Shown piece after piece: positions 1 to 64,000 of a stretch of 64,000 nt of DNA. Under the pieces are notes generated by a model. The model was not told the DNA's origin and searched no databases. It saw only the letters and a list, made by a program, of their open reading frames with translations. Position numbers and translations under genes: made by a program. Origin of the DNA: Methylacidimicrobium sp. B4 (GTDB lineage: Bacteria > Verrucomicrobiota > Verrucomicrobiia > Methylacidiphilales > Methylacidiphilaceae); NCBI RefSeq assembly GCF_017310545.1, contig NZ_CP066203.1:62001-126000 (forward strand), given 5' to 3'. Position 1 is the first letter of the stretch. Each line of letters begins with the position of its first letter.

Positions 1-319
1 TGATCGCCCCGGCGAGGTATTCCCCAAGGAAGAGCGAGGCAACGATGGAGAGGCCGGCGAGGAGATCCGATCCGAGCTCGCGTCGGAGCGCTTTCTTCCC
101 TAGCTCATACACGAGCGGAAGCCCGCCCGCTCCCAGTGCGAGCAGAAGTGGAGCGTCGTAGAGGCTCGTTTGTGATCGGAACCCGAAGCGGAGCGCCAGA
201 TGGAGAGCGATGGCGATCAGGGTCAAGGTGGCAACCAGCCCGTTTCGGTGGCGGAGCAGCCGGAATGCCGGCCGGCGCGCATCGGACCTGCCTGCAGAAG
301 GAGGAAGGACTGGCTTCAC
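1..319 (-). CDS. heavy-metal P1B-type ATPase, N-terminal part (runs off left edge)
   Basis: The minus-strand frame opens with GTG at 319 and stays open to base 1, giving about 106 residues. It has an Arg-rich start, a hydrophobic segment (VATLTLIAIALHLALRFGF) and then LYDAPLLLALGAGG, ALRRELGSDLLAGLSIVASL and FLGEYLAGAI. That spacing and the GEYLAGAI block match the first membrane helices of heavy-metal-translocating P-type ATPases, which use ATP to export soft metal cations across the inner membrane. No N-terminal metal-binding domain (CxxC) is present. The DKTGT and CPC-type motifs would lie beyond the window, so metal specificity cannot be read. The GTG overlaps the TGA of the upstream RND gene by four bases (GTGA), which suggests translational coupling in one metal-resistance operon. 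Confidence 0.72.
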   Translation of the reverse strand, partial: MKPVLPPSAGRSDARRPAFRLLRHRNGLVATLTLIAIALHLALRFGFRSQTSLYDAPLLLALGAGGLPLVYELGKKALRRELGSDLLAGLSIVASLFLGEYLAGAI

Positions 320-3300
320 GAAGGCTCTTCCGCCGGGGCGATGCGTGGCTCTTGAGAATCGGAGGCGGAGATCCCATCTCCTGCCGTCGGGCGCCCCGGA
401 GGTGCCACCTTTCTGCGGTCCCGCTCCGTCCAGGAGTAGAGGGCTGGCAGGAGGAGGAGGGAGAGGAGGGTCGAAGAGAGGACGCCCCCGATGACCACGA
501 GGGCGAGGGGGCGCTGGACTTCGGCCCCGGCACCCTGCGCCAGCGCCATGGGAAGGAAGCCGAGGCTTGCGACGGCGGCGGTCATGAGCACGGGGCGCAA
601 GCGGATCTGGCAGCCTTCCCAGACCGACTCGCGCACGGTCTTGCCTTCGCTCCGCAGCTGGTTGAAGAAGGAGATCAGGACGAGCGAGGCGAGGGTGGCG
701 ATGCCCGAAAGGGCGATGAAGCCGACGGCGGCCGAGAGGCTGAAGGGCAGGTTCATGAGCCGGAGGGAAAAGATCCCTCCGGTTGCCGCAACGGGGACGC
801 TGACGAGCACGAGCAGGGTCTGCCGCACGCTGCCGAGGGCCGTATAGAGAAGGAAAGCGATGAGCAGGAGGCCCGCAGGGACGATGACGGCCAGCCGGGC
901 CTGCGCATGCACCAGGTTCTGGTACTGACCGCCGAACTCGAGGAAGTATCCCGCCGGAGGATGCACGGTGCGGAGAATGCGTGCCTTCGCTTCGCGCACG
1001 AAGCCTTCCAGGTCCCGGCTGCCGAGGGTCACCTCCAGCACTTGGTAGCGGATTCCGCTCCCTCGGTGGATCATCCGAACCCGGTCCCGCACCGCGTAGT
1101 CGGCGACTTCACCGAGCGGAAGCAGGCCCCCGCTTTCGCTGCGGACCGGAAGCCGGAGAACCCGCTCGGGATCGCTCCTTTCCGCTTCCGGGAGGCGGAT
1201 GACGATCGGGTAGCGGCGCTCCCCGTCGATGATGGTCCCGACCGTCTCTCCCCCGACGCCCGAGCCGATCGCGCTGTTGATTTCCGCGGACTCGACGATG
1301 TATCGCTCCATCGCTGCACGGTCGGGAACGTATTCTAAGGAGGGACAGCGGCCCGCCGATTGAAACTCGACCTCGAGGGCGCCCGGGATCGTCCGGAGAA
1401 TTTCCTGGGTGCGCCTCGCCAGGCCTTCCAGCACATCATAATCGGGTCCGAACCACTTGACGGCCAGCTCCGCGCGCTGGCCCTCGAGCATGTCGTTGAA
1501 GCGCATCTCGATCGGCTGGACGAAGAGCATGGTCTGTCCAGGGACGCGCATCTCCACCTCCTGGGAGATGATCTCGATCAATCTCTCCCGGTCGATCGGG
1601 CGTCCGTTCTCCTTGCGCCATTGCGAGCGGGGCCGGAGCATCATGTAGAGGTCGTTCTCATTGGGAGGCATGGGATCGGTCGCGATCTCGGAGGTGCCGG
1701 TCCGCGAAAAGAGAAGGTCCGCCTCCGGGATGCGGGAGAGGAGCATCTGCTCGGTTGCCTTTTCGATGGCGACCGAAGCTTCCAGGCTGACCGAGGGCGC
1801 CTTGTAGAATTCGATCGTGAAGGCTCCCTCGTCGAGACGCGGGACGAAGACCGATCCCATGCGGCTCAGCGTCCAGAGAGCGAGGGCGAAGGCCGCAAAG
1901 GAGCCGCCGACCACCAGAATTCCACCCCGCCCGAGGGTCCATCGCAGGATGGGAAGATAGGCGCTCCGAGCGAGACGGATGAGCCAGGTCTCCCGGCCGG
2001 AGGGGTTCTCTCGGAGAGAGACTGCGGCGGCGGCGGGAACGTAGGTGAGGGCGAGGAGGAGAGATCCCGAAAGGGCGAGGATGACCGAGAAAGCCATCGG
2101 ACGGAACATCTTCCCCTCGATCCCTCCCAAGGAAAGGATCGGGACGTAGACCACGGTGATGACGAGCACGCCGAAGAAGACCGAAGGTCCGACCTGCTCG
2201 GCAGCGAAGAGGACGGCGGAAAGCCTCTGCCGGGAGCTCAACGGGTGCATGCGGCGGTGATACCGCCGGGAGAGCTCGCGCAGGGCGTTGTCGACGAGAA
2301 CGACCGCACCGTCGACGAGCAAGCCGAAGTCGAGAGCGCCCAGGCTCATCAAGTTGGCGGAGATCTGCAGGGGACCCATGGCCAGAAGCGCAAAAAGAAA
2401 GGAGAGCGGGATCACGGAGGTGACCAGCAGGCTGGCCCGGACGTCGCCCACCAGGAGAAAGAGGACGCCGACGACGAGCAGGGCGCCCTCGGCGAGGTTT
2501 TGGACGACCGTTTGAATCGTCCGGCCGACCAGCTCTGACTGATCGTAGAGAATCCGCATGTCGACGGACGGAGGAAGCCGCTTCCGGATTTCGGCCATCT
2601 TTTCCTTGACACGGGTCGCGACGGCCCGGGCGTTCTCCCCGATCAGCATGAGCACGGTGCCGACCACCGCCTCCTTGCCGTTGACGGTCGCCGCTCCCGT
2701 GCGGATGTTCGGTCCGACCGCGACCCTCGCCAGATCGCCGACCAGGAGCGGACGGGGGCTCCCCGCATATTTGATCGGGAGTTGCTCGATCTGCTCCAGG
2801 CTTTCGACTCGGCCGAGCGATCGGACGAAGAGCTGCTGTCCTGTCTCGTCGACGACCGCCCCTCCCGCGTTCTGCACGTTCTTGCCGACGAGCGAGGCGA
2901 GCTCAGGAACGGTCAATCCGGCGTGGAAGAGGCTTTCGGCGGAGGGCGAGACGACGATCAGCTTTTCGAAGCCGCCGCTGGTGTTGATGTCGGCCACTCC
3001 CTGGACCATGCGGAGAAGGGGCTTGACCGTGTATTCCTGGAGCAGCCGCAGCTCCATGAGCTGGAGCATCTCGGTCGGAGGCTTGTCCTTGGCTTCCGGA
3101 CGGTATTCGAGGGAGTAGTAGAGAATTTCTCCCAGGCCGGTGGCCATTGGGGCGAGCGTTGGGCTCAGGTCACGCGGAAGCTTGGCCTGCACCGCAAGCA
3201 GCCGCTCGCTGACGAGCTGCCGGCTCCGGTAGATGTCGGTGCCGTCGCGGAAGATCAGCGTTACCTGGGAGAGGCCGAACTTGGAGAGCGAGCGCATCAC

Positions 3301-3540
3301 CTCGAGCCGGGGGATTCCCGCGAGCTCGACCTCCAAGGGGAAGGTGACGAGCTTTTCGATCTCCTCCGGCGCCAGCGAAGGGACGACGGTATTCACCTGC
3401 ACCATGGGGTTGGTGATGTCGGGAACCGCGTCGATGGGGAGGCGGAGAGCCGCCCAGAGGCCGAGGACCAAGAGAGCGGCCGAGGCGAAGAAGATCCATT
3501 CGCGCCGACGGATGGCAAGACGGAGCAGAGCGTGGATCAC
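316..3540 (-). CDS. HME-RND metal efflux pump, CzcA/CusA family (copy 1)
   Basis: This is a 1074-residue inner-membrane pump, the usual length for CzcA/CusA. It should drive metal cations out of the periplasm or cytoplasm using proton flow. PIDAVPDITNPMVQVNT near residue 35 follows the first helix, and the helix-4 proton-relay block DFGLLVDGAVVLVDN lies at 404-418. The DFGxxxDGAxxxxEN form is associated with divalent-metal pumps, but here the Glu before Asn is Asp (D417), unlike copy 2. The start is GTG at 3540 with GGAGG a few bases upstream. The gene follows copy 2 after 76 bp and overlaps the P-type ATPase start. It is strongly similar to copy 2, so a tandem duplication is likely. Substrate (Co/Zn/Cd/Ni or Cu/Ag) is not decided by what I can see. 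Confidence 0.93.
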   Translation of the reverse strand: MIHALLRLAIRRREWIFFASAALLVLGLWAALRLPIDAVPDITNPMVQVNTVVPSLAPEEIEKLVTFPLEVELAGIPRLEVMRSLSKFGLSQVTLIFRDGTDIYRSRQLVSERLLAVQAKLPRDLSPTLAPMATGLGEILYYSLEYRPEAKDKPPTEMLQLMELRLLQEYTVKPLLRMVQGVADINTSGGFEKLIVVSPSAESLFHAGLTVPELASLVGKNVQNAGGAVVDETGQQLFVRSLGRVESLEQIEQLPIKYAGSPRPLLVGDLARVAVGPNIRTGAATVNGKEAVVGTVLMLIGENARAVATRVKEKMAEIRKRLPPSVDMRILYDQSELVGRTIQTVVQNLAEGALLVVGVLFLLVGDVRASLLVTSVIPLSFLFALLAMGPLQISANLMSLGALDFGLLVDGAVVLVDNALRELSRRYHRRMHPLSSRQRLSAVLFAAEQVGPSVFFGVLVITVVYVPILSLGGIEGKMFRPMAFSVILALSGSLLLALTYVPAAAAVSLRENPSGRETWLIRLARSAYLPILRWTLGRGGILVVGGSFAAFALALWTLSRMGSVFVPRLDEGAFTIEFYKAPSVSLEASVAIEKATEQMLLSRIPEADLLFSRTGTSEIATDPMPPNENDLYMMLRPRSQWRKENGRPIDRERLIEIISQEVEMRVPGQTMLFVQPIEMRFNDMLEGQRAELAVKWFGPDYDVLEGLARRTQEILRTIPGALEVEFQSAGRCPSLEYVPDRAAMERYIVESAEINSAIGSGVGGETVGTIIDGERRYPIVIRLPEAERSDPERVLRLPVRSESGGLLPLGEVADYAVRDRVRMIHRGSGIRYQVLEVTLGSRDLEGFVREAKARILRTVHPPAGYFLEFGGQYQNLVHAQARLAVIVPAGLLLIAFLLYTALGSVRQTLLVLVSVPVAATGGIFSLRLMNLPFSLSAAVGFIALSGIATLASLVLISFFNQLRSEGKTVRESVWEGCQIRLRPVLMTAAVASLGFLPMALAQGAGAEVQRPLALVVIGGVLSSTLLSLLLLPALYSWTERDRRKVAPPGRPTAGDGISASDSQEPRIAPAEEPS

Positions 3541-3616
3541 GATGCCCTCCGGACCGTGGGCAGGCCATCGCTTCCGGCCGAGCCGGAGGGCGAGGAGGCG
3601 AAATGATCCTCAGGCT

Positions 3617-6600
3617 TCATCCCTCGGGAGAGCGAGGAATCGGTTCCCCGGCGAACGGGCGCGGCGCTCCGTCGGCGAGCCGCTGGCTCTTGCGTCGGCG
3701 AGCGCGCTCCCGCCATCCTTCCGTCCAGGAATAGAGGGTGGGCAAGAGAAGAAGGGAGAGAAGGGTGGAGGAGAGGATGCCGCCGATGACGACGATCGCC
3801 AGAGGCCGCTGGACCTCTGCCCCCGCGCCTTGGGCCAGCGCCATCGGCAAGAAGCCGAGGCTCGCCACCGTGGCGGTCATGAGGATGGGACGGAGGCGGA
3901 TCTGGCAGCCTTCCCAGACGGCTTCGGCGACTCCGTGCCCTTCCGCTCGGAGGTGGTTGAAGAAGGAGACCAGCACCAGGGCGGCCAGCACGGCAATTCC
4001 GGAGAGGGCGATGAAGCCGACGGCGGCCGAGAGGCTGAATGGCAGCCCGGCCCATTGCAGCGCGAAGACCCCGCCGGTGATGGCGACCGGCACGCTCGCG
4101 AGCACGAGTGCGGTCTGGCGGAAGTTCCCCAGGGCCGTGAAGAGCAAGAAGAAGATGAGCAGGAGAGCTGCGGGAACGATCACCGCCAGCCGAGCCTGCG
4201 CGCGAAGGAGATTCTGGTACTGGCCGCCAAATTCGAGGAAGTAGCCCCGCGGAACCTGGATCTCCCGGGAGATGCGGCTCTGGGCTTCCCGAACGAAGCC
4301 GGCCACGTCCCGGCTGCCCAAGGTGACCTGCACCGGCTGGTAGCGGATTCCTCCCGAGCGGTGGATGATCCGCACCCGGTTTTCGACACTATACTTGCCG
4401 ACCTCACCCAGCGGAAGGAGCCCTCCTGATTCGCTTCGCACGGGGAGCCGGAGGATCGCCTTGGGGTCGGAGCGCAAGGCTTCGGGAAGCCGTACGACGA
4501 CGGGATAACGCCGCTCTCCGTCGATCATCATCCCCACCACTTGCCCACCCATCGAAGTAGCCACTGCGGCGTTGATCTCGCCGGCTTCCACCGTGAACCG
4601 GCCCATGGCCGCCCGGTCGGGCGCGAACTCGAGCGAGGGAGCGCGGCCCGCCGACTGCATCTCCACGTCGATCGCTCCGGGAATCTTCTGCAAGATCTCC
4701 ATGGTCTTTGCCGCCAGGGGCTCGAGGACGTCGAAGTCGGACCCATACCATTTTGCGGCCAAGTCGGCCTTTTCTCCCTCCAGCATCTCGTTGAAGCGCA
4801 TCTCGATCGGCTGGCCGAAGACCATCCCCTGCCCGGGAGCCCGCGTGGCAATCTCCTCTTGAATGATCTCGATCAACCGATCCCGGCTGATCGGCTTCCC
4901 GCCCTCCTTGCGCCACTCCTCCGGCGGACGGAGGATCAAGTAGGTGTCATTCTCGTTCTGGGGCATCGGATCGGTGGCGATATCCGGGGTTCCCGCTCGG
5001 GAGAAGATGAGCGTGATCTCGGGAACGCGAGCGAGCAGCATCCTTTCGGTCTCCTTTTCCATCTCCATCGAGGCGGGGAGTCCCATCGACCAGGTCTTGT
5101 AGACCATCACGGTGAAGGATCCTTCGTTGAGCCGCGGCACGAAGACCGCCCCCAGCCGGCTCAAGGTGAAGAGAGAGAGCGCAAAGAGGCCGAAGACCGA
5201 GAGTACGACGATCGGCCCTCCCCATCCGAGCGTCCACCGGAGCGCCGGGGTGTAGAGCGCCCGCGCCCATCGGATCAGCGGGCTTTCCCGATCGTGGAGC
5301 GTCTTTGCGAGCCAGAGCGATGCCCCGGCGGGAACATAGCTGAGGGCGAGCAGCAGGGAGCCGGAGAGGGCCAGGATGACGGTCAGCGCCATCGGCCGGA
5401 ACATCTTTCCTTCGATTCCGCCCAAGGCCAGGATCGGAAAATAGACGACGGCGATCACCAGCACGCCAAAGAAGACGGAGGGGCCGACCTGCTCGGCGGC
5501 TCCGAGTATGGCCGACTGGCGCTCGGCGGGGGTGAGCGTCCGACCGAGCTGCGCCTGGCGACGGGCGACCTCGCGGATCGTGTTTTCCACGATCACCACC
5601 GCTCCGTCGACGAGCAGGCCGAAGTCGATCGCCCCCAGGCTCATCAGGTTCGCCGAAACATGGAGGGGACGCATGAGGCAGATCGCAAAGAGAAACGAGA
5701 GGGGGATGACCGAGGCGACGAGCAGGCTGGCGCGGACATTGGTGATCAGGAAAAAGAGGACACCGATGACGAGGAGCGCCCCTTCCGAGAGGTTCCGAAT
5801 GACGGTGTGGATCGTCCGCTTCACCAGGTCCGATTGATCGTAGACGATCCGAAGCTCGACCCCGGGAGGAAGGCGCTGCTGGATTTCCGCCATCTTCTCC
5901 TTGGCGCGTCCGGCAACGGTCAGTGCATTTTCTCCAATGAGCATCAGGACGGTTCCGAGGACGGTCTCCTTGCCGTTGAAGGTTGCCGCTCCCGTCCGGA
6001 TGTTGGGTCCGACGGTTACCCGTGCGAGATCGCTGACGAGGATCGGCTTGGCCGATCCCCCGTACTTGACCGGCAGCCGTTCGATCTGCGTCAGGTCCTC
6101 GACCCGGCCAAGAGAGCGGACGAAGAGCTGCTGCCCCGCCTGGTCGATGACGGCACCCCCCACGTTTTCCACATTCTTTCCGACCAGGGAGGCGAGCTCG
6201 GAGGCGGTGATGCCGGCGTGGAAGAGGCTCTCCGGGTTCGGCTCGACCAGGATCAGCTTCTGGTAGCCGCCGCTCGTATTGATGTCCGCCACTCCCTGGA
6301 CCATGCGCAGAAGGGGCTTGACCGTGTATTCCTGCAGGAGGCGTAGCTCCATGAGGCGGAGCATCTCGGTGGGTGGCTTCTCCTTCGCATCCGGTCGATA
6401 GTCGAGCGTGTAGTAGAGGATCTCGCCCATTCCCGTGGCGATCGGCGCCAGCGTCGGGGTCAGATCGCGGGGGAGCTTGGCCGCCGCCGTCAGGAGCCGC
6501 TCGCTGACCAGCTGCCGACTCCGGTAGAGGTCGGTTCCGTCCCGGAAGATCATCGTGACTTGGGAGAGCCCGAACTTGGAGAGCGAGCGCATTGTCACCA

Positions 6601-6835
6601 TGCCGGGAATGCCGGAGAGCTCGATCTCCAGAGGAAAGGTGACCAGCTTCTCGATCTCCTCGGGGGCCAAGGCCGGAACGGCCGTATTGACCTGCACCAT
6701 GGGGCTGGTGATGTCGGGGACTGCGTCGATGGGAATCTGGAGCGCGGACCAGCAGCCAGCACCCAGCAGTCCGACCGCGGCGGAGAGGATCAGTCCCCTC
6801 CGCCGCAGCGCAAAGCCCAAAAGTCGCCGAATCAT
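3617..6835 (-). CDS. HME-RND metal efflux pump, CzcA/CusA family (copy 2)
   Basis: This 1072-residue pump is closely related to copy 1 along its whole length. The helix-4 block DFGLLVDGAVVIVEN near residue 404 keeps the canonical Glu, so this copy has the full set of expected proton-relay residues. PIDAVPDITSPMVQVNT is present near residue 35. I place the start at ATG 6835 because GGGGAG lies six bases upstream and the protein then begins MIRRLLGFALRRRG, matching copy 1. An in-frame upstream start at 6877 is possible but has no better signal. The adaptor gene ends 49 bp upstream. The tripartite pump should be completed by the adaptor at 6885-7727 and one of the two TolC-type proteins. Confidence 0.93.
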   Translation of the reverse strand: MIRRLLGFALRRRGLILSAAVGLLGAGCWSALQIPIDAVPDITSPMVQVNTAVPALAPEEIEKLVTFPLEIELSGIPGMVTMRSLSKFGLSQVTMIFRDGTDLYRSRQLVSERLLTAAAKLPRDLTPTLAPIATGMGEILYYTLDYRPDAKEKPPTEMLRLMELRLLQEYTVKPLLRMVQGVADINTSGGYQKLILVEPNPESLFHAGITASELASLVGKNVENVGGAVIDQAGQQLFVRSLGRVEDLTQIERLPVKYGGSAKPILVSDLARVTVGPNIRTGAATFNGKETVLGTVLMLIGENALTVAGRAKEKMAEIQQRLPPGVELRIVYDQSDLVKRTIHTVIRNLSEGALLVIGVLFFLITNVRASLLVASVIPLSFLFAICLMRPLHVSANLMSLGAIDFGLLVDGAVVIVENTIREVARRQAQLGRTLTPAERQSAILGAAEQVGPSVFFGVLVIAVVYFPILALGGIEGKMFRPMALTVILALSGSLLLALSYVPAGASLWLAKTLHDRESPLIRWARALYTPALRWTLGWGGPIVVLSVFGLFALSLFTLSRLGAVFVPRLNEGSFTVMVYKTWSMGLPASMEMEKETERMLLARVPEITLIFSRAGTPDIATDPMPQNENDTYLILRPPEEWRKEGGKPISRDRLIEIIQEEIATRAPGQGMVFGQPIEMRFNEMLEGEKADLAAKWYGSDFDVLEPLAAKTMEILQKIPGAIDVEMQSAGRAPSLEFAPDRAAMGRFTVEAGEINAAVATSMGGQVVGMMIDGERRYPVVVRLPEALRSDPKAILRLPVRSESGGLLPLGEVGKYSVENRVRIIHRSGGIRYQPVQVTLGSRDVAGFVREAQSRISREIQVPRGYFLEFGGQYQNLLRAQARLAVIVPAALLLIFFLLFTALGNFRQTALVLASVPVAITGGVFALQWAGLPFSLSAAVGFIALSGIAVLAALVLVSFFNHLRAEGHGVAEAVWEGCQIRLRPILMTATVASLGFLPMALAQGAGAEVQRPLAIVVIGGILSSTLLSLLLLPTLYSWTEGWRERARRRKSQRLADGAPRPFAGEPIPRSPEG

Positions 6836-6884
6836 TGCGTGCTCCCCGAGCGAGGAAGGGGCCTGAGCATAGCGCAATCCGTCC

Positions 6885-7727
6885 TCATTCGGAACCCCGG
6901 GTCAAGCCCTGGCGGAGCGAAAGCTCGAGAAGCCAGAGATCTTCGGCTCCGTGCGAGACCACGGGAGTGCCGGCGGGCGGGTCTCCCACGATCGCGACTA
7001 GCCCATCGGTCGAAAAGGAGAGGGTAATTGGCGTGCGCCGATAAAACCGGCCATCCCAGACGTAGACGAAGTTCCCTTCGGCGGTTGCCAGGAGGGCGCT
7101 CTGGGGGACCGCAAGATGGGAGGCATCGCTCCCGAGCGGCGTGGTGAATTCGATCCAGGTGCCCACCGGGAAGTCGCTCGAGGGATCGGGAAACTCGATC
7201 AGGAGCTCCGCCTGCCCGGTCACCGGAACGAGCTCCTGGTCGATTTGAAAGATCTTCCCCGACCTCTCGGTCCCCTCCTGCGGAGGCTGACCCTTGTGGC
7301 GCAGGCGGACCAGATTGCCAACCTTGAGCTTTTCCGCCGTCCGGGGATCGATGAACACCGTGGCGTAAGCGAGGCCCGGCCGAGTCGAGCTGCTTGGCTG
7401 CGCTCGTTCCGCGGCCCCTTGGTAGACTTGGGCGCTGCCGCTCAGCTGTGGGGTCAGGTCGTGGACGATCACCGGAGCCGTCTCGATCCGCAGGGCTTTG
7501 CGCGTCACCTCGCTCAGCAGAAGCCCCTTGCCCGCGACGAGCTGGGGAGGGGGATCGGCTTCCTTCTTCGGGCACGCCTGCTCGAACGGAATCTTCGGCT
7601 CCCCCGAAGAGGAGCGATCGGTAGAGCCCGCGCCTTCAGCGGCCCGGCCCGGAAGTGGTGGGAGAACCAGCCAGGCGCAGAGTGCCCAGCCGAGGCCCTT
7701 CCGGCTCGCAGTGAGGAAGGCGATCAT
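6885..7727 (-). CDS. RND efflux periplasmic adaptor (CzcB/CusB-like), short
   Basis: This 280-residue protein has an N-terminal signal sequence ending near PGRAAEG. The middle reads like the lipoyl/beta-barrel part of membrane-fusion proteins: VFIDPRTAEKLKVGNLVRLRHKG, then a beta-barrel run LVPVTGQAELLIEFPDPSSDFPVGTWIEF and AVPQSALLATAEGNFVYVWDG, which is typical of CusB/CzcB C-terminal halves. Family members are usually about 380-500 residues, so most of the alpha-helical hairpin that reaches the outer-membrane factor appears to be missing. The gene lies between the TolC-type genes and two RND pumps, which makes it the only adaptor candidate for both pumps in view. Whether such a short adaptor still bridges to TolC is unclear. 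Confidence 0.82.
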   Translation of the reverse strand: MIAFLTASRKGLGWALCAWLVLPPLPGRAAEGAGSTDRSSSGEPKIPFEQACPKKEADPPPQLVAGKGLLLSEVTRKALRIETAPVIVHDLTPQLSGSAQVYQGAAERAQPSSSTRPGLAYATVFIDPRTAEKLKVGNLVRLRHKGQPPQEGTERSGKIFQIDQELVPVTGQAELLIEFPDPSSDFPVGTWIEFTTPLGSDASHLAVPQSALLATAEGNFVYVWDGRFYRRTPITLSFSTDGLVAIVGDPPAGTPVVSHGAEDLWLLELSLRQGLTRGSE

Positions 7728-7838
7728 GGTCCTTAGGCAGCCTCTTTCGGAGCCATCCTTCAGGCCCGCTGTCCCGGTCCCCTCTGGGCGGCACGGGAAC
7801 TTGGCGTCGGAGGCGCAACGATCATGGCTGGAGCGAGG

Positions 7839-9104
7839 TTACCGGGGAGCAAGCGTCGCCCCCGCGGTCAGGTTCTCAAGATTGAGCAGCGCCGTCTGGA
7901 GGTCGAGGGCGGCCGTGTAGAGCGCCTGGGCGGAGGTGAGATACTGGCGCTGCATCTCAAGGAAGGTCTGTACCGGGATCGCCCCGAGCCGATACTGCCG
8001 GTCGGCCAGCTCCGCGGCGCGCCTCAGCCGGGAAATGACGTCGTGGGATTGCTGGGAGAGCTGTTTGCGGGCCGTCAGGTAGGTAGCGAAGGAGGCGGCC
8101 ACCGCACTCTGGACGCTCCAGATCGCCGACCCATGCAGCGCTTCGGCTTGCCGTCGCTGCGCTTCCGCGGTCAGGATGTTGCCCTTGTTGTCGTTCCAGA
8201 AGGGCAGGCCGCTCGTGAAGACGATGCCGGGTCCCTGGTCGAAGTTGGTCCCCTTTTCCCCGATCCAGAATGGGCCGACCGAAAAGTCGGGAAGGGCCGC
8301 GAGCTTGGCCGCGTCGAGCGACTTGGCGGCCCGGTCGATTTCGGTTTGGCGCATGAGGAGAGCGTAGTTGCGGTCCTTGGCCTGTGCCTGCAGGGTGGGC
8401 AGGCTCAGGGAGGGGGCTTCCGCCGGGGGGAAGATCGTGTCGGGCACCGGCGTCGTCGCAGGTCGGGCACGGAGGGCATTGATCTGGGATTGGATCGCTC
8501 TCCGGTTCTGCTCGAGCTCGCGCGCCAGCCGCTGGAGATCGACCAGGCTTCCTTCCAGGATACGGAGATCGAGATAGCCCTGGACGCCGGCGCTCGGGCG
8601 GCGGCGCAGGAAGTCGACCAGGCTGGCCGCTCGCTCCGAGATCTCGCGCGCGATGCGCGAGTTGGCTGTGGCGACACCGAGCCGGTAGGCCAGCGTCCGC
8701 ACCTGCATGGCGAGGCTCAGACGAAACTGCTGGAGCCCGAGCTCGGCGACGCGGACGTCCCTCTCCGCGATCGCCTTGGCCAGCGACATCTTTCCGGGGA
8801 AGAAGACGGGCTGGTAGATCGCGTATTCCTGCATCCAGCCGGTAGCCGTTCCACCCCTGGTCGGCGTGCTGTACCAGGGGCCTGCGAACCCTTCGATCTG
8901 GGGGTAGGGGACAATCCCCGCCTGAACCGCCTGCCCCTTCGCGGCCGCGATCGCCCCTGCGTAGTAGGTGACTTCGGGGTTGCGCGTCAACGCCTCCGCC
9001 ACGAGTGCCTCAAGGGCGCTTTGGGGCTGGGGCTCCGCCGCCCGGGCGACAAGGTCTGTGGCGGCCAAGAGCAGGAAGGAGAGGAAGGCACACGTTCCCT
9101 TCAT
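7839..9104 (-). CDS. TolC-family outer-membrane efflux protein (copy 2)
   Basis: This 421-residue protein has a signal peptide (FLSFLLLAATDLVARA). The two-repeat, coiled-coil-rich pattern is that of outer-membrane efflux proteins: ALVAEALTRNPEVTYYAGAIAAAKG near the N terminus and LEMQRQYLTSAQALYTAALDLQTALLNLENLT at the C terminus. It should form a trimeric channel through the outer membrane and periplasm for the RND pumps. Its ATG overlaps the stop of the preceding tolC-like gene by four bases (ATGA), so the two are probably translated together. The two copies resemble each other in layout but are not near-identical. Confidence 0.88.
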   Translation of the reverse strand: MKGTCAFLSFLLLAATDLVARAAEPQPQSALEALVAEALTRNPEVTYYAGAIAAAKGQAVQAGIVPYPQIEGFAGPWYSTPTRGGTATGWMQEYAIYQPVFFPGKMSLAKAIAERDVRVAELGLQQFRLSLAMQVRTLAYRLGVATANSRIAREISERAASLVDFLRRRPSAGVQGYLDLRILEGSLVDLQRLARELEQNRRAIQSQINALRARPATTPVPDTIFPPAEAPSLSLPTLQAQAKDRNYALLMRQTEIDRAAKSLDAAKLAALPDFSVGPFWIGEKGTNFDQGPGIVFTSGLPFWNDNKGNILTAEAQRRQAEALHGSAIWSVQSAVAASFATYLTARKQLSQQSHDVISRLRRAAELADRQYRLGAIPVQTFLEMQRQYLTSAQALYTAALDLQTALLNLENLTAGATLAPR

Positions 9105-10435
9105 TCAGGGAAACCCTTGGCCGGCAACTCTCCTCCCGTCAAGAAGAAGAGGTCGAGCCAAGCGAGCGTGGCATCAAGCCGAGCGGCGAGCACCGTGCGG
9201 AAGGCGGAAAGGTACTGCTGCTGGGCCGCAAGGAAGCGGTGGACGTCGATGGCCCCGATCCGATACTGCCGCTCGGCGAGCGCGGCGGCTTCCCGGAGGG
9301 AGGCGATCAGGCTGGGCGGCTGGAGTACCAGCTGACTTCGCGTCGCCTCATAGGCGGAGAAACGGGCGAAGAGGAGGCTTTGCGCATTGCGCTCGGCGGC
9401 CGGGAAGAGAGCCATCGCCTGCTCTTCCATCGCCTGGGCGGTCGCCAGGTTGCCCCGTTGGTTGGCCCAGGCGACGCCCTCGATGCCGGGGATCTCCGCC
9501 TTTCCGACGGGCAACCCGACGGTGAGCGTGATGCCTGGGCCCGCATCGAAGTTGACCCCTTGGTAGGCCATCCAGAATGGTCCCATGGCAAAGTCGGGAT
9601 AGCCGGCAATCTGCGTCGCCTTCCGCTGCTGACGAGCCCGATCGATCATCACCCGATGGATCTCCAGGAGGACGTTGTGTCGCTGTACCTGGGAGAGGAG
9701 GCGCTCGAGCGAGAGCGGAGGAAAGGACTCCCAAGGGAGCAGGAACTCCGGCACGGGCGTTTCCGCCGCCCGTCCCAAGTAGGCGTTGAGCTGCGCGATG
9801 AGCGACCAGCGGCTCTCCTCGAGCCACCGGACCTCCTGCTGGAGGCCGATCAGGCTCCCCTCGAGGATGCGGGAGTCGAGGTATCCGAGGATACCCGCCT
9901 TGGGACGCTTCTCCAAAAAGGCGACCACCGAGGCGGTTCTCTCCTCGATCTCCCGGGCAGCTCCCGCGCTGGCCACGGTGACCGCGATCTGTTGGGCGAG
10001 GGAGCGGACGGAGACCTCGAGAGAGAGGCCGAACTCCTTGAGCAGAAGCTGCGCAAGCAGAACGTCTCGTCGGGCGACCGCCTTGCGAAGAGAGACCTTG
10101 CCCGGAAAATAGAAGGGCTGCAGGATCTCGAACTCCTGCTGGTAGCCGAGCACCGTCTGCCCCCCGCTCCCGCTGCTCAGATAAGGTCCCACGAAAGCGA
10201 TCAACTGAGGCTTGGGGACCATTCCCACCTGAACGAACTGTCCTTCGGCGGCCAGGATCGCCGCCTCGTAGGAGCGATAATCGGGATTCTCGGCTCGAGC
10301 TTCGGCGACGAGGGCGCTCAAGACCGTCTCCCGCGGTAGTTCCGCCTCCGATCCGGGAGAGGCGGCGAGAAGCAAGAGGGAGCCGAGTGCCAGAGGCCTT
10401 GCGGCTCGCGGGAGGAGGGAGTGCTTGCGTTTCAC
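9101..10435 (-). CDS. TolC-family outer-membrane efflux protein (copy 1)
   Basis: I take the start at GTG 10435, giving 444 residues beginning [31 protein letters not shown], a good signal peptide. The open frame continues upstream to 10987, but that part only reads antisense to gpmA. Features of outer-membrane efflux proteins include [25 protein letters not shown] near the N terminus and [31 protein letters not shown] near the C terminus. This is the first gene of the metal-export operon and is divergent from gpmA, with 147 bp between the starts that must hold both promoters. No clear Shine-Dalgarno sequence precedes the GTG. Confidence 0.87.
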
Positions 10436-10582
10436 GGGAAGCCGTCTGCCTTGAGAATCTCCATCTATAAAGAGGGGCGGAGACGCGGGAAAGGCTCTTT
10501 TCCGGGGGGGCAGCCTGGAGAGGAGCCGTGTCGCCTCGTCGGCTGCTTGACGCCGACTCTCTCTGGCAGCTACAAGAAACGG

Positions 10583-11332
10583 GTGAGTTTCCGCCTGGTC
10601 TTGCTGCGCCATGGAGAGAGTGTCTGGAACCAAGAGAATCTCTTTACCGGCTGGATGGACGTCGACCTGTCCGAACGGGGGAAGGAGGAGGCGCTCCGGG
10701 CGGGCGAGCGGCTCAAGCGCGATGGCTTTCGTTTCGATGAAGCCTATACCTCCGTCCTGAAGCGCTCGATCCGTACCCTTTGGAGCGTGCTCGACCGGCT
10801 CGACCAGATGTGGCTGCCGACGGTCTGCGCCTGGCAGCTCAACGAGCGCCATTATGGTGCCCTCCAAGGTCTCAACAAGAGGCAGACCGCGCAAAAGTAT
10901 GGGGAGGAGCAGGTGCTGCTCTGGCGGCGTTCCTACGATATTCGTCCGCCTCTGCTCTCTTCGGGCGATCCGCGCCATCCTCGCCACGATCCCCGCTATG
11001 CCTCGGTACCCCTCGAGGAGCTGCCCTCAGGCGAGAGCCTCAAGGACACGCTGGCGCGCGTCATCCCCTACTGGGAAAAGGAGCTTGCCCCCCGCATCCG
11101 GGCGGGCAAGCGGCTCATCGTCGTCGCTCACGGGAACAGCCTGCGTGCCCTCTTGAAGTACTTGGACAGGCTGTCGGAAGAGGAGGTTCTCCGGCTCAAC
11201 GTTCCGACCGGCATGCCGCTGATCTACGAGTTCGATGCGGAGCTCCGGCCGGTCAGCCGTCGCTATCTGGCATCGGAGGACGAGGTCGCGAGCGCCTCGG
11301 CGAGCGTCGCTTCCCAAGGGCGGGCGCGGTGA
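10583..11332 (+). CDS. gpmA: 2,3-bisphosphoglycerate-dependent phosphoglycerate mutase
   Basis: This enzyme interconverts 3- and 2-phosphoglycerate in glycolysis and gluconeogenesis. The 249-residue product, the normal length, starts at GTG 10583 with [17 protein letters not shown]. It shows the RHGES phosphohistidine motif, [41 protein letters not shown] and the second catalytic His in [13 protein letters not shown], all hallmarks of dPGM. The open frame upstream of the GTG has no similarity to the family and is excluded. Upstream lies the divergent metal-export operon; a hydantoinase-B gene follows after 55 bp on the same strand. Confidence 0.95.
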
Positions 11333-11387
11333 GCGCCCCAATCGCGGGAACTTAGGGGAGAGGGCGGGCTCGGTGCCATCCGCAGAG

Positions 11388-12971
11388 ATGAACCCGATCC
11401 AGCTCGAGATCTTCCGGGCGCTCTTCGTCTCGGTGGCGGAGGAGATGGGGAGCTCGCTGCGCCGGACCGCCTTTTCGCCCAACATCCGGGAGCGCTGTGA
11501 CTACTCCTGCGCCCTCTACGAAGCGAGCGGCCGGCTTGCCGCCCAAGGGGATCATATGCCCGTTCATCTGGGCTCCATGCCGGTCGCCGTCCGGAGGGCG
11601 ATTCAAGCCGTGCCGATGGGGCCGGGTGACGCGGTCATTCTCAACGATCCCTATGAGGGCGGAACCCACCTTCCCGATCTCACCTTGGTTACTCCGGTCT
11701 ATGGCAAGGAAGAGGCGAGCGGGGCTCCTCTCTTCTATGTCGCCAGTCGCGCCCACCACGCGGACATTGGCGGAATGACCGCGGGCTCGATGCCGCCCTC
11801 CTCCGAGATCTTCCAGGAAGGGCTGCGCATCCCGGCCGTCAAGCTCGTGGAGGGCGGGAAGTGGAACCAGGCGCTGCTCCAAGTGATCCTGGCCAACGTG
11901 CGTACCCCGGGGGAGCGGGAGGGGGACCTGGCGGCCCAGCTCGCGGCGAACCGGACGGGCGAGGATCGGCTCCGGCAGATGCTGGCGCGGTATGGAAAGG
12001 AGCAGATGCAGCGGGCGGCCGAGGCGCTGATCGACTACACCGAGCGGATGGTGCGGAGGCGCCTGGCGGAAATTTCGGACGGCACCTACGAGGCTGTGGA
12101 CTACCTCGATGACGATGGATTCTCCGAAGAACCGATTCCGATCCGGGTGGCGATCCGGAAGCGAGGCGAGGAGGCGCTCATCGATTTCACCGGCTCTGGC
12201 CCCCAGGTCCAGGGCAACGTCAACGCCGTCCTGGCGATCGCACTCTCCGCCGTCTCCTACGTCGTGCGCTCCTTGCTGGAGGAGGACGTCCCGGCGAATG
12301 CGGGGCTGCTCGCCCCGATCGAGGTCGTGGCTCCTCCGGGCTCGGTGGTCAACGCCCTCTTCCCGGCTGCGGTCGCCGCGGGAAACGTGGAGACCTCCCA
12401 ACGGCTGGTCGATGTGCTGCTGCGGGCGCTGGGCCAAGCGCTGCCGGAACGGATTCCCGCCGCAGGAGGCGGAACGATGAACAACCTCACTCTCGGAGGA
12501 ATCCACCCCGATTCCGGGTGCCCTTTCGCCTACTACGAGACGATCGCCGGGGGCATGGGCGGCGGACCCTCCGGGGACGGGGACAGCGGGGTCCACACCC
12601 ACATGACCAACTCGCGGAATACGCCGGTCGAGGCACTCGAGCATGCGCTCCCGGTTCGCGTCGTCCGCTATCGGCTCCGGCGAGGTTCGGGGGGGGCCGG
12701 AAAGCATCGGGGCGGGGATGGGGTGATCCGGGAGATCGAGTTTTTGACCGACATGGATGTCACCCTCTTGTCTGACCGGAGGCGCTTCCCTCCTTACGGG
12801 CTGCAAGGGGGGGCGAGCGGAGCGCGCGGCGAGAACCTGCTCATCGACGAAGGAGGCGAGACTCCCCTGCCCGGCAAGATCAGCTTTCGGGCCAGGCGAG
12901 GCCAGATTCTTTCCATTCGGACGCCGGGAGGAGGCGGATGGGGCCGGCCTTCTCCGCCGAAGACGGCTTAA
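11388..12971 (+). CDS. hydantoinase B / 5-oxoprolinase-type subunit
   Basis: The product is about 527 residues, starting [26 protein letters not shown]. It matches the hydantoinase-B family: [43 protein letters not shown], the metal-binding-like [18 protein letters not shown], and the glycine-rich [36 protein letters not shown] near the C terminus. The family performs ATP-dependent ring opening of hydantoins or 5-oxoproline, normally with an HyuA partner. No hyuA is seen in this window, so either the partner is elsewhere or this copy has another role. A GTG at 11374 is an alternative start. The TAA stop overlaps the convergent amidotransferase stop. Confidence 0.88.
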
Positions 12972-13591
12972 GCGGCTTGCCGCACGGCGGCGAAGAACCC
13001 TGCGAAGAGCGGGCGGTAACGAACGGGGTCCCGCTCCGGATGATACTGCACACCCCGAACGAAGCGGTAGCCGTCCACCCGCACCTGCTCGACGATCCCA
13101 TCGAGCACGCACCAGGCCTCCGGAACCACGCCCGTTCCCAGCCGGTCGAGCGCCTGGTGGTGCGAGCTATTGACCAACGGGAATTGGAATTCGACTCCTT
13201 CCGCATGAGCCAAGGGCTGAACGTGAGCATCCTCCAGGTTCTCGTGGCCCGGCACATCGAGATGGAGGCTTCCCCCCAGGGCGACGTTGAGGAGCTGTGT
13301 CCCGCGGCAGATCGTGAGAACGGGAAGCTGCCGCTCCAATGCGGATCGGAGAGCAGCGAACTCCCACTCGTCCCGCTTGGGGTTCGGAGAGCGGATCTTC
13401 TCCGGGGCGTCGATCTCCTGGCCCAGGAAGGGAGCCGAAATATCGGCACCACCCGTGAGGAGGAGCCCCTGCCAGCCTTCGCAGGGCACCTCCTCGGCTC
13501 GAGCGTTGCGGAGCAAGAAGCCCTCGGGTTCGAAGATCCGCGCAAAAATCGGTTCGTCCTTCGCTCGGATCCAGGAGGCGATTGTCCACAT
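12968..13591 (-). CDS. class-I glutamine amidotransferase-like hydrolase (peptidase C26 type)
   Basis: This protein is about 207 residues, or 214 if a TTG at 13612 is used. It carries LLLTGGADIS, then the nucleophile loop VLTICRGTQLLNVALGG (catalytic Cys) and the His-Glu pair in VQYHPERDP. SSHHQALDRLG is typical of gamma-glutamyl-gamma-aminobutyrate hydrolases (PuuD-like), and that subgroup is my preferred call. The family hydrolyses gamma-glutamyl amide bonds, here of unknown substrate. It is convergent with the hydantoinase-B gene, with stops overlapping by two bases. I see no biosynthetic partner domain, so a stand-alone hydrolase is more likely than a synthase subunit. Confidence 0.83.
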   Translation of the reverse strand: MWTIASWIRAKDEPIFARIFEPEGFLLRNARAEEVPCEGWQGLLLTGGADISAPFLGQEIDAPEKIRSPNPKRDEWEFAALRSALERQLPVLTICRGTQLLNVALGGSLHLDVPGHENLEDAHVQPLAHAEGVEFQFPLVNSSHHQALDRLGTGVVPEAWCVLDGIVEQVRVDGYRFVRGVQYHPERDPVRYRPLFAGFFAAVRQAA

Positions 13592-13701
13592 AGGCGACGC
13601 GCGTCGGGGCAAGTCGGCTGAAGTCGGCTTCCTCGAAACTGGAGTACTTTTCCGATCGCAAGCAAGGGAAAATCAGCAAAGGATGGCAGATTGCCGCGTA
13701 A

Positions 13702-14088
13702 ATGGCCTCACTCGACGACGGAATCTTCGTGATCCAGGAGCATTTCGCACGGACCCACCACTTCGACCTCCGGCTGGAGCGGGAGGGGGTGCTCAAAAGC
13801 TGGGCGCTTCCGAAGGGAGTGCCGGAAGAGGCGGGGGTGCGGCGCTTGGCCGTGGAGGTCGAGGATCATCCCCTCTCCTATGCAGCCTTTTCGGGAATCA
13901 TCCCTCCCGGGCAGTACGGGGCGGGCGAGGTCCGGATTTGGGATCGGGGCGTCTACCGTGCCGAGGAGTGGGGTACGGATAAGATCGTCTTCGAGTTGCG
14001 CGGAGAGAGGATCTTCGGGAGCTTTGCCCTCATCCGCTTGAAGCGGGGGAGCGGGCAAAGCTGGATTCTTCTGCGCCGCCGGAAGTGA
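13702..14088 (+). CDS. stand-alone DNA ligase D-type 3'-phosphoesterase domain protein
   Basis: At 128 residues this is just the phosphoesterase module of LigD. FVIQEHFARTHHFDLRLEREGVLKSWALPKGVP contains the His/Asp residues (HFDLRLE) and SWALPKG strand of the family. It continues with HPLSYAAFSGIIPPGQYGAGEVRIWDRG and ends GSFALIRLKRGSGQSWILLRRRK. In full LigD proteins this domain trims 3'-phosphate and 3'-ribonucleotide ends during bacterial non-homologous end joining. No ligase, polymerase or Ku gene is nearby, so it either works with proteins encoded elsewhere or acts alone in end cleaning, as is known for several bacteria and archaea. ATG start at 13702. Confidence 0.9.
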   Translation: MASLDDGIFVIQEHFARTHHFDLRLEREGVLKSWALPKGVPEEAGVRRLAVEVEDHPLSYAAFSGIIPPGQYGAGEVRIWDRGVYRAEEWGTDKIVFELRGERIFGSFALIRLKRGSGQSWILLRRRK

Positions 14089-14151
14089 AGACGCTGCGTT
14101 CCGGACTCCGGCTTGTCTGGGTGCTTGGGTTTCCTTAGGATTTTTCCTGCC

Positions 14152-15153
14152 GTGGAGAGTGAGTCAACGAGTGGAGGACGGGGAGAGGGGCTTGGGCCGC
14201 TCGTGGGGTTTTTGGGGGTTGCCACCGGCATCTTCGATTTGCTGCAGGGGTCTGGAGCGCTCGGCTCCGAGGAGATCGCGTGCCGGACGGGATTGGATTC
14301 CGGGTATGTGAGAGTATTTTGTGAGGCCGGGTTTGCCTTCGGCTACCTGGAAGCAGACGGCGGCCGATTTTGCCTCGCGCCCGAGGCGGGAAATCTGGGA
14401 AGAGGCGGGCAAGATTCCTCGCTTGCCGCCGCGATCGAGGCGGTCTTTGCCCCTTCTGTCGCCTTGCGGTTGCTGCCGCTCTTTCGGACGGGCCAGCGCC
14501 CCGGTCCGGCGGCCTTGATCGATCCCGGAATTCTCCCCTGGTTCGGACGGTTCCTCGAGGAAAAGCATGCTCCGCTTTTCGAGGAGGAGATCGTTCCCGC
14601 CCTGCCGCTCTTCGCGGAGCTGGCAAAGCGGGAAGGACTCGTGATCGATTTGGGCTGCGGAAACGGCTGGCTGTTGCGGCGGCTGCTGGCCCGCCTGCCG
14701 CGGTGGCGCGGGCTCGGGATCGATTGCGAGGCGGCGCGGCTCGCTCAGGGGAGGGAGGCGGCCCACAAGGAGGGCCTTTCCGAGCGGATGGAGCTGGTCG
14801 AGGCTGACCTGCTCTTGTGGAGCGGCCCCGAGCCCGCTCATCTCGTCCTGGTGATCCGCGTGCTCCACCATCTCTGGCCCGAGCGGAAGCGGCTCTTTGC
14901 GCATCTCGATCAGATCGTGCGGGGGGATGGGATCCTCTTCCTCTGGGAGCCCTGCTGGCCAGAGGATCTCGCCTCCTTGCGCGATCCCATGCGACGGAGC
15001 CTTGCCTTTCAGAACCTCCACGAGTATGCCCAAGGGGCACGACTCCTTTCCTCCGCCGAGGTTATCCAGGTCGTCGAGGAGGCGGGATGGAAGGTCGCCG
15101 CCAGCCCGTTCGCGGGCGGTGCGGAACTGGTCGTGGTGGGCACAAGAACATGA
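14152..15153 (+). CDS. class-I SAM-dependent methyltransferase
   Basis: The product is about 333 residues. The N-terminal part (GLGPLVGFLGVATGIFDLLQGSGALGSEEIACRTGLDSGYVRVFCEAGFAFGYLE) looks like the winged-helix dimerisation region of O-methyltransferases. The SAM-binding motif I follows as LVIDLGCGNGWLLRRLLARLP, the acidic strand-2 end as GIDCEAARL, and then HLVLVIRVLHHLWPERK. The substrate is not evident. The stop overlaps the ATG of the aminotransferase downstream (ATGA), which suggests the two act in one pathway. The start is uncertain: GTG 14152 gives a natural N terminus, and a TTG at 14113 would add 13 residues. Confidence 0.82.
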   Translation: MESESTSGGRGEGLGPLVGFLGVATGIFDLLQGSGALGSEEIACRTGLDSGYVRVFCEAGFAFGYLEADGGRFCLAPEAGNLGRGGQDSSLAAAIEAVFAPSVALRLLPLFRTGQRPGPAALIDPGILPWFGRFLEEKHAPLFEEEIVPALPLFAELAKREGLVIDLGCGNGWLLRRLLARLPRWRGLGIDCEAARLAQGREAAHKEGLSERMELVEADLLLWSGPEPAHLVLVIRVLHHLWPERKRLFAHLDQIVRGDGILFLWEPCWPEDLASLRDPMRRSLAFQNLHEYAQGARLLSSAEVIQVVEEAGWKVAASPFAGGAELVVVGTRT

Positions 15154-16511
15154 GCCGAATGGGAAGCTGGGCAAAAGAGCTGTCGGAGATTCACTCCAAG
15201 CACGTCTTGACTCCTTGGTCGATCCAGAAGCGGGCCTCGGGTCCGATGATCGTCCGAGGCGAGGGGAGCTATTTGTATGATTCCGAGGGGAACCGCTACC
15301 TCGACTTGAGCGCTGGCCTGGTCGCTGTCAACCTGGGTCACGGAAAGAAGCAGGTGGTCGAGGCGATCCAGCAGCAGGCGGCGCGGCTCTGCTATGCCTC
15401 TCCCGCCTTTTTTAACGACCAGCGGGCGCTCCTCGCACAGGGGTTGAGCCAGTGCGCTCCGTGGCCGGAAGGGGCCCGGGTCTTCTTTACGACCGGCGGT
15501 GCCGAGGCCAACGAGGATGCGATCAAGATGGCGCGGATGATCACCGGTCGGCAAAAGATCCTCTCGACCTATCGCTCCTTCCATGGTTCTACCCTGGGTG
15601 CGAGTACGCTCACCGGAGAGTATCGGCGCTTTGCCGGCGAGCCAGGGATCCCGGGGGTGATTCACTTCTGGGGGCCCTATCCCTACCGGAGCCCGTTCTT
15701 TTCGGCAAGCGAGGCCGAGGAGACCGAGCGGGCCCTCCGCCATCTGGAGCTGGTCCTGCTCCACGAGGATCCGAGCCGGGTGGCAGCGATCGTGGTGGAG
15801 CCAGTCGTCGGCTCCAACGGGGTCCTGGTTCCTCCCAAGGGATATCTTGACGGGTTGCGCGAGCAGTGCCTCCGTCACGGCATCCTGCTGATCTTCGACG
15901 AGGTGATGACGGGCTTCGGCCGGTTGGGGGCCGCCTTCGGCGCGGCTCGCTTCGGGGTCATCCCCGATCTGATCACCTTCGCCAAAGGGGTGACTTCGGC
16001 CTACGTGCCGCTCGGGGGAGTCTTGGTACGGGAGGGGCTTGCGGCGACCTTCGATGAACAACAGCTCTGGTGCGGGCATACCTACTCGGGCCACCCACTC
16101 GCCGTGGCGGCCGGGCTGGGGGCGCTCTCCGCCTACCGCGATGAGAGGCTCTTCGATCGTGCGGGCTCGATCGAGGAATGGTTGCGCCGGGGGCTTCGGG
16201 AGCTGGAGAAGCAGAGTCCACTCGTCGGCGAGGTCCGTGGCGTGGGGGCCTTCTTCGGGGTCGAGCTGGTCCGCGACCGAACGACGCGCGAACCACTTTC
16301 CCTCTGGCACAAGCCGCCTTCTCCAGAGGTTCGCTGGCTCCAGCAGCAGTTGCTCTCCCGGGGTGTCTATCTCTTTTGCAAGCACAATGTGCTGCTCGTC
16401 GCGCCACCCCTCACGATCGCAGAGGAGGAGCTCCAGGCGGGAATCGAGCAGCTCGGCGAAACCCTCCGAAGGCTACGCGAAGAGCCATCGTTCGACCTCG
16501 GAAGGAGTTGA
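15150..16511 (+). CDS. class-III PLP-dependent aminotransferase
   Basis: This 453-residue enzyme is of normal length for omega-aminotransferases of the acetylornithine/beta-alanine:pyruvate group. It shows YLDLSAGLVAVNLGHG, FFTTGGAEANEDAIKMAR (PLP phosphate loop), YRSFHGSTLGASTLTG, IVVEPVVGSNGVLVPP, LLIFDEVMTGFGRLG and the PLP lysine in LITFAKGVTSAYVPLGG. The reaction is transfer of an amino group from an omega-amino donor to a keto acid; the donor is not predictable. The ATG at 15150 overlaps the methyltransferase stop by four bases. Longer upstream reading is excluded because it only shadows the methyltransferase. Confidence 0.92.
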   Translation: MSRMGSWAKELSEIHSKHVLTPWSIQKRASGPMIVRGEGSYLYDSEGNRYLDLSAGLVAVNLGHGKKQVVEAIQQQAARLCYASPAFFNDQRALLAQGLSQCAPWPEGARVFFTTGGAEANEDAIKMARMITGRQKILSTYRSFHGSTLGASTLTGEYRRFAGEPGIPGVIHFWGPYPYRSPFFSASEAEETERALRHLELVLLHEDPSRVAAIVVEPVVGSNGVLVPPKGYLDGLREQCLRHGILLIFDEVMTGFGRLGAAFGAARFGVIPDLITFAKGVTSAYVPLGGVLVREGLAATFDEQQLWCGHTYSGHPLAVAAGLGALSAYRDERLFDRAGSIEEWLRRGLRELEKQSPLVGEVRGVGAFFGVELVRDRTTREPLSLWHKPPSPEVRWLQQQLLSRGVYLFCKHNVLLVAPPLTIAEEELQAGIEQLGETLRRLREEPSFDLGRS

Positions 16512-16697
16512 GCCGGCGAGATCGAGGAAGAGCGGGCGGAGAGCGGCTCCAAGACGAAGCTCCGCTTCCGTTTTGGAAGCCACCGGTTGAGTGGGACTCT
16601 TGGAGAGGAGGGCGCGCTGTGGACCGGCAGGGAGTGGGATTCCGTTCCCATCTCCCCAAAGCGCGATTTGCCTTCGGTGGGAAGGAGCCCATGGGTT

Positions 16698-17642
16698 CTA
16701 ATCACCGGCCTCTTTTTTTGCTGCTGCAAAGTCGGCATCCACCCGTCCGTGGACTTCGTCGACCGCACGGGTCATCTGCTCATCTTTCATGGCACGGGCG
16801 AGAAAGACCAGGGCGTCATGGGCACCAAAGAAGCTGCTGCCCGGAAGCCTCGAGCTCATGGCCATCAGGGAAAAGGTGGGATAGGCGTTGGGTCCTTCCG
16901 CAAACTCGGCGATCTCTTGCCAAAACCAGCTCGGCATCCGGGAGAGCTTCCACTCTCCATCTTCGTCGAAAAAGATCCGCGCCAGAGCCTTGAGGAACTC
17001 GGCCGCCGACCAGCGGGCTTGGAGGACCTGGTGGAGCTTTTCAGGCCCCCACAGGGTGAAGAACGCGTAGTGCTCCTTGAGGATCCCAGCGAGTCCTGAA
17101 TGACGGTTATGAATAGCGGTGCCAAGATCATGGAGCTCGTAGACGGCTTCCCGCTGGACTGGGGTGAGCCGCTCAAGGAAAGCCCCCGATCGGAAGGCAT
17201 TCTCAGTCTGGAGAATTTGGTTCTGTTCCTCGTCGGGAAGATTGAGAAACTCCGGGGACCAGCTCATCCGCCAATAGGCGAGGGGATCGAGGATCGCCCG
17301 GGGAAGTTGGGCAAACTCGCGGGAGAGCTTTTCCCGGTACTGCAGGAGCTCCCACTCTCCGGCTTCGGTGGAGAGGTCGGGGAAAGGGACCGACCAACGG
17401 GAGCCGAGGTTCATGGCCCATCGCCCTTCGAGCGTCTTCAGCGCTTGGGCAAAGACCTTGGGATCGACCCGCTTGAGGAAGGAGAGCGTTTCGGGAATGC
17501 GAAGGGTTCGAAGCTCTTCGATCACGGCTTGCACCTCCGGGGAGGGTGGAGGAGAGGCTGGTTTCTCCTGGGCCATCGCACTGCTGACCAACCCGACGAG
17601 GAGGGTGAGGCGAAAGAAGCGATTGTAAAAGATCCTTTGCAT
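16698..17642 (-). CDS. secreted protein of unknown function, tandem family copy 1
   Basis: This 314-residue protein starts MQRIFYNRFFRLTLLVGLVSSAMAQEKP, a clear signal peptide cleaved after AMA, followed by a short Pro-rich spacer. The rest is predicted largely helical and soluble, with recurring motifs VQAVIEELRTLRIPETLSFLKRVDP, WGPEKLHQVLQARWSAAEFLKALARI and MPSWFWQEIAEFAEGPNAYPTFSL. I do not recognise the family. Three more copies lie upstream on the same strand. Its 3' half is almost base-identical to copy 3, while its N half (SWSPEFLNLPDEEQNQILQTENAF) is shared with copy 2, so it appears to be a recombination mosaic. It starts 13 bp after the decayed ChaN-like gene. Confidence 0.75.
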   Translation of the reverse strand: MQRIFYNRFFRLTLLVGLVSSAMAQEKPASPPPSPEVQAVIEELRTLRIPETLSFLKRVDPKVFAQALKTLEGRWAMNLGSRWSVPFPDLSTEAGEWELLQYREKLSREFAQLPRAILDPLAYWRMSWSPEFLNLPDEEQNQILQTENAFRSGAFLERLTPVQREAVYELHDLGTAIHNRHSGLAGILKEHYAFFTLWGPEKLHQVLQARWSAAEFLKALARIFFDEDGEWKLSRMPSWFWQEIAEFAEGPNAYPTFSLMAMSSRLPGSSFFGAHDALVFLARAMKDEQMTRAVDEVHGRVDADFAAAKKEAGD

Positions 17643-17655
17643 CGGTATTTCCTTT

Positions 17656-18215
17656 TTACTCGCGTTTCTTCTCTTGCGATGGTGGCTGTGTATCCTTTCG
17701 CCACTGCTGCCTCCGTCTTACGGCATCGGGCAGGCTTTCCTCTGCCGGTCGATCTGGACGGATCGGAGCTCGATATGGGTCTTGGGCGGTTGCGGCGGCC
17801 TGCCGCTCGTTTGCCTGCTGGAAGCCCAAATGTGCAGCGCTATAGCCGGGGACAGCAGATTGGGCGAGGTATCCCTGGGGGCTCATCTGGTTTTGGGCAA
17901 GGGCGATCGAAGGCAAGTGGTACTTGGTTTCGAAGAGGTAGTTGAGTCCAGGATAGGTCTCGTCTGAAGCGGCTTCCAGGAAGTGCTCATTGGGAAGGAA
18001 ACCGCTGTGGTCGCGCCCGGTAAACACCAGCACGCGGCCATGCGCGACATAGGGAGCGGCCGTGGCGCTGATTGACTGGTTGCGCTTGGTCATTCCATCT
18101 GCGCTCAGCGTATAGGCCAGGAGCTCTTCGGAGTTGGGATTCCGTGCAATCAGCTAGGCCGACTCTGTGTCCCTGGCACCGGTTGCCTCAAGAGCCGTGG
18201 CCTCGTCGCCCGTGG
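17656..18215 (-). pseudogene. decayed ChaN/TraB-like gene (3' half remnant)
   Basis: The translation from about 18155 down reads LIARNPNSEELLAYTLSADGMTKRNQ and GRVLVFTGRDHSGFLPNEHFLEAASDETYPGLNYLFETKYHLPS. It aligns residue by residue with the C-terminal half of the intact ChaN-like protein encoded at 21078-22487 (ITQNPTSKQLLDYALSGRGMKSRNE, GLHTGYLPNEQMPEANPNETYPGLNYLLETKHHRPS). An in-frame TAG at 18156-18158 stands where the intact copy has Lys. Upstream similarity fades out right after the stop of family copy 2. The N-terminal half with the GELHDD motif is missing. The fragment therefore marks a duplicated block of ChaN-like gene plus secreted gene, later cut down. Confidence 0.8.
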
Positions 18216-18218
18216 CGC

Positions 18219-19190
18219 CTAATGGCGCACTGCCTTTTGCAATTCCGGATGGTCGGCATCGAACTGGGCATTGATCGCATCGATCCCCTTCATCATCCGA
18301 TCGTCCTTGAGGGCGCGGGCGAGGAAGACGAGCCCACTGTGCGCGTTCATGTAGGCGCCACCCAGCATCATGGAACCCATCTCCAGCAGGGAGAAGGTCG
18401 GAGCGGCATTGGGTCCTTCCGTAAACTCGGCGATCTCTTGCCAAAACCAGCTCGGCATCACCGAAAGCTTCCACTGCAGCTTTTCTAAGAGGAAGAGTAT
18501 TCCAAAGGCCTTGAGGAACTCGGCTGCGGACCAGGGAGCTTCTAAGACTTGATGGAGCTTTTCCGGTCCCCATTGGGTGAAGAGCGCGTAATATTCTTTT
18601 ATCGACTCCGCTACCTCTGGGTCGCGTTTAAGATCAGAGATATCCAGATCGTGGAGCTCGTTGACCGCCTGCTGCTGCACCGGGCTAAGCCGCGAGAGGA
18701 AAGCCCCCGATCGGAAGGCATTCTCAGTCTGGAGAATTTGGTTCTGTTCCTCGTCGGGAAGATTGAGAAACTCCGGGGACCAGCTCATCCGCCAATAGGC
18801 GAGGGGATCGATGATGGCTTGGGGAACCCTGGCAAACTCCCGGGAGATCTTCTCCATTTGCTCGCGGAGCGCCGCCTTTCCGGCGTCGGTGCTGCACTCG
18901 GGCAGAGGAGTCGACCAGCGGGAGGCGAGGTTCATGGCCCATCGCCCTTCGGGCGTCTTCAGCGCTTGGGCAAAGACCTTGGGGTCGACCCGCTTGAGGA
19001 AGGAGAGCGTTTCCGGAATGCGAAGGGTTCGAAGCTCTTCGATCACGGCTTGGACCTCCGCAGAGGGTGGAGGAGAGGCTGGTTTCTCCTGGGCCATCGC
19101 GCTGCTGGCCAACCCGAAGAGGAAGGTGAGTGGAACGAGGAGGTCGGTCTTAATGGTCAGCCTCTTTTTTTGCTGCTGCAAAGTCGGCAT
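18219..19190 (-). CDS. secreted protein of unknown function, tandem family copy 2
   Basis: This 323-residue member of the tandem family begins MPTLQQQKKRLTIKTDLLVPLTFLFGLASSAMAQ if the ATG at 19190 is used. That start lies 41 bases inside the end of copy 3, so the genes overlap and are probably coupled. The C-terminal half is the most divergent of the four copies (DLKRDPEVAESIKEYYALFTQWGPEKLHQVLEAPWSAAEFLKAFGILFLLEKLQWKLSVMPSWFWQEI). It ends DADHPELQKAVRH, without the AAAKKEA tail of the others. Function unknown. The signal peptide indicates export to the periplasm or beyond. Other starts (TTG or the ATT before AAGACC) are possible. Confidence 0.7.
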   Translation of the reverse strand: MPTLQQQKKRLTIKTDLLVPLTFLFGLASSAMAQEKPASPPPSAEVQAVIEELRTLRIPETLSFLKRVDPKVFAQALKTPEGRWAMNLASRWSTPLPECSTDAGKAALREQMEKISREFARVPQAIIDPLAYWRMSWSPEFLNLPDEEQNQILQTENAFRSGAFLSRLSPVQQQAVNELHDLDISDLKRDPEVAESIKEYYALFTQWGPEKLHQVLEAPWSAAEFLKAFGILFLLEKLQWKLSVMPSWFWQEIAEFTEGPNAAPTFSLLEMGSMMLGGAYMNAHSGLVFLARALKDDRMMKGIDAINAQFDADHPELQKAVRH

Positions 19191-20121
19191 CCACCCGTCC
19201 GTGGACTTCGTCGACCGCACGGGTCATCTGCTCATCTTTCATGGCACGGGCGAGAAAGACCAGGGCGTCATGGGCACCAAAGAAGCTGCTGCCCGGAAGC
19301 CTCGAGCTCATGGCCATCAGGGAAAAGGTGGGATAGGCGTTGGGTCCTTCCGCAAACTCGGCAATCTCTTGCCAAAACCAGCTCGGCATCCGGGAGAGCT
19401 TCCACTCTCCATCTTCGTCGAAAAAGATCCGCGCCAGAGCCTTGAGGAACTCGGCCGCCGACCAGCGGGCTTGGAGGACCTGGTGGAGCTTTTCAGGCCC
19501 CCACAGGGTGAAGAACGCGTAGTGCTCCTTGAGGATCCCAGCGAGTCCTGAATGACGGTTATGAATAGCGGTGCCAAGATCATGGAGCTCGTAGACGGCT
19601 TCCCGCTGGACTGGGGTGAGCCGCTCAAGGAAAGCCCCCGATCGGAAGGCATTCTGAGTGGAGAGCACTTGCTGTTCCTCGTCCTCGGGTAAATCTAGCT
19701 CTGGGCACACTACCTTGACTCTCCAATAGGCGAGGGGATCGAGGATCGCCCGGGGGAGTTGGGCAAACTCGCGGGAGAGCTTTTCCCGGTACTGCAGGAG
19801 CTCCCACTCTCCGGCTTCGGTGGAGAGGTCGGGGAAAGGAGTCGACCAACGGGAAGCGAGCATCATTGCACAGCCTCCTTCGGGTGCCTTCAGCGCTTGG
19901 GCAAAGACCTTGGGGTCGACCCGCTTGAGGAAGGAGAACGTTTCGGGAATCCGGAGGCTTTTGAGCTCTTCGATCACGGCTTGGACCTCCGCAGAGGGCG
20001 GAGAAGAGGCGGGTTTCTCCTGGGCCATCGCACTACTGGCCAACCCGAAGAGGAGGGTGAGGCGAAAGAAGAGGTCGGTCTTAATGGTCAGCCTCTTTTT
20101 TTGCTGCTGCAAAGTCGGCAT
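19150..20121 (-). CDS. secreted protein of unknown function, tandem family copy 3
   Basis: This copy is about 323 residues. Like copy 2, its best start (ATG 20121, MPTLQQQKKRLTIKTDLFFRLTLLFGLASSAMAQ) lies within the last codons of the gene upstream and reads the same DNA in another frame. The N half carries the WRVKVVCPELDLPEDEEQQVLSTQNAF variant shared with copy 4. From the NAFRSGAFLERLTPVQ region to the end it is almost identical in nucleotides to copy 1. The family motifs are all present and no internal stop is seen. I cannot assign a function. Confidence 0.7.
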   Translation of the reverse strand: MPTLQQQKKRLTIKTDLFFRLTLLFGLASSAMAQEKPASSPPSAEVQAVIEELKSLRIPETFSFLKRVDPKVFAQALKAPEGGCAMMLASRWSTPFPDLSTEAGEWELLQYREKLSREFAQLPRAILDPLAYWRVKVVCPELDLPEDEEQQVLSTQNAFRSGAFLERLTPVQREAVYELHDLGTAIHNRHSGLAGILKEHYAFFTLWGPEKLHQVLQARWSAAEFLKALARIFFDEDGEWKLSRMPSWFWQEIAEFAEGPNAYPTFSLMAMSSRLPGSSFFGAHDALVFLARAMKDEQMTRAVDEVHGRVDADFAAAKKEADH

Positions 20122-21025
20122 CCAGCCGTGCGCTGACTTCGCGGACCGCACGGCTCATCTGCTCATCTTTCATGGCACGGGCGAGGAAGACCAGGGCCTC
20201 ATAGGCACCAAAGAAGCTGCTGCCCGGCAGCCTTGAGCTCATGGCCATCAGGGAAAGGGTGGGATAGGCGTTGGGTCCTTCCGCAAACTCGGCAATCTCT
20301 TGCCAAAACCAGCTCGGCATCCGGGAGAGCTTCCAGTCGCCTCCCTCACCGAAAAAGATCTCCGCCAGAGCCTTGAGGAACTCGGCCGCCGACCAGCGGG
20401 CTTGGAGGACCTGGTGGAGCTTTTCAGGGCCCCACTGGGTGAAGAACGCGTAGTCCTCCTTGAGGATTCCAGCGAGTCCTGAATGACGGTTATGAATAGC
20501 GGTGTCAAGATCATGGAGCTCGTAGACGGCTTCCCGCTGGACTGGGGTGAGTCGCTCAAGGAAAGCCCCCGATCGGAAGGCATTCTAAGTGGAGAGCACT
20601 TGCTGTTCCTCGTCTTCAGGCAAATCTAGCTCTGGGCACACTACCTTGACTCTCCAATAGGCGAGGGGATCGAGGATCGCCCGGGGAAGTTGGGCAAACT
20701 CGCGGGAGAGCTTTTCCCGGTACTGCAGGAGCTCCCACTCTCCGGCTTCGGTGGAGAGGTCGGGGAAAGGAGTCGACCAACGGGAAGCGAGCATCATTGC
20801 ACAGCCTCCTTCGGGTGTCTTCAGCGCTTGGGCAAAGACCGTTGGGTCGACTCTCTTGAGGAAGGAGAACGTTTCGGGAATCCGGAGGTTTTTGAGCTCT
20901 TCGATCACGGCTTGGACCTCCGCAGAGGGTGGAGAAGAGGCGGGTTTCTCCTGGGCCATCGCACTGCTGGCCAACCCGAAGAGGAGGGTGAGGCGAAAGA
21001 AGCGATTGTAAAAGATCCTTTGCAT
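20081..21025 (-). pseudogene. secreted protein family copy 4, broken by an amber codon
   Basis: This copy reads as a full family member from ATG 21025 (MQRIFYNRFFRLTLLFGLASSAMA) to the stop at 20081, except for one in-frame TAG at 20583-20585. Copy 3 has CAG (Gln, in VLSTQNAF) at this place, so a single C-to-T change explains the break. Downstream of the TAG the frame stays intact through MPSWFWQEIAEFAEGPNAYPTLSL to KKEADH. The decay therefore looks recent, or the codon may be read through. The first 146 residues, including the signal peptide, could still be made. It is the first family gene after the intact ChaN-like gene (52 bp gap). Confidence 0.8.
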
Positions 21026-21077
21026 TGGTGTTTCCTTGCGTACTCGTTTACTCGGGTTTTTTCTCCTGCGATGGTGG

Positions 21078-22487
21078 CTATGTATCCTGTAGCCAACGCT
21101 CCCGTTGCTGGAATGAATCGCGCAGGCTCTTTTCGATCGGTTGATTCCCGTCGGTCAGAGACCGATACGGGTCTTTGCGGAGGGCATCGCCTATTTGCTG
21201 GTTGAACTGTTCGGGAGTCACACCGCTGAGGTTGCGAAGGGCGGCCGATAGCGCTAGGAAGCCCTGCGGGCTAATCTTGCTTTGGACAATAGCAACGGAT
21301 GGCCGGTGATGCTTGGTTTCCAAAAGATAGTTGAGTCCCGGATAGGTCTCGTTCGGGTTGGCTTCTGGCATCTGCTCATTGGGGAGGTAGCCCGTGTGGA
21401 GCCCTCCAATGATCACCACGACCCGTCCACCGGCGGCGCTCGCGTCGGCCACCTGCGCGAACGACTCGTTGCGGCTCTTCATTCCCCGTCCGCTCAGCGC
21501 ATAGTCTAGGAGCTGCTTGGAGGTGGGATTCTGCGTAATGAGCTTTCCAGTCTTCGTGTCTAGCCCGATGGTAGGAGGGAGGTCTCCGGCCTTCACCGCA
21601 ATCCCCATCCGATGGGCAACGAGCCAACCGCGCGCCATCCGCATGTTGGCTTGAAGCAGCGCAAGCCATTCGTCGCCTAGTTCAAAAGTTTTTTGCGCCT
21701 GCCTTGGGTTCGCATCGATGGCTTCGTATACTTTCGCAAGCTGAGCGACTTCTTGTGTCCTAATTTCTGGCTTCATCCCGGCCGACTCAACCGCCCCCGC
21801 AAAGACCGCAGTGGCCATATTCGCATAGCTAGGATCGTTGAGGTAGCGGTCGAGCAGTGGCTGCTTGTCCTTAGGATACTCGATCACCACGGTGCGGACC
21901 CCATGTCCATAGGCTAAAGGAAGAAAGCTTTGCTCGCGGTGGATCATCTCGGGATCGTCGTGAAGTTCCCCAAGTAGAAGCACCCGGATTCCCGCCTGAT
22001 CGAGCCAGTTCCAGGCTTGCTTATCCTCCGCATCCGCGGGAGAGGGGGCTTGCGGAGGCGCAAACCAGGGAGCTTTGCGGACATTTGCTGCTGCATCGGC
22101 CTCTGCTGGCGTCGCATCCGCCGCTGGCGCGCTCGCGGATCCGGGTCCCGATCCGGCTGGGGAGCTGGGGTTGCCGGAAGCTGTCGGCGGCGATGCGCCA
22201 CTGGCGCCGGACGAAGGAAGCGGCGGACAAGCGTTGCAGGGCTCGGCCGCGGCAGAGGTGGGTTGATCGGCCGAGCCACCCGGCAGAAGCGAGTTCATCA
22301 AGCCCGACCCGCTTGGAGCCGGTGGCGCGTCTGCTTGGGGAGCCGATCCGCCTGATTCCGGAACGATGCTTTGGCCACGGCTCGAGGGAATCGGCGCGTG
22401 GAGAAGGATAAGGAAGAGGAGGCAAAGGACAGCTGCGGGCCTGGGAAAGGCTCGCGAACGGTTCGGCGCGTTGGGTTTCCTTTGCAC
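21078..22487 (-). CDS. secreted ChaN/TraB-like (GExH) protein
   Basis: This 469-residue protein starts at GTG 22487 with a signal peptide (AVLCLLFLILLHAPIPSSRGQ). A long low-complexity Pro/Ser/Ala segment follows, to about residue 130. The folded domain begins AWNWLDQAGIRVLLLGELHDDPEMIHREQSFLPLAYGHGVRTVVIEYP, the GExH-type opening shared by ChaN haem-binding proteins and the TraB/erythromycin-esterase-like superfamily. It ends with GRVVVIIGGLHTGYLPNEQ, which supplies the second conserved Gly-His pair. Members bind haem or metal or act as hydrolases; which applies here is not visible. The Cys pair CNAC lies in the linker. It heads the tandem cluster and is likely transcribed with copies 4-2. 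Confidence 0.68.
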   Translation of the reverse strand: MQRKPNAPNRSRAFPRPAAVLCLLFLILLHAPIPSSRGQSIVPESGGSAPQADAPPAPSGSGLMNSLLPGGSADQPTSAAAEPCNACPPLPSSGASGASPPTASGNPSSPAGSGPGSASAPAADATPAEADAAANVRKAPWFAPPQAPSPADAEDKQAWNWLDQAGIRVLLLGELHDDPEMIHREQSFLPLAYGHGVRTVVIEYPKDKQPLLDRYLNDPSYANMATAVFAGAVESAGMKPEIRTQEVAQLAKVYEAIDANPRQAQKTFELGDEWLALLQANMRMARGWLVAHRMGIAVKAGDLPPTIGLDTKTGKLITQNPTSKQLLDYALSGRGMKSRNESFAQVADASAAGGRVVVIIGGLHTGYLPNEQMPEANPNETYPGLNYLLETKHHRPSVAIVQSKISPQGFLALSAALRNLSGVTPEQFNQQIGDALRKDPYRSLTDGNQPIEKSLRDSFQQRERWLQDT

Positions 22488-23026
22488 GAGGGTCCATCTT
22501 CTTTGTTAGGACATCGGGCTTGTGCGCGCGGCCCCGGCCTCCGAAAAGAAGCTGCCGGTCGGGTCGATTGCGCGCGTTCGTGGCGCATCGCCAGTGCTGC
22601 TGGAAGAGGGATGCTGGTCAGGCAGGATGAGGCCCGGTTGGAACCGGCTGCAGGGGAGCGTGGATCGGAAGGAGCCGCCGGAGAGTACCGAGCTCATAGA
22701 GGCCGCACCGCTCTGCGCCGGGGCAGCGTCGCCTGGGGCGTTGCCGGTAGGACCTCGGCACGCAATCCTCGGCAAGGCTCTGCTGCTGAGGTGATCGGCG
22801 ACGTTTTTCCTGGCAGGGAAAGAGCGGTCGATGGTCTTCCGGGGCGGCAGAGCGGGATGCCCTATCGGGCAATCAGCGCCAAGGAGAGCGCTTGCTGCGG
22901 CAACCGGTCCGGATGAGGAGCCGCCCGTCCTTTGTCCGGATAGGGGGATGAAGCCGGAAAAGAGAGGAAGCCCTGGCGGGCAATCGTTTTTCTGTTCCGC
23001 TCGATCGCCGCGGGGGATCGGATCCC
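22488..23026. other. 539-bp gap without a convincing gene
   Basis: The stretch lies upstream of the ChaN-like gene and downstream of the SixA-type gene, both on the minus strand. Open frames exist on both strands, but none has family-like motifs, a ribosome site or a matching neighbour frame. The best is a 89-residue minus frame at 22506-22775, rich in Ser and Pro and starting at TTG. I recognise no structured RNA. It probably holds the promoter of the ChaN-like cluster. Confidence 0.5.
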
Positions 23027-23512
23027 TCAGGCGATCTGCTCGAGCTGCTCGTTGCGCAGACGGGAGCGGAGCACGGCTTTCCCTAGCCGGATCTCATCGA
23101 GGAGAAGGACGGCAACGCCTCCCTTATCCATCGGAAAGTTCTCGGGACTGGCTGCCCCGAGCAGGGCGGCGAGATGCTCGGAAAGGCTCGGCATATGGCC
23201 GACGAGGACGATCTCGGAATCCGGCGGCAGGAGTTTGAGCCGAGCAAGGAGCTCTGCGGTTGGCGTCCCGTTCTCGAGCTCCCTCTGGATTTCAAGGGAG
23301 GGGGAGTGGGCAAGGGCTTCCGCAGCGATTTCCGCGGTCTGGCGCGCACGGAGCAAGGGACTCGACCAGAGGAAGTTTGGGCGCGCGCCAAGCCGATGGA
23401 GCGCTTTTCCCGCCACCCGGGCCTCGTGGCGGCCTGCCTTGGTCAGTGCACGCTCGGCATCGGTTGGTGCTTCCCGGGAAGCCGTCGCGTGACGGAGAAA
23501 GTAGAGAGTCAT
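23027..23512 (-). CDS. sixA: SixA-type phosphohistidine phosphatase
   Basis: This 161-residue protein starts at ATG 23512 with MTLYFLRHATASREAPTDAERALTKAGRHEA, the RHG-type phosphatase motif (here RHAT) of SixA/histidine phosphatases. LWSSPLLRARQTAEIAAEAL and the second catalytic His in IVLVGHMPSLSEHLAALLG follow. Length and the RHAx variant fit SixA, which removes phosphate from phosphohistidines in phosphorelay or PTS proteins. The substrate here is inferred only from the family. The frame continues upstream to 23689, but that part has no family similarity. It is a single gene divergent from dodecin. Confidence 0.85.
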   Translation of the reverse strand: MTLYFLRHATASREAPTDAERALTKAGRHEARVAGKALHRLGARPNFLWSSPLLRARQTAEIAAEALAHSPSLEIQRELENGTPTAELLARLKLLPPDSEIVLVGHMPSLSEHLAALLGAASPENFPMDKGGVAVLLLDEIRLGKAVLRSRLRNEQLEQIA

Positions 23513-23825
23513 GAGCACAGAATATCCGCGCGATCGCCCGAGCGAAAGGGCTGGCCGTTTGCGCCTTGTTCGGAAAAGAGGCGGATGGGCTTGCGGGAGA
23601 GGGGCGAACGGCTCTGCCGATGGGTTTCCCGCAATGGCCCAAGAGCTCCCAGAACGAGAAAGCCGATCCGTCCGGAGGGCCAAGAACAAAGGGCTCGCGG
23701 CGAATCTCTCTTCCCCTTCCAGAGGCGCTGGAAATCCGACCAGCTGTTAACGCTTGCGTTCGAAGAGGATTGGGGTGCACGCTCGGCTAAGACCGGTCGC
23801 AATCGGCGAAGAGGGAGAGTCAACC
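23513..23825. other. 313-bp divergent intergenic region
   Basis: This is the region between the sixA start (minus) and the dodecin start (plus). Frames on both strands read through it, but none has recognisable motifs. GAGGGAGAG at 23811-23819 is the likely ribosome site of dodecin. No clear promoter pair was picked out. Confidence 0.5.
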
Positions 23826-24032
23826 ATGTCAGATCATGTCTATAAGATCATCGAAGTCGTTGGAACCTCGGATGTGAACGTCCATGAGGCGGTGCGCAAT
23901 GCGATTCACCGGGCGTCCAAGACGGTCCATAACCTGCAATGGTTCGAGGTGGAGGACATCCGCGGATCGATCCACAACGGTGAGCCGCATTTCCAGGTCG
24001 CGGTGCGCATCGGCTTTCGGCTCGACGAGTAG
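23826..24032 (+). CDS. dodecin (flavin-storage protein)
   Basis: This 68-residue protein, exactly the family size, starts MSDHVYKIIEVVGTSDVNVHEAVRNAIHRAS. It contains the flavin-stacking Trp in TVHNLQWFEVEDIRG and ends HFQVAVRIGFRLDE. Dodecins form hollow dodecamers that bind riboflavin, FMN or FAD dimers and protect the cell from free flavin. The start is fixed by GAGGGAGAG six bases upstream of ATG 23826. It is monocistronic and convergent with cyanase, with 91 bp between stops. Confidence 0.95.
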   Translation: MSDHVYKIIEVVGTSDVNVHEAVRNAIHRASKTVHNLQWFEVEDIRGSIHNGEPHFQVAVRIGFRLDE

Positions 24033-24123
24033 AGTCGAAGGAGCGGGCCTGCGAGGCCGACAGCTCAGGCATGCTCCCTCCTTTCGCTGAAGTCGGGAAG
24101 AGGCCAACGGGTCCCAACAGGGC

Positions 24124-24567
24124 TCAGTAAGGCTTATACGGGAGAAACTTCCCGCTCATCTCGATCCGGACCCGGTCACCTTGCGGGTCAGGCTCGCGGG
24201 CCACGTGCATCCGGAAGTCGACCGCGCTCATGATGCCATCGCCAAACTCCTCGTGGATGAGCTCCTTGAGCACCATTCCGTAGACCAAGAGGATCTCATG
24301 GAAACGATAGAGGAGCGGATCGGTGGGGATGGTGGTCGGCAGAGAGCCCTTGTACGGGACAGCCTGCAAGAGGGCCTCCGCCTCGTCCGGCAGGTCCAAG
24401 AGGATAGTTAGGGCCCGAGCCTGCTCGCTCGTCATCGCCATCTGGCCTAGGCAAGCGGCAGCCACCCACTCCTTGCTTTTCCCGAGCGTGCGGGCGATCG
24501 CCTCCCATCGGAGGCCTTTTTGTGCCTTTGCCGTGAGGATGATTCGGGTGAGTTCCGATCGGGTCAC
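24124..24567 (-). CDS. cynS: cyanate hydratase (cyanase)
   Basis: Cyanase converts cyanate and bicarbonate to ammonia and CO2. The 147-residue product compares with about 156 in E. coli. It has the N-terminal helical domain (LTAKAQKGLRWEAIARTLGKSKEWVAAACLGQMAMTSEQA) and the catalytic C-terminal domain with PLLYRFHEILLVYGMVLKELIHEEFGDGIMSAVDFRMHV, which contains the catalytic Arg and Glu region and the Ser of GIMSAVDF. It ends SGKFLPYKPY, close to the family end. The start is GTG 24567 with GGAGGA eight bases upstream. No cynT or cynR lies nearby. The gene begins 40 bp after a tRNA-Leu on the same strand and could share its transcript. Confidence 0.95.
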   Translation of the reverse strand: MTRSELTRIILTAKAQKGLRWEAIARTLGKSKEWVAAACLGQMAMTSEQARALTILLDLPDEAEALLQAVPYKGSLPTTIPTDPLLYRFHEILLVYGMVLKELIHEEFGDGIMSAVDFRMHVAREPDPQGDRVRIEMSGKFLPYKPY

Positions 24568-24607
24568 GATAGCTTCCTCCGCGCGAAGCGATCCTGCCTG
24601 AGACGGC

Positions 24608-24689
24608 TGCGCTCGAGAGGACTCGAACCTCCACGGGTTGCCCCACAAGCACCTCAAGCTTGCGCGTCTGCCGGTTCCGCCACGAGCGC
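24608..24689 (-). tRNA. tRNA-Leu (anticodon GAG)
   Basis: The minus strand folds as a class-II tRNA of 82 nt. The acceptor arm GCGCTCG (24689-24683) pairs with CGAGCGC (24615-24609), with discriminator A at 24608. The anticodon stem CAAGC/GCTTG closes the loop TTGAGGT, giving anticodon GAG. A short variable arm and the T arm GAGG-TTCGAGT-CCTC follow. This decodes CUC leucine codons. The CCA end is not encoded. Confidence 0.95.
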
Positions 24690-24813
24690 ATGCGTCCGAC
24701 GTAACGGACACTCTACTTACGGCCGGAACGTCCGCGCAACCAAAAAGCCGGCTCGATCCGGGAAATCCGCGGAGGGAGGCATCGCCGCCTTGTCACTCTC
24801 CGTACCCCTTGAT

Positions 24814-25923
24814 ATGAGGGAGGTTGTGAAGATCAAGGGTCGTTTCGTCTTCGGCTTCCGGCACGGGAGAGGATGGGCCATCGCCGCGGTAATCGCGGCT
24901 GCATGGCTTTTCTCGGGGAATCGGGGAGATGCCGCCACCGCCTACGTGAGCTCGGAGCCGTTCGGAGTGGTCGCAATCGACCTGGGGAAGATGACGGTGA
25001 TTCGGCGCTTTGCCCTTCCGAAGTCGAGCCCGCGGGGAATCGGAGTCACTCGGGATGGCCGCTTTGTCGTGACCGCGAACAAGGCCAGCCAGGACGTTGC
25101 GGTGATCGACCTCAGGAGCGGGCATCTGGTGCGGCGGATTCCAATCGGCCCCAAGCCCGAGTTCCTCAAGTTTAGCCCGGACGGACGGCGTTTCTTTGTC
25201 GCCCATGAGCCGGCTTCAGAGGGTGCGCCGCCCAAGCGACCGCCGAGCGAGGAAGAGAGGAAGATGCAAGAAGCGGCGGCGGCAAGGACCCCCGCACGGA
25301 TCGTCGAGATCGACGTCGAAAGCTGGAAGGTCGTGCGGAGCTTTCCCGCGAGCGTCGATACCGAGGGGATCGAGCTTTCTGCTGACGGGAAAAGGCTCCT
25401 GTGCGCGAACGAATCGGAAGATTCCCTGCGGGTCTACGACTTGGAGAGCGGGAGCGAGCTGCAGCGTGTCGACCTCCGGCCCTATGGAAGCCGTCCCCGA
25501 GGAGTCAAGCGCTCGCCTGACGGGAACGAGTACCTGGTTTCGCTCGAGAGCTCGGGCAATGTCGTCGTGCTCGACAAGGATCTCCACTTCGTCGCTTCGG
25601 TACCGACCGGGGCTGGCCCGTATGGAATTTCTTTTGATCCGGAAGGTAAATATTTCCTCGTGGCCGCGTCTCGCGCCAGGAAGCTGCAGGTCTTCGACGC
25701 CAAGAGCCGGAAGCTGGTTCGGGAGATGCCTGTGGGAGAGCGTTGCTGGCATTTTACCTTTACACCCGACGGAGAGAAGATCTTGGCCGCCTGCGGGCGT
25801 TCCAACGAGGTGCTGGTTTTCGACGCCAGGAGCTATCGGCTGCTCAAGGTCTTGGGAGGAATCCGCTTGCCTTGGGGGGTCTTCGCCTACCCCCGCGCCT
25901 ACGGGACCCTCGATCTTCCCTAG
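24814..25923 (+). CDS. PQQ-associated YVTN-type beta-propeller protein
   Basis: The product is about 369 residues with a signal-anchor or signal peptide (GWAIAAVIAAAWLFSGNRGDAA), so it should be periplasmic. It then shows repeating blades such as ATAYVSSEPFGVVAIDLGKMTVIRRFALPKSSPRGIGVTRDGRFVVTANKASQDVAVIDL, each with the VxViD strand of YVTN/NHL-like propellers. Proteins of this kind are often found beside PQQ-dependent alcohol dehydrogenases, and this one is 5 kb from xoxF. I infer a helper role in methanol oxidation, not proven. The start is uncertain between ATG 24814 and GTG 24826. It is convergent with the secreted unknown at 25930. Confidence 0.75.
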   Translation: MREVVKIKGRFVFGFRHGRGWAIAAVIAAAWLFSGNRGDAATAYVSSEPFGVVAIDLGKMTVIRRFALPKSSPRGIGVTRDGRFVVTANKASQDVAVIDLRSGHLVRRIPIGPKPEFLKFSPDGRRFFVAHEPASEGAPPKRPPSEEERKMQEAAAARTPARIVEIDVESWKVVRSFPASVDTEGIELSADGKRLLCANESEDSLRVYDLESGSELQRVDLRPYGSRPRGVKRSPDGNEYLVSLESSGNVVVLDKDLHFVASVPTGAGPYGISFDPEGKYFLVAASRARKLQVFDAKSRKLVREMPVGERCWHFTFTPDGEKILAACGRSNEVLVFDARSYRLLKVLGGIRLPWGVFAYPRAYGTLDLP

Positions 25924-25929
25924 AGCCCC

Positions 25930-26724
25930 CTACCGATACCAAGCTTTCCATTCGACGTGGAGTGTCGTGCTTCCCTGGAGGGCGTAGATCCGCTGGAAGT
26001 GCCACCAGACCGTGCTCCCCTGGATTCGATAGCCGGCAGGGAGGACTCGGGTCACCTGGTTGGTGAGAAACTCCGGGAAGGTGGGCGGAGGGGCGCCCCC
26101 CATGCCGAAGGCGGGCGTCTGGCGGAAGGAGGCATACATTTTTCCAAGATCGACAATGATCCAATAGTCGTCGATGGGAGGGCGCCAGCCGCCCCATTGG
26201 ATCGAATCCTCGAAGAAATCGATCTTCTGCCGGGGATCTCGGGGAAGAACCCGTTGGAGGGCGTCGGTGCGGAGCTCGATGGTCCGGCCGCCTCGAAAGG
26301 TCGGGTACTCCCAATACCGGTTGCCGATCCTCGATACCGGAACCGATCTCCCGTCGATCCGATCCCGGTATTCGAGATAGGGTTGCTGGGGAAGCTCGTC
26401 GTGATAGGTGGGAAGCACGGCGGTGGAACCGAAGTTGCGGAACCGGTAGAGGAAAATCTCCCGCAGCAGCGGTTCACGTCCCCCGTTCTGTCCCGAAGAG
26501 AGAAAGAGCGTGTAGTACTTCCGAACGGAGAGGAGCTGAACCCTCTGTGCGCAGAGAGATGGAGCCGCGCAGAGGATCGCAAGAGCAAGGAAAAGGAGGG
26601 CCAACCGCTGCCGTGGCCAGCCCTCCGCGCGCCTTCCTTCCGGTCGCCTGGGGAGAGGGAGCGAGGCGGCCGAGAAGAAGAGCGGGGCGGCCGTTTCGAG
26701 AACGAGCCTTCCGCCTGGCTTCAT
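25930..26724 (-). CDS. secreted protein of unknown function, last gene of the xox cluster
   Basis: This 264-residue frame has an Arg-rich leader followed by LALLFLALAILCAAPSLCAQ, a signal sequence probably cleaved near residue 60. The first 40 residues may therefore be non-coding and the true start internal. The mature part has many aromatic residues and Arg (FLYRFRNFGSTAVLPTYHDELPQQPYLEYRDRIDGRSVPVSRIGNRYWEYPTFRGG and WWHFQRIYALQGSTTLHVEWKAWYR), suggesting a beta-rich periplasmic domain. I do not recognise it. It starts 25 bp after xoxG on the same strand, so it very likely belongs to the xox transcript and may serve the methanol dehydrogenase. Confidence 0.65.
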   Translation of the reverse strand: MKPGGRLVLETAAPLFFSAASLPLPRRPEGRRAEGWPRQRLALLFLALAILCAAPSLCAQRVQLLSVRKYYTLFLSSGQNGGREPLLREIFLYRFRNFGSTAVLPTYHDELPQQPYLEYRDRIDGRSVPVSRIGNRYWEYPTFRGGRTIELRTDALQRVLPRDPRQKIDFFEDSIQWGGWRPPIDDYWIIVDLGKMYASFRQTPAFGMGGAPPPTFPEFLTNQVTRVLPAGYRIQGSTVWWHFQRIYALQGSTTLHVEWKAWYR

Positions 26725-26749
26725 GCCGACCGCCTCGGCTGATGCGCTG

Positions 26750-27253
26750 CTACCAGTTCCGAAGCTTGGGATCCCCGTGGTAGATCGAGCGAACGTAGGC
26801 GATCACCTTCCAGATCTCGTCATCGCTCATGACGCTGCCAAACGGCGGCATCGGAGCCACGACGTTCTCGCGTCCGATGCGCGTGTAGCCCTTCTTCTGG
26901 AGCTCGACGGACCCGTTCTTGATCAGCTCGAAGAGGGTCTTGTCGTCACTGCCGTAGACCCACGTATCGTTGATCACGGGCGGACACATCCCTCCGCCTC
27001 CCATGCCCCCGTGACAGCCGTTGCAGCTTCGGCTGAACCAGAGCTTTCTCCCTTCCGCAATCATCTGCGGGTTGTCGGTGTACGGGTTCTTCATCGCGCC
27101 TCCGGCGGCCGAAATGGGCGGGGGCCCGGCAGGTGTTGAGGTCGACGGGGCTGCTGCGGGCGGCTGCTGCGCGCCCGCGGCGGTCAGCCAGAGGCCGGCC
27201 AAGCCCGGCAACAGATAGCGTGTCCAAGACGTAGTGCGTTTTCCTCTCTTCAT
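26750..27253 (-). CDS. xoxG: c-type cytochrome, electron acceptor of XoxF methanol dehydrogenase
   Basis: This 167-residue protein has a signal peptide ending near TAAGAQ and a Pro/Ala linker. It carries one haem site, CNGCH at 77-81, followed by a Gly/Met-rich loop (GGMGGGGMCPP). A probable axial Met lies in VAPMPPFGSVMSDDEIWKVIAYVRSIY (M135). These traits fit the MxaG/XoxG cytochromes that take electrons from PQQ methanol dehydrogenase in the periplasm. ATG 27253 is preceded by GGAG. It follows the xoxJ-like gene by 37 bp. In Methylacidiphilum fumariolicum SolV the corresponding protein is known as a G-J fusion; here G and J are separate genes. Confidence 0.88.
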   Translation of the reverse strand: MKRGKRTTSWTRYLLPGLAGLWLTAAGAQQPPAAAPSTSTPAGPPPISAAGGAMKNPYTDNPQMIAEGRKLWFSRSCNGCHGGMGGGGMCPPVINDTWVYGSDDKTLFELIKNGSVELQKKGYTRIGRENVVAPMPPFGSVMSDDEIWKVIAYVRSIYHGDPKLRNW

Positions 27254-27290
27254 GATCTCCGGTGGTTACCGCCTCCGATCCTGCCCAAGG

Positions 27291-28910
27291 CTACCGGGCG
27301 GGAGGCGTAGTCTTCTTCGTCGGGCTGCTCGCTCTTTCCAAGAGGGAAGCGAGGGTTTGATAGCCCCTTTCCTGCGCGAGGGCAAGCGCCGTCTTCCCTT
27401 CACGGTTTTGCTGATCGGGACGTGCGCCCGCACGCAGAAGAAGCTCAACGACCGGCTGCCGGTTGCGAGAGACCGCCAGCATGAGCGGGGTGATTCCGGC
27501 GGGATTGGCGGCGTTGGGGTCCGCACCCTTGTCCAGAAGGATCCGAACCGTGGCTTCGGAACCGGAAGCCGCTGCAAACATCAAGGGGGTGTAGCCTCCC
27601 GGTCCGCTCTTCCCGTTCACCGGAACCCCATGAGCCAGCAGGATCTGGACGAGATCGGGATCCGAGCCGCTCGCCGCGAGAGAGAGAGGAGCCCATCCGT
27701 CCCTGGCGGTCGCGGTGGGGCTCGCGCCGTGCTCGAGCAGGAGGCGGGTCGTATCCCGACTTCCTTTGGAAATCGCGAAGAGAAGGGGGGTCCAACCCTC
27801 GCGGTCGGGCAGGTCAGGGTTGGCTCCCTTTTCCACGAGGAGTCGGGCCATTGGCCACTCTTCGGCGCGAATGGCGTTCAGGAGGGGGGTGTAGCCGAGC
27901 GGGTCTTTCTTGTCGATCGCCTTCGGGTCCTTGGCGATGAACCGCTCGGCGGCGGGAAGGTCATCCGCCGTGACACAGTCGAGCAAGGAATCATGTTCGG
28001 TCGGCGCAGCTGGAGGCGCCGCCGCAGGAGGGGAGAGGGGCTTGTAGCCACCGGAATGCGCAGGAAGATCGCCATCGACGATGCATTCCGGACAGTGGAC
28101 GAGCGGCACGCCATACTCGGTCAAGATCCGCTGGATCTCGGCCTTGTGCTCTTCCATCGCGTGGTTGAGGCCGTCACGGAGGCTCTTGTCCCCCTTGGGA
28201 ACGGCGAGCGCCATGGCATATTCGAGGGGAACGGTCTCCTCCATGGTGTTGAGCGGGGTGAGGTCGAGCGGAGCGTTCGCCTTGGCGACGTAGTAGCCGG
28301 CCAAGGGACCCCAGATCGCGCAGGCATCGAGCGTTCCCGCGATCACCTGCTCGACCTGCTCGGCGGGATGCTGCTCCGGGTGGACCCGTGAGTCGTAAAA
28401 GATGTAGTGGATGACCGTGTTGTGCTGGATGCCGTGGTTGCGGAGCGCATCACGTGCTGCCGAGGCCTGGAAGACGCCGATCCGGAGGCTCTTGAGGATC
28501 GGGTCGTCGAGGGAGTGAATGTGGAGGTTCCGATCCTTTCGGGTGACGAGAACGAAGGTCGACTTGTAGTAAGGCTTGGTCGGCAGAGCCAGCTCGAAGT
28601 CGGGAGGCATGTCGAAGAGGACGTCGCAGCGGTTTGCGTTCAGGGTCGTCCGGACAAGCCCGCGTTCGTAGTAGGTGTACCAGAAATATTCGAGCGGCTT
28701 CCCCATGGAGCGGGCGAGCAGCTCCGCGATCTTATTCTGGAATCCCTCTCCGCGGCTATTGGAAAGGGGCATGTTGCCCGGGTCGCCGCAGACCCGTAGC
28801 GGAAGCTCAGCCGGCTGGGCCCGGACGGCGGAAGGAGAAGCCAGGACGAGAAAGAGAAAGAGGGCGGACCAACCCCCGTGGACCAGTCCGCCCTTTCCCG
28901 TTAGATGCAT
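27291..28910 (-). CDS. xoxJ: XoxJ-like periplasmic binding protein fused to ankyrin repeats
   Basis: This is a 539-residue secreted protein (signal peptide ending SPSAVRA). Residues about 33-285 form a family-3 solute-binding-type domain of the MxaJ/XoxJ group: LPLRVCGDPGNMPLSNSRGEGFQNKIAELLARSMG, YTYYERGLVRTTLNANRCDVLFDMP and DPILKSLRIGVFQASAARDALRNHG. After a Pro/Ala linker, residues about 310-525 carry six ankyrin repeats of GxTPLxxAxxxG...LLLxxGAxPx type, for example GYTPLMFAAASGSEATVRILLDKGADPN. XoxJ is needed for active XoxF in other methylotrophs; a binding or maturation role is inferred. MxaJ/XoxJ proteins are normally about 280 residues, so the ankyrin tail is the oddity. It begins 21 bp after xoxF. 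Confidence 0.88.
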   Translation of the reverse strand: MHLTGKGGLVHGGWSALFLFLVLASPSAVRAQPAELPLRVCGDPGNMPLSNSRGEGFQNKIAELLARSMGKPLEYFWYTYYERGLVRTTLNANRCDVLFDMPPDFELALPTKPYYKSTFVLVTRKDRNLHIHSLDDPILKSLRIGVFQASAARDALRNHGIQHNTVIHYIFYDSRVHPEQHPAEQVEQVIAGTLDACAIWGPLAGYYVAKANAPLDLTPLNTMEETVPLEYAMALAVPKGDKSLRDGLNHAMEEHKAEIQRILTEYGVPLVHCPECIVDGDLPAHSGGYKPLSPPAAAPPAAPTEHDSLLDCVTADDLPAAERFIAKDPKAIDKKDPLGYTPLLNAIRAEEWPMARLLVEKGANPDLPDREGWTPLLFAISKGSRDTTRLLLEHGASPTATARDGWAPLSLAASGSDPDLVQILLAHGVPVNGKSGPGGYTPLMFAAASGSEATVRILLDKGADPNAANPAGITPLMLAVSRNRQPVVELLLRAGARPDQQNREGKTALALAQERGYQTLASLLERASSPTKKTTPPAR

Positions 28911-28919
28911 GGATCTAAC
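28861..28919 (-). promoter_or_regulatory. two inverted repeats over the xoxJ start
   Basis: In the xoxF-xoxJ message the xoxJ ATG (28910) lies in the six-base loop of a perfect 7-bp inverted repeat, GTTAGAT/ATCTAAC (28919-28900). Just downstream, a second perfect 9-bp repeat AGGGCGGAC/GTCCGCCCT (arms 28894-28886 and 28869-28861) is followed by a CTTTCTCTTTC tract. The first could restrict ribosome access. The second resembles an attenuator or mRNA-end stabiliser that would let xoxF be expressed far above xoxJ and xoxG. The repeats are visible; the function is inferred. Confidence 0.45.
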
Positions 28920-28931
28920 CGATCCGCCAGC

Positions 28932-30794
28932 TTACTGCACGCAGAACGTATAGACCGTTCCGCCCATCGGAATGTTGTAGAACCCGTTCTCCCCGGCCAT
29001 TCCGGCGGCTCCGAGCGCACCGTAGGGATCCGCTGGGTCGAGACCCGCGGTCACCGGGAGGCCGATCCAGCCGCCGATGCCGGTCAGGACGGAAACATAC
29101 TGCTTCCCACCGACCTCAAAGGAGATCGGGTTGCCAATGACACCGGAACCGAGCTTCTGCTGCCAGAGGACCTTGCCGGTCTTCCGGTCGACCGCCCGGA
29201 ACCAGCCGTCGAGCGTTCCGTAAAAGGCGAGCCCGCCGTCGGTGACCAACGCACCGCTCCAGGTCGGGAAGCGCTCGGGAAGCTCCCAGCGAGCCTTGCC
29301 CGTGATCACGTCGAACGCCTTGAAACGGCCCATGACTCCGGGCTTTTCCGGCTTCATCAGAACGTTGGCGAAGACGTAGACGCTACCCTGGTTGGTGTGG
29401 GCGCGCTCCATCGGCTCCAGCGTCATGCCCCAGTTGTTGGTGGGAGCATAGAAGACATTGGCTTCCTTGGGGTCGACGGCGACCGGCTGCTGATCCTTTC
29501 CGCCCATGGCCGAGGGGTAGACCTGAACGGCCTTGCCGACCTCGAACGGAGAGTGCTCCTTGACCTTGACCGGGCGGCCCGTCTTCATGTCGATCTTCTC
29601 GGCCCAGGTGGCGGTCACGAACTTGTTGGCGCGGATGAGGGTGCCGTCCGTGCGGTTGAGCACGTAGCAGAATCCGTTGCGGTCGAAGTGGACCAGGCAG
29701 GGCTTCTTGGCGCCGTCGACGGTGATGTCGATGAGCACATCCTCGTTGATGCCATCATAGTCCCACTCGTCGAACGGGGTCATCTGGTAGCCCCAGACGG
29801 CTTCGCCCGTGTCAGGCTTGCGGGCAAAGATGGTCATCGACCACTTGTTGTCCCACTTCCACGGCTCATTGGCCTCTTCGTAGGTCTTGGCCTCGGTCCG
29901 GTAGCTGGGGCTCCAGAGACCGGGATTACCCGTGTTGTAGTAGACCAGCTCGAGCTTCGGATCGTAGCTATACCAGCCCCAGGCGCAGCCGCCACCCCGC
30001 TTCCACTCGTCGCCGGGATAGGTCTTCACGCCGAGATCCTGGCCAGCCTGCCCATACTCGGGATGCTTGCTGTTGAAGTCGGGGCCGAGGAGCACGTCCG
30101 AGTCGGGACCGTTGCTGTAGGCCTGCCAGACCATCTTGCCCGAGTTGAGATCGAAGGCGGCGAATCGGCCTCGCGCACCAAACTCGTCACCGCCGTATCC
30201 GGTGAAGACCTTGTCCTTGGCGATGATCGGGGCGGGAGTGCTTGTCTCACCCTTGTTGACATCGGCAAACTTGGTCTTCCAGAGCTCCTTCCCCGTGTTG
30301 GCATCCAAGCAGACGAGGTAGCCGTCGAGGGTGTTGAAGACGACCTTTCCGTCGGCGTAGGAAGCGCCACGGTTCACCGTGTCGCAGCAGGCCGTCGAGA
30401 CGGCCTTGTCATCCTGCCTCGGAACGTACTTCCAAAGGACTTCATAGGCCCCCCCCTTGGAGAGGTCGAGCGCCCAAACGATGTTGGGGTACGAGCTCAC
30501 CACGTACATGCGGTCGCCGATGACGAGCGGCTGCCCTTCGTGGCCGCGGAGCGTGCCCGTCGAGAACGACCAAGCCATATGCAGGCTCTTGACATTCTGC
30601 GTGTTGATCTGCTTCAGGGTCGAGTGTCGGGTGTTGGCGTAATCCTTGCCCGGAGCCGCCCAGTTCTTGGGATTCTCCGTGAGCTTCAATACATCGTCGT
30701 TGGAATAGGCTGACGGAATCACCGTCGCGGAACCGACCGCCAGTGCCAGGAGCATCCCGGCAGAGAGCTTCTTCCTACTTTTCGGGAACCTCAT
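28932..30794 (-). CDS. xoxF: lanthanide-dependent methanol dehydrogenase
   Basis: XoxF oxidises methanol in the periplasm with PQQ and a lanthanide ion. From ATG 30794 (GGAGGAGG nine bases upstream) the product is 620 residues with a signal peptide ending SAYS. Features seen are the vicinal disulfide Cys pair STACCD (136-137), GGDEFGARG with the metal-binding Glu, YYNTGNPG with the Asn, and FDEWDYDG. In this last motif D345 and the extra D347 are the Asp pair that marks lanthanide-using XoxF rather than calcium-using MxaF. W-motif propeller repeats (GKELWK, GKMVWQ, GEAVWG, GKVLWQ) run through the protein. The gene heads xoxF-xoxJ-xoxG-unknown and lies 335 bp after a sigma-54 regulator gene. 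No mxaI small subunit is present. Confidence 0.98.
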   Translation of the reverse strand: MRFPKSRKKLSAGMLLALAVGSATVIPSAYSNDDVLKLTENPKNWAAPGKDYANTRHSTLKQINTQNVKSLHMAWSFSTGTLRGHEGQPLVIGDRMYVVSSYPNIVWALDLSKGGAYEVLWKYVPRQDDKAVSTACCDTVNRGASYADGKVVFNTLDGYLVCLDANTGKELWKTKFADVNKGETSTPAPIIAKDKVFTGYGGDEFGARGRFAAFDLNSGKMVWQAYSNGPDSDVLLGPDFNSKHPEYGQAGQDLGVKTYPGDEWKRGGGCAWGWYSYDPKLELVYYNTGNPGLWSPSYRTEAKTYEEANEPWKWDNKWSMTIFARKPDTGEAVWGYQMTPFDEWDYDGINEDVLIDITVDGAKKPCLVHFDRNGFCYVLNRTDGTLIRANKFVTATWAEKIDMKTGRPVKVKEHSPFEVGKAVQVYPSAMGGKDQQPVAVDPKEANVFYAPTNNWGMTLEPMERAHTNQGSVYVFANVLMKPEKPGVMGRFKAFDVITGKARWELPERFPTWSGALVTDGGLAFYGTLDGWFRAVDRKTGKVLWQQKLGSGVIGNPISFEVGGKQYVSVLTGIGGWIGLPVTAGLDPADPYGALGAAGMAGENGFYNIPMGGTVYTFCVQ

Positions 30795-30864
30795 TTGGTA
30801 ACCTCCTCCGTTTGGGTTGCGGGAGTCCTGCCCGGTAGGCATTTCTCCTCAAGCTGCAAGGGAG

Positions 30865-30893
30865 GCGATAACTTCTTTGCGGGTGACGGTCAA
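30865..30893 (-). promoter_or_regulatory. possible sigma-70 type promoter of xoxF
   Basis: On the minus strand TTGACC (30893-30888) and TATCGC (30870-30865) are separated by 17 bases. The first box differs from TTGACA by one base; the second matches only the TAT part. The pair lies about 70 bp upstream of the xoxF ATG. No GG-N10-GC sigma-54 promoter was found by eye in the 335-bp gap. This is a weak candidate. Confidence 0.25.
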
Positions 30894-31013
30894 GCGCAAA
30901 AATGGCGCTGCTGAGTAAATCAGATGAAGGGGCAAAAGCCGGATGGCCAAGGCGCTAACGATAGCGCGCCTGCCACCGGATGCGCAGCATGACCTGCTCG
31001 TCCGGCTTCCCAA

Positions 31014-31025
31014 CATTCCGGAATG
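31014..31025. promoter_or_regulatory. 12-bp palindrome upstream of xoxF
   Basis: CATTCCGGAATG is a perfect palindrome about 220 bp upstream of the xoxF start, in the only sizeable gap between the two-component genes and xoxF. It could be an activator site placed at enhancer distance. No second copy was noticed, so this is only a candidate. Confidence 0.25.
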
Positions 31026-31129
31026 CCACCAGATTGTGTTGTCTCCGACTGGGGAGAAAAAGCACGAGGCGGTTCCGGCACACAATCGGAAAGCGACTCG
31101 GGAAGGAAGTGCGCGCCCTTCCCGGGCGG

Positions 31130-32512
31130 TCACCCGGCCCCGATGCCATGTTTTTCCATCCGGTAGCGAAGGATGTCGCGAGTCATGCCCAGCTGGCGGG
31201 CGGCTTGGGAGATGTTCTGTCCCGAGGCGACCAGCGCCTCCTGGAGCAGCCGCTTTTCGATCTCGGCGAAGGAGAGTCCTTCTTGCAAGAGCAGACGGAT
31301 CGCATCACTAGCGGTGGCTAGCCCCCGCGCCGTCTCTTCGCCCAGATGTCCGAGCCAAGCAAAGTCCGCTGGCTTGAGGATTTCTTCTTTCGACCAGAGG
31401 ATTGCTTGCTCGATCGCATGCGAAAGCTCGCGAACATTCCCGGGCCAGGGGTATCTCTGCAAGGTCGCGACGGCGTCCGGAGTGAGCGTTCGGCCCATCT
31501 TCCCGTACCGGGTACCGTGGATGCGGAGGAAGTGATGGGCCAGCAGAAGGATGTCGCCAGACCGCTCCCGCAAGGGGGGGAGCTCGAGGTGAACGACGCG
31601 GAGCCGATAGTAGAGATCGGCTCGAAAGGATCCTTCCCGAATCGAAGCCTCCAGGGGCCGGTTGGTGGCCGCGAGAATCCAAGGATCGACCTTCCGATCG
31701 CGAACGCTTCCCAGTCGCCGGACCGTCTTGCGCTCGATCGCCGTCAGGAGCTTCCCTTGCAGGGGGAGGGGGAGATCTCCAATCTCGTCGAGAAAGAGGG
31801 TGCCCTTGTCTGCGGCTTCCATCAGTCCGAGCTTAGCCCCCGAGGCGCCGGTGAACGCCCCCCGCTCGTAGCCGAAGAGCTCGGTTTCCACCAGGTTTTC
31901 CGGAAGCGCCACGCAATTGATGGAGAGGAATGCCTCGTCTCGACGAAGGCTCCGATGGTGGAGGAGCCGGGCCACCACATCCTTCCCGGTGCCGGTCTCT
32001 CCGGAGATCAAAACGGTGGGGAGCCCTTGGCTTCCGTCGAGTCGGCCCAGCTGCTCGATCTTGTCGTGCAGAGAGCAAATCGCCGAGGATTCACCGATCA
32101 GGATCGGCTCGTCGAGGCTCCGGTAGTAGGCGAGCTCCTGCTTGAGGCGGACGGTCTCCTCGACCCGATCGACCAGCACGCGGAGCCGGTCGAGGTCGAG
32201 GGGCTTTTGAAGGTATTCGAAGGCGCCGAGCTTCATGACGGCGACCGCGTCCTCGACGGAAGCATAGGCGGTGAAGACTACGGCCGAGAGGGCGGGATGG
32301 ATGGCCCGCGCCCGGCGGAGGAGCTCGGGTCCCGAGAGGTTCGGTAGCCGTGCATCGAGGAGAAGCAGGTCGGGGGCGGAAAGCTCGGCCTGCCGGAGAC
32401 CCTCATCGCCGTCGAAGGCCAGAGCGACTTCGTGGCCCTGGGCCGTGAGAAGCTCCCGGATCGACCGAGCGAGGTTTCGTTCGTCCTCAACCAGGAGAAT
32501 GTTGAGCCCCAT
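31130..32512 (-). CDS. sigma-54-dependent response regulator (NtrC type)
   Basis: This 460-residue protein has three domains. The receiver domain (1-120) has NILLVEDE and the phosphoacceptor Asp in LLLLDARLP. An AAA+ domain (about 145-380) has Walker A GETGTGKD, the sigma-54 contact loop GAFTGA intact, Walker B GTLFLDEIGD and the Arg finger region. A C-terminal Fis-type helix-turn-helix (LVASGQNISQAARQLGMTRDILRYRMEKHG) follows. It should activate sigma-54 promoters when phosphorylated. Its ATG lies 26 bp inside the kinase gene, so the pair is coupled. It is the last gene before xoxF on the same strand and is a strong candidate regulator of the xox operon or the TonB receptor. Confidence 0.94.
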   Translation of the reverse strand: MGLNILLVEDERNLARSIRELLTAQGHEVALAFDGDEGLRQAELSAPDLLLLDARLPNLSGPELLRRARAIHPALSAVVFTAYASVEDAVAVMKLGAFEYLQKPLDLDRLRVLVDRVEETVRLKQELAYYRSLDEPILIGESSAICSLHDKIEQLGRLDGSQGLPTVLISGETGTGKDVVARLLHHRSLRRDEAFLSINCVALPENLVETELFGYERGAFTGASGAKLGLMEAADKGTLFLDEIGDLPLPLQGKLLTAIERKTVRRLGSVRDRKVDPWILAATNRPLEASIREGSFRADLYYRLRVVHLELPPLRERSGDILLLAHHFLRIHGTRYGKMGRTLTPDAVATLQRYPWPGNVRELSHAIEQAILWSKEEILKPADFAWLGHLGEETARGLATASDAIRLLLQEGLSFAEIEKRLLQEALVASGQNISQAARQLGMTRDILRYRMEKHGIGAG

Positions 32513-33959
32513 CGCTCCCTTCGCTGGCGGCGGGGAAGAGCAGGGTAATGCGTGTTCCCTGGCCGAACCGACTCTTCACTCTCATTTCTCCCCCATTTTG
32601 GCTAACGTACCGTTCCACGATGGCCAGACCCAAGCCCGAACCTTCGGGCCGTGTCGTGAAAAAGGGCTCGGTGACGCGAGGGAGATGCTCCTCGGCAATC
32701 CCTTCGCCATCGTCTTCGATTGCCAGATAGACCCGTCCGTCTGGCCGGACACCCGAGCTCAGCCGGATGCGGCCGCGCTCACCGACGGCCGCAAGCGCAT
32801 TCGCTAGAATTTCGAGAAGTACCTGCTCCATCTGAGCCGGATCGAAACGCACCAGCGGGAGCTCCCGGTTCAGGGAGAGATCGATCCCGACATCCTTCCC
32901 TTCGCCTTTGGCCAAGGATGGTACGATGGTTTCGGCGAGCTCATTGAGGCTGCCGATGATGGGTCTCGGAGAGAGGGGCTTGGCGAAGGCCAATAGCTGA
33001 CGGATCCTGCGGTCGAGCCGATCGGCTTCGTGGACAATTTCGCGAAGGGTATCCCCAGCCGAGGCTGAGGGGTCTGGCTTGAGGAGAGCGACTTGCGCCA
33101 GCGCCCGAATGCTGGCCAAGGGGTTGCGAATCCCATGAGCGACTGCGGCGGCGGTCGCGCCGATGGAGGCCATCCGCTCGGCCTGGACAATCTTCTGCTG
33201 CGAATCCTTGATCTCGCGTGCCATCTGGCGGAAGGCCAAGGCGAGGTCGCGGAGATCCCCCGAGAGAGGAATTTCCGGAACGACCTCGCGCTCCCCGCGG
33301 CCGATGCGCCGTGCGGATTCAACCAGGTTGCGCAAGGGACGTCCGATCCCCTGAGTGAGCCAGAGCGAGACGAGTGCCGCCAGCCCCAGTCCGGCAAGAA
33401 AGCAGAGCGGAACCAGGAGTGCTGCGGTCTCCTTGAGGAGCCGGGCCTTCTCCCGGGCCCGCTCGATGGCCCCTTGGTGAAAAAGCCGTTCGAGGGTTCG
33501 CACTGACTGACGGAACGGGCCGTCCAAGAAGGCTTCCAGAGCGTCGACTCCGGCAAAGGAAGGATCGCTCCCCGGCAGGTCGGGCCGGTCGAGAAGCTGC
33601 CGGCCATGCCTTTCGAGCAGCAGAGCATTTCCCTCGACGGCATCCAGCGCCTCCTCTTCCTCCTTCCCGTGAGCCAGGGAGCGGCAGCGGGCCAGGAGCG
33701 CGCGCATCTGATCGGCGAAGGAAAGGAACTGGGCGCGGGCCTTGGGATCCTTGCCCCCGAGCGCATCGGAGACTTCGGCGACCTCGCGCTGCGCGAAGAG
33801 CTCGAGATCGCCCAGCCGCGAAAGCTGCGCGAGATCCTCCCCCACCTGCTCGATCCGCTTCTGGCCTTGCCGCGCAATCCAGGCCGCCTCGACGGAGAGC
33901 ACCGCCGCCAGGACGAAGAAGACGCCCGAAGCGAGGCGGATCCGCGTTGCGATCTTCAC
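32487..33959 (-). CDS. sensor histidine kinase with periplasmic sensor domain
   Basis: This 490-residue kinase has a first membrane helix (LASGVFFVLAAVLSVEAAW), a mostly helical periplasmic sensor of about 140 residues with many charged residues, and a second helix (LLVPLCFLAGLGLAALVSLWL). A HAMP segment, dimerisation domain and HATPase domain follow (ILANALAAVGERG, IEDDGEGI, GSGLGLAIVERYV). The H-box reads AVAHGIRNPLASI: Gly follows the phospho-His where Glu or Asp is usual. This may change autophosphorylation or phosphatase balance. The partner is the sigma-54 regulator downstream. The stimulus is unknown; a metal, methanol or formaldehyde signal would fit the neighbourhood. Confidence 0.92.
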   Translation of the reverse strand: MKIATRIRLASGVFFVLAAVLSVEAAWIARQGQKRIEQVGEDLAQLSRLGDLELFAQREVAEVSDALGGKDPKARAQFLSFADQMRALLARCRSLAHGKEEEEALDAVEGNALLLERHGRQLLDRPDLPGSDPSFAGVDALEAFLDGPFRQSVRTLERLFHQGAIERAREKARLLKETAALLVPLCFLAGLGLAALVSLWLTQGIGRPLRNLVESARRIGRGEREVVPEIPLSGDLRDLALAFRQMAREIKDSQQKIVQAERMASIGATAAAVAHGIRNPLASIRALAQVALLKPDPSASAGDTLREIVHEADRLDRRIRQLLAFAKPLSPRPIIGSLNELAETIVPSLAKGEGKDVGIDLSLNRELPLVRFDPAQMEQVLLEILANALAAVGERGRIRLSSGVRPDGRVYLAIEDDGEGIAEEHLPRVTEPFFTTRPEGSGLGLAIVERYVSQNGGEMRVKSRFGQGTRITLLFPAASEGSDGAQHSPG

Positions 33960-34016
33960 AATGGCCGATCTTGGCGCGAAGCGCCGATTCCTTCCGCAAG
34001 CCAGCGTCGGGGGCGA

Positions 34017-36455
34017 TCAAAACTGGAGGCGAATGCCGCCCCAGACGCCGAAGGGGGATCCCGGCGTGGCAAACGGAACGATGGTTCCGCCGTTTGGGGC
34101 TCCCGTAAAGACGTTTTGGCTGATGAGGCCAGCACTCGCATATTGCTCATCGTAGACATTGGTCGCAAAGGCAAAGATCTGACAATGCTTGTTGAGCGTG
34201 TAATAGGTTTGAATATTCAGGAGGGCGAAGCCGGTCAGCATCGGATAGACGTTGGCCCAGTCTCCATAGAGGACACGGCTCGAGTAATATTGGAAATCCA
34301 TCGAGATCTGCCACTGCGGCAGGATCTGGTAGGTGATGCCCGCCTTGACCATCTGCTGGGGCAAGTTTGGCAGCCGATTTCCCGGCTGGACGGGGACCGC
34401 GGGGCTCACGGCGTTCTGGAGGACGAGCGGGCTTTGAAAGGTCGCCTCGAGGAAGGACCAGTTCGCGAACCAGGTGAGCTTCTTGTAGCTCCCCTGGAGA
34501 GTGACTTCGACTCCCTGATTTTGCTCTGACCCGATGTTCTGGAAAAATCCGGCGCTCGAGTGACCAGTCTGCTCGAACTGGATATTGTTGGAGAGGTTGC
34601 TCTGGTAGAACGAGAACGCCCAGGCAACGTTCCCCGGAGTGAGATTGCCTCGGAAGCCGCTTTCATAGGTCTGGACGAGCACGGGAGAGAGGGCGGGATC
34701 GCCCAGCTGGGCAACCGGCAGGATCACCGGAATCGCGGGATTGGCTCCGGTAATCTCGCCCACCATGGGCGGCCGGAAGCTTTCGCTATAGTTGAAGAAG
34801 AAGGTGAGATCCTTGAGGGTCGGGTCGGAAACACCGAAGGCGGCGAGCGGCTGCAGTGTGAAGCCCGCAGCCGGGGTAACCTGCTGGAAGCGCTCGGCCG
34901 CCGCCAGGGAAACCGTCTCGCCGGTACTGCTGACCCCCGTCCCGCCGATCATCATCTGCGCATAGTTGTCCCGGAAGGCCCCCGTCAGGTGGAACCAGGG
35001 TGTGGGCGAAAAGGTATCGGTCAGGTAGAGGCCGACGTAGTCGCTGAAGGTGGGCACGGAGAACTGGTCCTGGAAGGGATATCCCGGAATCGTGACATTG
35101 TTGTAATTGGGGCCCATCGCGGCCGGGTAGAATCCCGAGCTAAAGAAGCACTGGGCCCAATCGAAGCTCGCTCCCGCCACCGCGTAATTCTCCATGCCGG
35201 CAAAGCTCTTCTCCCACTGGAGCTGGAGCCGGGCACCCGCGCCCGTCTGGGCGATCGAGCCGAAATCCCATTCGCCTGCGGGAATCGGCATCCCGCTTGC
35301 GTCCAGTGCCTGCGCGGCGGGCGGATAGTTGAAGCCCAGGAACTGATCGACGCTGTTGGCGACATTGCCGTTGCTGAAGTTGTAGTTCGACTCGCGGAAG
35401 TAGGCGTTGCCCCCCAAGGTCAGCTCATCGGTGAGCTTTTGCGACGCGAGCAGGTTGACCATGTTGAGGTTGTCGAATTGGGGATTGGGCCCCGTGTAGA
35501 TCATCGAGTTGCCACCGGTGGCCAGCATGTCGATCGGGGTGGGGCCGAGAATGTTGAGGAGGTTGTCCGCGCCGATGTATTCCAGGTGAACGTCGGTCTC
35601 CTCGGTATGGTAGCCGACCTTGGCGAAGAGCTGCTTGACGTAGCTTGAGCTCTGCTGCCGCCAGCCGTCCTGGCTCATCCAGTTGCCGCTGAGGAACCAG
35701 TCCCACTTTCCCTTGTAGCCTCCATGCTGGAATTCGAGGTCGTTGGTGCCCCAGACCCCCGCGTAGTCCTGAATCATCGAGCCCGGGCTGGTCCTTCCGT
35801 TCTTGGTCTGCATCACGAGCGCCCCCCCCAGGGTGTTCTGCCCGTAGATCGGGTTGGAGCCCGGGACCATCTCCATGTTCTGGATGGCGAGCTGGGGAAC
35901 GTAGTCCCAAAGGAGGTTATTCGTAAACGGCTCATTGATCCGGACGCCGTCCAAGAAAACGGAGATGCCGACCGGCGTCCCGGGAACCGGCGAGGCGGCA
36001 AAGCCCCGGTAGTTGATGTTGGGAAGGAAGGGATTCCCGTTCATGTTGACCTCGTTGACGCTCGCCATGTTCCGCTCCAAAAACTGGGGCAAGCTGAACT
36101 CCTCTTGTTGGAGCCAGGTCTTCCCCTGCTGGATCTGATAGTTGCCAGGGAGGTTCTCGAGCGGCTGGCCCATTCCGGGCAGCGGGGTGACGGCGACGAC
36201 CTCGACCTCGGGGAGCTGGGACATCGTCTTTTCGAGATCGGATTGGCCTTGGCCCGCATCCTTCGGCTGCTGGAGGGCGCTCCGGAGCTTGCGGTCGCTG
36301 GGGGAGCTCACGGGTGGCGGATCGGCGCTGCCCGTGCCTCCGACGGATGCACTCGCCGGGTCGTCGACCTCTTGGGCGAAGGAACTGGGTAGAGCGAAGG
36401 CGGCAAGAAGCAGAAGCAGGAGGACCGGCAAAAGAGGGCGTTGGAATCGCGGCAT
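34017..36455 (-). CDS. TonB-dependent outer-membrane receptor
   Basis: This 812-residue protein has a signal peptide (PVLLLLLLAAFALPSSFAQ). The plug domain is recognisable from residue about 75: EVEVVAVTPLPGMGQPLENLP (TonB-box-like V/A-rich stretch), FLERNMASVNEVNMNGNPFLPNINYRGF, VFLDGVRINEPF and MEMVPGSNPIYGQNTLGGALVMQTKNG. A 22-strand barrel follows, ending in GVWGGIRLQF with a C-terminal Phe. Such receptors import metal chelates or other bulky nutrients using TonB energy. The plug architecture is of the CirA/FecA type. It lies 57 bp upstream of the kinase gene in the xox region, so uptake of a lanthanide or copper complex is an attractive inference, but nothing in the sequence fixes the ligand. 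Confidence 0.9.
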   Translation of the reverse strand: MPRFQRPLLPVLLLLLLAAFALPSSFAQEVDDPASASVGGTGSADPPPVSSPSDRKLRSALQQPKDAGQGQSDLEKTMSQLPEVEVVAVTPLPGMGQPLENLPGNYQIQQGKTWLQQEEFSLPQFLERNMASVNEVNMNGNPFLPNINYRGFAASPVPGTPVGISVFLDGVRINEPFTNNLLWDYVPQLAIQNMEMVPGSNPIYGQNTLGGALVMQTKNGRTSPGSMIQDYAGVWGTNDLEFQHGGYKGKWDWFLSGNWMSQDGWRQQSSSYVKQLFAKVGYHTEETDVHLEYIGADNLLNILGPTPIDMLATGGNSMIYTGPNPQFDNLNMVNLLASQKLTDELTLGGNAYFRESNYNFSNGNVANSVDQFLGFNYPPAAQALDASGMPIPAGEWDFGSIAQTGAGARLQLQWEKSFAGMENYAVAGASFDWAQCFFSSGFYPAAMGPNYNNVTIPGYPFQDQFSVPTFSDYVGLYLTDTFSPTPWFHLTGAFRDNYAQMMIGGTGVSSTGETVSLAAAERFQQVTPAAGFTLQPLAAFGVSDPTLKDLTFFFNYSESFRPPMVGEITGANPAIPVILPVAQLGDPALSPVLVQTYESGFRGNLTPGNVAWAFSFYQSNLSNNIQFEQTGHSSAGFFQNIGSEQNQGVEVTLQGSYKKLTWFANWSFLEATFQSPLVLQNAVSPAVPVQPGNRLPNLPQQMVKAGITYQILPQWQISMDFQYYSSRVLYGDWANVYPMLTGFALLNIQTYYTLNKHCQIFAFATNVYDEQYASAGLISQNVFTGAPNGGTIVPFATPGSPFGVWGGIRLQF

Positions 36456-36714
36456 TGCGGGTCGTTCCCTAGCAGGAAATAGGCCGAAGGAGGGTAGAGT
36501 CTTGTGGGAAGGGTGATTTCCAGGTCAAGGAAGCCAGAGGTTGCGCAAAGCGGCCCAGAAGATCTGACTCAGGATCGGGGCACCATACGCAGAACCGCGT
36601 GAAATTTCGCGCAGAAAAAGAAAGTCCTCCTCATTGCTCCGAAGCGGATCTTCGGCCCCGAGGGCCCAAAAAAGGAAGTTGCGCGGCAGAGGGAGATCGT
36701 CCCACCGCAAAACC

Positions 36715-37320
36715 ATGGACAAGCAATCGGGAGAGACAGGTCGGAGGAAGATGAGCTTGGGGGATCTCGCCCAGCGAGCTCGGGAGCTGGTTGCCGAGGC
36801 GGTCAAGGGGTCTTCTCGGGTCGGCCAGGAGGCGGAGAAGCCTGCTGCGCGGGGGAAGGGCCGGAGCGTCGAGCAGGCGAAGGCGCAGGCGCTCCGCCGC
36901 GCCCGGCGGAGCGGGGAAAAGACGGAAGAGCCGGAAGGAAAGACCACCGCCGCCTCCTCCGCCGAGCGGCTGCGGCAGTGGCGTCAGGAGTTCTTGCGTC
37001 ACTCGTGCCGCTTTGGATGGGCCTCCGAGCTTCTCCAGTCAGAGGAGTGGCGGAAAGCGGGCCGGGCCTTGGCCGAAGAGCGACTGCGCGATTCGGCGAT
37101 CCACCTGGCCCAAGCCGGCTTGCGGGTCGGGTCCCAAGGGCTGGGGACCGTGATCGGAGGAATGCTCGGGGCGGAGGCAGGGCCCGCTGCCGCCGTGGCA
37201 GCCTGGGCCGGGGGGACCTTTCTTGGCACGCTGGGAGCGCGAGCCGCCAGCGCCCTGGACGTTCACCTTTCCCCAGAAGGCCAGAAGCCGTTGCGGGGGG
37301 GCAGGGAGAGAGGACGCTGA
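36715..37320 (+). CDS. unknown protein with glycine-zipper tail
   Basis: This is about 201 residues from ATG 36715, or 189 from ATG 36751, which has GGAGG directly upstream. The N-terminal half is highly charged and Ala/Arg-rich (LAQRARELVAEAVKGSSRVGQEAEKPAARGKGRSVEQAKAQALRRARR). The C-terminal half has an amphipathic helix and the segment GTVIGGMLGAEAGPAAAVAAWAGGTFLGTLGA, a glycine-zipper-like membrane-associating stretch. I do not recognise a family. It is flanked by the divergent TonB receptor (259-bp gap) and the convergent glgB, so it stands alone. Confidence 0.55.
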   Translation: MDKQSGETGRRKMSLGDLAQRARELVAEAVKGSSRVGQEAEKPAARGKGRSVEQAKAQALRRARRSGEKTEEPEGKTTAASSAERLRQWRQEFLRHSCRFGWASELLQSEEWRKAGRALAEERLRDSAIHLAQAGLRVGSQGLGTVIGGMLGAEAGPAAAVAAWAGGTFLGTLGARAASALDVHLSPEGQKPLRGGRERGR

Positions 37321-37350
37321 CCGTGGGAGAGCACTCCGAACGGAATGCCC

Positions 37351-39327
37351 TTAGAGCGCTCTCTTGAAGGCCAGCGCCGAAAGCGGGGGCAGCGTCAGGT
37401 CGAGCGAGTGGGGCTGCCCTTGCCACGGGAGCCAGTCCGCCTCGCGGCCGCCCAAGTTCCCCATGCCGCTGCCGCCGAACTCACGTGCGTCGCTATTCGC
37501 GATCTCTTGCCAATATCCGGCAACGGGAACGCCCACCCGGTATCGGGTCCGGGGAACCGGGGTCAGGTTGAAGACGCAGAGGATCTGCTCCCGTCCGTCC
37601 TTCGATCTCCGGACAAAGCTGATCACGCTACTCTCCGCGTCGCTGAAGTCCACCCAGAAAAAGCCGTGGCCGGTGAAGTTGTCCTCATGGAGCGCCCGCT
37701 CCCGGACATAGAGCTCGTTGAGGGAGCGGACCCACTGGAGCAGCTGGTGATGCCTCCCTTCGGAGGCGAGATGCCAGTCGAGGCTCACCTCGTGGTACCA
37801 CTCGCTCCACTGCCCGAACTCCCCTCCCATGAAGAGCAGCTTGTGGCCCACGAAGAAGAACATGTAGCCAAAAAGCGCCCGCAGGTTGGCGAACTTCTGC
37901 CAGTCATCTCCCGGCATCTTGGCGATGAGGGAGCCCTTCCCGTGGACAACCTCGTCATGGGAGAGAGGGAGGATGAAGTTTTCATGCCAGGCATACCAGG
38001 CGCTGAAGGTGAGGCAGTGCTGGTGGTACTTCCGGTAGATCGGATCGGAGGAGAAGTAGGAGAGGGTGTCGTGCATCCACCCCATGTTCCACTTGAAGCC
38101 AAAGCCGAGCCCCCCCATGTAGGCCGGGCGGCTCACCATCGGGTAGGCGGTCGACTCCTCGGCAATGAGCTGGATGCCGGAAAATTCCCCGTAGAGCTGC
38201 TCGCTCAAGCCGCGGAGAAAGGCGATCGCCTCGAGGTTTTCGTTTCCCCCGTACCGGTTGGGGATCCACTCCCCGTTCCGGCGGGAGTAGTCGAGGTAGA
38301 GCATCGAGGCGACCGCGTCGATCCGGAAGGCATCCACATGGTACTTCTCGAACCAGAATCGGGCGCTGCTCCGCAGGAAGGCGCGGACCTCGTTGCGGCC
38401 GTAGTTGAAGATGTAGCTCCCCCAGTCGGGATGAAACCCTTGGCGGGGGTCGGCATGCTCGTAGAGATGGGTGCCGTCGAAGAGCCCCAGGCCATGCCCG
38501 TCGGTGGCGAAGTGGGAGGGGACCCAGTCGAGGATCACCCCGATCCCCTGCTGGTGGAGATGCTCGACGAAATACATGAAATCCTGCGGGGTGCCAAACC
38601 GGCTGGTCGGCGCAAAGTAGCCGATCGTCTGGTAGCCCCAGGAGCCCGAGAAGGGGTGCTCCATGATCGGCAGGAGCTCGACGTGGGTAAAGCCCAGGGC
38701 CTTGACGTGGGCGGCCAGCTGTGGGGCAATCTCCCGGTAGGTGAGGCAGCGATGGCCCTCCTCCGGGACCCGCCGCCAGGATCCCAGGTGCACCTCGTAG
38801 ATCGACCAGGGAGCATTGATCGCGTTCCGCTCCGCTCGGTTCTCCATCCATGGGCGATCGTTCCACTCGTAGGAGATGTCCCAGAGCACCGAGGCGCTCC
38901 GGGGAGGAACTTCCCAGAGAAAGGCGTAGGGATCGCTCTTGATCGTGGTCATCCCGTGGTGCTTCGATTGGATGAAGTACTTGTAGAGGGTCCCGCTCGA
39001 GAGCCCGGGGACAAATGTCTCCCAGACGCCGGTTCCGTCCTCCCGGAGCGTCATGGGGGTGGCATCCGGCTCCCAGCCGTTGAAATCGCCGAGCAGGGAG
39101 ACCGCCTCGGCATTGGGAGCCCAGACGGCAAAGTAGGCGCCCTTTTCTCCTTTCCAGGTGAGCAGGTGGCCTCCGAGCTTTTCGTGGAGACGCGCGTGGT
39201 TGCCCTGGCGGAAGAGAAAGGTGTCGGCCTCTCCCCACACCTCGGGAAGCTTCCTCCCAAGCGCCGAAGCCTGCGCGGCCTCTCCCGCCGTTCTGCCAGC
39301 CATCCGATCGGTTTCTCCTTCCCTCAT
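37351..39327 (-). CDS. glgB: 1,4-alpha-glucan branching enzyme
   Basis: This GH13 enzyme introduces alpha-1,6 branches into alpha-glucan. The product is 658 residues from ATG 39327, close to the usual size. It has an N-terminal CBM48 domain (YFAVWAPNAEAVSLLGDFNGWEPDATPM) and the catalytic barrel with WGYQTIGYFAPTSRFGTP and VDAFRIDAVASMLYLDYSR (nucleophile Asp). LIAEESTAYP (acid Glu) and FILPLSHDEVVHGKGSL (transition-state Asp) complete the barrel motifs, and a C-terminal beta domain follows. The ATG overlaps the maltokinase stop (ATGA). The longer open frame upstream only shadows the maltokinase gene. It acts downstream of GlgE, which supplies linear chains. Confidence 0.96.
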   Translation of the reverse strand: MREGETDRMAGRTAGEAAQASALGRKLPEVWGEADTFLFRQGNHARLHEKLGGHLLTWKGEKGAYFAVWAPNAEAVSLLGDFNGWEPDATPMTLREDGTGVWETFVPGLSSGTLYKYFIQSKHHGMTTIKSDPYAFLWEVPPRSASVLWDISYEWNDRPWMENRAERNAINAPWSIYEVHLGSWRRVPEEGHRCLTYREIAPQLAAHVKALGFTHVELLPIMEHPFSGSWGYQTIGYFAPTSRFGTPQDFMYFVEHLHQQGIGVILDWVPSHFATDGHGLGLFDGTHLYEHADPRQGFHPDWGSYIFNYGRNEVRAFLRSSARFWFEKYHVDAFRIDAVASMLYLDYSRRNGEWIPNRYGGNENLEAIAFLRGLSEQLYGEFSGIQLIAEESTAYPMVSRPAYMGGLGFGFKWNMGWMHDTLSYFSSDPIYRKYHQHCLTFSAWYAWHENFILPLSHDEVVHGKGSLIAKMPGDDWQKFANLRALFGYMFFFVGHKLLFMGGEFGQWSEWYHEVSLDWHLASEGRHHQLLQWVRSLNELYVRERALHEDNFTGHGFFWVDFSDAESSVISFVRRSKDGREQILCVFNLTPVPRTRYRVGVPVAGYWQEIANSDAREFGGSGMGNLGGREADWLPWQGQPHSLDLTLPPLSALAFKRAL

Positions 39328-40898
39328 GGGTTCCCATTCTCCTCCGATTCCCGGCCGCTTTCCAAGAGTTCTTCGATGCCACGCAGCGGAATTTCCACCC
39401 AGGCCGGTCGGTTGTTCCGCTCGTAGCCCACTTCGTAGACCGCCTTTTCCAGGACGAAGAAATCGAGGAGGGCGACCCGCTCCGTGGGCGTGGTGGGCAG
39501 GAAGGGCGCCCGGTCTGCGGTCGCGAAGTAGCCTTCGAGGAACGATCGAGTCGCCCGCCGCCGCCAGCCCTCCGCGGCGGCCAGCCGCCCGAGCCTTCCC
39601 TCCCGGGCGTCCCCTTGCAGGAAGAGGGGGGCGAGGGCGGCGTAGTGGAAGGAGCGGACCATTCCCGCCACGTCGCGGAGGGCGAGGGTCTTGCGGCGCC
39701 TTTCGGCCAGGGAGCGCTCGGGCTCGCCTTCGAAGTCGATCAGCACGAAATCGTCCTCGGTGGCAAGGACCTGCCCCAGGTGATAGTCGCCGTGGACCCG
39801 GATCTTCATGAGGCCGGTCGGCAGGCGGAGAATTCCACGAAGGCGTTCTTCGATGCGCGCAAAGAGCCGCGCCAGCCGCTCCTCTTCGAGGCCGAGCGGG
39901 ACTTCCGGAGGGCCGTGCGGCATGCCAAAGGAGCGGCGGAGCAGGCCCAAGGCCTCTTCGCAAAAGAGGGGAACTTCTTCTTGGGCCAGCGGCTCCGGCC
40001 GAAAGGCCGGGTCGTCGGTCGGCTGCGCCATCGCCAGATGGAACTCTGCCGTCCGTCTCCCCAGAAGCCCCCAGTCCGGATGGGAAAGCTCCTCTTGGGG
40101 CGAATCCGCTTGGGGCGAAGCCGCCCCGGCCTGCCGGATCCATTCGCTCACCGCCCCCAGGGCGAGCGTCCATGCGTCGGCCCGGTGGGGGACCGCCTCG
40201 GTCAGTAGCCCGAGCAGGATCGAGGGGCCGCTCTGCGGCTCGTAGTCGAGCCGTCCGCCGTAGCGGGGAAGGTGGGGAAAGCCGAGAACGCCCGAAAGGC
40301 GTTCGTGGACCTCCACATCGGGATTGGGGCCTCCTTCGATCTTCCGGTAGAGCTTGAAAAAAAGTCGGCTTCCCAAGAGGAGCGAGCTGTTGCTCTGCTC
40401 CCGGCCGAGGAGGCGGGAGTCTTTTGGGAGCTCCTTGGCCGCAGCGAGCTCGGCCAGAAGCGGGCCTCTCCTCCCCCGCAGGATCCCTTGGGGCCCCAAT
40501 CGTTCCTGCTCTTCGGCCAATAGATCGAGCAGGGCGCGGGCAAAAAGCGGATCCCCGGTCGCTTCCCAAAGGCTCTGCGGCGAGGAAGGGGAGAGGGGGC
40601 CGATCCGATCCCCCTCCGCCAAGCCCGGGCCGGCAGCCTCGCCGGCCAGCCGGACGGGCAACGAGAAGAGAGCGGTCTCTCCCGCAGCGAAGCGGACCTG
40701 GAGGAGGAGGAGTCGCAATCCCGCCTCCCGGGGCCCGAGGCGAAAGGCGTCGGCCACCCAGACCTCCTCGACCCCCCGCGCCTTTCCCGCAAACCAGCGG
40801 CGCCGGAGCAGGAAAGGAGGAAAGAGCGTCCCCGCCAGGCGCCTGCCTTCGGCCGAGAACCAGAACCGTTCCGCCAGCGGATCAGATTCAGAGGGCAT
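39324..40898 (-). CDS. mak: maltokinase (GlgE pathway)
   Basis: Maltokinase phosphorylates maltose to maltose-1-phosphate, the substrate of GlgE. The product is about 524 residues from ATG 40898 (AAGGA eight bases upstream; a TTG at 40934 is an alternative). It shows the N-terminal cap typical of the family (RRRWFAGKARGVEEVWVADAF) and the kinase-like core NSSLLLGSRLFFKLYRKIEGGPNPDVEVHERL. The catalytic loop is IRVHGDYHLGQVLATEDDFVLIDFEGEPERSLAERR, with HGDxHxxQ and the metal-binding DFE. The family is often fused to trehalose synthase TreS; here it stands alone and no treS is in the window. Confidence 0.92.
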   Translation of the reverse strand: MPSESDPLAERFWFSAEGRRLAGTLFPPFLLRRRWFAGKARGVEEVWVADAFRLGPREAGLRLLLLQVRFAAGETALFSLPVRLAGEAAGPGLAEGDRIGPLSPSSPQSLWEATGDPLFARALLDLLAEEQERLGPQGILRGRRGPLLAELAAAKELPKDSRLLGREQSNSSLLLGSRLFFKLYRKIEGGPNPDVEVHERLSGVLGFPHLPRYGGRLDYEPQSGPSILLGLLTEAVPHRADAWTLALGAVSEWIRQAGAASPQADSPQEELSHPDWGLLGRRTAEFHLAMAQPTDDPAFRPEPLAQEEVPLFCEEALGLLRRSFGMPHGPPEVPLGLEEERLARLFARIEERLRGILRLPTGLMKIRVHGDYHLGQVLATEDDFVLIDFEGEPERSLAERRRKTLALRDVAGMVRSFHYAALAPLFLQGDAREGRLGRLAAAEGWRRRATRSFLEGYFATADRAPFLPTTPTERVALLDFFVLEKAVYEVGYERNNRPAWVEIPLRGIEELLESGRESEENGNP

Positions 40899-40950
40899 TC
40901 CGCCATCCTTGCCTAAGGAGAGCCCTTCCGGCAATCCGCGCTTTCTCCCG

Positions 40951-42939
40951 CTAATCGGGCGCGTATTGCGTCACCCAGAAGAGATGAGCTGGCCAGACGG
41001 CGGGGTCGAGGCGGACATAGTTGCTTCCGTCGTGCCAGGTGTAGCTCGTATCGGTCAGCAGGTCGTTGACCTGAAAGGGCTTCCGGGAATCGATGCCAAA
41101 CTCCTCCGCCGGGAAGTGGACCCAGCCCGATTGCGGATGGGCATCCATGTTGACGACCACGAGGATCACATCGCCGCGGTCCGGGCTCGCCTTCGCATAG
41201 GCGAGAAGCTGGGGGTTGTCGATGTCGCAGAACCGAAGGTTGTTGGTTTCCTGGAGAGCCCGGTGGGTCTTGCGGATATGATTGATTCGGGCGATCTCGG
41301 CCTTGATGTGGCCGGGAGCGTGCCAGTCCCAGTGGCGGAGCTGGTACTTTTCGGAGTCGAGATATTCTTCCTTCCCGGGCACCAGGGCCTCCCGGACGCA
41401 GAGCTCGAAGGCGGGGCCGTAGATGCCGTAGCTCGAGGAGAGGGTGGCCGCGAGGACCAGCCGTTGCAGGAAGGTCGAGCGGTCTCCCTCCTGGAGGTAG
41501 GCCGGGAGGATATCGGGGGTGTTGGGCCAGAAGTTGGGCCGGAAGAACTCCCGGACGGGCGGGCTCGTCAGCTCGGTGAGGTATTCGCGCAGCTCCGCAG
41601 GCGTCGTCCGCCAGGTGAAGTAGGTGTAGCCTTGGGAGAAGCCGCATTTGGCCAGGTGGTAGAGGATCTTGGGGCGAGTGAAGGCTTCCGAGAGAAGGAC
41701 GATCTCGGGATGAGCCGCCTTGAGATCGGCGATCAGCCACTCCCAGAACGCCATCGGCTTGGTGTGGGGGTTGTCGACGCGGAAGATCCTTACGCCTCGA
41801 TCAATCCAGAAGAGGAAGATGCTCCGGAGCTCCTCCCAGAGCGATCGCCATTCGATGCACTCGAAGTCGAAGGGGATGATGTCCTGGTACTTCTTGGGCG
41901 GATTTTCCGCATATTGGACGGTCCCATCGGGCCGCCACCGGAACCAGCCGGGATGCTCCCGGACATAAGGATGGTCGGGGCTGCACTGGAGGGCGATGTC
42001 GAGCGCGATCTCCAAGCCAAACTCCTTGGCCCGGGCTTGCAAGCGGTGGAACTCCTCCCAGCCGCCGAGTGCCGGATGGATCGCCTTGTGCCCTCCCTCC
42101 TTCGCCCCAATCGCCCAGGGGCTGCCCACGTCGTCGGGGCCGGCGACGACGCTATTGTTCTTCCCTTTGCGAAAGTGCGAGCCGATCGGATGGATCGGCG
42201 GCAGGTAGAGGACATCGAAGCCGAGCGCTGCGATTTCCGGCAGGAGCCGCAAGCAATCCGTGAAGGTCCCGTGGCGGCCCGGCTCGGACGCCCATGAGCG
42301 GGGAAAGAGCTCATACCAGGAGCTGAAGAGGGCCCGGGGAGGATCGACGAGGATCCTCCGCGCAAAAGGAGACACGCTTGCCAGGCTCCGGTCGGGGAAG
42401 CGCCGAGCCAGGTCGGCCAGCGCAGGATTGCGCGCCGCAAGCCCCCGCTCTCCGAGCGGCAGAGAGGGGTTGCGCAAGAGTGCCGCCCATTCCCGGAGCC
42501 GCTCCGCGTCCGGCTTGGGAGCCCGCTGCGCGGCCGCGTCGAGCAGGTCCGCTCCGATCCGAAGCTCGACCTCGATCTCTTCGCCCGCGCCCGCCTTCTT
42601 GTGGAAGCCTTCGAGCCAGGTGACGAAGTGATCGTTCCAGGCGATCACCTGGCAGTCGTAGAAGCCGAGCTTCTCGAGCTGGATCTCGGCCTGCCATTCG
42701 TCGTTGCCGAGCTCCCGCATCGGTAGCTCACGCCACTCGGGGTCGGCCTGGTGATGATACTGGAGACGGACCTCGATCCGGTCGTGACCGTCGGAAAAGA
42801 CGTGCGCTTGCACCCGGAGCGTCTCGCCGAGCGCTCGCTTCACCGGAAACCGGGAGTCGTCGATCTCCGGCAGGATGCGGCTGATGACGACGCGCCGCCT
42901 CCCATCCGAGGGCCAGGAGTGAGTCGAGGAAGCTTCCAT
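40951..42939 (-). CDS. glgE: alpha-1,4-glucan:maltose-1-phosphate maltosyltransferase
   Basis: GlgE extends alpha-1,4-glucan by adding maltosyl units from maltose-1-phosphate. This 662-residue protein matches the family size. It has an N-terminal beta domain (VQAHVFSDGHDRIEVRLQYHHQ), the all-helical insert, and the GH13 barrel with VLYLPPIHPIGSHFRKGKNN. The nucleophile Asp is in GVRIFRVDNPHTKPMAFWEW, the acid Glu is in IVLLSEAFTRPKI, and the GlgE-type PAYLQEGDRSTFLQRLVLAATLSSSYGIYGP follows. It lies 39 bp after mntH and 52 bp before mak on the same strand. Together with mak and glgB it builds branched glucan without ADP-glucose. Confidence 0.96.
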   Translation of the reverse strand: MEASSTHSWPSDGRRRVVISRILPEIDDSRFPVKRALGETLRVQAHVFSDGHDRIEVRLQYHHQADPEWRELPMRELGNDEWQAEIQLEKLGFYDCQVIAWNDHFVTWLEGFHKKAGAGEEIEVELRIGADLLDAAAQRAPKPDAERLREWAALLRNPSLPLGERGLAARNPALADLARRFPDRSLASVSPFARRILVDPPRALFSSWYELFPRSWASEPGRHGTFTDCLRLLPEIAALGFDVLYLPPIHPIGSHFRKGKNNSVVAGPDDVGSPWAIGAKEGGHKAIHPALGGWEEFHRLQARAKEFGLEIALDIALQCSPDHPYVREHPGWFRWRPDGTVQYAENPPKKYQDIIPFDFECIEWRSLWEELRSIFLFWIDRGVRIFRVDNPHTKPMAFWEWLIADLKAAHPEIVLLSEAFTRPKILYHLAKCGFSQGYTYFTWRTTPAELREYLTELTSPPVREFFRPNFWPNTPDILPAYLQEGDRSTFLQRLVLAATLSSSYGIYGPAFELCVREALVPGKEEYLDSEKYQLRHWDWHAPGHIKAEIARINHIRKTHRALQETNNLRFCDIDNPQLLAYAKASPDRGDVILVVVNMDAHPQSGWVHFPAEEFGIDSRKPFQVNDLLTDTSYTWHDGSNYVRLDPAVWPAHLFWVTQYAPD

Positions 42940-42978
42940 GGTTCGAGTGAAACGGTTCGGAGGCCTTCCGCCTCGCTT

Positions 42979-44334
42979 CTATTGGAAGGAGGGGAGCAGA
43001 AGCCGGACAAGCAGAAAAGCGTTGAGCCCGATGACGGCGGCACAGAGGAGCCACCCAGCGATCCGCACCCCAGGCGAGTTTCGCAGCGGCCCCATCCAGC
43101 GGCGGCTCTGGGTGAAGAGGAGGAGGGGGATGAGCGCGAAGCCGATGCCGAAGCTTAAGATCACCTGGGAGGCGACGAGGATCTTGGTCGTGTCGATGCC
43201 CGACGCGATGACCAGGACGGCCGGCACCATCGTGACCAGCCGCCGGACCCAGATCGGGATGGGGAAGCCGACAAAGCCCTGCATGATGACTTGACCGGCG
43301 AGCGTCCCCACCGCAGAGGAGGAGAGTCCGGAGGCGAGGAGCGAAAGCGCGAAGGCGCCCGCGGCGAACGCGCCCAGCATGGGCGATAGGGCCCGGTAGG
43401 CCTGGAGGATCGCGTTCCCTTCGCCGGGTGGGGAGCCCGCAAAGGCCGCCGCCGACATCGCGAGCATGGCGAGGTTGATCACCCCGGCGAGCGCCATTGC
43501 CAGGGAGACGTCAAGGAAGGAGAGGCGGATCAGCTTCCGCTTCTCCTCGATTCTCCGGGCGGGAATTCGCCTTTGGGTGAGCGCCGAATGGAGGTAGATC
43601 GCATGCGGCATCACGGTGGCTCCGAGGATGCCCGCAGCCAAATAGGCTCCTTCGGTGCCGGGCAGGGAGGGAACGAGCAGGCCACGAAGGCTTGCAGAGG
43701 GCGAGGGATGGATCCAGAAAAGCTCCAAGGCGTAGCAGGCGGCGATCAACCCTACGAAGGCCGTCAGAAGCACTTCGAGATAGCGGAAGCTTCCGGGCCG
43801 CAAGCCGAGCATCAGGAAGGAGAGAACGCCGGTAAGGAGGGCGCCAACCCCCAGCGGAATCCCAAAGAGGATCTGAAATCCGAGCGCTGCGCCGAGAAAC
43901 TCAGCCAGGTCGGTGGCGATCGCCATCAGCTCGGCTTGCAGCCAGTAGGCGATCCGCAGGAACGGGTGGGGAAGCGCCTCCCGGATGCATTCGGGCAGGT
44001 TCTTCCCGGTGGCGATGCCGAGCTTGGCCGAGAGACCTTGCGCAAAGAGCGCGATCAGGTTCGCCCAGAGCACCACCCAGAGGAGCTGGTAGCCGTAGCG
44101 GGTTCCGCTCTCGATGTTAGTCGCGTAGTTGCCGGGGTCGATGTAGGCGATCGCCGCGATGAACGCGGGTCCCAGGAACGGAATGAACCGGTCGAGCCTC
44201 CCCGTCGCCTCCCCCGAGAGAACGGTCCCGGCGCTCTCGCGGACCCAGGCATCCCATCCCTTCCTGGCAGAAAACGCCGCCGACTCGGTCTCCCCTTGCG
44301 TCCGCGATCGAAGACCAGAGGGATCGTTGCTCAT
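42979..44334 (-). CDS. mntH: NRAMP-family manganese/iron transporter
   Basis: This 451-residue protein has about 11 membrane helices. It carries the metal-binding DPGN motif in helix 1 (FIAAIAYIDPGNYATNIESG) and the MPH motif of helix 6 (TVMPHAIYLHSALTQ). These define proton-coupled Nramp/MntH importers of Mn2+ and Fe2+ in the inner membrane. The N-terminal 50 residues are charged and cytoplasmic. The ATG overlaps the upstream mntR-like gene by four bases, so metal-dependent control by that regulator is very likely. The glgE gene begins only 39 bp after its stop. Confidence 0.95.
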   Translation of the reverse strand: MSNDPSGLRSRTQGETESAAFSARKGWDAWVRESAGTVLSGEATGRLDRFIPFLGPAFIAAIAYIDPGNYATNIESGTRYGYQLLWVVLWANLIALFAQGLSAKLGIATGKNLPECIREALPHPFLRIAYWLQAELMAIATDLAEFLGAALGFQILFGIPLGVGALLTGVLSFLMLGLRPGSFRYLEVLLTAFVGLIAACYALELFWIHPSPSASLRGLLVPSLPGTEGAYLAAGILGATVMPHAIYLHSALTQRRIPARRIEEKRKLIRLSFLDVSLAMALAGVINLAMLAMSAAAFAGSPPGEGNAILQAYRALSPMLGAFAAGAFALSLLASGLSSSAVGTLAGQVIMQGFVGFPIPIWVRRLVTMVPAVLVIASGIDTTKILVASQVILSFGIGFALIPLLLFTQSRRWMGPLRNSPGVRIAGWLLCAAVIGLNAFLLVRLLLPSFQ

Positions 44335-45086
44335 CGGCCGCCTGTCGTCCGGTCTCTTCCTCTCGGCTTCGGGTTGGGAGAAGCAGTACCGGGGACGATC
44401 ACGACCAGGAGATGCGAGGCGAGGAGGGTTGGGACCAGGAAGCGGCTCCCGGCGACCAGGAGCGAGATGCCATCGGGATGGGTGTCAGCGATCTCGATCT
44501 CCGTTCCGGGAAGGAGGCCGAGCTTTTCCACCAGGTTGAGCGCATCCTGGTCCTGGAGAGTCACCCGGCAAATGGTCCCCCGGCTTCCCCGGGCCAGCCG
44601 GGCCAGCGGGGCAAGGTGCCGGTCTTCCTCCAGATTCAGCTCCGAGGTCGGGATCGGGTCGCCGTGCGGATCCCGCTCGGGGTGGGAGAGGAGCTCTGCC
44701 ACCCTCTGCTCGAAGCGCTCACTGATCACATGCTCGAGCGCCTCGGCTTCCTCGTGGACCTCGTCCCAGCGGTAGCCGAGCATGCGGAAGAGGAAAACCT
44801 CGAGCAGCCGGTGGTGACGGACGAGCTCGACCGCGATCCTCCGGCCCGTCTCCGTCAGGCGGACCGCTCGATAGGGCGCCCGTTCCACCAGGCCCTCTTC
44901 GGCCAGCTTCTTGAGCATCCCGGTGACCGACGCCGGCCGGACCCCGATTCGGTCCGCCAGGAGCTGGGTAGTGGCACCCCGGGGCCTGTCGTCCAAAAGG
45001 AAAATCTGCTTCAAGTAATCCTGCTGGGAGTGGCTCAGGCTGGACGAACCTTTGGTGCCGGCGTTTTCCGCTAGTCCTTGCTTCAT
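44331..45086 (-). CDS. mntR: DtxR/MntR-family metal-dependent repressor
   Basis: This 251-residue protein has the winged helix of DtxR-type regulators (SHSQQDYLKQIFLLDDRPRGATTQLLADRIGVRPASVTGMLKKLAEEGLVERAPYRAVRLTETG). The metal-binding dimerisation region follows (RHHRLLEVFLFRMLGYRWDEVHEEAEALEHVISERFEQRVAELLSHPERDPHGDPIP), with the expected His/Glu residues. The SH3-like FeoA domain near the C terminus (LVEKLGLLPGTEIEIADTHPDGISLLV) makes it longer than B. subtilis MntR. With Mn or Fe bound it should repress its own operon with mntH. A palindromic element just upstream may be its operator. Confidence 0.93.
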   Translation of the reverse strand: MKQGLAENAGTKGSSSLSHSQQDYLKQIFLLDDRPRGATTQLLADRIGVRPASVTGMLKKLAEEGLVERAPYRAVRLTETGRRIAVELVRHHRLLEVFLFRMLGYRWDEVHEEAEALEHVISERFEQRVAELLSHPERDPHGDPIPTSELNLEEDRHLAPLARLARGSRGTICRVTLQDQDALNLVEKLGLLPGTEIEIADTHPDGISLLVAGSRFLVPTLLASHLLVVIVPGTASPNPKPRGRDRTTGGR

Positions 45087-45099
45087 GCCCGATAAAAAG

Positions 45100-45113
45100 T
45101 TAGCCGCCCCTAA
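45100..45113. promoter_or_regulatory. possible MntR/DtxR operator
   Basis: TTAGCCGCCCCTAA, with inverted TTAG/CTAA arms, lies 14-27 bases upstream of the mntR ATG. The arm sequence resembles the TTAG...CTAA ends of DtxR-type operators. Its position would block transcription or early elongation of mntR-mntH. This rests on the pattern only. Confidence 0.35.
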
Positions 45114-45161
45114 TCCCTCTCGTCAATGGAAAGCATTGTCCTGGGGACCGCTCTCGCCATC

Positions 45162-45827
45162 TCAATCGCGGGGAGGGATCTCCTCGCTTTTCAGGGCGAG
45201 CGCCTCCGGTGCGGCGTGAGCCACCGCAAGGGCCCCCAAAAAGCCCCGGTCGCAGGTCTGGCTTCGGACCGTCCAGACCGTGCTCTCCGGCTCGGCTGGA
45301 TCGACGGTCTCCCAAGGCGACCCTTCTCGCGGGACGAAGCGGAAAGAGCGGGGGGAGCGGAAGAGGCCCATCCCGCACCCCTTGAGGAAGGCTTCTTTCT
45401 TGGTCCAGATCCGGAGGAAGGCTGCGGTCCGTGCTTCGGGAGGAAGCGCCGCAACGACCGCCGCCTCCTCGGGGAGAAGAAACCGCCGGGCGAGCGCCAG
45501 GGGATCCTTCCGCGGCAGATCGGCTTCGAGGTCGATGCCCACCGGAAAGCGGGCGATGGCTGCGACGCATCGGTCGCCTGAGTGGGAGAGGCTGAACCAG
45601 AGGGCGAAGGATTCGGGGAGGAGAGGCTTTCCCCACCGACCGCGCTCCAGGGGAACCCGCTCGGGAGCGAGCCCGGTGAACCGGGAGAGGAGCCAGCGCA
45701 AGAAGGCCTCGCTCCGCCGGGCTCTGACGCGCCCCGGAAGATCTTCGCCTCTCTCACCCTCCGGAGGAAAGGCGGAAAGCCGGGCGGTGAAGAGCCGGAC
45801 GACGGAGGAGCCAGGGAGATCGGCCAT
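45162..45827 (-). CDS. 4'-phosphopantetheinyl transferase (Sfp type)
   Basis: This enzyme moves the phosphopantetheine arm of CoA onto carrier proteins. The product is about 221 residues, typical of the Sfp/Gsp group, from ATG 45827; an upstream start at 45869 is possible. Motifs are GRWGKPLLPESFALWFSLSHSGDRCVAAIA, VGIDLEADLPRKD (Mg-binding Asp and Glu) and AFLRIWTKKEAFLKGCGMGLF. No polyketide or peptide synthetase is in the window, so the target is probably fatty-acid ACP or a cluster elsewhere. It is followed by 74 bp to mntR on the same strand. Confidence 0.92.
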   Translation of the reverse strand: MADLPGSSVVRLFTARLSAFPPEGERGEDLPGRVRARRSEAFLRWLLSRFTGLAPERVPLERGRWGKPLLPESFALWFSLSHSGDRCVAAIARFPVGIDLEADLPRKDPLALARRFLLPEEAAVVAALPPEARTAAFLRIWTKKEAFLKGCGMGLFRSPRSFRFVPREGSPWETVDPAEPESTVWTVRSQTCDRGFLGALAVAHAAPEALALKSEEIPPRD

Positions 45828-46116
45828 CGCGACCCTTTCACCATTCCTTCCGGAGACGAGCGCAAGCAAGCGCTTTTGCCGGATTGGCTGGAACGGTCCA
45901 TCTCCGCGTGGGAGGTTGCCGCTACCTCCCGCTGGGGATGCAGGGAGACCGAGTGTCCGAACAGATCTTTGCCTTTTCCCTTCGCCATCGAAGGGGAGCC
46001 CTGCTGACCGCCGCCGGACCCTCTCTGGCGATCACCGGCGGAGTCTTCCGTGGACGAGGAGATTCGCCGTGGCTGCCTCGTCCGGCTTCGCCCTGGTTGG
46101 ACGACCGCCCTGGTCG

Positions 46117-46980
46117 CTAGCCTCGGCTCCCGGCCAAGGCCGGCTCCCGACCGAGGAGAGCCAGGGCGAGCCGTCGCAGCGCCGCCAGCCCGGAGAGCGG
46201 ATCGGGCATCTCCGGCGGAAGAACCGCCTCGAGCAGGAAGACCCCGGAAAAGGCGCTCCGGCGCAATGCGGCGAGCCAGGGCAGCCAGTCGATCGCCCCC
46301 TGTCCGGGAGGAAGGTGGTCGTCGGAGGTCCCCCGATTGTCGTTGACATGGAGAGCGATCACTCGGTCCGCGAGGAGCTCGTAAAGTCGTTCCAAGGGCC
46401 AGGACCGCCACAAGAAGCAGTGGCCCGTGTCGAAGCAGATTCCCACCTCCTCCTTGGGATAGGGCTCGACGAGCTCGAGCAGGAGATGGGGATCGGCGGT
46501 CAGGAGATGGGGCAGGAGGGTCTCGATGGCGAGGGCAACACCATGGAAGCGCGCTTCCCGGTGGAGAAGGGAGAGAGCCTGCCGTAACGAGGCGATTCGC
46601 GCCGGGCGCTCCGCTTCCGGCATCCGGGAAAGCTCGGCGGCGGAGCCATGGAGCACCAGGGTTCGCGCCCCCACGGCCGCCGCGGTGCGCACCGCTTCGG
46701 TCAGCAGGGCGACGGTGTTCTGCCGGCGAATCGGGTCGGGCTCGCTGGGATCGGCCTCGGCCGAGTAGGGAGCGTGGAAGCTCTCCGTCCGCAGGCCGAG
46801 ATCCCCCAGCTGCTGCCGGACGGCCGCGACCTCTTCGGGATCGCGCCAGTCGAAGGGGGTGCGGCGGAGGGGATCTCCCGTCCAGAGCTCGACCGCCTCA
46901 AAGCCCGCCTGGGCGATCAGCGAAAGCACTTCCCGGATCGGCTTGCGATAGAAGACCCCGGTCGAGAGCCCGATCTCCAT
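46117..46980 (-). CDS. sugar phosphate isomerase/epimerase-like TIM-barrel protein
   Basis: This is 287 residues from ATG 46980 with AGGAAGGG close upstream. The start MEIGLSTGVFYRKPIREVLSLIAQAGFEAVELWTGD and later TESFHAPYS, TLVLHGSA, HGVALAIETLLP, VGICFDTGHCFLW, VIALHVNDNRGTSDDHLPPGQGAIDW are typical of AP-endonuclease-2/xylose-isomerase-like barrels. These coordinate a divalent metal with Glu, Asp and His. The substrate is not predictable; hydroxypyruvate isomerase, inosose dehydratase or tagatose epimerase roles all occur in the family. Its start lies inside the 3' end of the primase-like gene (83-bp overlap). Confidence 0.85.
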   Translation of the reverse strand: MEIGLSTGVFYRKPIREVLSLIAQAGFEAVELWTGDPLRRTPFDWRDPEEVAAVRQQLGDLGLRTESFHAPYSAEADPSEPDPIRRQNTVALLTEAVRTAAAVGARTLVLHGSAAELSRMPEAERPARIASLRQALSLLHREARFHGVALAIETLLPHLLTADPHLLLELVEPYPKEEVGICFDTGHCFLWRSWPLERLYELLADRVIALHVNDNRGTSDDHLPPGQGAIDWLPWLAALRRSAFSGVFLLEAVLPPEMPDPLSGLAALRRLALALLGREPALAGSRG

Positions 46981-48388
46981 CCCTTCCTTTCCCTCGATAA
47001 TCCGCCAGGTTGAAGCCACAGAAGGGCCGCCAGCAGTATCCTTTTTCCTGGTGGCTGATGCAATTGAGATCGATCTCCCGATCGATCCCCGTTCTGACTA
47101 GCCCCGAAAAGAGCCGGACGTAAAAACGGGCGCGGGTCGCCGCTTCGTACTTCTCCCAAAGGTCTCCCCACCCATGGTCCTCTTCGTACCGTGCGCAGAC
47201 CAGGCCGGCGATTTGGGAGGGCCCCCAACCGGAGGCGAGCAGGATGCGGGTGAGCGCTTGCAGGTTGGTCGGCTTCAAGAGGTGGGGGTTGGGGTCGCGG
47301 AGGCAGTGAGCGATGCAGGGGGGAAGCCCGCTCGGGCTGTCGGTCCGGTCGCGGCGGATCTCCTGCATCTCGCGGTGCGCCCGGGCCAAGGCGGATTTTT
47401 CATAGTCCGCAAGCCATCCGGGGATTGATGGAGCGGCATCGGGGATTTCGACCGAGATCGTCTTGGCCAGCCGGGCGGCCCGCTCCCAATCGACCCGGAT
47501 CTCCAACAGCTCTTCGAGCCGGGAGTCCGGGAATCGGGGGAGAAGGAGCGGAATGGGGAGCTCCCTGCCGACCCGTTCGCCATATTTTTCCCAGAGGACG
47601 CGGTGCTTCTGGTAGGCAGAAAAGGGACAGCGGGTCGCTCGACGGGGGAGAGGATCGCCGAAGAGCGAGAGATCGAGCGAGACCGCTTCGCGACGACCGC
47701 TCGGCCCGATCCGTCCGACGGCAACGTCGGTCGGAATAGCCGGAATCCGCTCGAATCCGTCGAGGGAGGAAGCCTCGGATTCCTGAAGGATCCGGTGGAC
47801 CAGATGCTCCAAGAGGCGGCCCAAGGTCTCGTAGGCCGCCGCCTCCGGTGGGGGAAATGCACGACCGAAGCGGGCTCCGAAGCGGTCGCCCCATTCGATC
47901 AGGTGCGGGGAAGCCGAGCCATGAGCGGCCAGCAGCGGGAAGACCGCCGCATGCTTCGGAATCCGGAAGACAAAATGGTATCCCTGGCCGGTCAGGATGG
48001 CCAGCGGCTCGATCCCGTAATTTCCCAAGCAGCGGCGGATCGCCTGGTAGAGCGGCTCGATCCTGGAGAAGATCTCCGCTGGCCGGAAGAAGACTTCGGC
48101 CGGGTAGTCCCAGTTGACGTATTCGATATCGAGGATTCCCAGGAGCGCGCTTCGATCCCAGATCGAGCGAAGAATATCCGCTCCGGCCTCGAGCAGATCG
48201 GCAAACTGCTTTTTCTCCACCGAAGCATGAGGCTCGGCCGAAACGCCTTGCCCCATGGCGACACCATACCCGACCAAGTAGACGCAGGAAAAGGCTTCGG
48301 GCTCTTCGGGCATTCCCCCGCAATACTCGGCGATGCGCCGGCGCACCGCCGGGTGGGCGTAATACTCCCGAATGGTGCTGATTCCCAT
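46898..48388 (-). CDS. archaeo-eukaryotic primase-like protein with PriL-like Cys domain
   Basis: This 496-residue protein starts at ATG 48388. Residues about 60-260 carry the three hallmarks of archaeo-eukaryotic primases: ALLGILDIEYVNWDYP (D87 and E89, the hhDhD/E metal pair), LAILTGQGYHFVFRIP (134-138, the sGxGxH nucleotide-binding motif) and REAVSLDLSLFGDP (third acidic residue, D239). The C-terminal part contains LPPCIAHCLRDPNPHLLKPTNLQALTRILLASGWGPSQI and LNCISHQEKGYCWRPFC. These Cys (358, 362, 443, 452, 457) are spaced like the Fe-S-binding C-terminal domain of primase large subunits. The protein may thus join catalytic and Fe-S primase functions in one chain. A role in repair priming or in an integrated element is possible; neighbours give no clue. 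Confidence 0.68.
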   Translation of the reverse strand: MGISTIREYYAHPAVRRRIAEYCGGMPEEPEAFSCVYLVGYGVAMGQGVSAEPHASVEKKQFADLLEAGADILRSIWDRSALLGILDIEYVNWDYPAEVFFRPAEIFSRIEPLYQAIRRCLGNYGIEPLAILTGQGYHFVFRIPKHAAVFPLLAAHGSASPHLIEWGDRFGARFGRAFPPPEAAAYETLGRLLEHLVHRILQESEASSLDGFERIPAIPTDVAVGRIGPSGRREAVSLDLSLFGDPLPRRATRCPFSAYQKHRVLWEKYGERVGRELPIPLLLPRFPDSRLEELLEIRVDWERAARLAKTISVEIPDAAPSIPGWLADYEKSALARAHREMQEIRRDRTDSPSGLPPCIAHCLRDPNPHLLKPTNLQALTRILLASGWGPSQIAGLVCARYEEDHGWGDLWEKYEAATRARFYVRLFSGLVRTGIDREIDLNCISHQEKGYCWRPFCGFNLADYRGKGRDGDRALDRGLLSQADPGSAFADRPGGL

Positions 48389-48660
48389 CTTGATCTACCT
48401 TGCTTCATGTCGCGCGGCCTCGAAAGGGGGGAATGATCTTTCCCGCTCGAGGGTCGAGATTTGAAAGAGCGGGACCTCACGTCTCCCGCCCGCGGCTCTT
48501 GGATCTCTCCTCTCTTACTGATCCTCCCCGGAAGGGCCCTTTCACCTCGGGCCGAAGAGGAAGAGGCTTTCATAAAGCCCTTTGCTCAAGAAACATAAAA
48601 ATGTCGCAACCCGCGGAATGTTGTGGCGCAACTGGGCCCGATTGGGCATGCTCTACGGCC

Positions 48661-48813
48661 ATGAAGACCCGGTTCTCTCTCCTCTCTGTCGTGGGTAAGG
48701 TTCTGGTCGCCGCTTCGCTTCTGGCCATTGTCGCCTGCTCCGAAAAGCCCAAGCCGCAGCCGACGCAGCAGACGCCCGCTCCGACCTACCAGCCGCTCGA
48801 CCACAAGAGCTAA
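48661..48813 (+). CDS. small lipoprotein
   Basis: This 50-residue protein, MKTRFSLLSVVGKVLVAASLLAIVACSEKPKPQ and a short Pro/Gln/Thr tail, has a classical lipoprotein signal. Basic start, hydrophobic core and lipobox AIVAC come in order, with Ser at +2 after the Cys, which suggests the outer membrane. The mature peptide has only 25 residues. No ribosome site is obvious. A strong hairpin follows the stop by nine bases, supporting a real monocistronic unit. Function unknown. Confidence 0.65.
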   Translation: MKTRFSLLSVVGKVLVAASLLAIVACSEKPKPQPTQQTPAPTYQPLDHKS

Positions 48814-48822
48814 CGAAACCCC

Positions 48823-48858
48823 GAAGGCGGGTGGGCCGGCGTTGGCCTACCCGCCTTC
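48823..48858 (+). terminator. strong hairpin after the lipoprotein gene
   Basis: GAAGGCGGGTGGGCC (48823-48837) pairs with GGCCTACCCGCCTTC (48844-48858) with one mismatch and a six-base loop. There is no T-run after it, so it is either an imperfect terminator or an mRNA-stabilising stem. Confidence 0.55.
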
Positions 48859-49067
48859 CTGGCAAAGCTCTTTGTCTCCGGCCGGTTCGCGGGCGCGGAT
48901 CGGGTCTTCCTTGCGATGTCGGCTTACTCCGCCGGGAGGGTCATCCTGTGCAGCGAGAGCCGAAGCGCTGCTTCAGCAGGCGAGATCGTGGGGGAGCATC
49001 CGGGCTCGCCTCCCTTGAGCGAAAATGGGTAGAGTGAGCGCAATTCGCTCCATCCTTTGGCGGGCCT

Positions 49068-50537
49068 ATGTTCTGCTCCATGCGGGGACGGCTGATTCTT
49101 CTTTTGCTCTTGCTCGTCGCGGCGACGGCGTCGGCGGCCATCCTGATGATCGGCCTCTTCAGCCAATCGGCTTCCGCACGGACCGCCCAAGCGCAGGCCG
49201 AAAGCGGCCGGGCCTGTGACGCGATCGCCGAGGGCTTTGCGGGCTTGGTCGCGCAGCTCCCAAAGCCCTCGCCTCAAGGGGCGGAACCGCCCTTCCGTGC
49301 GCACCTGGGCGAGCTCCTCCGGCGCGCCCTGTCCGACCGACCGGGGATCGAAGGGGGCATCTGGCAGGAGGGAAGGGGCTCCTTGGCCTATGCCTACCCG
49401 ACCTATCCGGGCGAGCGGCCGAAGACCGACGTTCCGCAGGCCGAGCTGCCCCGGATCGAGACGGTCAATCGATCCTCTCTCAGTAGCCATCATTTGGTCG
49501 TCGTGCGCTATGCGACCCCTTCGCAAATCCTGCTGGTTACGGCTACCCCGCTCCACGGCCCCGTGGCGGGCTTGACCGCCTGGACGATGACGCGGGTCTT
49601 TCCCTTTGCCGGTCGAAGCTACCGGCTCCTGATGGCCGGCCTGGCGATCCTCTTCGCGAACGTCTTCATCGCGGCGCTCCTCCTCTCTCGCTTCACCGTG
49701 AGCTGGTCGCACCATGTCCGCCGGATCGAAAGCGCCCTCCAGGCCCACGAGGTCACCGATCTGCCAATCTTGCCTCCAACGGGGGAGCGGGAGCTCGACC
49801 GGATCGTCTCGGCTCTCAACGATGCGGGCGCCCGCCTCTCCGAGGCTCGAAGGAAGGCGGATCGCCTCGCCCGACAGATGGCGGCCGGCGAGCGGCTGGC
49901 GGCCATCGGGCGCGTCTCGGCGGGCATTGCGCACGAAATCCGCAACCCGATCGCTGCGATGCGGCTCAAGGCCGAAAACGCCTTGAGCGGCGACGCTTCG
50001 GCCAAGGATGGAGCCCTCCACATGATCCTGGGCCAGATCGATCGGCTCGATGCGCTCCTCCGCCGTCTCCTTGCGGTCACCGAGAGAGAAGGGCTCCGGC
50101 GGGAACCGGTCGAGCTCGAGCCCTTCCTCGCTTCCTGCGCCTCGACGCTTGCGGAACTTGCGAAGGCCAAGCGCGTGGCCCTCGTTTCCTCCGCCGATGT
50201 AAAGGAAGGCTCGTTCGATCCGGCACAGCTGCATCGCGCGCTCGACAACCTCCTGCGCAACGCGATCGAAGCCGCCCCGGAGGGGAGCGAGGTCCAGTTA
50301 TGCGCCCGGAAGCGCCCGGACGGCCTGGTCTTTTCGGTTCACGACGAGGGCGAAGGCCCGCCGCCTTCCCTTCGCGAGCAGCTCTTCGAACCGTTCGTCA
50401 CTGGCCGAGCGGGCGGAACGGGGCTTGGGCTCTCGATCGTCCGGGAGGTCGCATCCGCGCACGGGGGGACGGCGCGACTCGTCGAAGAGGGAGCGGGCAC
50501 GACCTTTGAGCTGGTTCTTCCATGGCCACGATCCTGA
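49068..50537 (+). CDS. sensor histidine kinase
   Basis: This is 489 residues from ATG 49068, or 485 from the ATG at 49080 (MRGRLILLLLLLVAATASAAILMIGLF, first membrane helix). A periplasmic sensor of about 150 residues follows, then a second helix (LMAGLAILFANVFIAALLLSRF), a HAMP-like segment, the H-box GIAHEIRNPIAAMRLKAENAL (phospho-His, canonical HE) and the ATPase domain (DNLLRNAIEAAPEGSE, VHDEGEGPPP, GGTGLGLSIVREVASAHGG). It is the partner of the sigma-54 regulator downstream, whose start overlaps its end by 16 bp. The stimulus is not evident. Confidence 0.93.
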   Translation: MFCSMRGRLILLLLLLVAATASAAILMIGLFSQSASARTAQAQAESGRACDAIAEGFAGLVAQLPKPSPQGAEPPFRAHLGELLRRALSDRPGIEGGIWQEGRGSLAYAYPTYPGERPKTDVPQAELPRIETVNRSSLSSHHLVVVRYATPSQILLVTATPLHGPVAGLTAWTMTRVFPFAGRSYRLLMAGLAILFANVFIAALLLSRFTVSWSHHVRRIESALQAHEVTDLPILPPTGERELDRIVSALNDAGARLSEARRKADRLARQMAAGERLAAIGRVSAGIAHEIRNPIAAMRLKAENALSGDASAKDGALHMILGQIDRLDALLRRLLAVTEREGLRREPVELEPFLASCASTLAELAKAKRVALVSSADVKEGSFDPAQLHRALDNLLRNAIEAAPEGSEVQLCARKRPDGLVFSVHDEGEGPPPSLREQLFEPFVTGRAGGTGLGLSIVREVASAHGGTARLVEEGAGTTFELVLPWPRS

Positions 50538-51862
50538 TCGTCGACGATGATGCCGCGCTCTCCGAAGCGCTGGCCGAGACCGTCCGCGACCTCGGCCGCC
50601 AAGCCCGGATCGCCCTGTCGGGCGCCGATGCGCTCTCCATCCTGGCCCTCGGATCGATCGATGGAATCTTGCTCGACCTTCGGATGCCGGGGATGGATGG
50701 CCTCGAGCTGCTGGCGCGCATTCGGGAAGAGCCCGACGCTCCCCCCGTCGCGGTGCTGACCGCCCACGCCACGGCGGCCAACACGATCGAAGCCATGCGG
50801 CTGGGCGCCTTCGACCATTTGACCAAGCCGATCGGCCGGGCCGACTTGGCCCGCCTCCTCGGGGAGATGGAGGGGGCGAGGCCGCGGCTCGGCCTCCGAT
50901 CGGAAGCTCGGCCTGCCGAGTTCATTGGCTCGAGCGAAGCGATGCGCAAGATCCAAAAGACGATCGGCAGGGTGGCGGACAGCGATGCCACCGTCCTGAT
51001 CCTCGGGGAGACGGGAACGGGCAAGGAGCTGGTCGCCCGCGCGATCCACGACCACGGCAGGCGTCGCGACAAGCCCTTCGTCGCCGTCAACTGCGCGGCG
51101 GTTCCCGCCGAGCTCTGGGAGAGCGAGCTCTTCGGCTACCTCCGGGGCGCCTTTACGGGGGCTCATGCGGACCGGAAGGGCGCATTTCTCGAGGCCGATG
51201 GAGGGACGCTCTTCCTCGATGAAATCGGCGAGATGCCGATCTCGATGCAGCCAAAGCTCCTCCGCGCCCTCCAGGAGCGGGTGATTACGCCCATTGGCGG
51301 CAAGCCGATTCCGGTCGACGTCCGCATCATCTCCGCCACCAATCGCGATCTTTCCGAGCGGGTCCGCGCGGGCGCCTTCCGGCAAGATCTCTTCTACCGG
51401 CTCCATGTCGTGCCGATCGATCTACCGCCCCTTCGGGCGCGGATCGCCGACATTCTTCCGCTGGCCGAGCATTTCCTGGCCTCCTCTGGCAAGGCGCTCG
51501 CGGCCGACGCCGCCGCCCGCCTGATCCAGCACCCGTGGCCCGGCAATGTCCGGGAGCTGCGGAATGTCCTCGAGCGGGCGGCGGTGCTCGTCCGAGGGGA
51601 ACGGATCACCGCCTCCGATCTGGCGCTCGCCCCCAGCGCGGAGAACCCATCCCCTTTCGATTGGCCCGAGGAGGATCTCCCTTCGGCGCTCTCCCGGCTT
51701 GAGGAGCTGCTGATCCGTCGGGCGCTCGCCAGAAGCCATGGCAACCGGGCCGAGGCGGCCCGGACCCTGGGCATCCACCGCCAGCTTCTCTATGCCAAGA
51801 TGCGGAGGTACGGCTGGAATCCCTCCGAAGCCAAGGGCGAGGAGCCCGCCGAGGAGAGCTAG
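50522..51862 (+). CDS. sigma-54-dependent response regulator (NtrC type)
   Basis: This 446-residue protein has the receiver domain (ATILIVDDDAALSEAL; phosphoacceptor Asp in GILLDLRMPGMDG), the AAA+ domain with GETGTGKELVARAIH, GAFTGAHADRKGAFLEADGGTLFLDEIGEMP and RQDLFYRLHVVPIDLPPLR, and a C-terminal Fis-type helix-turn-helix (ALARSHGNRAEAARTLGIHRQLLYAKMRRYGW). It activates sigma-54 promoters. The TAG stop (51860-51862) is part of the CTAG that borders the IS1380-like repeat, so the element inserted exactly at the end of this gene; the last codons could be altered relative to the ancestor. Confidence 0.94.
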   Translation: MATILIVDDDAALSEALAETVRDLGRQARIALSGADALSILALGSIDGILLDLRMPGMDGLELLARIREEPDAPPVAVLTAHATAANTIEAMRLGAFDHLTKPIGRADLARLLGEMEGARPRLGLRSEARPAEFIGSSEAMRKIQKTIGRVADSDATVLILGETGTGKELVARAIHDHGRRRDKPFVAVNCAAVPAELWESELFGYLRGAFTGAHADRKGAFLEADGGTLFLDEIGEMPISMQPKLLRALQERVITPIGGKPIPVDVRIISATNRDLSERVRAGAFRQDLFYRLHVVPIDLPPLRARIADILPLAEHFLASSGKALAADAAARLIQHPWPGNVRELRNVLERAAVLVRGERITASDLALAPSAENPSPFDWPEEDLPSALSRLEELLIRRALARSHGNRAEAARTLGIHRQLLYAKMRRYGWNPSEAKGEEPAEES

Positions 51863-51881
51863 CCGCCATTTCTCACCAACG
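51863..51881 (-). repeat. IS1380-like terminal repeat, left copy
   Basis: The minus strand reads CGTTGGTGAGAAATGGCGG and differs at two positions from the two direct copies at 52682 and 56515. It is directly preceded on plus by CTAG (51859-51862). Confidence 0.7.
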
Positions 51882-52681
51882 CGAGGTTTCGCGCAAGAGA
51901 GGAAGGCCCGAGTCGATGGCGAGGATCTTCGGCCGGGAAAGGATCTTCGTGAGTGGGGATGGAGCAAGAGTTTTGGTCGATTTGGCTGAATGCGAGCTCT
52001 GCAAAGGGCAAAAATCCGCTTTGGGAACAAGGCTCCGCCCGATGGGAGGCTCTGCTGCAGGGGGAAGCGCTCTGGTATCAAATCCGAGCACCACCTCCTT
52101 GAGCGGCTGGGGATGCGATTCAAGGGAGAGATCGAGCAGCAGCCGGTCGATCGCTTCGGCCGAGGAATCGATCTTGTGGTAGCCTTCGCTTCGACCGACC
52201 CGTTCCAGGCGGCTCAGGCGTGCTCTTGCCCGCCAGATCCTCTTCCCGATCCCGTTTGCCGCTTTAGGAGAGCCGCCAACGGATCGGTACGCAGCCGCTC
52301 GGGGTCATTGAGATCCACGGTAGCCCAGCGCCATCCCGAAGATGCGCGGCACCCGCATCTCCCGCAGCTGATGCACAATGCGCCCCGGATGGCGTCGATC
52401 CCGGAAGCAACGCTCCAGCCGTCTTCACCAACCGATCTTCCGATCCGCTTCTCGTCAGAGGATCGCGCCCCCCATCGCATGAAACCCGAGCGAGGGAAAT
52501 CCCGCTTTTCCCCCGACGCGAAAAATAGCCTCTCAACCCAAAAGTCCCTTGGATCCACTCTGTCAGGAAAGGCCGTTTTTACTCCTGGTTGTAAGCACTT
52601 CTTCTTAACGCACCTTAAACCCGGCAAAGGCGGCCTTTCCTATGCTCTTTTGCCGGCTTTCTTGCTTCCGCCTACGGTTGT

Positions 52682-52700
52682 CCTTCGTGAGAAATGGCGG
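52682..52700 (+). repeat. IS1380-like terminal repeat, inner copy
   Basis: CCTTCGTGAGAAATGGCGG is identical to the copy at 56515 and inverted to the copy at 51863. It is followed by TTAA rather than CTAG. Confidence 0.7.
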
Positions 52701-54128
52701 TTAAAGCGGCGCAGGCAGCGCATGCCCGTGCGGGAAACTTGCGAGAGCCGCCCGCGCCTTTGCTCCCGGAAACGCGGCCATGGGGCGCAACCTGGGCATT
52801 GCTGGCGCAATTTCGGCACGCGAACCGTCGGCAGCACTGTTCGGCGGATGTTTGACATCCTCCCCGGCCCAAAGCCCGGAGATTCCTACGGCGCTCAATC
52901 CGGGCTTGAACCGGAATGAGCCGCTTCGGCGGGTTCCTGCTGCTGGCGACTCGATGCCGCTCACTTCACAGGCGATCCGGGCGTGTCCCGCCCTTAGAAC
53001 ATGGATCGCGCCGACCAAATCGGCGTTTTCCTCAAAACCGCACTCCACGCACTCGAACCGGGCTTGCGTCCGACGGTTGTCCGCCGACACATGGCCGCAA
53101 CACGGACAGGTCCGGCTCGTGTTCTGCGGCGGCACGACAAGGAGCCAGCCGCCTCTCCACTCCATCTTGTGCTCCAGCTGCCGCCGGAACTCGAACCAGC
53201 CTTGGTCGAGGATGGACTTGTTCAGTCCAGGCTTGGCCCGAACGTTTCTTCCCGGTGCATCCGCCGTGCCCGAAGCCGACTTGGACATGTTCCGCACCTG
53301 CAAGTCCTCAATGCACGCCATCGCGTGGTTTTTGCTGATCGTGGTCGTGACTTTGTGCAGGTAGTCGCGGCGGGCATTGCCGATGCGGGAATGAATCTTC
53401 TGGATTCGGGCCTTGGCCTTCTTCCAGTTGTTGCTGAACTTGACCTTGCGGCTCATGGCCTGCTGCGCCTTGCACAGGGCGGTTTCATGCCGCTTGAAGC
53501 TGTTGAGCGGCGCATAGAACGTGCCATCCGAAAGCGTGGCAAACCGTGCCACACCCATGTCGATGCCGACCGCGCCGCCCTTCGGGATGGGTTGCCCGAC
53601 TTCGCGCTCGGTCTGGATGCTCACGTACCACTTGCCGCAGGACTGGCTGACGGTGACGCTCCTCACTTCTCCCAACACGTCCCGGCTGAGGCGATAGCGC
53701 AGCCAGCCGAGCTTGGGCAGGAAGAGGCGGCCATTCGCCTGGTCGAGCTTGATCTGCTTCGGGTCGGGGTAACGGAAGCCATCCGACTGGCCCTTCCTCT
53801 TGAAGCGCGGGAAGTCGGCCCGCTTGGCAAAAAAGTTACTGTAGGCCCGCTCCAAGTCCTTGAGCGCCTGTTGCAAGGGATGAACGGGCGCATCGGCCAG
53901 CCAAGGCGCGACACGCCCGGAAGGCATGGGATCGCCGTTACGCCATTTCGTAAGTTCCTTGCACAGCCCGGCGTAACTGAGCTTTTTCTCTCCGGCATCG
54001 TAACGCGCCATCTGCAAGCTCAACGCCTCGTTGAACACAACCCGGCACGAGCCAGCGAAGCGGCGCATTTGCCTCTCTTGCTGGCCGTCTGGCCGCAGTT
54101 GGTACTTGAAGGCTTGAAGTCGTTGCAT
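52701..54128 (-). CDS. tnpB: TnpB, RNA-guided nuclease of an IS200/IS605 element
   Basis: This 475-residue frame starts at ATG 54128. It has the N-terminal TnpB helix-turn-helix region (AFKYQLRPDGQQERQMRRFAGSCRVVFNEAL), the split RuvC nuclease with VGIDMGVARFATLS (D190), ACIEDLQVRNM (E274) and ENADLVGAIHVL (D370), and a zinc finger CPCC...CVEC (341-363). All catalytic residues are present, so it is probably active. TnpB cuts DNA under guidance of an RNA made from the element's right end and helps the element persist. The frame does not stop inside the element: about 50 codons run past the right end at 52852 into flanking DNA, so the C terminus is site-dependent. It is divergent from tnpA with overlapping starts. 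Confidence 0.93.
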   Translation of the reverse strand: MQRLQAFKYQLRPDGQQERQMRRFAGSCRVVFNEALSLQMARYDAGEKKLSYAGLCKELTKWRNGDPMPSGRVAPWLADAPVHPLQQALKDLERAYSNFFAKRADFPRFKRKGQSDGFRYPDPKQIKLDQANGRLFLPKLGWLRYRLSRDVLGEVRSVTVSQSCGKWYVSIQTEREVGQPIPKGGAVGIDMGVARFATLSDGTFYAPLNSFKRHETALCKAQQAMSRKVKFSNNWKKAKARIQKIHSRIGNARRDYLHKVTTTISKNHAMACIEDLQVRNMSKSASGTADAPGRNVRAKPGLNKSILDQGWFEFRRQLEHKMEWRGGWLLVVPPQNTSRTCPCCGHVSADNRRTQARFECVECGFEENADLVGAIHVLRAGHARIACEVSGIESPAAGTRRSGSFRFKPGLSAVGISGLWAGEDVKHPPNSAADGSRAEIAPAMPRLRPMAAFPGAKARAALASFPHGHALPAPL

Positions 54129-54664
54129 GCCTCAATCACACTCTTGGTCTATTAGCAATGACAATGATATTCGACACGGGCGGCATTGCGTTTTCAAGAT
54201 GCACGTTCATTTGGTCTTCGTGGCGAAATACCGCCGCAGAGTGTTCGATGGCGATGCCATCGAGCGGCTTCGCCCCATCTTCGCCAAGACCTGCGCCGAT
54301 TTCGAGGCACAACTGATTGAGATGGACGGCGAGGACGATCATGTTCACCTGCTTGTGGAGTATCCGCCAAAGGTGGCTGTCTCCAATCTCGTGAACAGCC
54401 TTAAGGGCGTTTCCAGCCGCCTGTTGCGCAAGGAACGGCCAGACATCCAGAAATGCTACTGGAGGGGCGTGCTGTGGTCGCCGTCCTACTTTGCCTCTAG
54501 TTGCGGCGGTGCGCCGATTTCCATTATCCGCCAGTACATCGAACAGCAACAGACGCCTCACTGAAAACGAGCCGGGCGAGTTTCGGCGAAGCCAAACCCA
54601 AGGACGGCTACACCGTCCGCGCTATCCTTCCCCGCCCTGAACGGCGAGGCTTGTCGCGCACCCG
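52852..54664 (-). mobile_element. complete IS200/IS605-family element (tnpA + tnpB)
   Basis: The element holds divergent tnpA (plus) and tnpB (minus), the IS605 layout. The right end (on minus) has the TnpB 3' end and a hairpin CCGGGCTTTGGGCCGGGGAGGA, ending GTCAA, so I place it after TCAA at 52852. The left end has the hairpin formed by CCCCGCCCTGAACGGCGAGG (plus strand) near 54630-54650. TTGAC (minus, 54669-54665) directly flanks it and may be the target-adjacent motif. There are no terminal inverted repeats or target duplications, as expected for single-strand transposition. Exact ends are inferred from these motifs. It sits inside the larger unit 51859-56537. Confidence 0.8.
54127..54564 (+). 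CDS. tnpA: TnpA, Y1 transposase of IS200/IS605
   Basis: This 145-residue single-strand transposase is full length for the family. It shows MHVHLVFVAKYRRRVF, the HUH metal motif DDHVHLLVEYPPKVAVSNLVNSLKG (72-74), GVLWSPSYFASSCGGAP and the catalytic Tyr in IIRQYIEQQ (Y137). It excises and inserts the element as circular single-stranded DNA at hairpin ends. Its ATG at 54127 overlaps the tnpB ATG on the other strand, so the promoters must lie within each other's 5' coding region. Confidence 0.95.
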   Translation: MPQSHSWSISNDNDIRHGRHCVFKMHVHLVFVAKYRRRVFDGDAIERLRPIFAKTCADFEAQLIEMDGEDDHVHLLVEYPPKVAVSNLVNSLKGVSSRLLRKERPDIQKCYWRGVLWSPSYFASSCGGAPISIIRQYIEQQQTPH

Positions 54665-54796
54665 GTCAATCCTGGTTCGACGATGATACTGGTGATGCAA
54701 AACGTGCCTTCTGCGGGCACGGATAGGCATCAAAAAGCAACTTTTGGCTTGATATGTTCTATTGTATGAGCAGAACGTGCCTTGGTAAGGCACGAA

Positions 54797-55630
54797 ATGC
54801 TGACGAACAGTACATCCCTCAAGACCCTGGGCCCCCAGGCGGCCAAGCTGGTGACGACGCTCCACGAGCAGAGCCGTTCCGTCTTCCGCCTCGAGGACGT
54901 CCGCGACATCACGGGCCTCTCGGAGACCTCCGCGAGGAGCTTCGTCCGCAAGCTCGTGGACCGGGGCGTGGCGGCCCGCCTGAAGCCCGGTCTCTACGTC
55001 CTGGTCCCCTTCGAGTTGGGCAGGGAGTGCCAGTACGCGGGCAACCCGCTCGTCGTCGCCCGCGAGATCATGCATGGCGAGGAGTACTACCTCTCCCACT
55101 CCACCGCCATGGAGATCCACGGCATGACGACCCAACCCCAGCTGGTCGTCATCGTCAGCACGCCCGAGCCTCGGCGGCCCGTGACGACGCTGGGCGTGGA
55201 GTTCCGGTTCGTCCGCTGCCGGCGCAAGCACCTTTTCGGACTCACCGAACACTGGGTGACCAAGCAGGAGAAGGTGTGCGTGAGCGACCTGGAACGGACA
55301 ATCATCGACGGGCTCAAACAGCCCCAGCACTGCGGCGGTCTGACCGAGGTCGCCAAGGGCCTCTGGATGCGGCGCCAGGACGTGAACGCCGACCGGCTCG
55401 TCGAGTACGCCAAGCGGATCGGGGTCGGAGCGGTCGTGCGCCGGCTGGGGTTCCTGTTGGAGACCTACGAGCTGGCGGCGCCGCCGGACCTCGACCGCCT
55501 TCGCGAGGGTCTCACGGCGACCTACGTCCGCCTGGACCCGGTGTTGCCGGCTGAGGGAAAGCGCCTGCGCCGCTGGCGGCTTCAGCTCAACGTCGAACCC
55601 GAAGAACTCCGGGCCGTCGCGAGGACTTGA
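54797..55630 (+). CDS. abiEi: AbiEi antitoxin
   Basis: This 277-residue protein runs from ATG 54797 (an upstream TTG at 54782 is less likely). The N-terminal winged helix (LVTTLHEQSRSVFRLEDVRDITGLSETSARSFVRKLVDRGVAARLKPGLYVLVPFELG) and the following GEEYYLSHSTAMEIHGMTTQPQLVVIVSTPEPRR and EKVCVSDLERTIIDGLKQPQHCGGLTEVAKGL are typical of AbiEi. This is the DNA-binding antitoxin of the type-IV AbiE phage-defence toxin-antitoxin system. It should repress its own operon by binding upstream repeats. The toxin gene follows after three bases. It lies just outside the IS605 element and inside the IS1380-like unit, so it looks like mobile cargo. Confidence 0.92.
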   Translation: MLTNSTSLKTLGPQAAKLVTTLHEQSRSVFRLEDVRDITGLSETSARSFVRKLVDRGVAARLKPGLYVLVPFELGRECQYAGNPLVVAREIMHGEEYYLSHSTAMEIHGMTTQPQLVVIVSTPEPRRPVTTLGVEFRFVRCRRKHLFGLTEHWVTKQEKVCVSDLERTIIDGLKQPQHCGGLTEVAKGLWMRRQDVNADRLVEYAKRIGVGAVVRRLGFLLETYELAAPPDLDRLREGLTATYVRLDPVLPAEGKRLRRWRLQLNVEPEELRAVART

Positions 55631-55633
55631 CCC

Positions 55634-56473
55634 ATGATTCCCCAGCGGGACCTCTCGCTTCTTTCCAACCGCCTCGTCGAGCGGGGAGGCCGGCGCATCC
55701 CGGAGACCGTTCTGGAGCGCGACTACTGCCTCTCGTGGCTCCTGGTGGGATTGTCCCGCAGCCCGCTCCGGGACCGCCTCGCGTTCAAGGGAGGGACCGC
55801 GCTCAAGAAGTGCTACTTTGCGGACTACCGGTTCTCCGAGGACCTGGACTTCACGTTGGTGGAAGAGACGCCGTGGGATGAGATCGAACGGTGTCTCGAC
55901 GCAGCCTTCGAGGAGACGCGGAGGGCTTCCGGCGTGGAGATCCGTCTCGACCGTCTGGACCATCATTCCCACGAGAACAGCCACACGTTCTACCTGGCCT
56001 ATGAGGGCCCTCTCCCGTCGGCGCGCGGGAAGACCGTCAAGACGGACATTACGATCCGCGAGCGTTTAGTCCTGCCCCTTGAGGACCGCCCGGTGCTGCG
56101 CGGCTACGAGGAATACCGCGACTTTCCCGAGGATGCCCGGATCCGCGTCTACTCCCTCGACGAGGTGGCGGTCGAGAAGACGGTCGCACTCTTGGACCGG
56201 GCCCGAAACGAGCCGCGTGACCTGTACGACCTCTGGTTCCTCACGGCGGGCGGCCACGTGCACCTCTCCGACCTCACCGATCCCGTGGCTCGTAAACTGG
56301 AGTTCCGAGGGCTGACGCTGGCGCAGGTGTGCAAGGAGTTCACCGCCAAGGAGGCGCGCTACAAGAAACTCTGGCAGGTCCGCCTCGCGGCTCAGATGGC
56401 CGACCTCCCGGAGTTCGGCGCGGTCTACCGCGAGGTCCGGCGCGCCCTCCGGCAGGGAGGTTTCAGCGGATAG
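55634..56473 (+). CDS. abiEii: AbiEii nucleotidyltransferase toxin
   Basis: This 279-residue toxin shows the nucleotidyltransferase motifs LAFKGGTALKKCYFADYRFSEDLDFTLVE (GG and the DLD metal pair), KTVKTDITIRERLVLP (third acidic residue), YSLDEVAVEKTVALLDRARNEPRDLYDLWFL (Lys and DLYDL motif IV). Such toxins transfer nucleotides to tRNA ends and stop growth when phage or stress removes control by AbiEi. The start is ATG 55634, three bases after the AbiEi stop. The frame is intact. It ends 41 bp before the outer terminal repeat at 56515. Confidence 0.93.
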   Translation: MIPQRDLSLLSNRLVERGGRRIPETVLERDYCLSWLLVGLSRSPLRDRLAFKGGTALKKCYFADYRFSEDLDFTLVEETPWDEIERCLDAAFEETRRASGVEIRLDRLDHHSHENSHTFYLAYEGPLPSARGKTVKTDITIRERLVLPLEDRPVLRGYEEYRDFPEDARIRVYSLDEVAVEKTVALLDRARNEPRDLYDLWFLTAGGHVHLSDLTDPVARKLEFRGLTLAQVCKEFTAKEARYKKLWQVRLAAQMADLPEFGAVYREVRRALRQGGFSG

Positions 56474-56514
56474 CCAAGTCGCTCGCCGGCAGGGCCGTTA
56501 GCCGCCGCAGTCAA

Positions 56515-56533
56515 CCTTCGTGAGAAATGGCGG
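56515..56533 (+). repeat. IS1380-like terminal repeat, outer right copy
   Basis: CCTTCGTGAGAAATGGCGG is identical to 52682-52700 and inverted to 51863-51881. It is followed by CTAG (56534-56537), the same four bases that precede the left copy, consistent with a 4-bp target duplication around 51863-56533. CTAG is its own reverse complement, so it could also be part of the repeat. Confidence 0.7.
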
Positions 56534-56537
56534 CTAG

Positions 56538-56770
56538 CCCAGCGTTGGGTGGCGGGGCGCATCCCGAACCACCTGAACGAGAGCACAAATCGTGGCTTAA
56601 CCCAATTTTCCGCTCTCAGAACCTGACCAAAAAAGATAGTTGAACGATTTCAGCGGCTTCTGATTCAGTTCGTTTGGAAGGACAAACGGAAAGACGATGG
56701 CCTGGACAGAAATTGCTTGGCAACGACTTTGCAGGCCGGGTTGTTCTGCGCAAGCAACATCATCAATGCC
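56538..56770. other. intergenic stretch between the AbiE unit and the first ISL3 copy
   Basis: The stretch is short and slightly less GC-rich (CAGCGGCTTCTGATTC, AAAAAAGATAGTTG). I see no gene or structured RNA in it. Confidence 0.4.
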
Positions 56771-57500
56771 GGCTGCTCGCTGAATGGAGTGGGTAAGAGG
56801 GGAGCGGATTTCGGTTAAGCGATGGCAAGAAGCGAGATTCTTGCCCTCCGTCTTCGATGGATTTTTGGGGAGAGCGGAAGCCGTCAAGGACACTTCGACC
56901 TCGCCGATGCTCCTTGAGCACGGATTGCCCGGGCCGCTTGGTGGATGCTTGCGGGATGGACGCAAACAAGCTTTTCGCTAGGGCGCTGCCACTGGGTCCG
57001 GAAGGGAAGGCGAGCCGGAGTGAGCTCTTTGCGAAGGAGCATGCTCAGGAGAACTGGCTTGGGTTTGGAGCAAGGTCATCGGTTCCCCTGTCCGGAATGT
57101 CGAAGAGCTTCCCCCGTACACGACACGGTGGAGAAGCTGCGGAGGCAGATGAACTTCGGGCAGTACCGGACCGAGTGGATCGCTCGGGTTCCTGCGATCG
57201 ACTCTCCGGAGCAGGGAGCTCGGCTGGTGGAGCTTCCTTGGGCCAGGGCGGGAGGCATGTTTGCCCCCTTCCGGAGACTCTCCAAAACCATCCAAGAGCA
57301 CTTGGGGGGGAATCATCGTCTTCCTCCAGAGCTGGATTCACAACGGAACCATCGAAGCGATTAGCGGCCTGATCCAGCTTGCCGAAAGGATGGCCAGAGG
57401 CTTTCGGTGCTTCCGCTACCGGAGCATTGGCGCGTTCCTCAAAGCCGGAAAGTTGCGGCTCGATCTTCCCGCTCTACCCACTTGAAACAGCGAAGAGGCC
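56771..57500 (+). mobile_element. ISL3-like element, internally deleted copy
   Basis: The ends match those of the copy at 58166-59583: GCTCGCTGAATGGAGTGGGT at the left and ACCCACTTGAAACAGCGAAG at the right, forming imperfect terminal repeats. The leader has the same small hairpin (GGCAAGAA/TTCTTGCC). Only about 730 bp remain because the middle of the transposase gene is missing. The orientation is opposite to the second copy. I find no flanking direct repeat. Confidence 0.75.
56956..57485 (+). pseudogene. ISL3-family transposase remnant
   Basis: The N terminus MDANKLFARALPLGPEGKASRSEL starts at ATG 56956. It must then change frame by one base near 57066 to continue as EQGHRFPCPECRRASPVHDT and YRTEWIARVPAIDSPEQGARLVELPWARAGG. 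At PWARAGG the sequence jumps directly to FAPFRRLSKTIQEHLGG, so about 190 residues with most of the DDE core are deleted. A further frame change leads to IIVFLQSWIHNGTIEAISGLIQLAERMARGF. It is not functional. Confidence 0.82.
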
Positions 57501-57569
57501 GAAGCGAACATTCCGTGTCGATGATCCCATGAGAGTACCTCGACCCAAAATAGAGGCCGCACAGTTGTC

Positions 57570-58165
57570 CTAGATGATATTGAAGTCCTTGGCAGACCAT
57601 AGAGAAAACGAGCGGTGAATGTACCTATTATCCTGGCAGATGCGTTGCCTGGAAGGATTATCCATGAAGCTGACATCGTCCCTTTTCTTCAACCAGTCCC
57701 GTTTGCCCCAGTTGCACCAGGCTAGAACTTGGTGGGTAGCCGTCAAGTAGCGCCGAAGAAGATCTGCACGGACATATAAAAGTCTATATCGATTCCCTGG
57801 GCAACCATTCCCTGACTCACGATAGAGAGTGCCGGGTCGTCTTTCATCCATAGTTTCATAAAAATCGATTTCGCGGTTTTTGCTCGCCAGCCCAAGGCGC
57901 TGAATCAAGCTGGGAGATGGAAGAGTGAATTCTGAGAACTCATTGAGCGCGGAACCTTCAGCCTGCCAACGAAAGTGAATGAAGGGAAGCTCTATGCGCA
58001 CGTCTCGGACCGCATCTACGATTTGTTGGCGGTACCAGCCGTTCGGCTGGCAGAGGTCCTGCGCATAGTTTCGACGCCGCCCGGCCTCTCCCGCATAAAG
58101 ATAATCTTCTTTGGCCGCGTCGGGAATCGCATTATTGTCGGGGTGCTCCCATGCAAGAAACCTTT
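57570..58165 (-). pseudogene. truncated gene of unknown function between two ISL3 copies
   Basis: The minus frame from 58165 to its stop at 57570 gives about 198 residues that do not shadow any other gene: RFLAWEHPDNNAIPDAAKEDYLYAGEAGRRRNYAQ, GWYRQQIVDAVRDVRIELPFIHFRW, LPSPSLIQRLGLASKNREIDFYETMDERRPGTLYRESGNG and YLTATHQVLAWCNWGKRDWLKKRDD. Upstream the frame runs straight into the ISL3 end at 58166, so the N terminus has been cut off. Base composition is lower in GC than the neighbours, suggesting transfer. I do not recognise the family; the pattern of short charged and aromatic blocks is that of an ordinary soluble protein. Confidence 0.6.
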
Positions 58166-59583
58166 CGCCTCTTCGCTGTTTCAAGTGGGTAGGGCGGGAA
58201 GATCGAGCCGCAACTTTCCGGCTTTGAGGAACGCGGCAATTCTCAGGTAGCGGAAGCTCCGAAAGCCTCTGGCCATCCTTTTGGCCAACTGGATCAGCCC
58301 GTTGATCGCTTCGATGGTTCCGTTGGTGATCCGGCTCTGGAGAAAGGCGATGATTCCCCCCAGATGCTCTTTGATGGTTTTGGAGAGTCTTCGGAAGGGG
58401 GCAAGCCGACTGCGATCCGCCCACCGGAACCACCAGCGGAGCTCTTGGGGATCCTCCTGGGAGAGGATCTCTTGGAGAGCTTCCCGCAACCCAATGGCTC
58501 TTCCCAATCGAGGATAGGCGGCGCAAAGGAAACTCCGCAGACCATTCTGCTCCTCGCTTCGCGTCCATTCGTTGCCTCGGAGCGCCCAGAGGCTTCCTTT
58601 TGGCAGCAACCCTTGACGCCCGAACTCCTTGCGCACCTGGTCGACCGCCTCTCCCGCCATCTGCATGACATGAAAATGATCGAAAATCCTCTCCGCCTTC
58701 GGAAAAAACTCCCGGGCTCCAGAGATGTAGGAGGGGCTCATATCCATGCAGATCGCTTCGATCTGCCCCGGATCGGCATTATGTTCCTTCATCTCCCTGG
58801 CGAAGGCCTCCAGAGCCTCCTTTCCTCTCCCCTCGGCAAGGAAGAGCAGCTTCCGGCTCTCCGCATCGGTAACGACCGTCACGTAACGGTGGCCCCGCTT
58901 GCTACTGGTCTCATCCACCAGGATCTTCTTGACCTCGCTCCAATCCTCGCGTCGGTAGGCCTTTTCCACGTAGTGCCCCAAGACCCGCCAGAGCCGGGTA
59001 TCTTGCTCCTTGAGCATCTCCGCCATCGCGGAAACCGACATCTCCCGGGAAAGCATCCAAATGACCGCCTCCCTCATGAGAGTAAACCCGCTCCCCGCCC
59101 TGGCCCAAGGAACCTCCACCAGCCGAACTCCCTGCTCCGGACAGTCGATCCGAGGAACCCGAGCGAGCCACTCGGTCCGGTACGCCCAGAAGTTCCTGTG
59201 CCTCCACCGCTTCTCCCCCGTGTCGTGTACGGGGGAAGCTCTTCGACATTCCGGAGAGGCGAACCGATGACCTTGCTCAAAACCCGAGCCAGATCTTCAG
59301 AGCATGCTCCTTCGCGGAAAGCTCACTCCGGCTCACCTTCCCTTCCGAACCCAGTGGCAGCGCCGCAGCAAAAAGCTTGTTCGCGTCCATCCCGCAAGCA
59401 TCAACCAGGCAGCCCGGTCTGGCAATCCGCCGTCAAGGAGGATCGACGAAGTCGAAGTGTCCTTGACGGCTTCCTCTCTCCCCAAAAATCTGTCGAAGAC
59501 CGATGGCAAGAACCCCGCTTCTTGCCATCCCGTAACGGAAAATCCGCTCCCCCCCGTTACCCACTCAATTCAGCGAGGAGCCC
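58166..59583 (-). mobile_element. ISL3-like element, near-complete copy
   Basis: This copy is about 1.4 kb, as expected for ISL3. Its ends on plus are CTCTTCGCTGTTTCAAGTGG (near 58170) and CCACTCAATTCAGCGAGGAG (near 59561), imperfect inverted repeats of each other. Leader hairpin and transposase are on the minus strand. It interrupts a gene on the left (57570-58165) and the toxin gene on the right (59584-59742), so the DNA between the two flanks was probably also rearranged, since they are not parts of one gene. Confidence 0.8.
58181..59390 (-). pseudogene. ISL3-family transposase with frameshift
   Basis: The N terminus MDANKLFAAALPLGSEGKVSRSEL begins at ATG 59390 and meets a stop at 59277-59279 (IWLGF then TGA). 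The next frame continues without a break as EQGHRFASPECRRASPVHDTGEKRWRHRNF, then VEVPWARAGSGFTLMREAVIW to the end at 58181. This second part holds the DDE residues in ILVDETSSKRGHRY, AICMDMSPSYISG and NGTIEAINGLIQL. A one-base offset is thus the only defect in an otherwise complete ISL3 transposase. The first Cys of the expected CPEC zinc motif is Ser here. A shorter product starting at GTG 59119 (312 residues) would lack the DNA-binding N terminus. Confidence 0.82.
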
Positions 59584-59742
59584 GGAAAGGTCATGGTCCC
59601 GATGGCGTGGATCCAATGGCTTGTCACTCGCTAGCGCGGCCAGTATTAGCTTGAGCACGTCGTCAAGCGTTCTGCGGTCTCGCCCCTTGGCCTCCCCCTT
59701 GTAATCCCGCTTGAAGGCGGCCGGACGTTCAATCGTCCGCAT
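59557..59742 (-). pseudogene. YafQ/RelE-type toxin, cut off by the ISL3 insertion
   Basis: The 61 residues MRTIERPAAFKRDYKGEAKGRDRRTLDDVLKLILAALASDKPLDPRHRDHDLSG match the first two thirds of YafQ-type mRNA interferases. The last seven codons come from the ISL3 terminal repeat. The catalytic C-terminal part (the HIxPDWLLIY-type segment with catalytic His) is absent, so the toxin should be inactive. The ATG overlaps the antitoxin end by 14 bp, the usual dinJ-yafQ order. Confidence 0.85.
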
Positions 59743-59983
59743 GCAGGTCAGCCATTAATTCGTCAACAGCGATGAACTTCTTGCCTTTGCCGACCTCCGG
59801 CTCGGCGATAGCCTCCCTTGTTGTCGCGTTCGGCACCTTTACCTCAAAGGGCAAGCGGCGTTCCTTGGCAACGCGCAGAAGAAGGACACGCATGGCGTCC
59901 GAGATCGATAATCGCATCGCCTTAAGCGCACTGGCCGCGTGCTCCTTGGTGGCGGTGTCGATCCGGGCGCGGAGATTGTGCAA
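59729..59983 (-). CDS. DinJ/RelB-type antitoxin with start supplied by an IS256 end
   Basis: This 84-residue antitoxin, NLRARIDTATKEHAASALKAMRLSISDAMRVLLLRVAKERRLPFEVKVPN, is a good ribbon-helix-helix DinJ/RelB match with a C-terminal toxin-binding tail. The original start codon is missing. Codons 1-2 (TTG CAC) and a ribosome-site-like GAAAAGGGG lie in the terminal sequence of the adjoining IS256-like element (from 59978), so translation, if any, begins inside the IS. It normally neutralises the toxin whose truncated gene follows and represses the operon. Confidence 0.8.
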   Translation of the reverse strand: MHNLRARIDTATKEHAASALKAMRLSISDAMRVLLLRVAKERRLPFEVKVPNATTREAIAEPEVGKGKKFIAVDELMADLHADD

Positions 59984-61292
59984 CCCCTTTTCTGTAAATT
60001 TCGGTGTCGGCGCTCATCCGCGTAGGGCTACGGGTTGAGGGTGAGGTAAACCTTGCTGGTCATCCAGTCGTCGTCGAGTTCGGCAAGGAGAGCCGAGACG
60101 AGCCGTAGGCAGGATTCGGGATTGGGGAAGATGCTGGCCACACGGGTGCGGCGTCTCAGTTCCCGGTTGATACGCTCCAAGCCGTTGGTGGTGCGCAGCC
60201 GCAGGTGGTGCTCGGGCGGGAAGTCGAAGACCGTCAGACCCTCAGCAATGGCCCCCTCGGCCCAGCGTGCGAGCTTGGGGTGTTCCTTGTGCCAAAGCGC
60301 AAGGGTGATCTTCAACAGCCGCTCGGCTTGGGCCCGGTCGGGGGCATTGAAGATGGCGCGCAACTGAGCGGCAACCGTCTTTCTCGCCTCGACGCGGGTG
60401 ACGAACTGACGAGCGTTTTGTTGCAGGTGGAACTGGCAGCGTTGCCAGGGAACCGCAGGCAACACCGCTCGGCGGGCGGCCTTGAGCCCCGCGTGGTCGT
60501 CGGCAACGATGAGCCTCACCCCCTTGAGCCCTCGACGCATGAGGCCCTCCAGACAGTGCCGCCAATTGATCTCGGCTTCCGAAGTGGCCACCTCACAGCC
60601 CAGCACCCGGCGCTTGCCCAAAGCCTCGACGCCGACCGCGACCAAGACGGCGCAATCGACGATTCTTCCCTCCAGGCGGACTTTCTCGTAGCGGGCATCG
60701 AGAAAGAGGTAGGGCACTTCGCCCAAGGGACGCTCACGCCAGGCGGAAAGCCCCTCATCGAGCTTGGCGGCGGCGCGACTGACCTGGGCCGAAGAAAGCT
60801 TGATTTCTGGCCCCAAGAGCCGCTGCAACACATCGATCACGCGCCGGGTCGATACACCCTGGACATACATCTCGGCCAGAGCGAGATGGGCGGCTTGATC
60901 GGTGCGCGTGCCCTTTTCCAGAGCGGAGGGATAAAAGTCACCCGAGCGCACTTGCGGTACCTCGAAGGTAATCTCGCCCAGCTTGGTCAGAACCGTCTTG
61001 GGTTTGAAGCCGTTGGCATCATCGCGCCGGTTTGCGCTGCGCTCGTAGGGCAGGGCCCCAGAAAGTGCGAACGCTCCATCCTGGCGGCCTCGTTGACGAG
61101 GATGCGCAAGGCCTCGCCAGCGCCCTCCAGGCCGTGCTCCAGCAGTACCGCATAGGCTGCCTCCAGTGGATTGGGTTCGATTCGCATTGCCATGAGGGCA
61201 TACTCCTTTCTCAAAGCCTTGGCACCATGACCGCTGCCCGGCGAGCTTTCAGCCTACTGCTGAAAAGGAATTTACAGAAAGAACGATACGCA
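59978..61292 (-). mobile_element. IS256-like element, copy A
   Basis: The element is 1.3 kb with related ends: GTGCAAC then CCTTTTCTGTAAATTTC at the left and, inverted, GGAATTTACAGAAAG then a GCAA-ending tail at the right (near 61266-61292). The same left end is found at 62863 in copy B. The transposase is on the minus strand and frameshifted. No matching 8- or 9-bp target duplication is visible, so rearrangement between copies is possible. Confidence 0.8.
60028..61193 (-). pseudogene. IS256-family transposase, frameshifted
   Basis: It starts at ATG 61193 with GAAAGGAG nine bases upstream: MAMRIEPNPLEAAYAVLLEHGLEGAGEALRILVNEAARMERSHFLG. The frame is then lost near 61053 by one base. The next frame gives PYERSANRRDDANGFKPKTVLTKLGEITFEVPQ and the rest of the transposase, with the acidic triad in YLFLDARYEKVR, VADDHAGLKAARRA and TNGLERINRELRRRTRV. 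Copy B has FLGARPYERTAARRD uninterrupted at this place, which proves the shift. The long 307-residue part from 60951 retains the catalytic domain. Confidence 0.88.
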
Positions 61293-61303
61293 ACTAGTTG
61301 CCG

Positions 61304-62188
61304 ATGAAAACGACTCCACGAATTCCAGCGCACGCGATGCTCGACGTTGATACGGCAATCCGCTACATTCTCAGTCGGGAGTGCAAACAAGGCGGATATT
61401 CCTTTTATCGCACTCCGGAATGGGGGGTGGAAGAGCCCAATGCACGCGACACCTTGGCAGCGCTCGATTCCCTGCTCCGTCTCGGCGTCACTCCTCCGCA
61501 GCCAGAGCGCACTCTCTCCTGGTTGCAGACCCTGCAATACGAAAACGGCGGATGGGCGACGATTACGATAGCGTGGGCGGCCTGCAGGGCATTGGCTTTG
61601 TTCGGCATGCAGCCGAAACACGATCCGTCCGCATGGATCCAGGAGATCTGGGAATCCCGCGTCGCGACCGTGGAGAACGGCGCCGATCGGGACTGGCGCG
61701 GGACGATCATCGAACTCTATCAGTTGATGCAGCTGACCCGGCTTCACGCGTCCGATATTTCAAGCAAACTTCATCGCGATCTTGCACGGTTCCTCAATGC
61801 CTCCCGAACGCGGGATGGCGTATGGGCAAAGCCCGGAGCCGACCTGGAAACCACCGGTTTCGCCATCGAGACGGCAAGACTCGGAGGACTCGAACTCGCG
61901 GATGCCTCCGTCGCCGCCTGGTGGCGCCGGTGCGAGGACCCGATACTTGGGCTGCGGCTTACGCCGTCGGCCGGAATAACGTCCACGGTCGCGCTTTGGG
62001 CCGGACTGGAACTCGGTGCCCGGTTGGGTATCGCCGCGCGATACCCGGCGGCCATCGCCACTCAGCTCAGGCTGTTGCAGCATCCCTCCGGCGGATTCAG
62101 CTACCGACACAAGGCGCTGCCGACTCTCTGGGATACCTGGTACGGCATAAAGGCCGCGTGCCTGCTCGACGGCGGACCGCCGGATTGA
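61304..62188 (+). CDS. terpene-cyclase/prenyltransferase-like alpha-alpha barrel protein
   Basis: This 294-residue protein runs from ATG 61304. It is built of repeating helical pairs with QW-type and prenyltransferase-repeat motifs: SRECKQGGYSFYRTPEW, ALDSLLRLGVTPPQPERTLSWLQTLQYENGGWATI, FLNASRTRDGVWAKPGADLETTGFAIETARLGGL and LLQHPSGGFSYRHKALPTLWDTWYGIKAACLL. These fit squalene/hopene-cyclase or protein-prenyltransferase beta folds but at less than half a full cyclase. The DXDD catalytic motif of hopene cyclase is not visible, so I do not assign a reaction. It begins 11 bp after IS256 copy A and may depend on it for a promoter. A HAD-like gene follows 32 bp later. Confidence 0.7.
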   Translation: MKTTPRIPAHAMLDVDTAIRYILSRECKQGGYSFYRTPEWGVEEPNARDTLAALDSLLRLGVTPPQPERTLSWLQTLQYENGGWATITIAWAACRALALFGMQPKHDPSAWIQEIWESRVATVENGADRDWRGTIIELYQLMQLTRLHASDISSKLHRDLARFLNASRTRDGVWAKPGADLETTGFAIETARLGGLELADASVAAWWRRCEDPILGLRLTPSAGITSTVALWAGLELGARLGIAARYPAAIATQLRLLQHPSGGFSYRHKALPTLWDTWYGIKAACLLDGGPPD

Positions 62189-62220
62189 GGCCGCGCGCAA
62201 CCGGCGAAGGAGCTTGCCAC

Positions 62221-62454
62221 ATGATCGACATCGACATTCCCGGCCACGGCGAACTGCACCTCGCGCATCTGGTGTGCGACTACAAAGGAACCGTGGCCGC
62301 AGGCGGCCATCTCTTGCCCGGCGTGGAAGAGCGGCTGCGGACACTCGCCGACCGTTTCGACGTTCATGACGTCACCGCAAACACTTTCGGCGAGGCGGGC
62401 AGCGCCTTGGCCGGACTACCGCTGCGCTTAGAATTCCGTGAACAGTATACCTAG
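62221..62454 (+). pseudogene. soluble P-type-ATPase-like HAD phosphatase, 3' truncated
   Basis: MIDIDIPGHGELHLAHLVCDYKGTVAAGGHLLPGVEERLRTLADRFDVHDVTANTFGEAGSALAGLPLRLE corresponds to the first half of the small soluble HAD proteins related to P-type ATPases. They read xxYDxNGTxAxDGxLLPGV and later need a C-terminal GDGxND. Here the nucleophile Asp is kept (CDYKGT). Family members are about 150 residues. The frame ends after 77 residues where similarity stops and IS5-derived sequence begins, so the second half is lost. Confidence 0.7.
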
Positions 62455-62459
62455 TCCTC

Positions 62460-62805
62460 CCTGAAAAATTCACAATCTCCCAAGAGCAGCCCAACTTGCA
62501 GACGCTGAGGTTTTTGAGCGGCTCTGCAGTGCCCCGCTGGTGTTCAGCTGGGTGCCGTACCACTTGGAGAGTGCCGTCCAAAGGCGCAAAAAACGCCCCA
62601 AGAAGAGCACACCCTTCTTGGCGATCATGTGCAGCAGCCACATGATGTTGTTGCCGGCTGCGCACGGCGCCGGGTGGTCGATGATGGGGTGGGTCGCCTG
62701 GCGCCGTTTGAGCAGCTTTCTCTCCTGCTGTGTGATCCGCTTGGCCTTGCCCCGGTGCGCGATGCACACATCGGGGTTGTCCGCATCCGTGCCGCGGTAG
62801 CTTCA
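62460..62805 (-). pseudogene. IS5-family transposase fragment
   Basis: On minus, YRGTDADNPDVCIAHRGKAKRITQQERKLLKRRQATHPIIDH and CAAGNNIMWLLHMIAKKGVLFLG match the C-terminal end of IS5-type transposases, where ...RRxAIEPxIGHxK leads through a short loop to the final helix AAGxNIRxLLRxIAKKG. Some 20-25 residues between IIDH and CAAG are missing. Only the tail of the transposase remains. It lies between the truncated HAD gene and IS256 copy B. Confidence 0.75.
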
Positions 62806-62862
62806 GGGGTGACTAATTCAGCCAAGCCTCACGCGAAAAGCAAACAGACAGCAAAGCAGATG

Positions 62863-64000
62863 GTGCAACTCCTTTTCTGTAAATTTCCGCGCAGCAGATC
62901 ATGATGCCTGGGTTACGGGTTGGGGTTGAGATAGACCTTGCCGGTCATCCACTCGTCGTCGAGTTCGGCCAGCAGGGCGGAAATGAGCCGCAGGCACGAT
63001 TCGGGATTGGGGAAGATGCTTGCCACCCGGGTGCGGCGTCTGAGTTCCCGGTTGATGCGCTCCAGGCCGTTGGTGGTGCGCAGCCGCACGCGGTGCTCGA
63101 CAGGGAAGTCGAAGACGGTCAGGCTTTCTGGTATGGCTTCCTCAGCCCACTCCCCGAGCTTGGGATGCTCCGTGCGCCATTGCGCAAGCGCCTCCCGTAA
63201 CAGCCGCTGGGCCTCGCTTCGATCCGGCGCATTGAAGATCGTGCGCAGCTGCCGGGCAACGGTCTTCTTCGCTTCTTGGCGCGTGACAAACTGACCGGCG
63301 TTTTGCTGCAGGTGGAACTGGCAGCGCTGCCAGGGCACGGAAGGCAACACTGCACGGCGCGCGGCCTTCAGTCCCGCGTGGTCGTCGGCAACGATGAGCT
63401 TGACCCCCTTCAATCCACGGGCAAGGAGGCTTTCCAGGAAGCGGCACCAGTTGATCTCCGCTTCCGATGTAGCCACCTCGCAGCCCAGCACCCGGCGCTT
63501 GCCCGGTGCCTCGATACCCACTGCAATCAGTACCGCGCAATCGACGATCCGTCCTTCCAGGCGCACCTTCTCATAGCGGGCGTCCAGAAAGAGATAAGGC
63601 ACCTCGCCCAACGGGCGTTCCCGCCAGGCCTTGAGCCCTTCATCGAGTCTGGCGGCAGCGCGACTGACCTGGGCTGAAGAAAGCTTGATCTCCGGCCCCA
63701 AGAGCCGCTGCAACACGTCGATCACCCGCCGGGTGGAGACGCCCTGGACGTACATCTCGGCCAAGGCCAGATTCACCGCCTGATCGGTGCGGGTGCCTTT
63801 CTCGAGCGCAGAAGGATAGAAGTCGCCAGAACGCACTTGCGGTACCTCGAAGGTGAGCTCGCCCAGCTTGGTCAGCACCGTCTTGGGCTTATAACCGTTG
63901 GCCCAGTCGCGCCGGGCTGCGGTGCGCTCGTAGGGCCTGGCGCCGAGAAACTCGACCCGTTCAATTTTGGCCGCTTCATTCACCAAAATGCGCAAGGCTT
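62863..64000 (-). mobile_element. IS256-like element, copy B (runs off right edge)
   Basis: The left end GTGCAAC then TCCTTTTCTGTAAATTTC is nearly the same as that of copy A. The transposase frame is open to the window edge. The same orientation as copy A makes the pair a possible composite around 61293-62862. Confidence 0.85.
62913..64000 (-). CDS. IS256-family (mutator-type) transposase, partial
   Basis: The frame is open from the right edge to the stop at 62913, about 362 residues, starting within ALRILVNEAAKIERVEFLGARPYERTAARRDWANGYKPKTVLTKLG. The IS256 acidic triad is complete: YLFLDARYEKVRLEG (D), LIVADDHAGLKAARRAVLPSVPWQRCQFHLQQN (D plus the CQFH motif) and TNGLERINRELRRRTRVASIFPN (E). 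Only about the first 45 residues are missing off-window by comparison with copy A. The frame is intact, so this copy may be active and could supply transposase to copy A. Confidence 0.92.
   Translation of the reverse strand, partial: ALRILVNEAAKIERVEFLGARPYERTAARRDWANGYKPKTVLTKLGELTFEVPQVRSGDFYPSALEKGTRTDQAVNLALAEMYVQGVSTRRVIDVLQRLLGPEIKLSSAQVSRAAARLDEGLKAWRERPLGEVPYLFLDARYEKVRLEGRIVDCAVLIAVGIEAPGKRRVLGCEVATSEAEINWCRFLESLLARGLKGVKLIVADDHAGLKAARRAVLPSVPWQRCQFHLQQNAGQFVTRQEAKKTVARQLRTIFNAPDRSEAQRLLREALAQWRTEHPKLGEWAEEAIPESLTVFDFPVEHRVRLRTTNGLERINRELRRRTRVASIFPNPESCLRLISALLAELDDEWMTGKVYLNPNP

What the first reader, a model, noticed from the sequence alone, without database searches (positions are those of the whole stretch)
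27291..28910. XoxJ-like protein carrying six ankyrin repeats
XoxJ/MxaJ proteins are normally single-domain periplasmic proteins of about 280 residues. Here the domain is followed by a Pro/Ala linker and six clean ankyrin repeats, with one signal peptide for the whole chain. In Methylacidiphilum fumariolicum SolV the J part is known fused to the cytochrome G; here G is separate and the fusion partner is instead a protein-protein interaction module. The ankyrins could dock XoxF, the cytochrome or a maturation factor.
Basis: partly seen in the sequence, partly recalled or inferred. Interest (0 to 1): 0.7.

Follow-up and report, generated by a model that had tools for sequence, protein, structure and literature searches.

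The report
XoxF1-type methanol dehydrogenase helper with ankyrins
The gene makes a helper protein for a rare-earth-dependent methanol-oxidising enzyme, fused to a protein-binding ankyrin tail; the tail is not a local oddity but seems to mark one whole branch of these enzymes (XoxF1), which the papers searched here have not described.

Summary
One intact minus-strand ORF (27291-28910, 539 aa) encodes a signal peptide, a XoxJ domain (TIGR03871, over cut-off), a CxxC-GDLPAH motif, a Pro/Ala linker and seven ankyrin-type helix pairs, between xoxF and xoxG. It is intact in six Methylacidimicrobium genomes (a seventh copy is cut by a contig end), so it is no frameshift. It is absent from the sister genera, Methylacidiphilum included.

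The premise that XoxJ is normally single-domain needs correcting. XoxJ-ankyrin proteins are widespread in Proteobacteria and Methylomirabilis. They form one J clade (100/100) and sit beside every XoxF1-clade enzyme examined (57 of 58 tree rows; the exception is cut by its contig end). No J beside another XoxF clade has them (0 of 24 loci). The same operons share a 14-residue insertion in XoxG and one of about 12 in XoxF. The ankyrins thus belong to an XoxF1-J-G module, which Methylacidimicrobium probably acquired horizontally.

Most likely role (inferred): XoxJ matures XoxF1, and the ankyrins give partner selectivity or holding. Rate covariation did not favour direct Ank-XoxF1 contact. No paper found mentions ankyrins in XoxJ.

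The parts
27291..28910 (-). xoxJ1-ank: XoxJ fused to ankyrin repeats, 539 aa
28818..28910 (-). signal peptide, residues 1-31 (by eye, cleavage near VRA|QPA)
   Evidence: sequence
28098..28799 (-). XoxJ/MxaJ domain, residues 38-271
   Evidence: TIGR03871 274 bits; 6ONP alignment
28044..28094 (-). CxxC-x3-GDLPAH motif, residues 273-289; both Cys invariant in J-Ank proteins, motif absent from the J-only tails inspected
27996..28040 (-). Pro/Ala linker, residues 291-305, low confidence in the model and fast evolving
27321..27995 (-). ankyrin domain, residues 306-530, seven helix pairs including caps
28932..30842 (-). xoxF1, lanthanide methanol dehydrogenase; the start at 30794 (Met17) is likelier, as chain 7O6Z begins there
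29856..29891 (-). XoxF1-clade-only insertion, residues 318-329, between GNPGLW and DEWDYDG
26750..27253 (-). xoxG1, separate cytochrome cL
26852..26893 (-). XoxG1-clade-only insertion, residues 121-134, just before the conserved MP (putative axial Met)

Best explanation
This is the XoxF1-clade form of XoxJ. Shown: XoxJ in this clade carries a CxxC motif and an ankyrin tail fused once in the ancestor of the clade, encoded between xoxF1 and xoxG1, and the tail is conserved and under purifying selection. Inferred from known XoxJ/MxaJ biology: the J domain binds XoxF in the periplasm and helps activate it (cofactor loading has been proposed). Inferred here: the ankyrins are a second binding surface on a flexible tether that makes the helper selective for, or holds it to, its own XoxF1/XoxG1 partners, including in cells that also contain other XoxF/MxaF-J sets. 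Methylacidimicrobium probably acquired the whole xoxF1-J-G set horizontally; its own XoxF2 has no adjacent J or XoxG.
For: J-Ank tracks the XoxF1 clade: 57 of 58 rows, the exception (L094) running off its contig; XoxF1 stem 100*, length 0.56. The published XoxF1 marker at the residue before the metal-binding Glu is D or N in all 58 and G in all 24 others. J-Ank is one clade, 100/100; Ank and J distances correlate at 0.85. Reciprocal check in genome draws: all six XoxF1 hits (>800 bits) have a J-Ank beside them, and no other J carries Ank, including the two long frames checked; three of the six lie in the two centre genomes and a fourth is L093's genome, so two are new. Four of eight genomes probed hold J-only proteins too. 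XoxG1 and XoxF1 have clade-only insertions. A MxaF/MxaJ complex has been solved (9ISM). In M. extorquens loss of xoxJ equals loss of xoxF (PMC7391723). In M. silvestris XoxJ1 is a detected protein, 62-fold down with La while XoxF1 and XoxG1 fall sevenfold (PMC9291206; a strain of that species carries J-Ank in L108). Purified AP8 XoxF1 was a single dominant band without J (PMC8546591), which suits a transient helper.
Against: Ank branch rates, with the other parts held constant, follow only J (rho 0.38), not XoxF (0.08) or XoxG (0.18). The J-Ank orientation is undetermined (pTM 0.57), and no complex could be predicted. Methylacidimicrobium has a single xoxJ, so selectivity among several J proteins cannot be its present role there. 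The clade link could be inheritance alone.
Confidence: 0.5

Rival explanations
1. The ankyrins are an electron-transfer scaffold: they bind XoxG1, using its 14-residue insertion near the putative axial Met, and keep cytochrome and dehydrogenase together.
For: The XoxG1 insertion occurs in 51 of 52 J-Ank operons and none of 22 others. Methylacidiphilum and some Acidobacteria fuse J directly to the cytochrome, so J and G are functionally close.
Against: The partial rate correlation of Ank with XoxG is weak and not significant (0.18). In AP8 xoxJ is expressed below xoxG (PMC7907005). XoxF1 purifies without J.
Confidence: 0.2
2. The ankyrins bind something outside the F-J-G set, such as a membrane protein, a lanthanide or PQQ supplier, or a second J-Ank.
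For: Ank rates do not track XoxF or XoxG. XoxJ1 is regulated far more strongly than XoxF1/XoxG1 in M. silvestris. Ankyrin repeats are general binding modules.
Against: No third gene was seen to follow the module; the downstream ORF in the window is a Methylacidimicrobium-expanded family with only weak hits in Methylacidiphilum. Neighbours beyond F/J/G were not surveyed systematically.
Confidence: 0.2
3. The tail is a neutral or purely stabilising inherited addition with no specific partner.
For: Ank evolves faster than J (pN/pS 0.22 against 0.10; median identity outside the genus 34% against 51%). Most conserved Ank positions are ordinary repeat-framework residues. One Xanthomonas locus has the tail in a broken frame (L081).
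Against: The tail is retained across at least two phyla besides Verrucomicrobiota with no clean loss seen. Repeats 5-7 are nearly as constrained as J (pN/pS 0.14-0.17).
Confidence: 0.09
4. Frameshift or assembly artefact joining two genes.
For: None.
Against: Same ORF in independent genomes of the genus and the same architecture in about 56 loci outside it.
Confidence: 0.01

Closest known systems
XoxJ of Methylorubrum extorquens AM1 (PDB 6ONP)
   Same: Same periplasmic-binding-protein-like fold and operon role; 140 bits over residues 37-270; Z 25.0
   Different: Has no CxxC-GDLPAH motif in the aligned region and no ankyrins (284 aa); partner of a different XoxF clade (XoxF5)
MxaJ (PDB 5SV6; MxaF/MxaJ complex 9ISM)
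   Same: Homologous J domain; direct MxaF-MxaJ complex is a precedent for J binding its dehydrogenase
   Different: Ca-dependent system, no ankyrins; the equivalog model TIGR03870 is below cut-off here (136 of 258 bits)
XoxGJ of Methylacidiphilum
   Same: A J-type sequence fused to another module in the same family of organisms
   Different: There the cytochrome carries a reduced J-like part and a free XoxJ also exists; the XoxF is clade 2
XoxJ1 of Methylocella silvestris (Msil_3148) and XoxJ-Ank of Xanthomonas, Methylotenera, Hyphomicrobium, Methylomirabilis
   Same: Same J-CxxC-linker-ankyrin architecture and F-J-G order beside XoxF1; seen here in M. silvestris TVC (L108), assumed for BL2
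   Different: 44-60% identical in J outside the genus; most have an extra half repeat before repeat 1; papers call it only 'SBP'

Membership tests
XoxJ/MxaJ family (TIGR03871) | Family profile score over the curated cut-off | tested here: met
   274 bits against 212.15, residues 38-271
XoxJ/MxaJ family (TIGR03871) | Encoded beside xoxF and xoxG | tested here: met
   F-J-G order in the window and relatives
XoxJ/MxaJ family (TIGR03871) | J fold | tested here: met
   6ONP Z 25.0, 5SV6 Z 25.5
XoxJ/MxaJ family (TIGR03871) | Exported to the periplasm | tested here: inconclusive
   Signal peptide by eye only; no predictor or fractionation
XoxJ/MxaJ family (TIGR03871) | Binds and activates its dehydrogenase | not testable with these tools
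   Needs biochemistry; precedent
Ankyrin repeat domain | Tandem ~33-residue helix-turn-helix repeats over Pfam cut-offs | tested here: met
   Ank_2 130.5 of 27.3 bits; seven helix pairs; Z up to 29.2
XoxF1-clade J-Ank group | Adjacent XoxF belongs to clade 1 | tested here: met
   7O6Z (AP8 XoxF1) 1398 bits; tree; Asp marker present
XoxF1-clade J-Ank group | J domain inside the J-Ank clade | tested here: met
   100/100
XoxGJ fusion (Methylacidiphilum) | Cytochrome and J in one chain | tested here: not met
   xoxG is a separate 167-aa gene

The most novel reading that the evidence does not exclude
XoxF1 methanol dehydrogenases form a distinct subsystem with its own three matched parts: an ankyrin-bearing XoxJ1 with an invariant CxxC, a XoxG1 with a loop insertion by the haem, and a XoxF1 with an active-site-side insertion. 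The ankyrins act as an address that lets XoxF1 be matured apart from other dehydrogenases in the same periplasm.
Probability: 0.35. Interest if true: 0.7.

Novelty: new variant of a known kind. Interest (0 to 1): 0.52.

Why it matters
XoxF1 is the main methanol dehydrogenase of Methylacidimicrobium at maximum growth and a poorly understood clade elsewhere (regulated inversely to lanthanides in Methylocella, reported with Ca in Methylomirabilis). A domain that follows the clade through at least three phyla gives a simple sequence marker for XoxF1 operons and a removable part with which the open question of what XoxJ does can be tested directly. It also corrects annotations that list this gene only as a substrate-binding protein.

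Tried and rejected
Frameshift or misassembly: rejected. An isolated Methylacidimicrobium invention: rejected. Ank taken up separately from another ankyrin of the same lineage: not supported, since Ank aligns co-linearly with other J-Ank tails and its distances follow J; but raw Ank scores do not decide it, because generic verrucomicrobial ankyrins score as high (up to 133 bits). Ank-XoxF or Ank-XoxG co-evolution by branch rates: no significant signal. J-Ank look-alikes from long frames (G541 500 aa, G726 537 aa) were checked and carry no Ank. NCBIfam hits to Legionella Ank effectors and MzaA are generic ankyrin matches far below cut-off. Searches for papers joining ankyrin with XoxJ, MxaJ or XoxF found nothing relevant; the library lacks most subscription papers, so prior description is not excluded. 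The paper behind 9ISM was not found. HGT direction: Methylacidimicrobium lies near the base of XoxF1, so the donor is not identified.

Full report
What is there. The ORF at 27291-28910 (minus) is 539 codons without interruption. It reads signal peptide (1-31, by eye), XoxJ domain (38-271; TIGR03871 274 bits, cut-off 212), a CPECIVDGDLPAH motif (273-285), a Pro/Ala linker and ankyrin repeats (306-530). AlphaFold2 on 48 relatives gave mean pLDDT 90.9 but pTM 0.57: two well-folded domains whose mutual placement is undetermined, with seven ankyrin helix pairs. Foldseek and VIA-align place the halves with XoxJ/MxaJ and with ankyrins. Upstream is xoxF and downstream xoxG, on the same strand. The XoxF is nearly the crystallised XoxF1 of M. 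thermophilum AP8 (7O6Z, 1398 bits).

Within the group. Six genomes of the same genus, the window's included, hold the full ORF, and a seventh copy is cut by its contig end. Named members are strain LP2A, M. tartarophylax and M. cyclopophantes, so the window is Methylacidimicrobium. The two sister genera (Methylacidiphilum; G008) have xoxF, a plain J and a cytochrome with a reduced J-like tail. Published text agrees: XoxGJ plus a separate xoxJ in Methylacidiphilum, separate genes in Methylacidimicrobium (PMC8498564); ankyrins are not mentioned. Selection on the ankyrins is purifying (pN/pS 0.22; repeats 5-7 0.14-0.17; J 0.10; linker 0.36).

Outside the group. A scan of 84,980 species genomes with the J domain returned 80 best loci: 60 with an ankyrin tail (four from this genus), 19 plain or cytochrome-fused J, and one cut by its contig end. 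The nearest J proteins are gammaproteobacterial (Rhodanobacteraceae 60%, Xanthomonas about 55-57%), not Methylacidiphilum (42%). This set is drawn by likeness to the window's J and so leans to J-Ank; hence the reciprocal test. In 321 genomes of the gammaproteobacterial class and 289 of the alphaproteobacterial class, XoxF hits fall into two groups: six over 800 bits, all others under 610. The six have a J with ankyrins on the same contig. The other J frames found in those draws are mostly 280-460 aa; the two longer ones (500, 537 aa) proved to have no ankyrins. Three of the six lie in the two genomes used as centres and one in the genome of L093, so two are new. J-Ank is a minority of all J (4 of 42 in the first draw).

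Link with XoxF1. In the XoxF tree (82 rows) one branch (100*, length 0.56) holds 57 loci with J-Ank and the truncated L094; the remaining rows have plain or cytochrome-fused J, or, for the window genome's own XoxF2, no J beside it. The residue reported as diagnostic for XoxF1 (Asp before the metal-binding Glu; PMC8546591) is D (43) or N (15) in this branch and G in all 24 others. J-Ank proteins form one clade (100/100), Ank and J distances correlate at 0.85, and both Cys of the CxxC are invariant. XoxG of these operons has 14 extra residues before the conserved MP (51 of 52 against 0 of 22), and XoxF an insertion at 318-329. So fusion, insertions and clade go together. One ancestral fusion, then inheritance with the operon, is the simplest account. 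Methylacidimicrobium also has a XoxF2 that groups with its sister genera and has no J or close XoxG beside it, which suits horizontal gain of the xoxF1-J-G set. Because the genus sits near the base of XoxF1, donor and direction are not resolved, and loss in the sister genera is not excluded.

How it probably works. Established: XoxJ is needed for XoxF function in M. extorquens (PMC7391723), and an MxaF/MxaJ complex has been solved (9ISM). Shown elsewhere by proteomics: the XoxJ1 of M. silvestris is made, and falls 62-fold with lanthanum while XoxF1 and XoxG1 fall sevenfold (PMC9291206); J-Ank was read here in another strain of that species (L108). In AP8 xoxJ is transcribed below xoxG (PMC7907005), and XoxF1 purifies as a single dominant band. 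Together this suits a transient assembly helper rather than a fixed subunit. Inferred: the tethered ankyrins add a binding surface that makes the helper selective or holds it in place. Four of eight genomes probed also hold J without ankyrins for other dehydrogenases, which gives selectivity a purpose, though not in Methylacidimicrobium, which has a single J. A direct test by rate covariation did not favour contact of Ank with XoxF1 or XoxG1, and most conserved Ank positions are framework positions, so the partner is open.

Verdict. It is not a peculiarity of this organism but a member of a widespread, apparently undescribed variant of XoxJ that marks the XoxF1 clade. The function of the tail is unproven.

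Noticed in passing
25930-26724 (-): ORF directly downstream of xoxG without any Pfam or NCBIfam match. It belongs to a paralogous family with about 4-11 matches per Methylacidimicrobium genome and only weak matches in Methylacidiphilum; L057 (3113-3865) has a further copy just before xoxF.
   Followed up: partly
L146 (G000:C1:16726-18420): The second xoxF of the genome (XoxF2) has no J beside it, and the only close XoxG of the genome is the one in the window; how it would be matured is unclear.
   Followed up: partly
L123 5830-7128, L129 5008-6546, L132 5722-7128: Acidobacterial loci encode J with XoxG fused at its C-terminus, the reverse order of the Methylacidiphilum XoxGJ: a third J architecture.
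   Followed up: partly
28044-28094 (-): CxxC plus GDLPAH-type motif between J and the linker, Cys invariant in all J-Ank proteins aligned and lacking in the J-only tails inspected; could be a disulfide, a redox or a metal site.
   Followed up: partly
L081 5452-7511: In a Xanthomonas phaseoli genome the ankyrin half is split into another frame (broken gene or sequencing error); related Xanthomonas copies are intact.
   Followed up: no
24520-25923 (+): Beta-propeller ORF of the YncE/PQQ_ABC_repeats type close to the xox operon on the other strand.
   Followed up: no
31130-33959 (-): ORFs that look like an NtrC-type response regulator and a sensor histidine kinase upstream of xoxF (by eye), possible regulators of the operon.
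   Followed up: no
L114 1082-5587: Methyloceanibacter methanicus has two neighbouring xoxF1 genes before the J-Ank gene.
   Followed up: no
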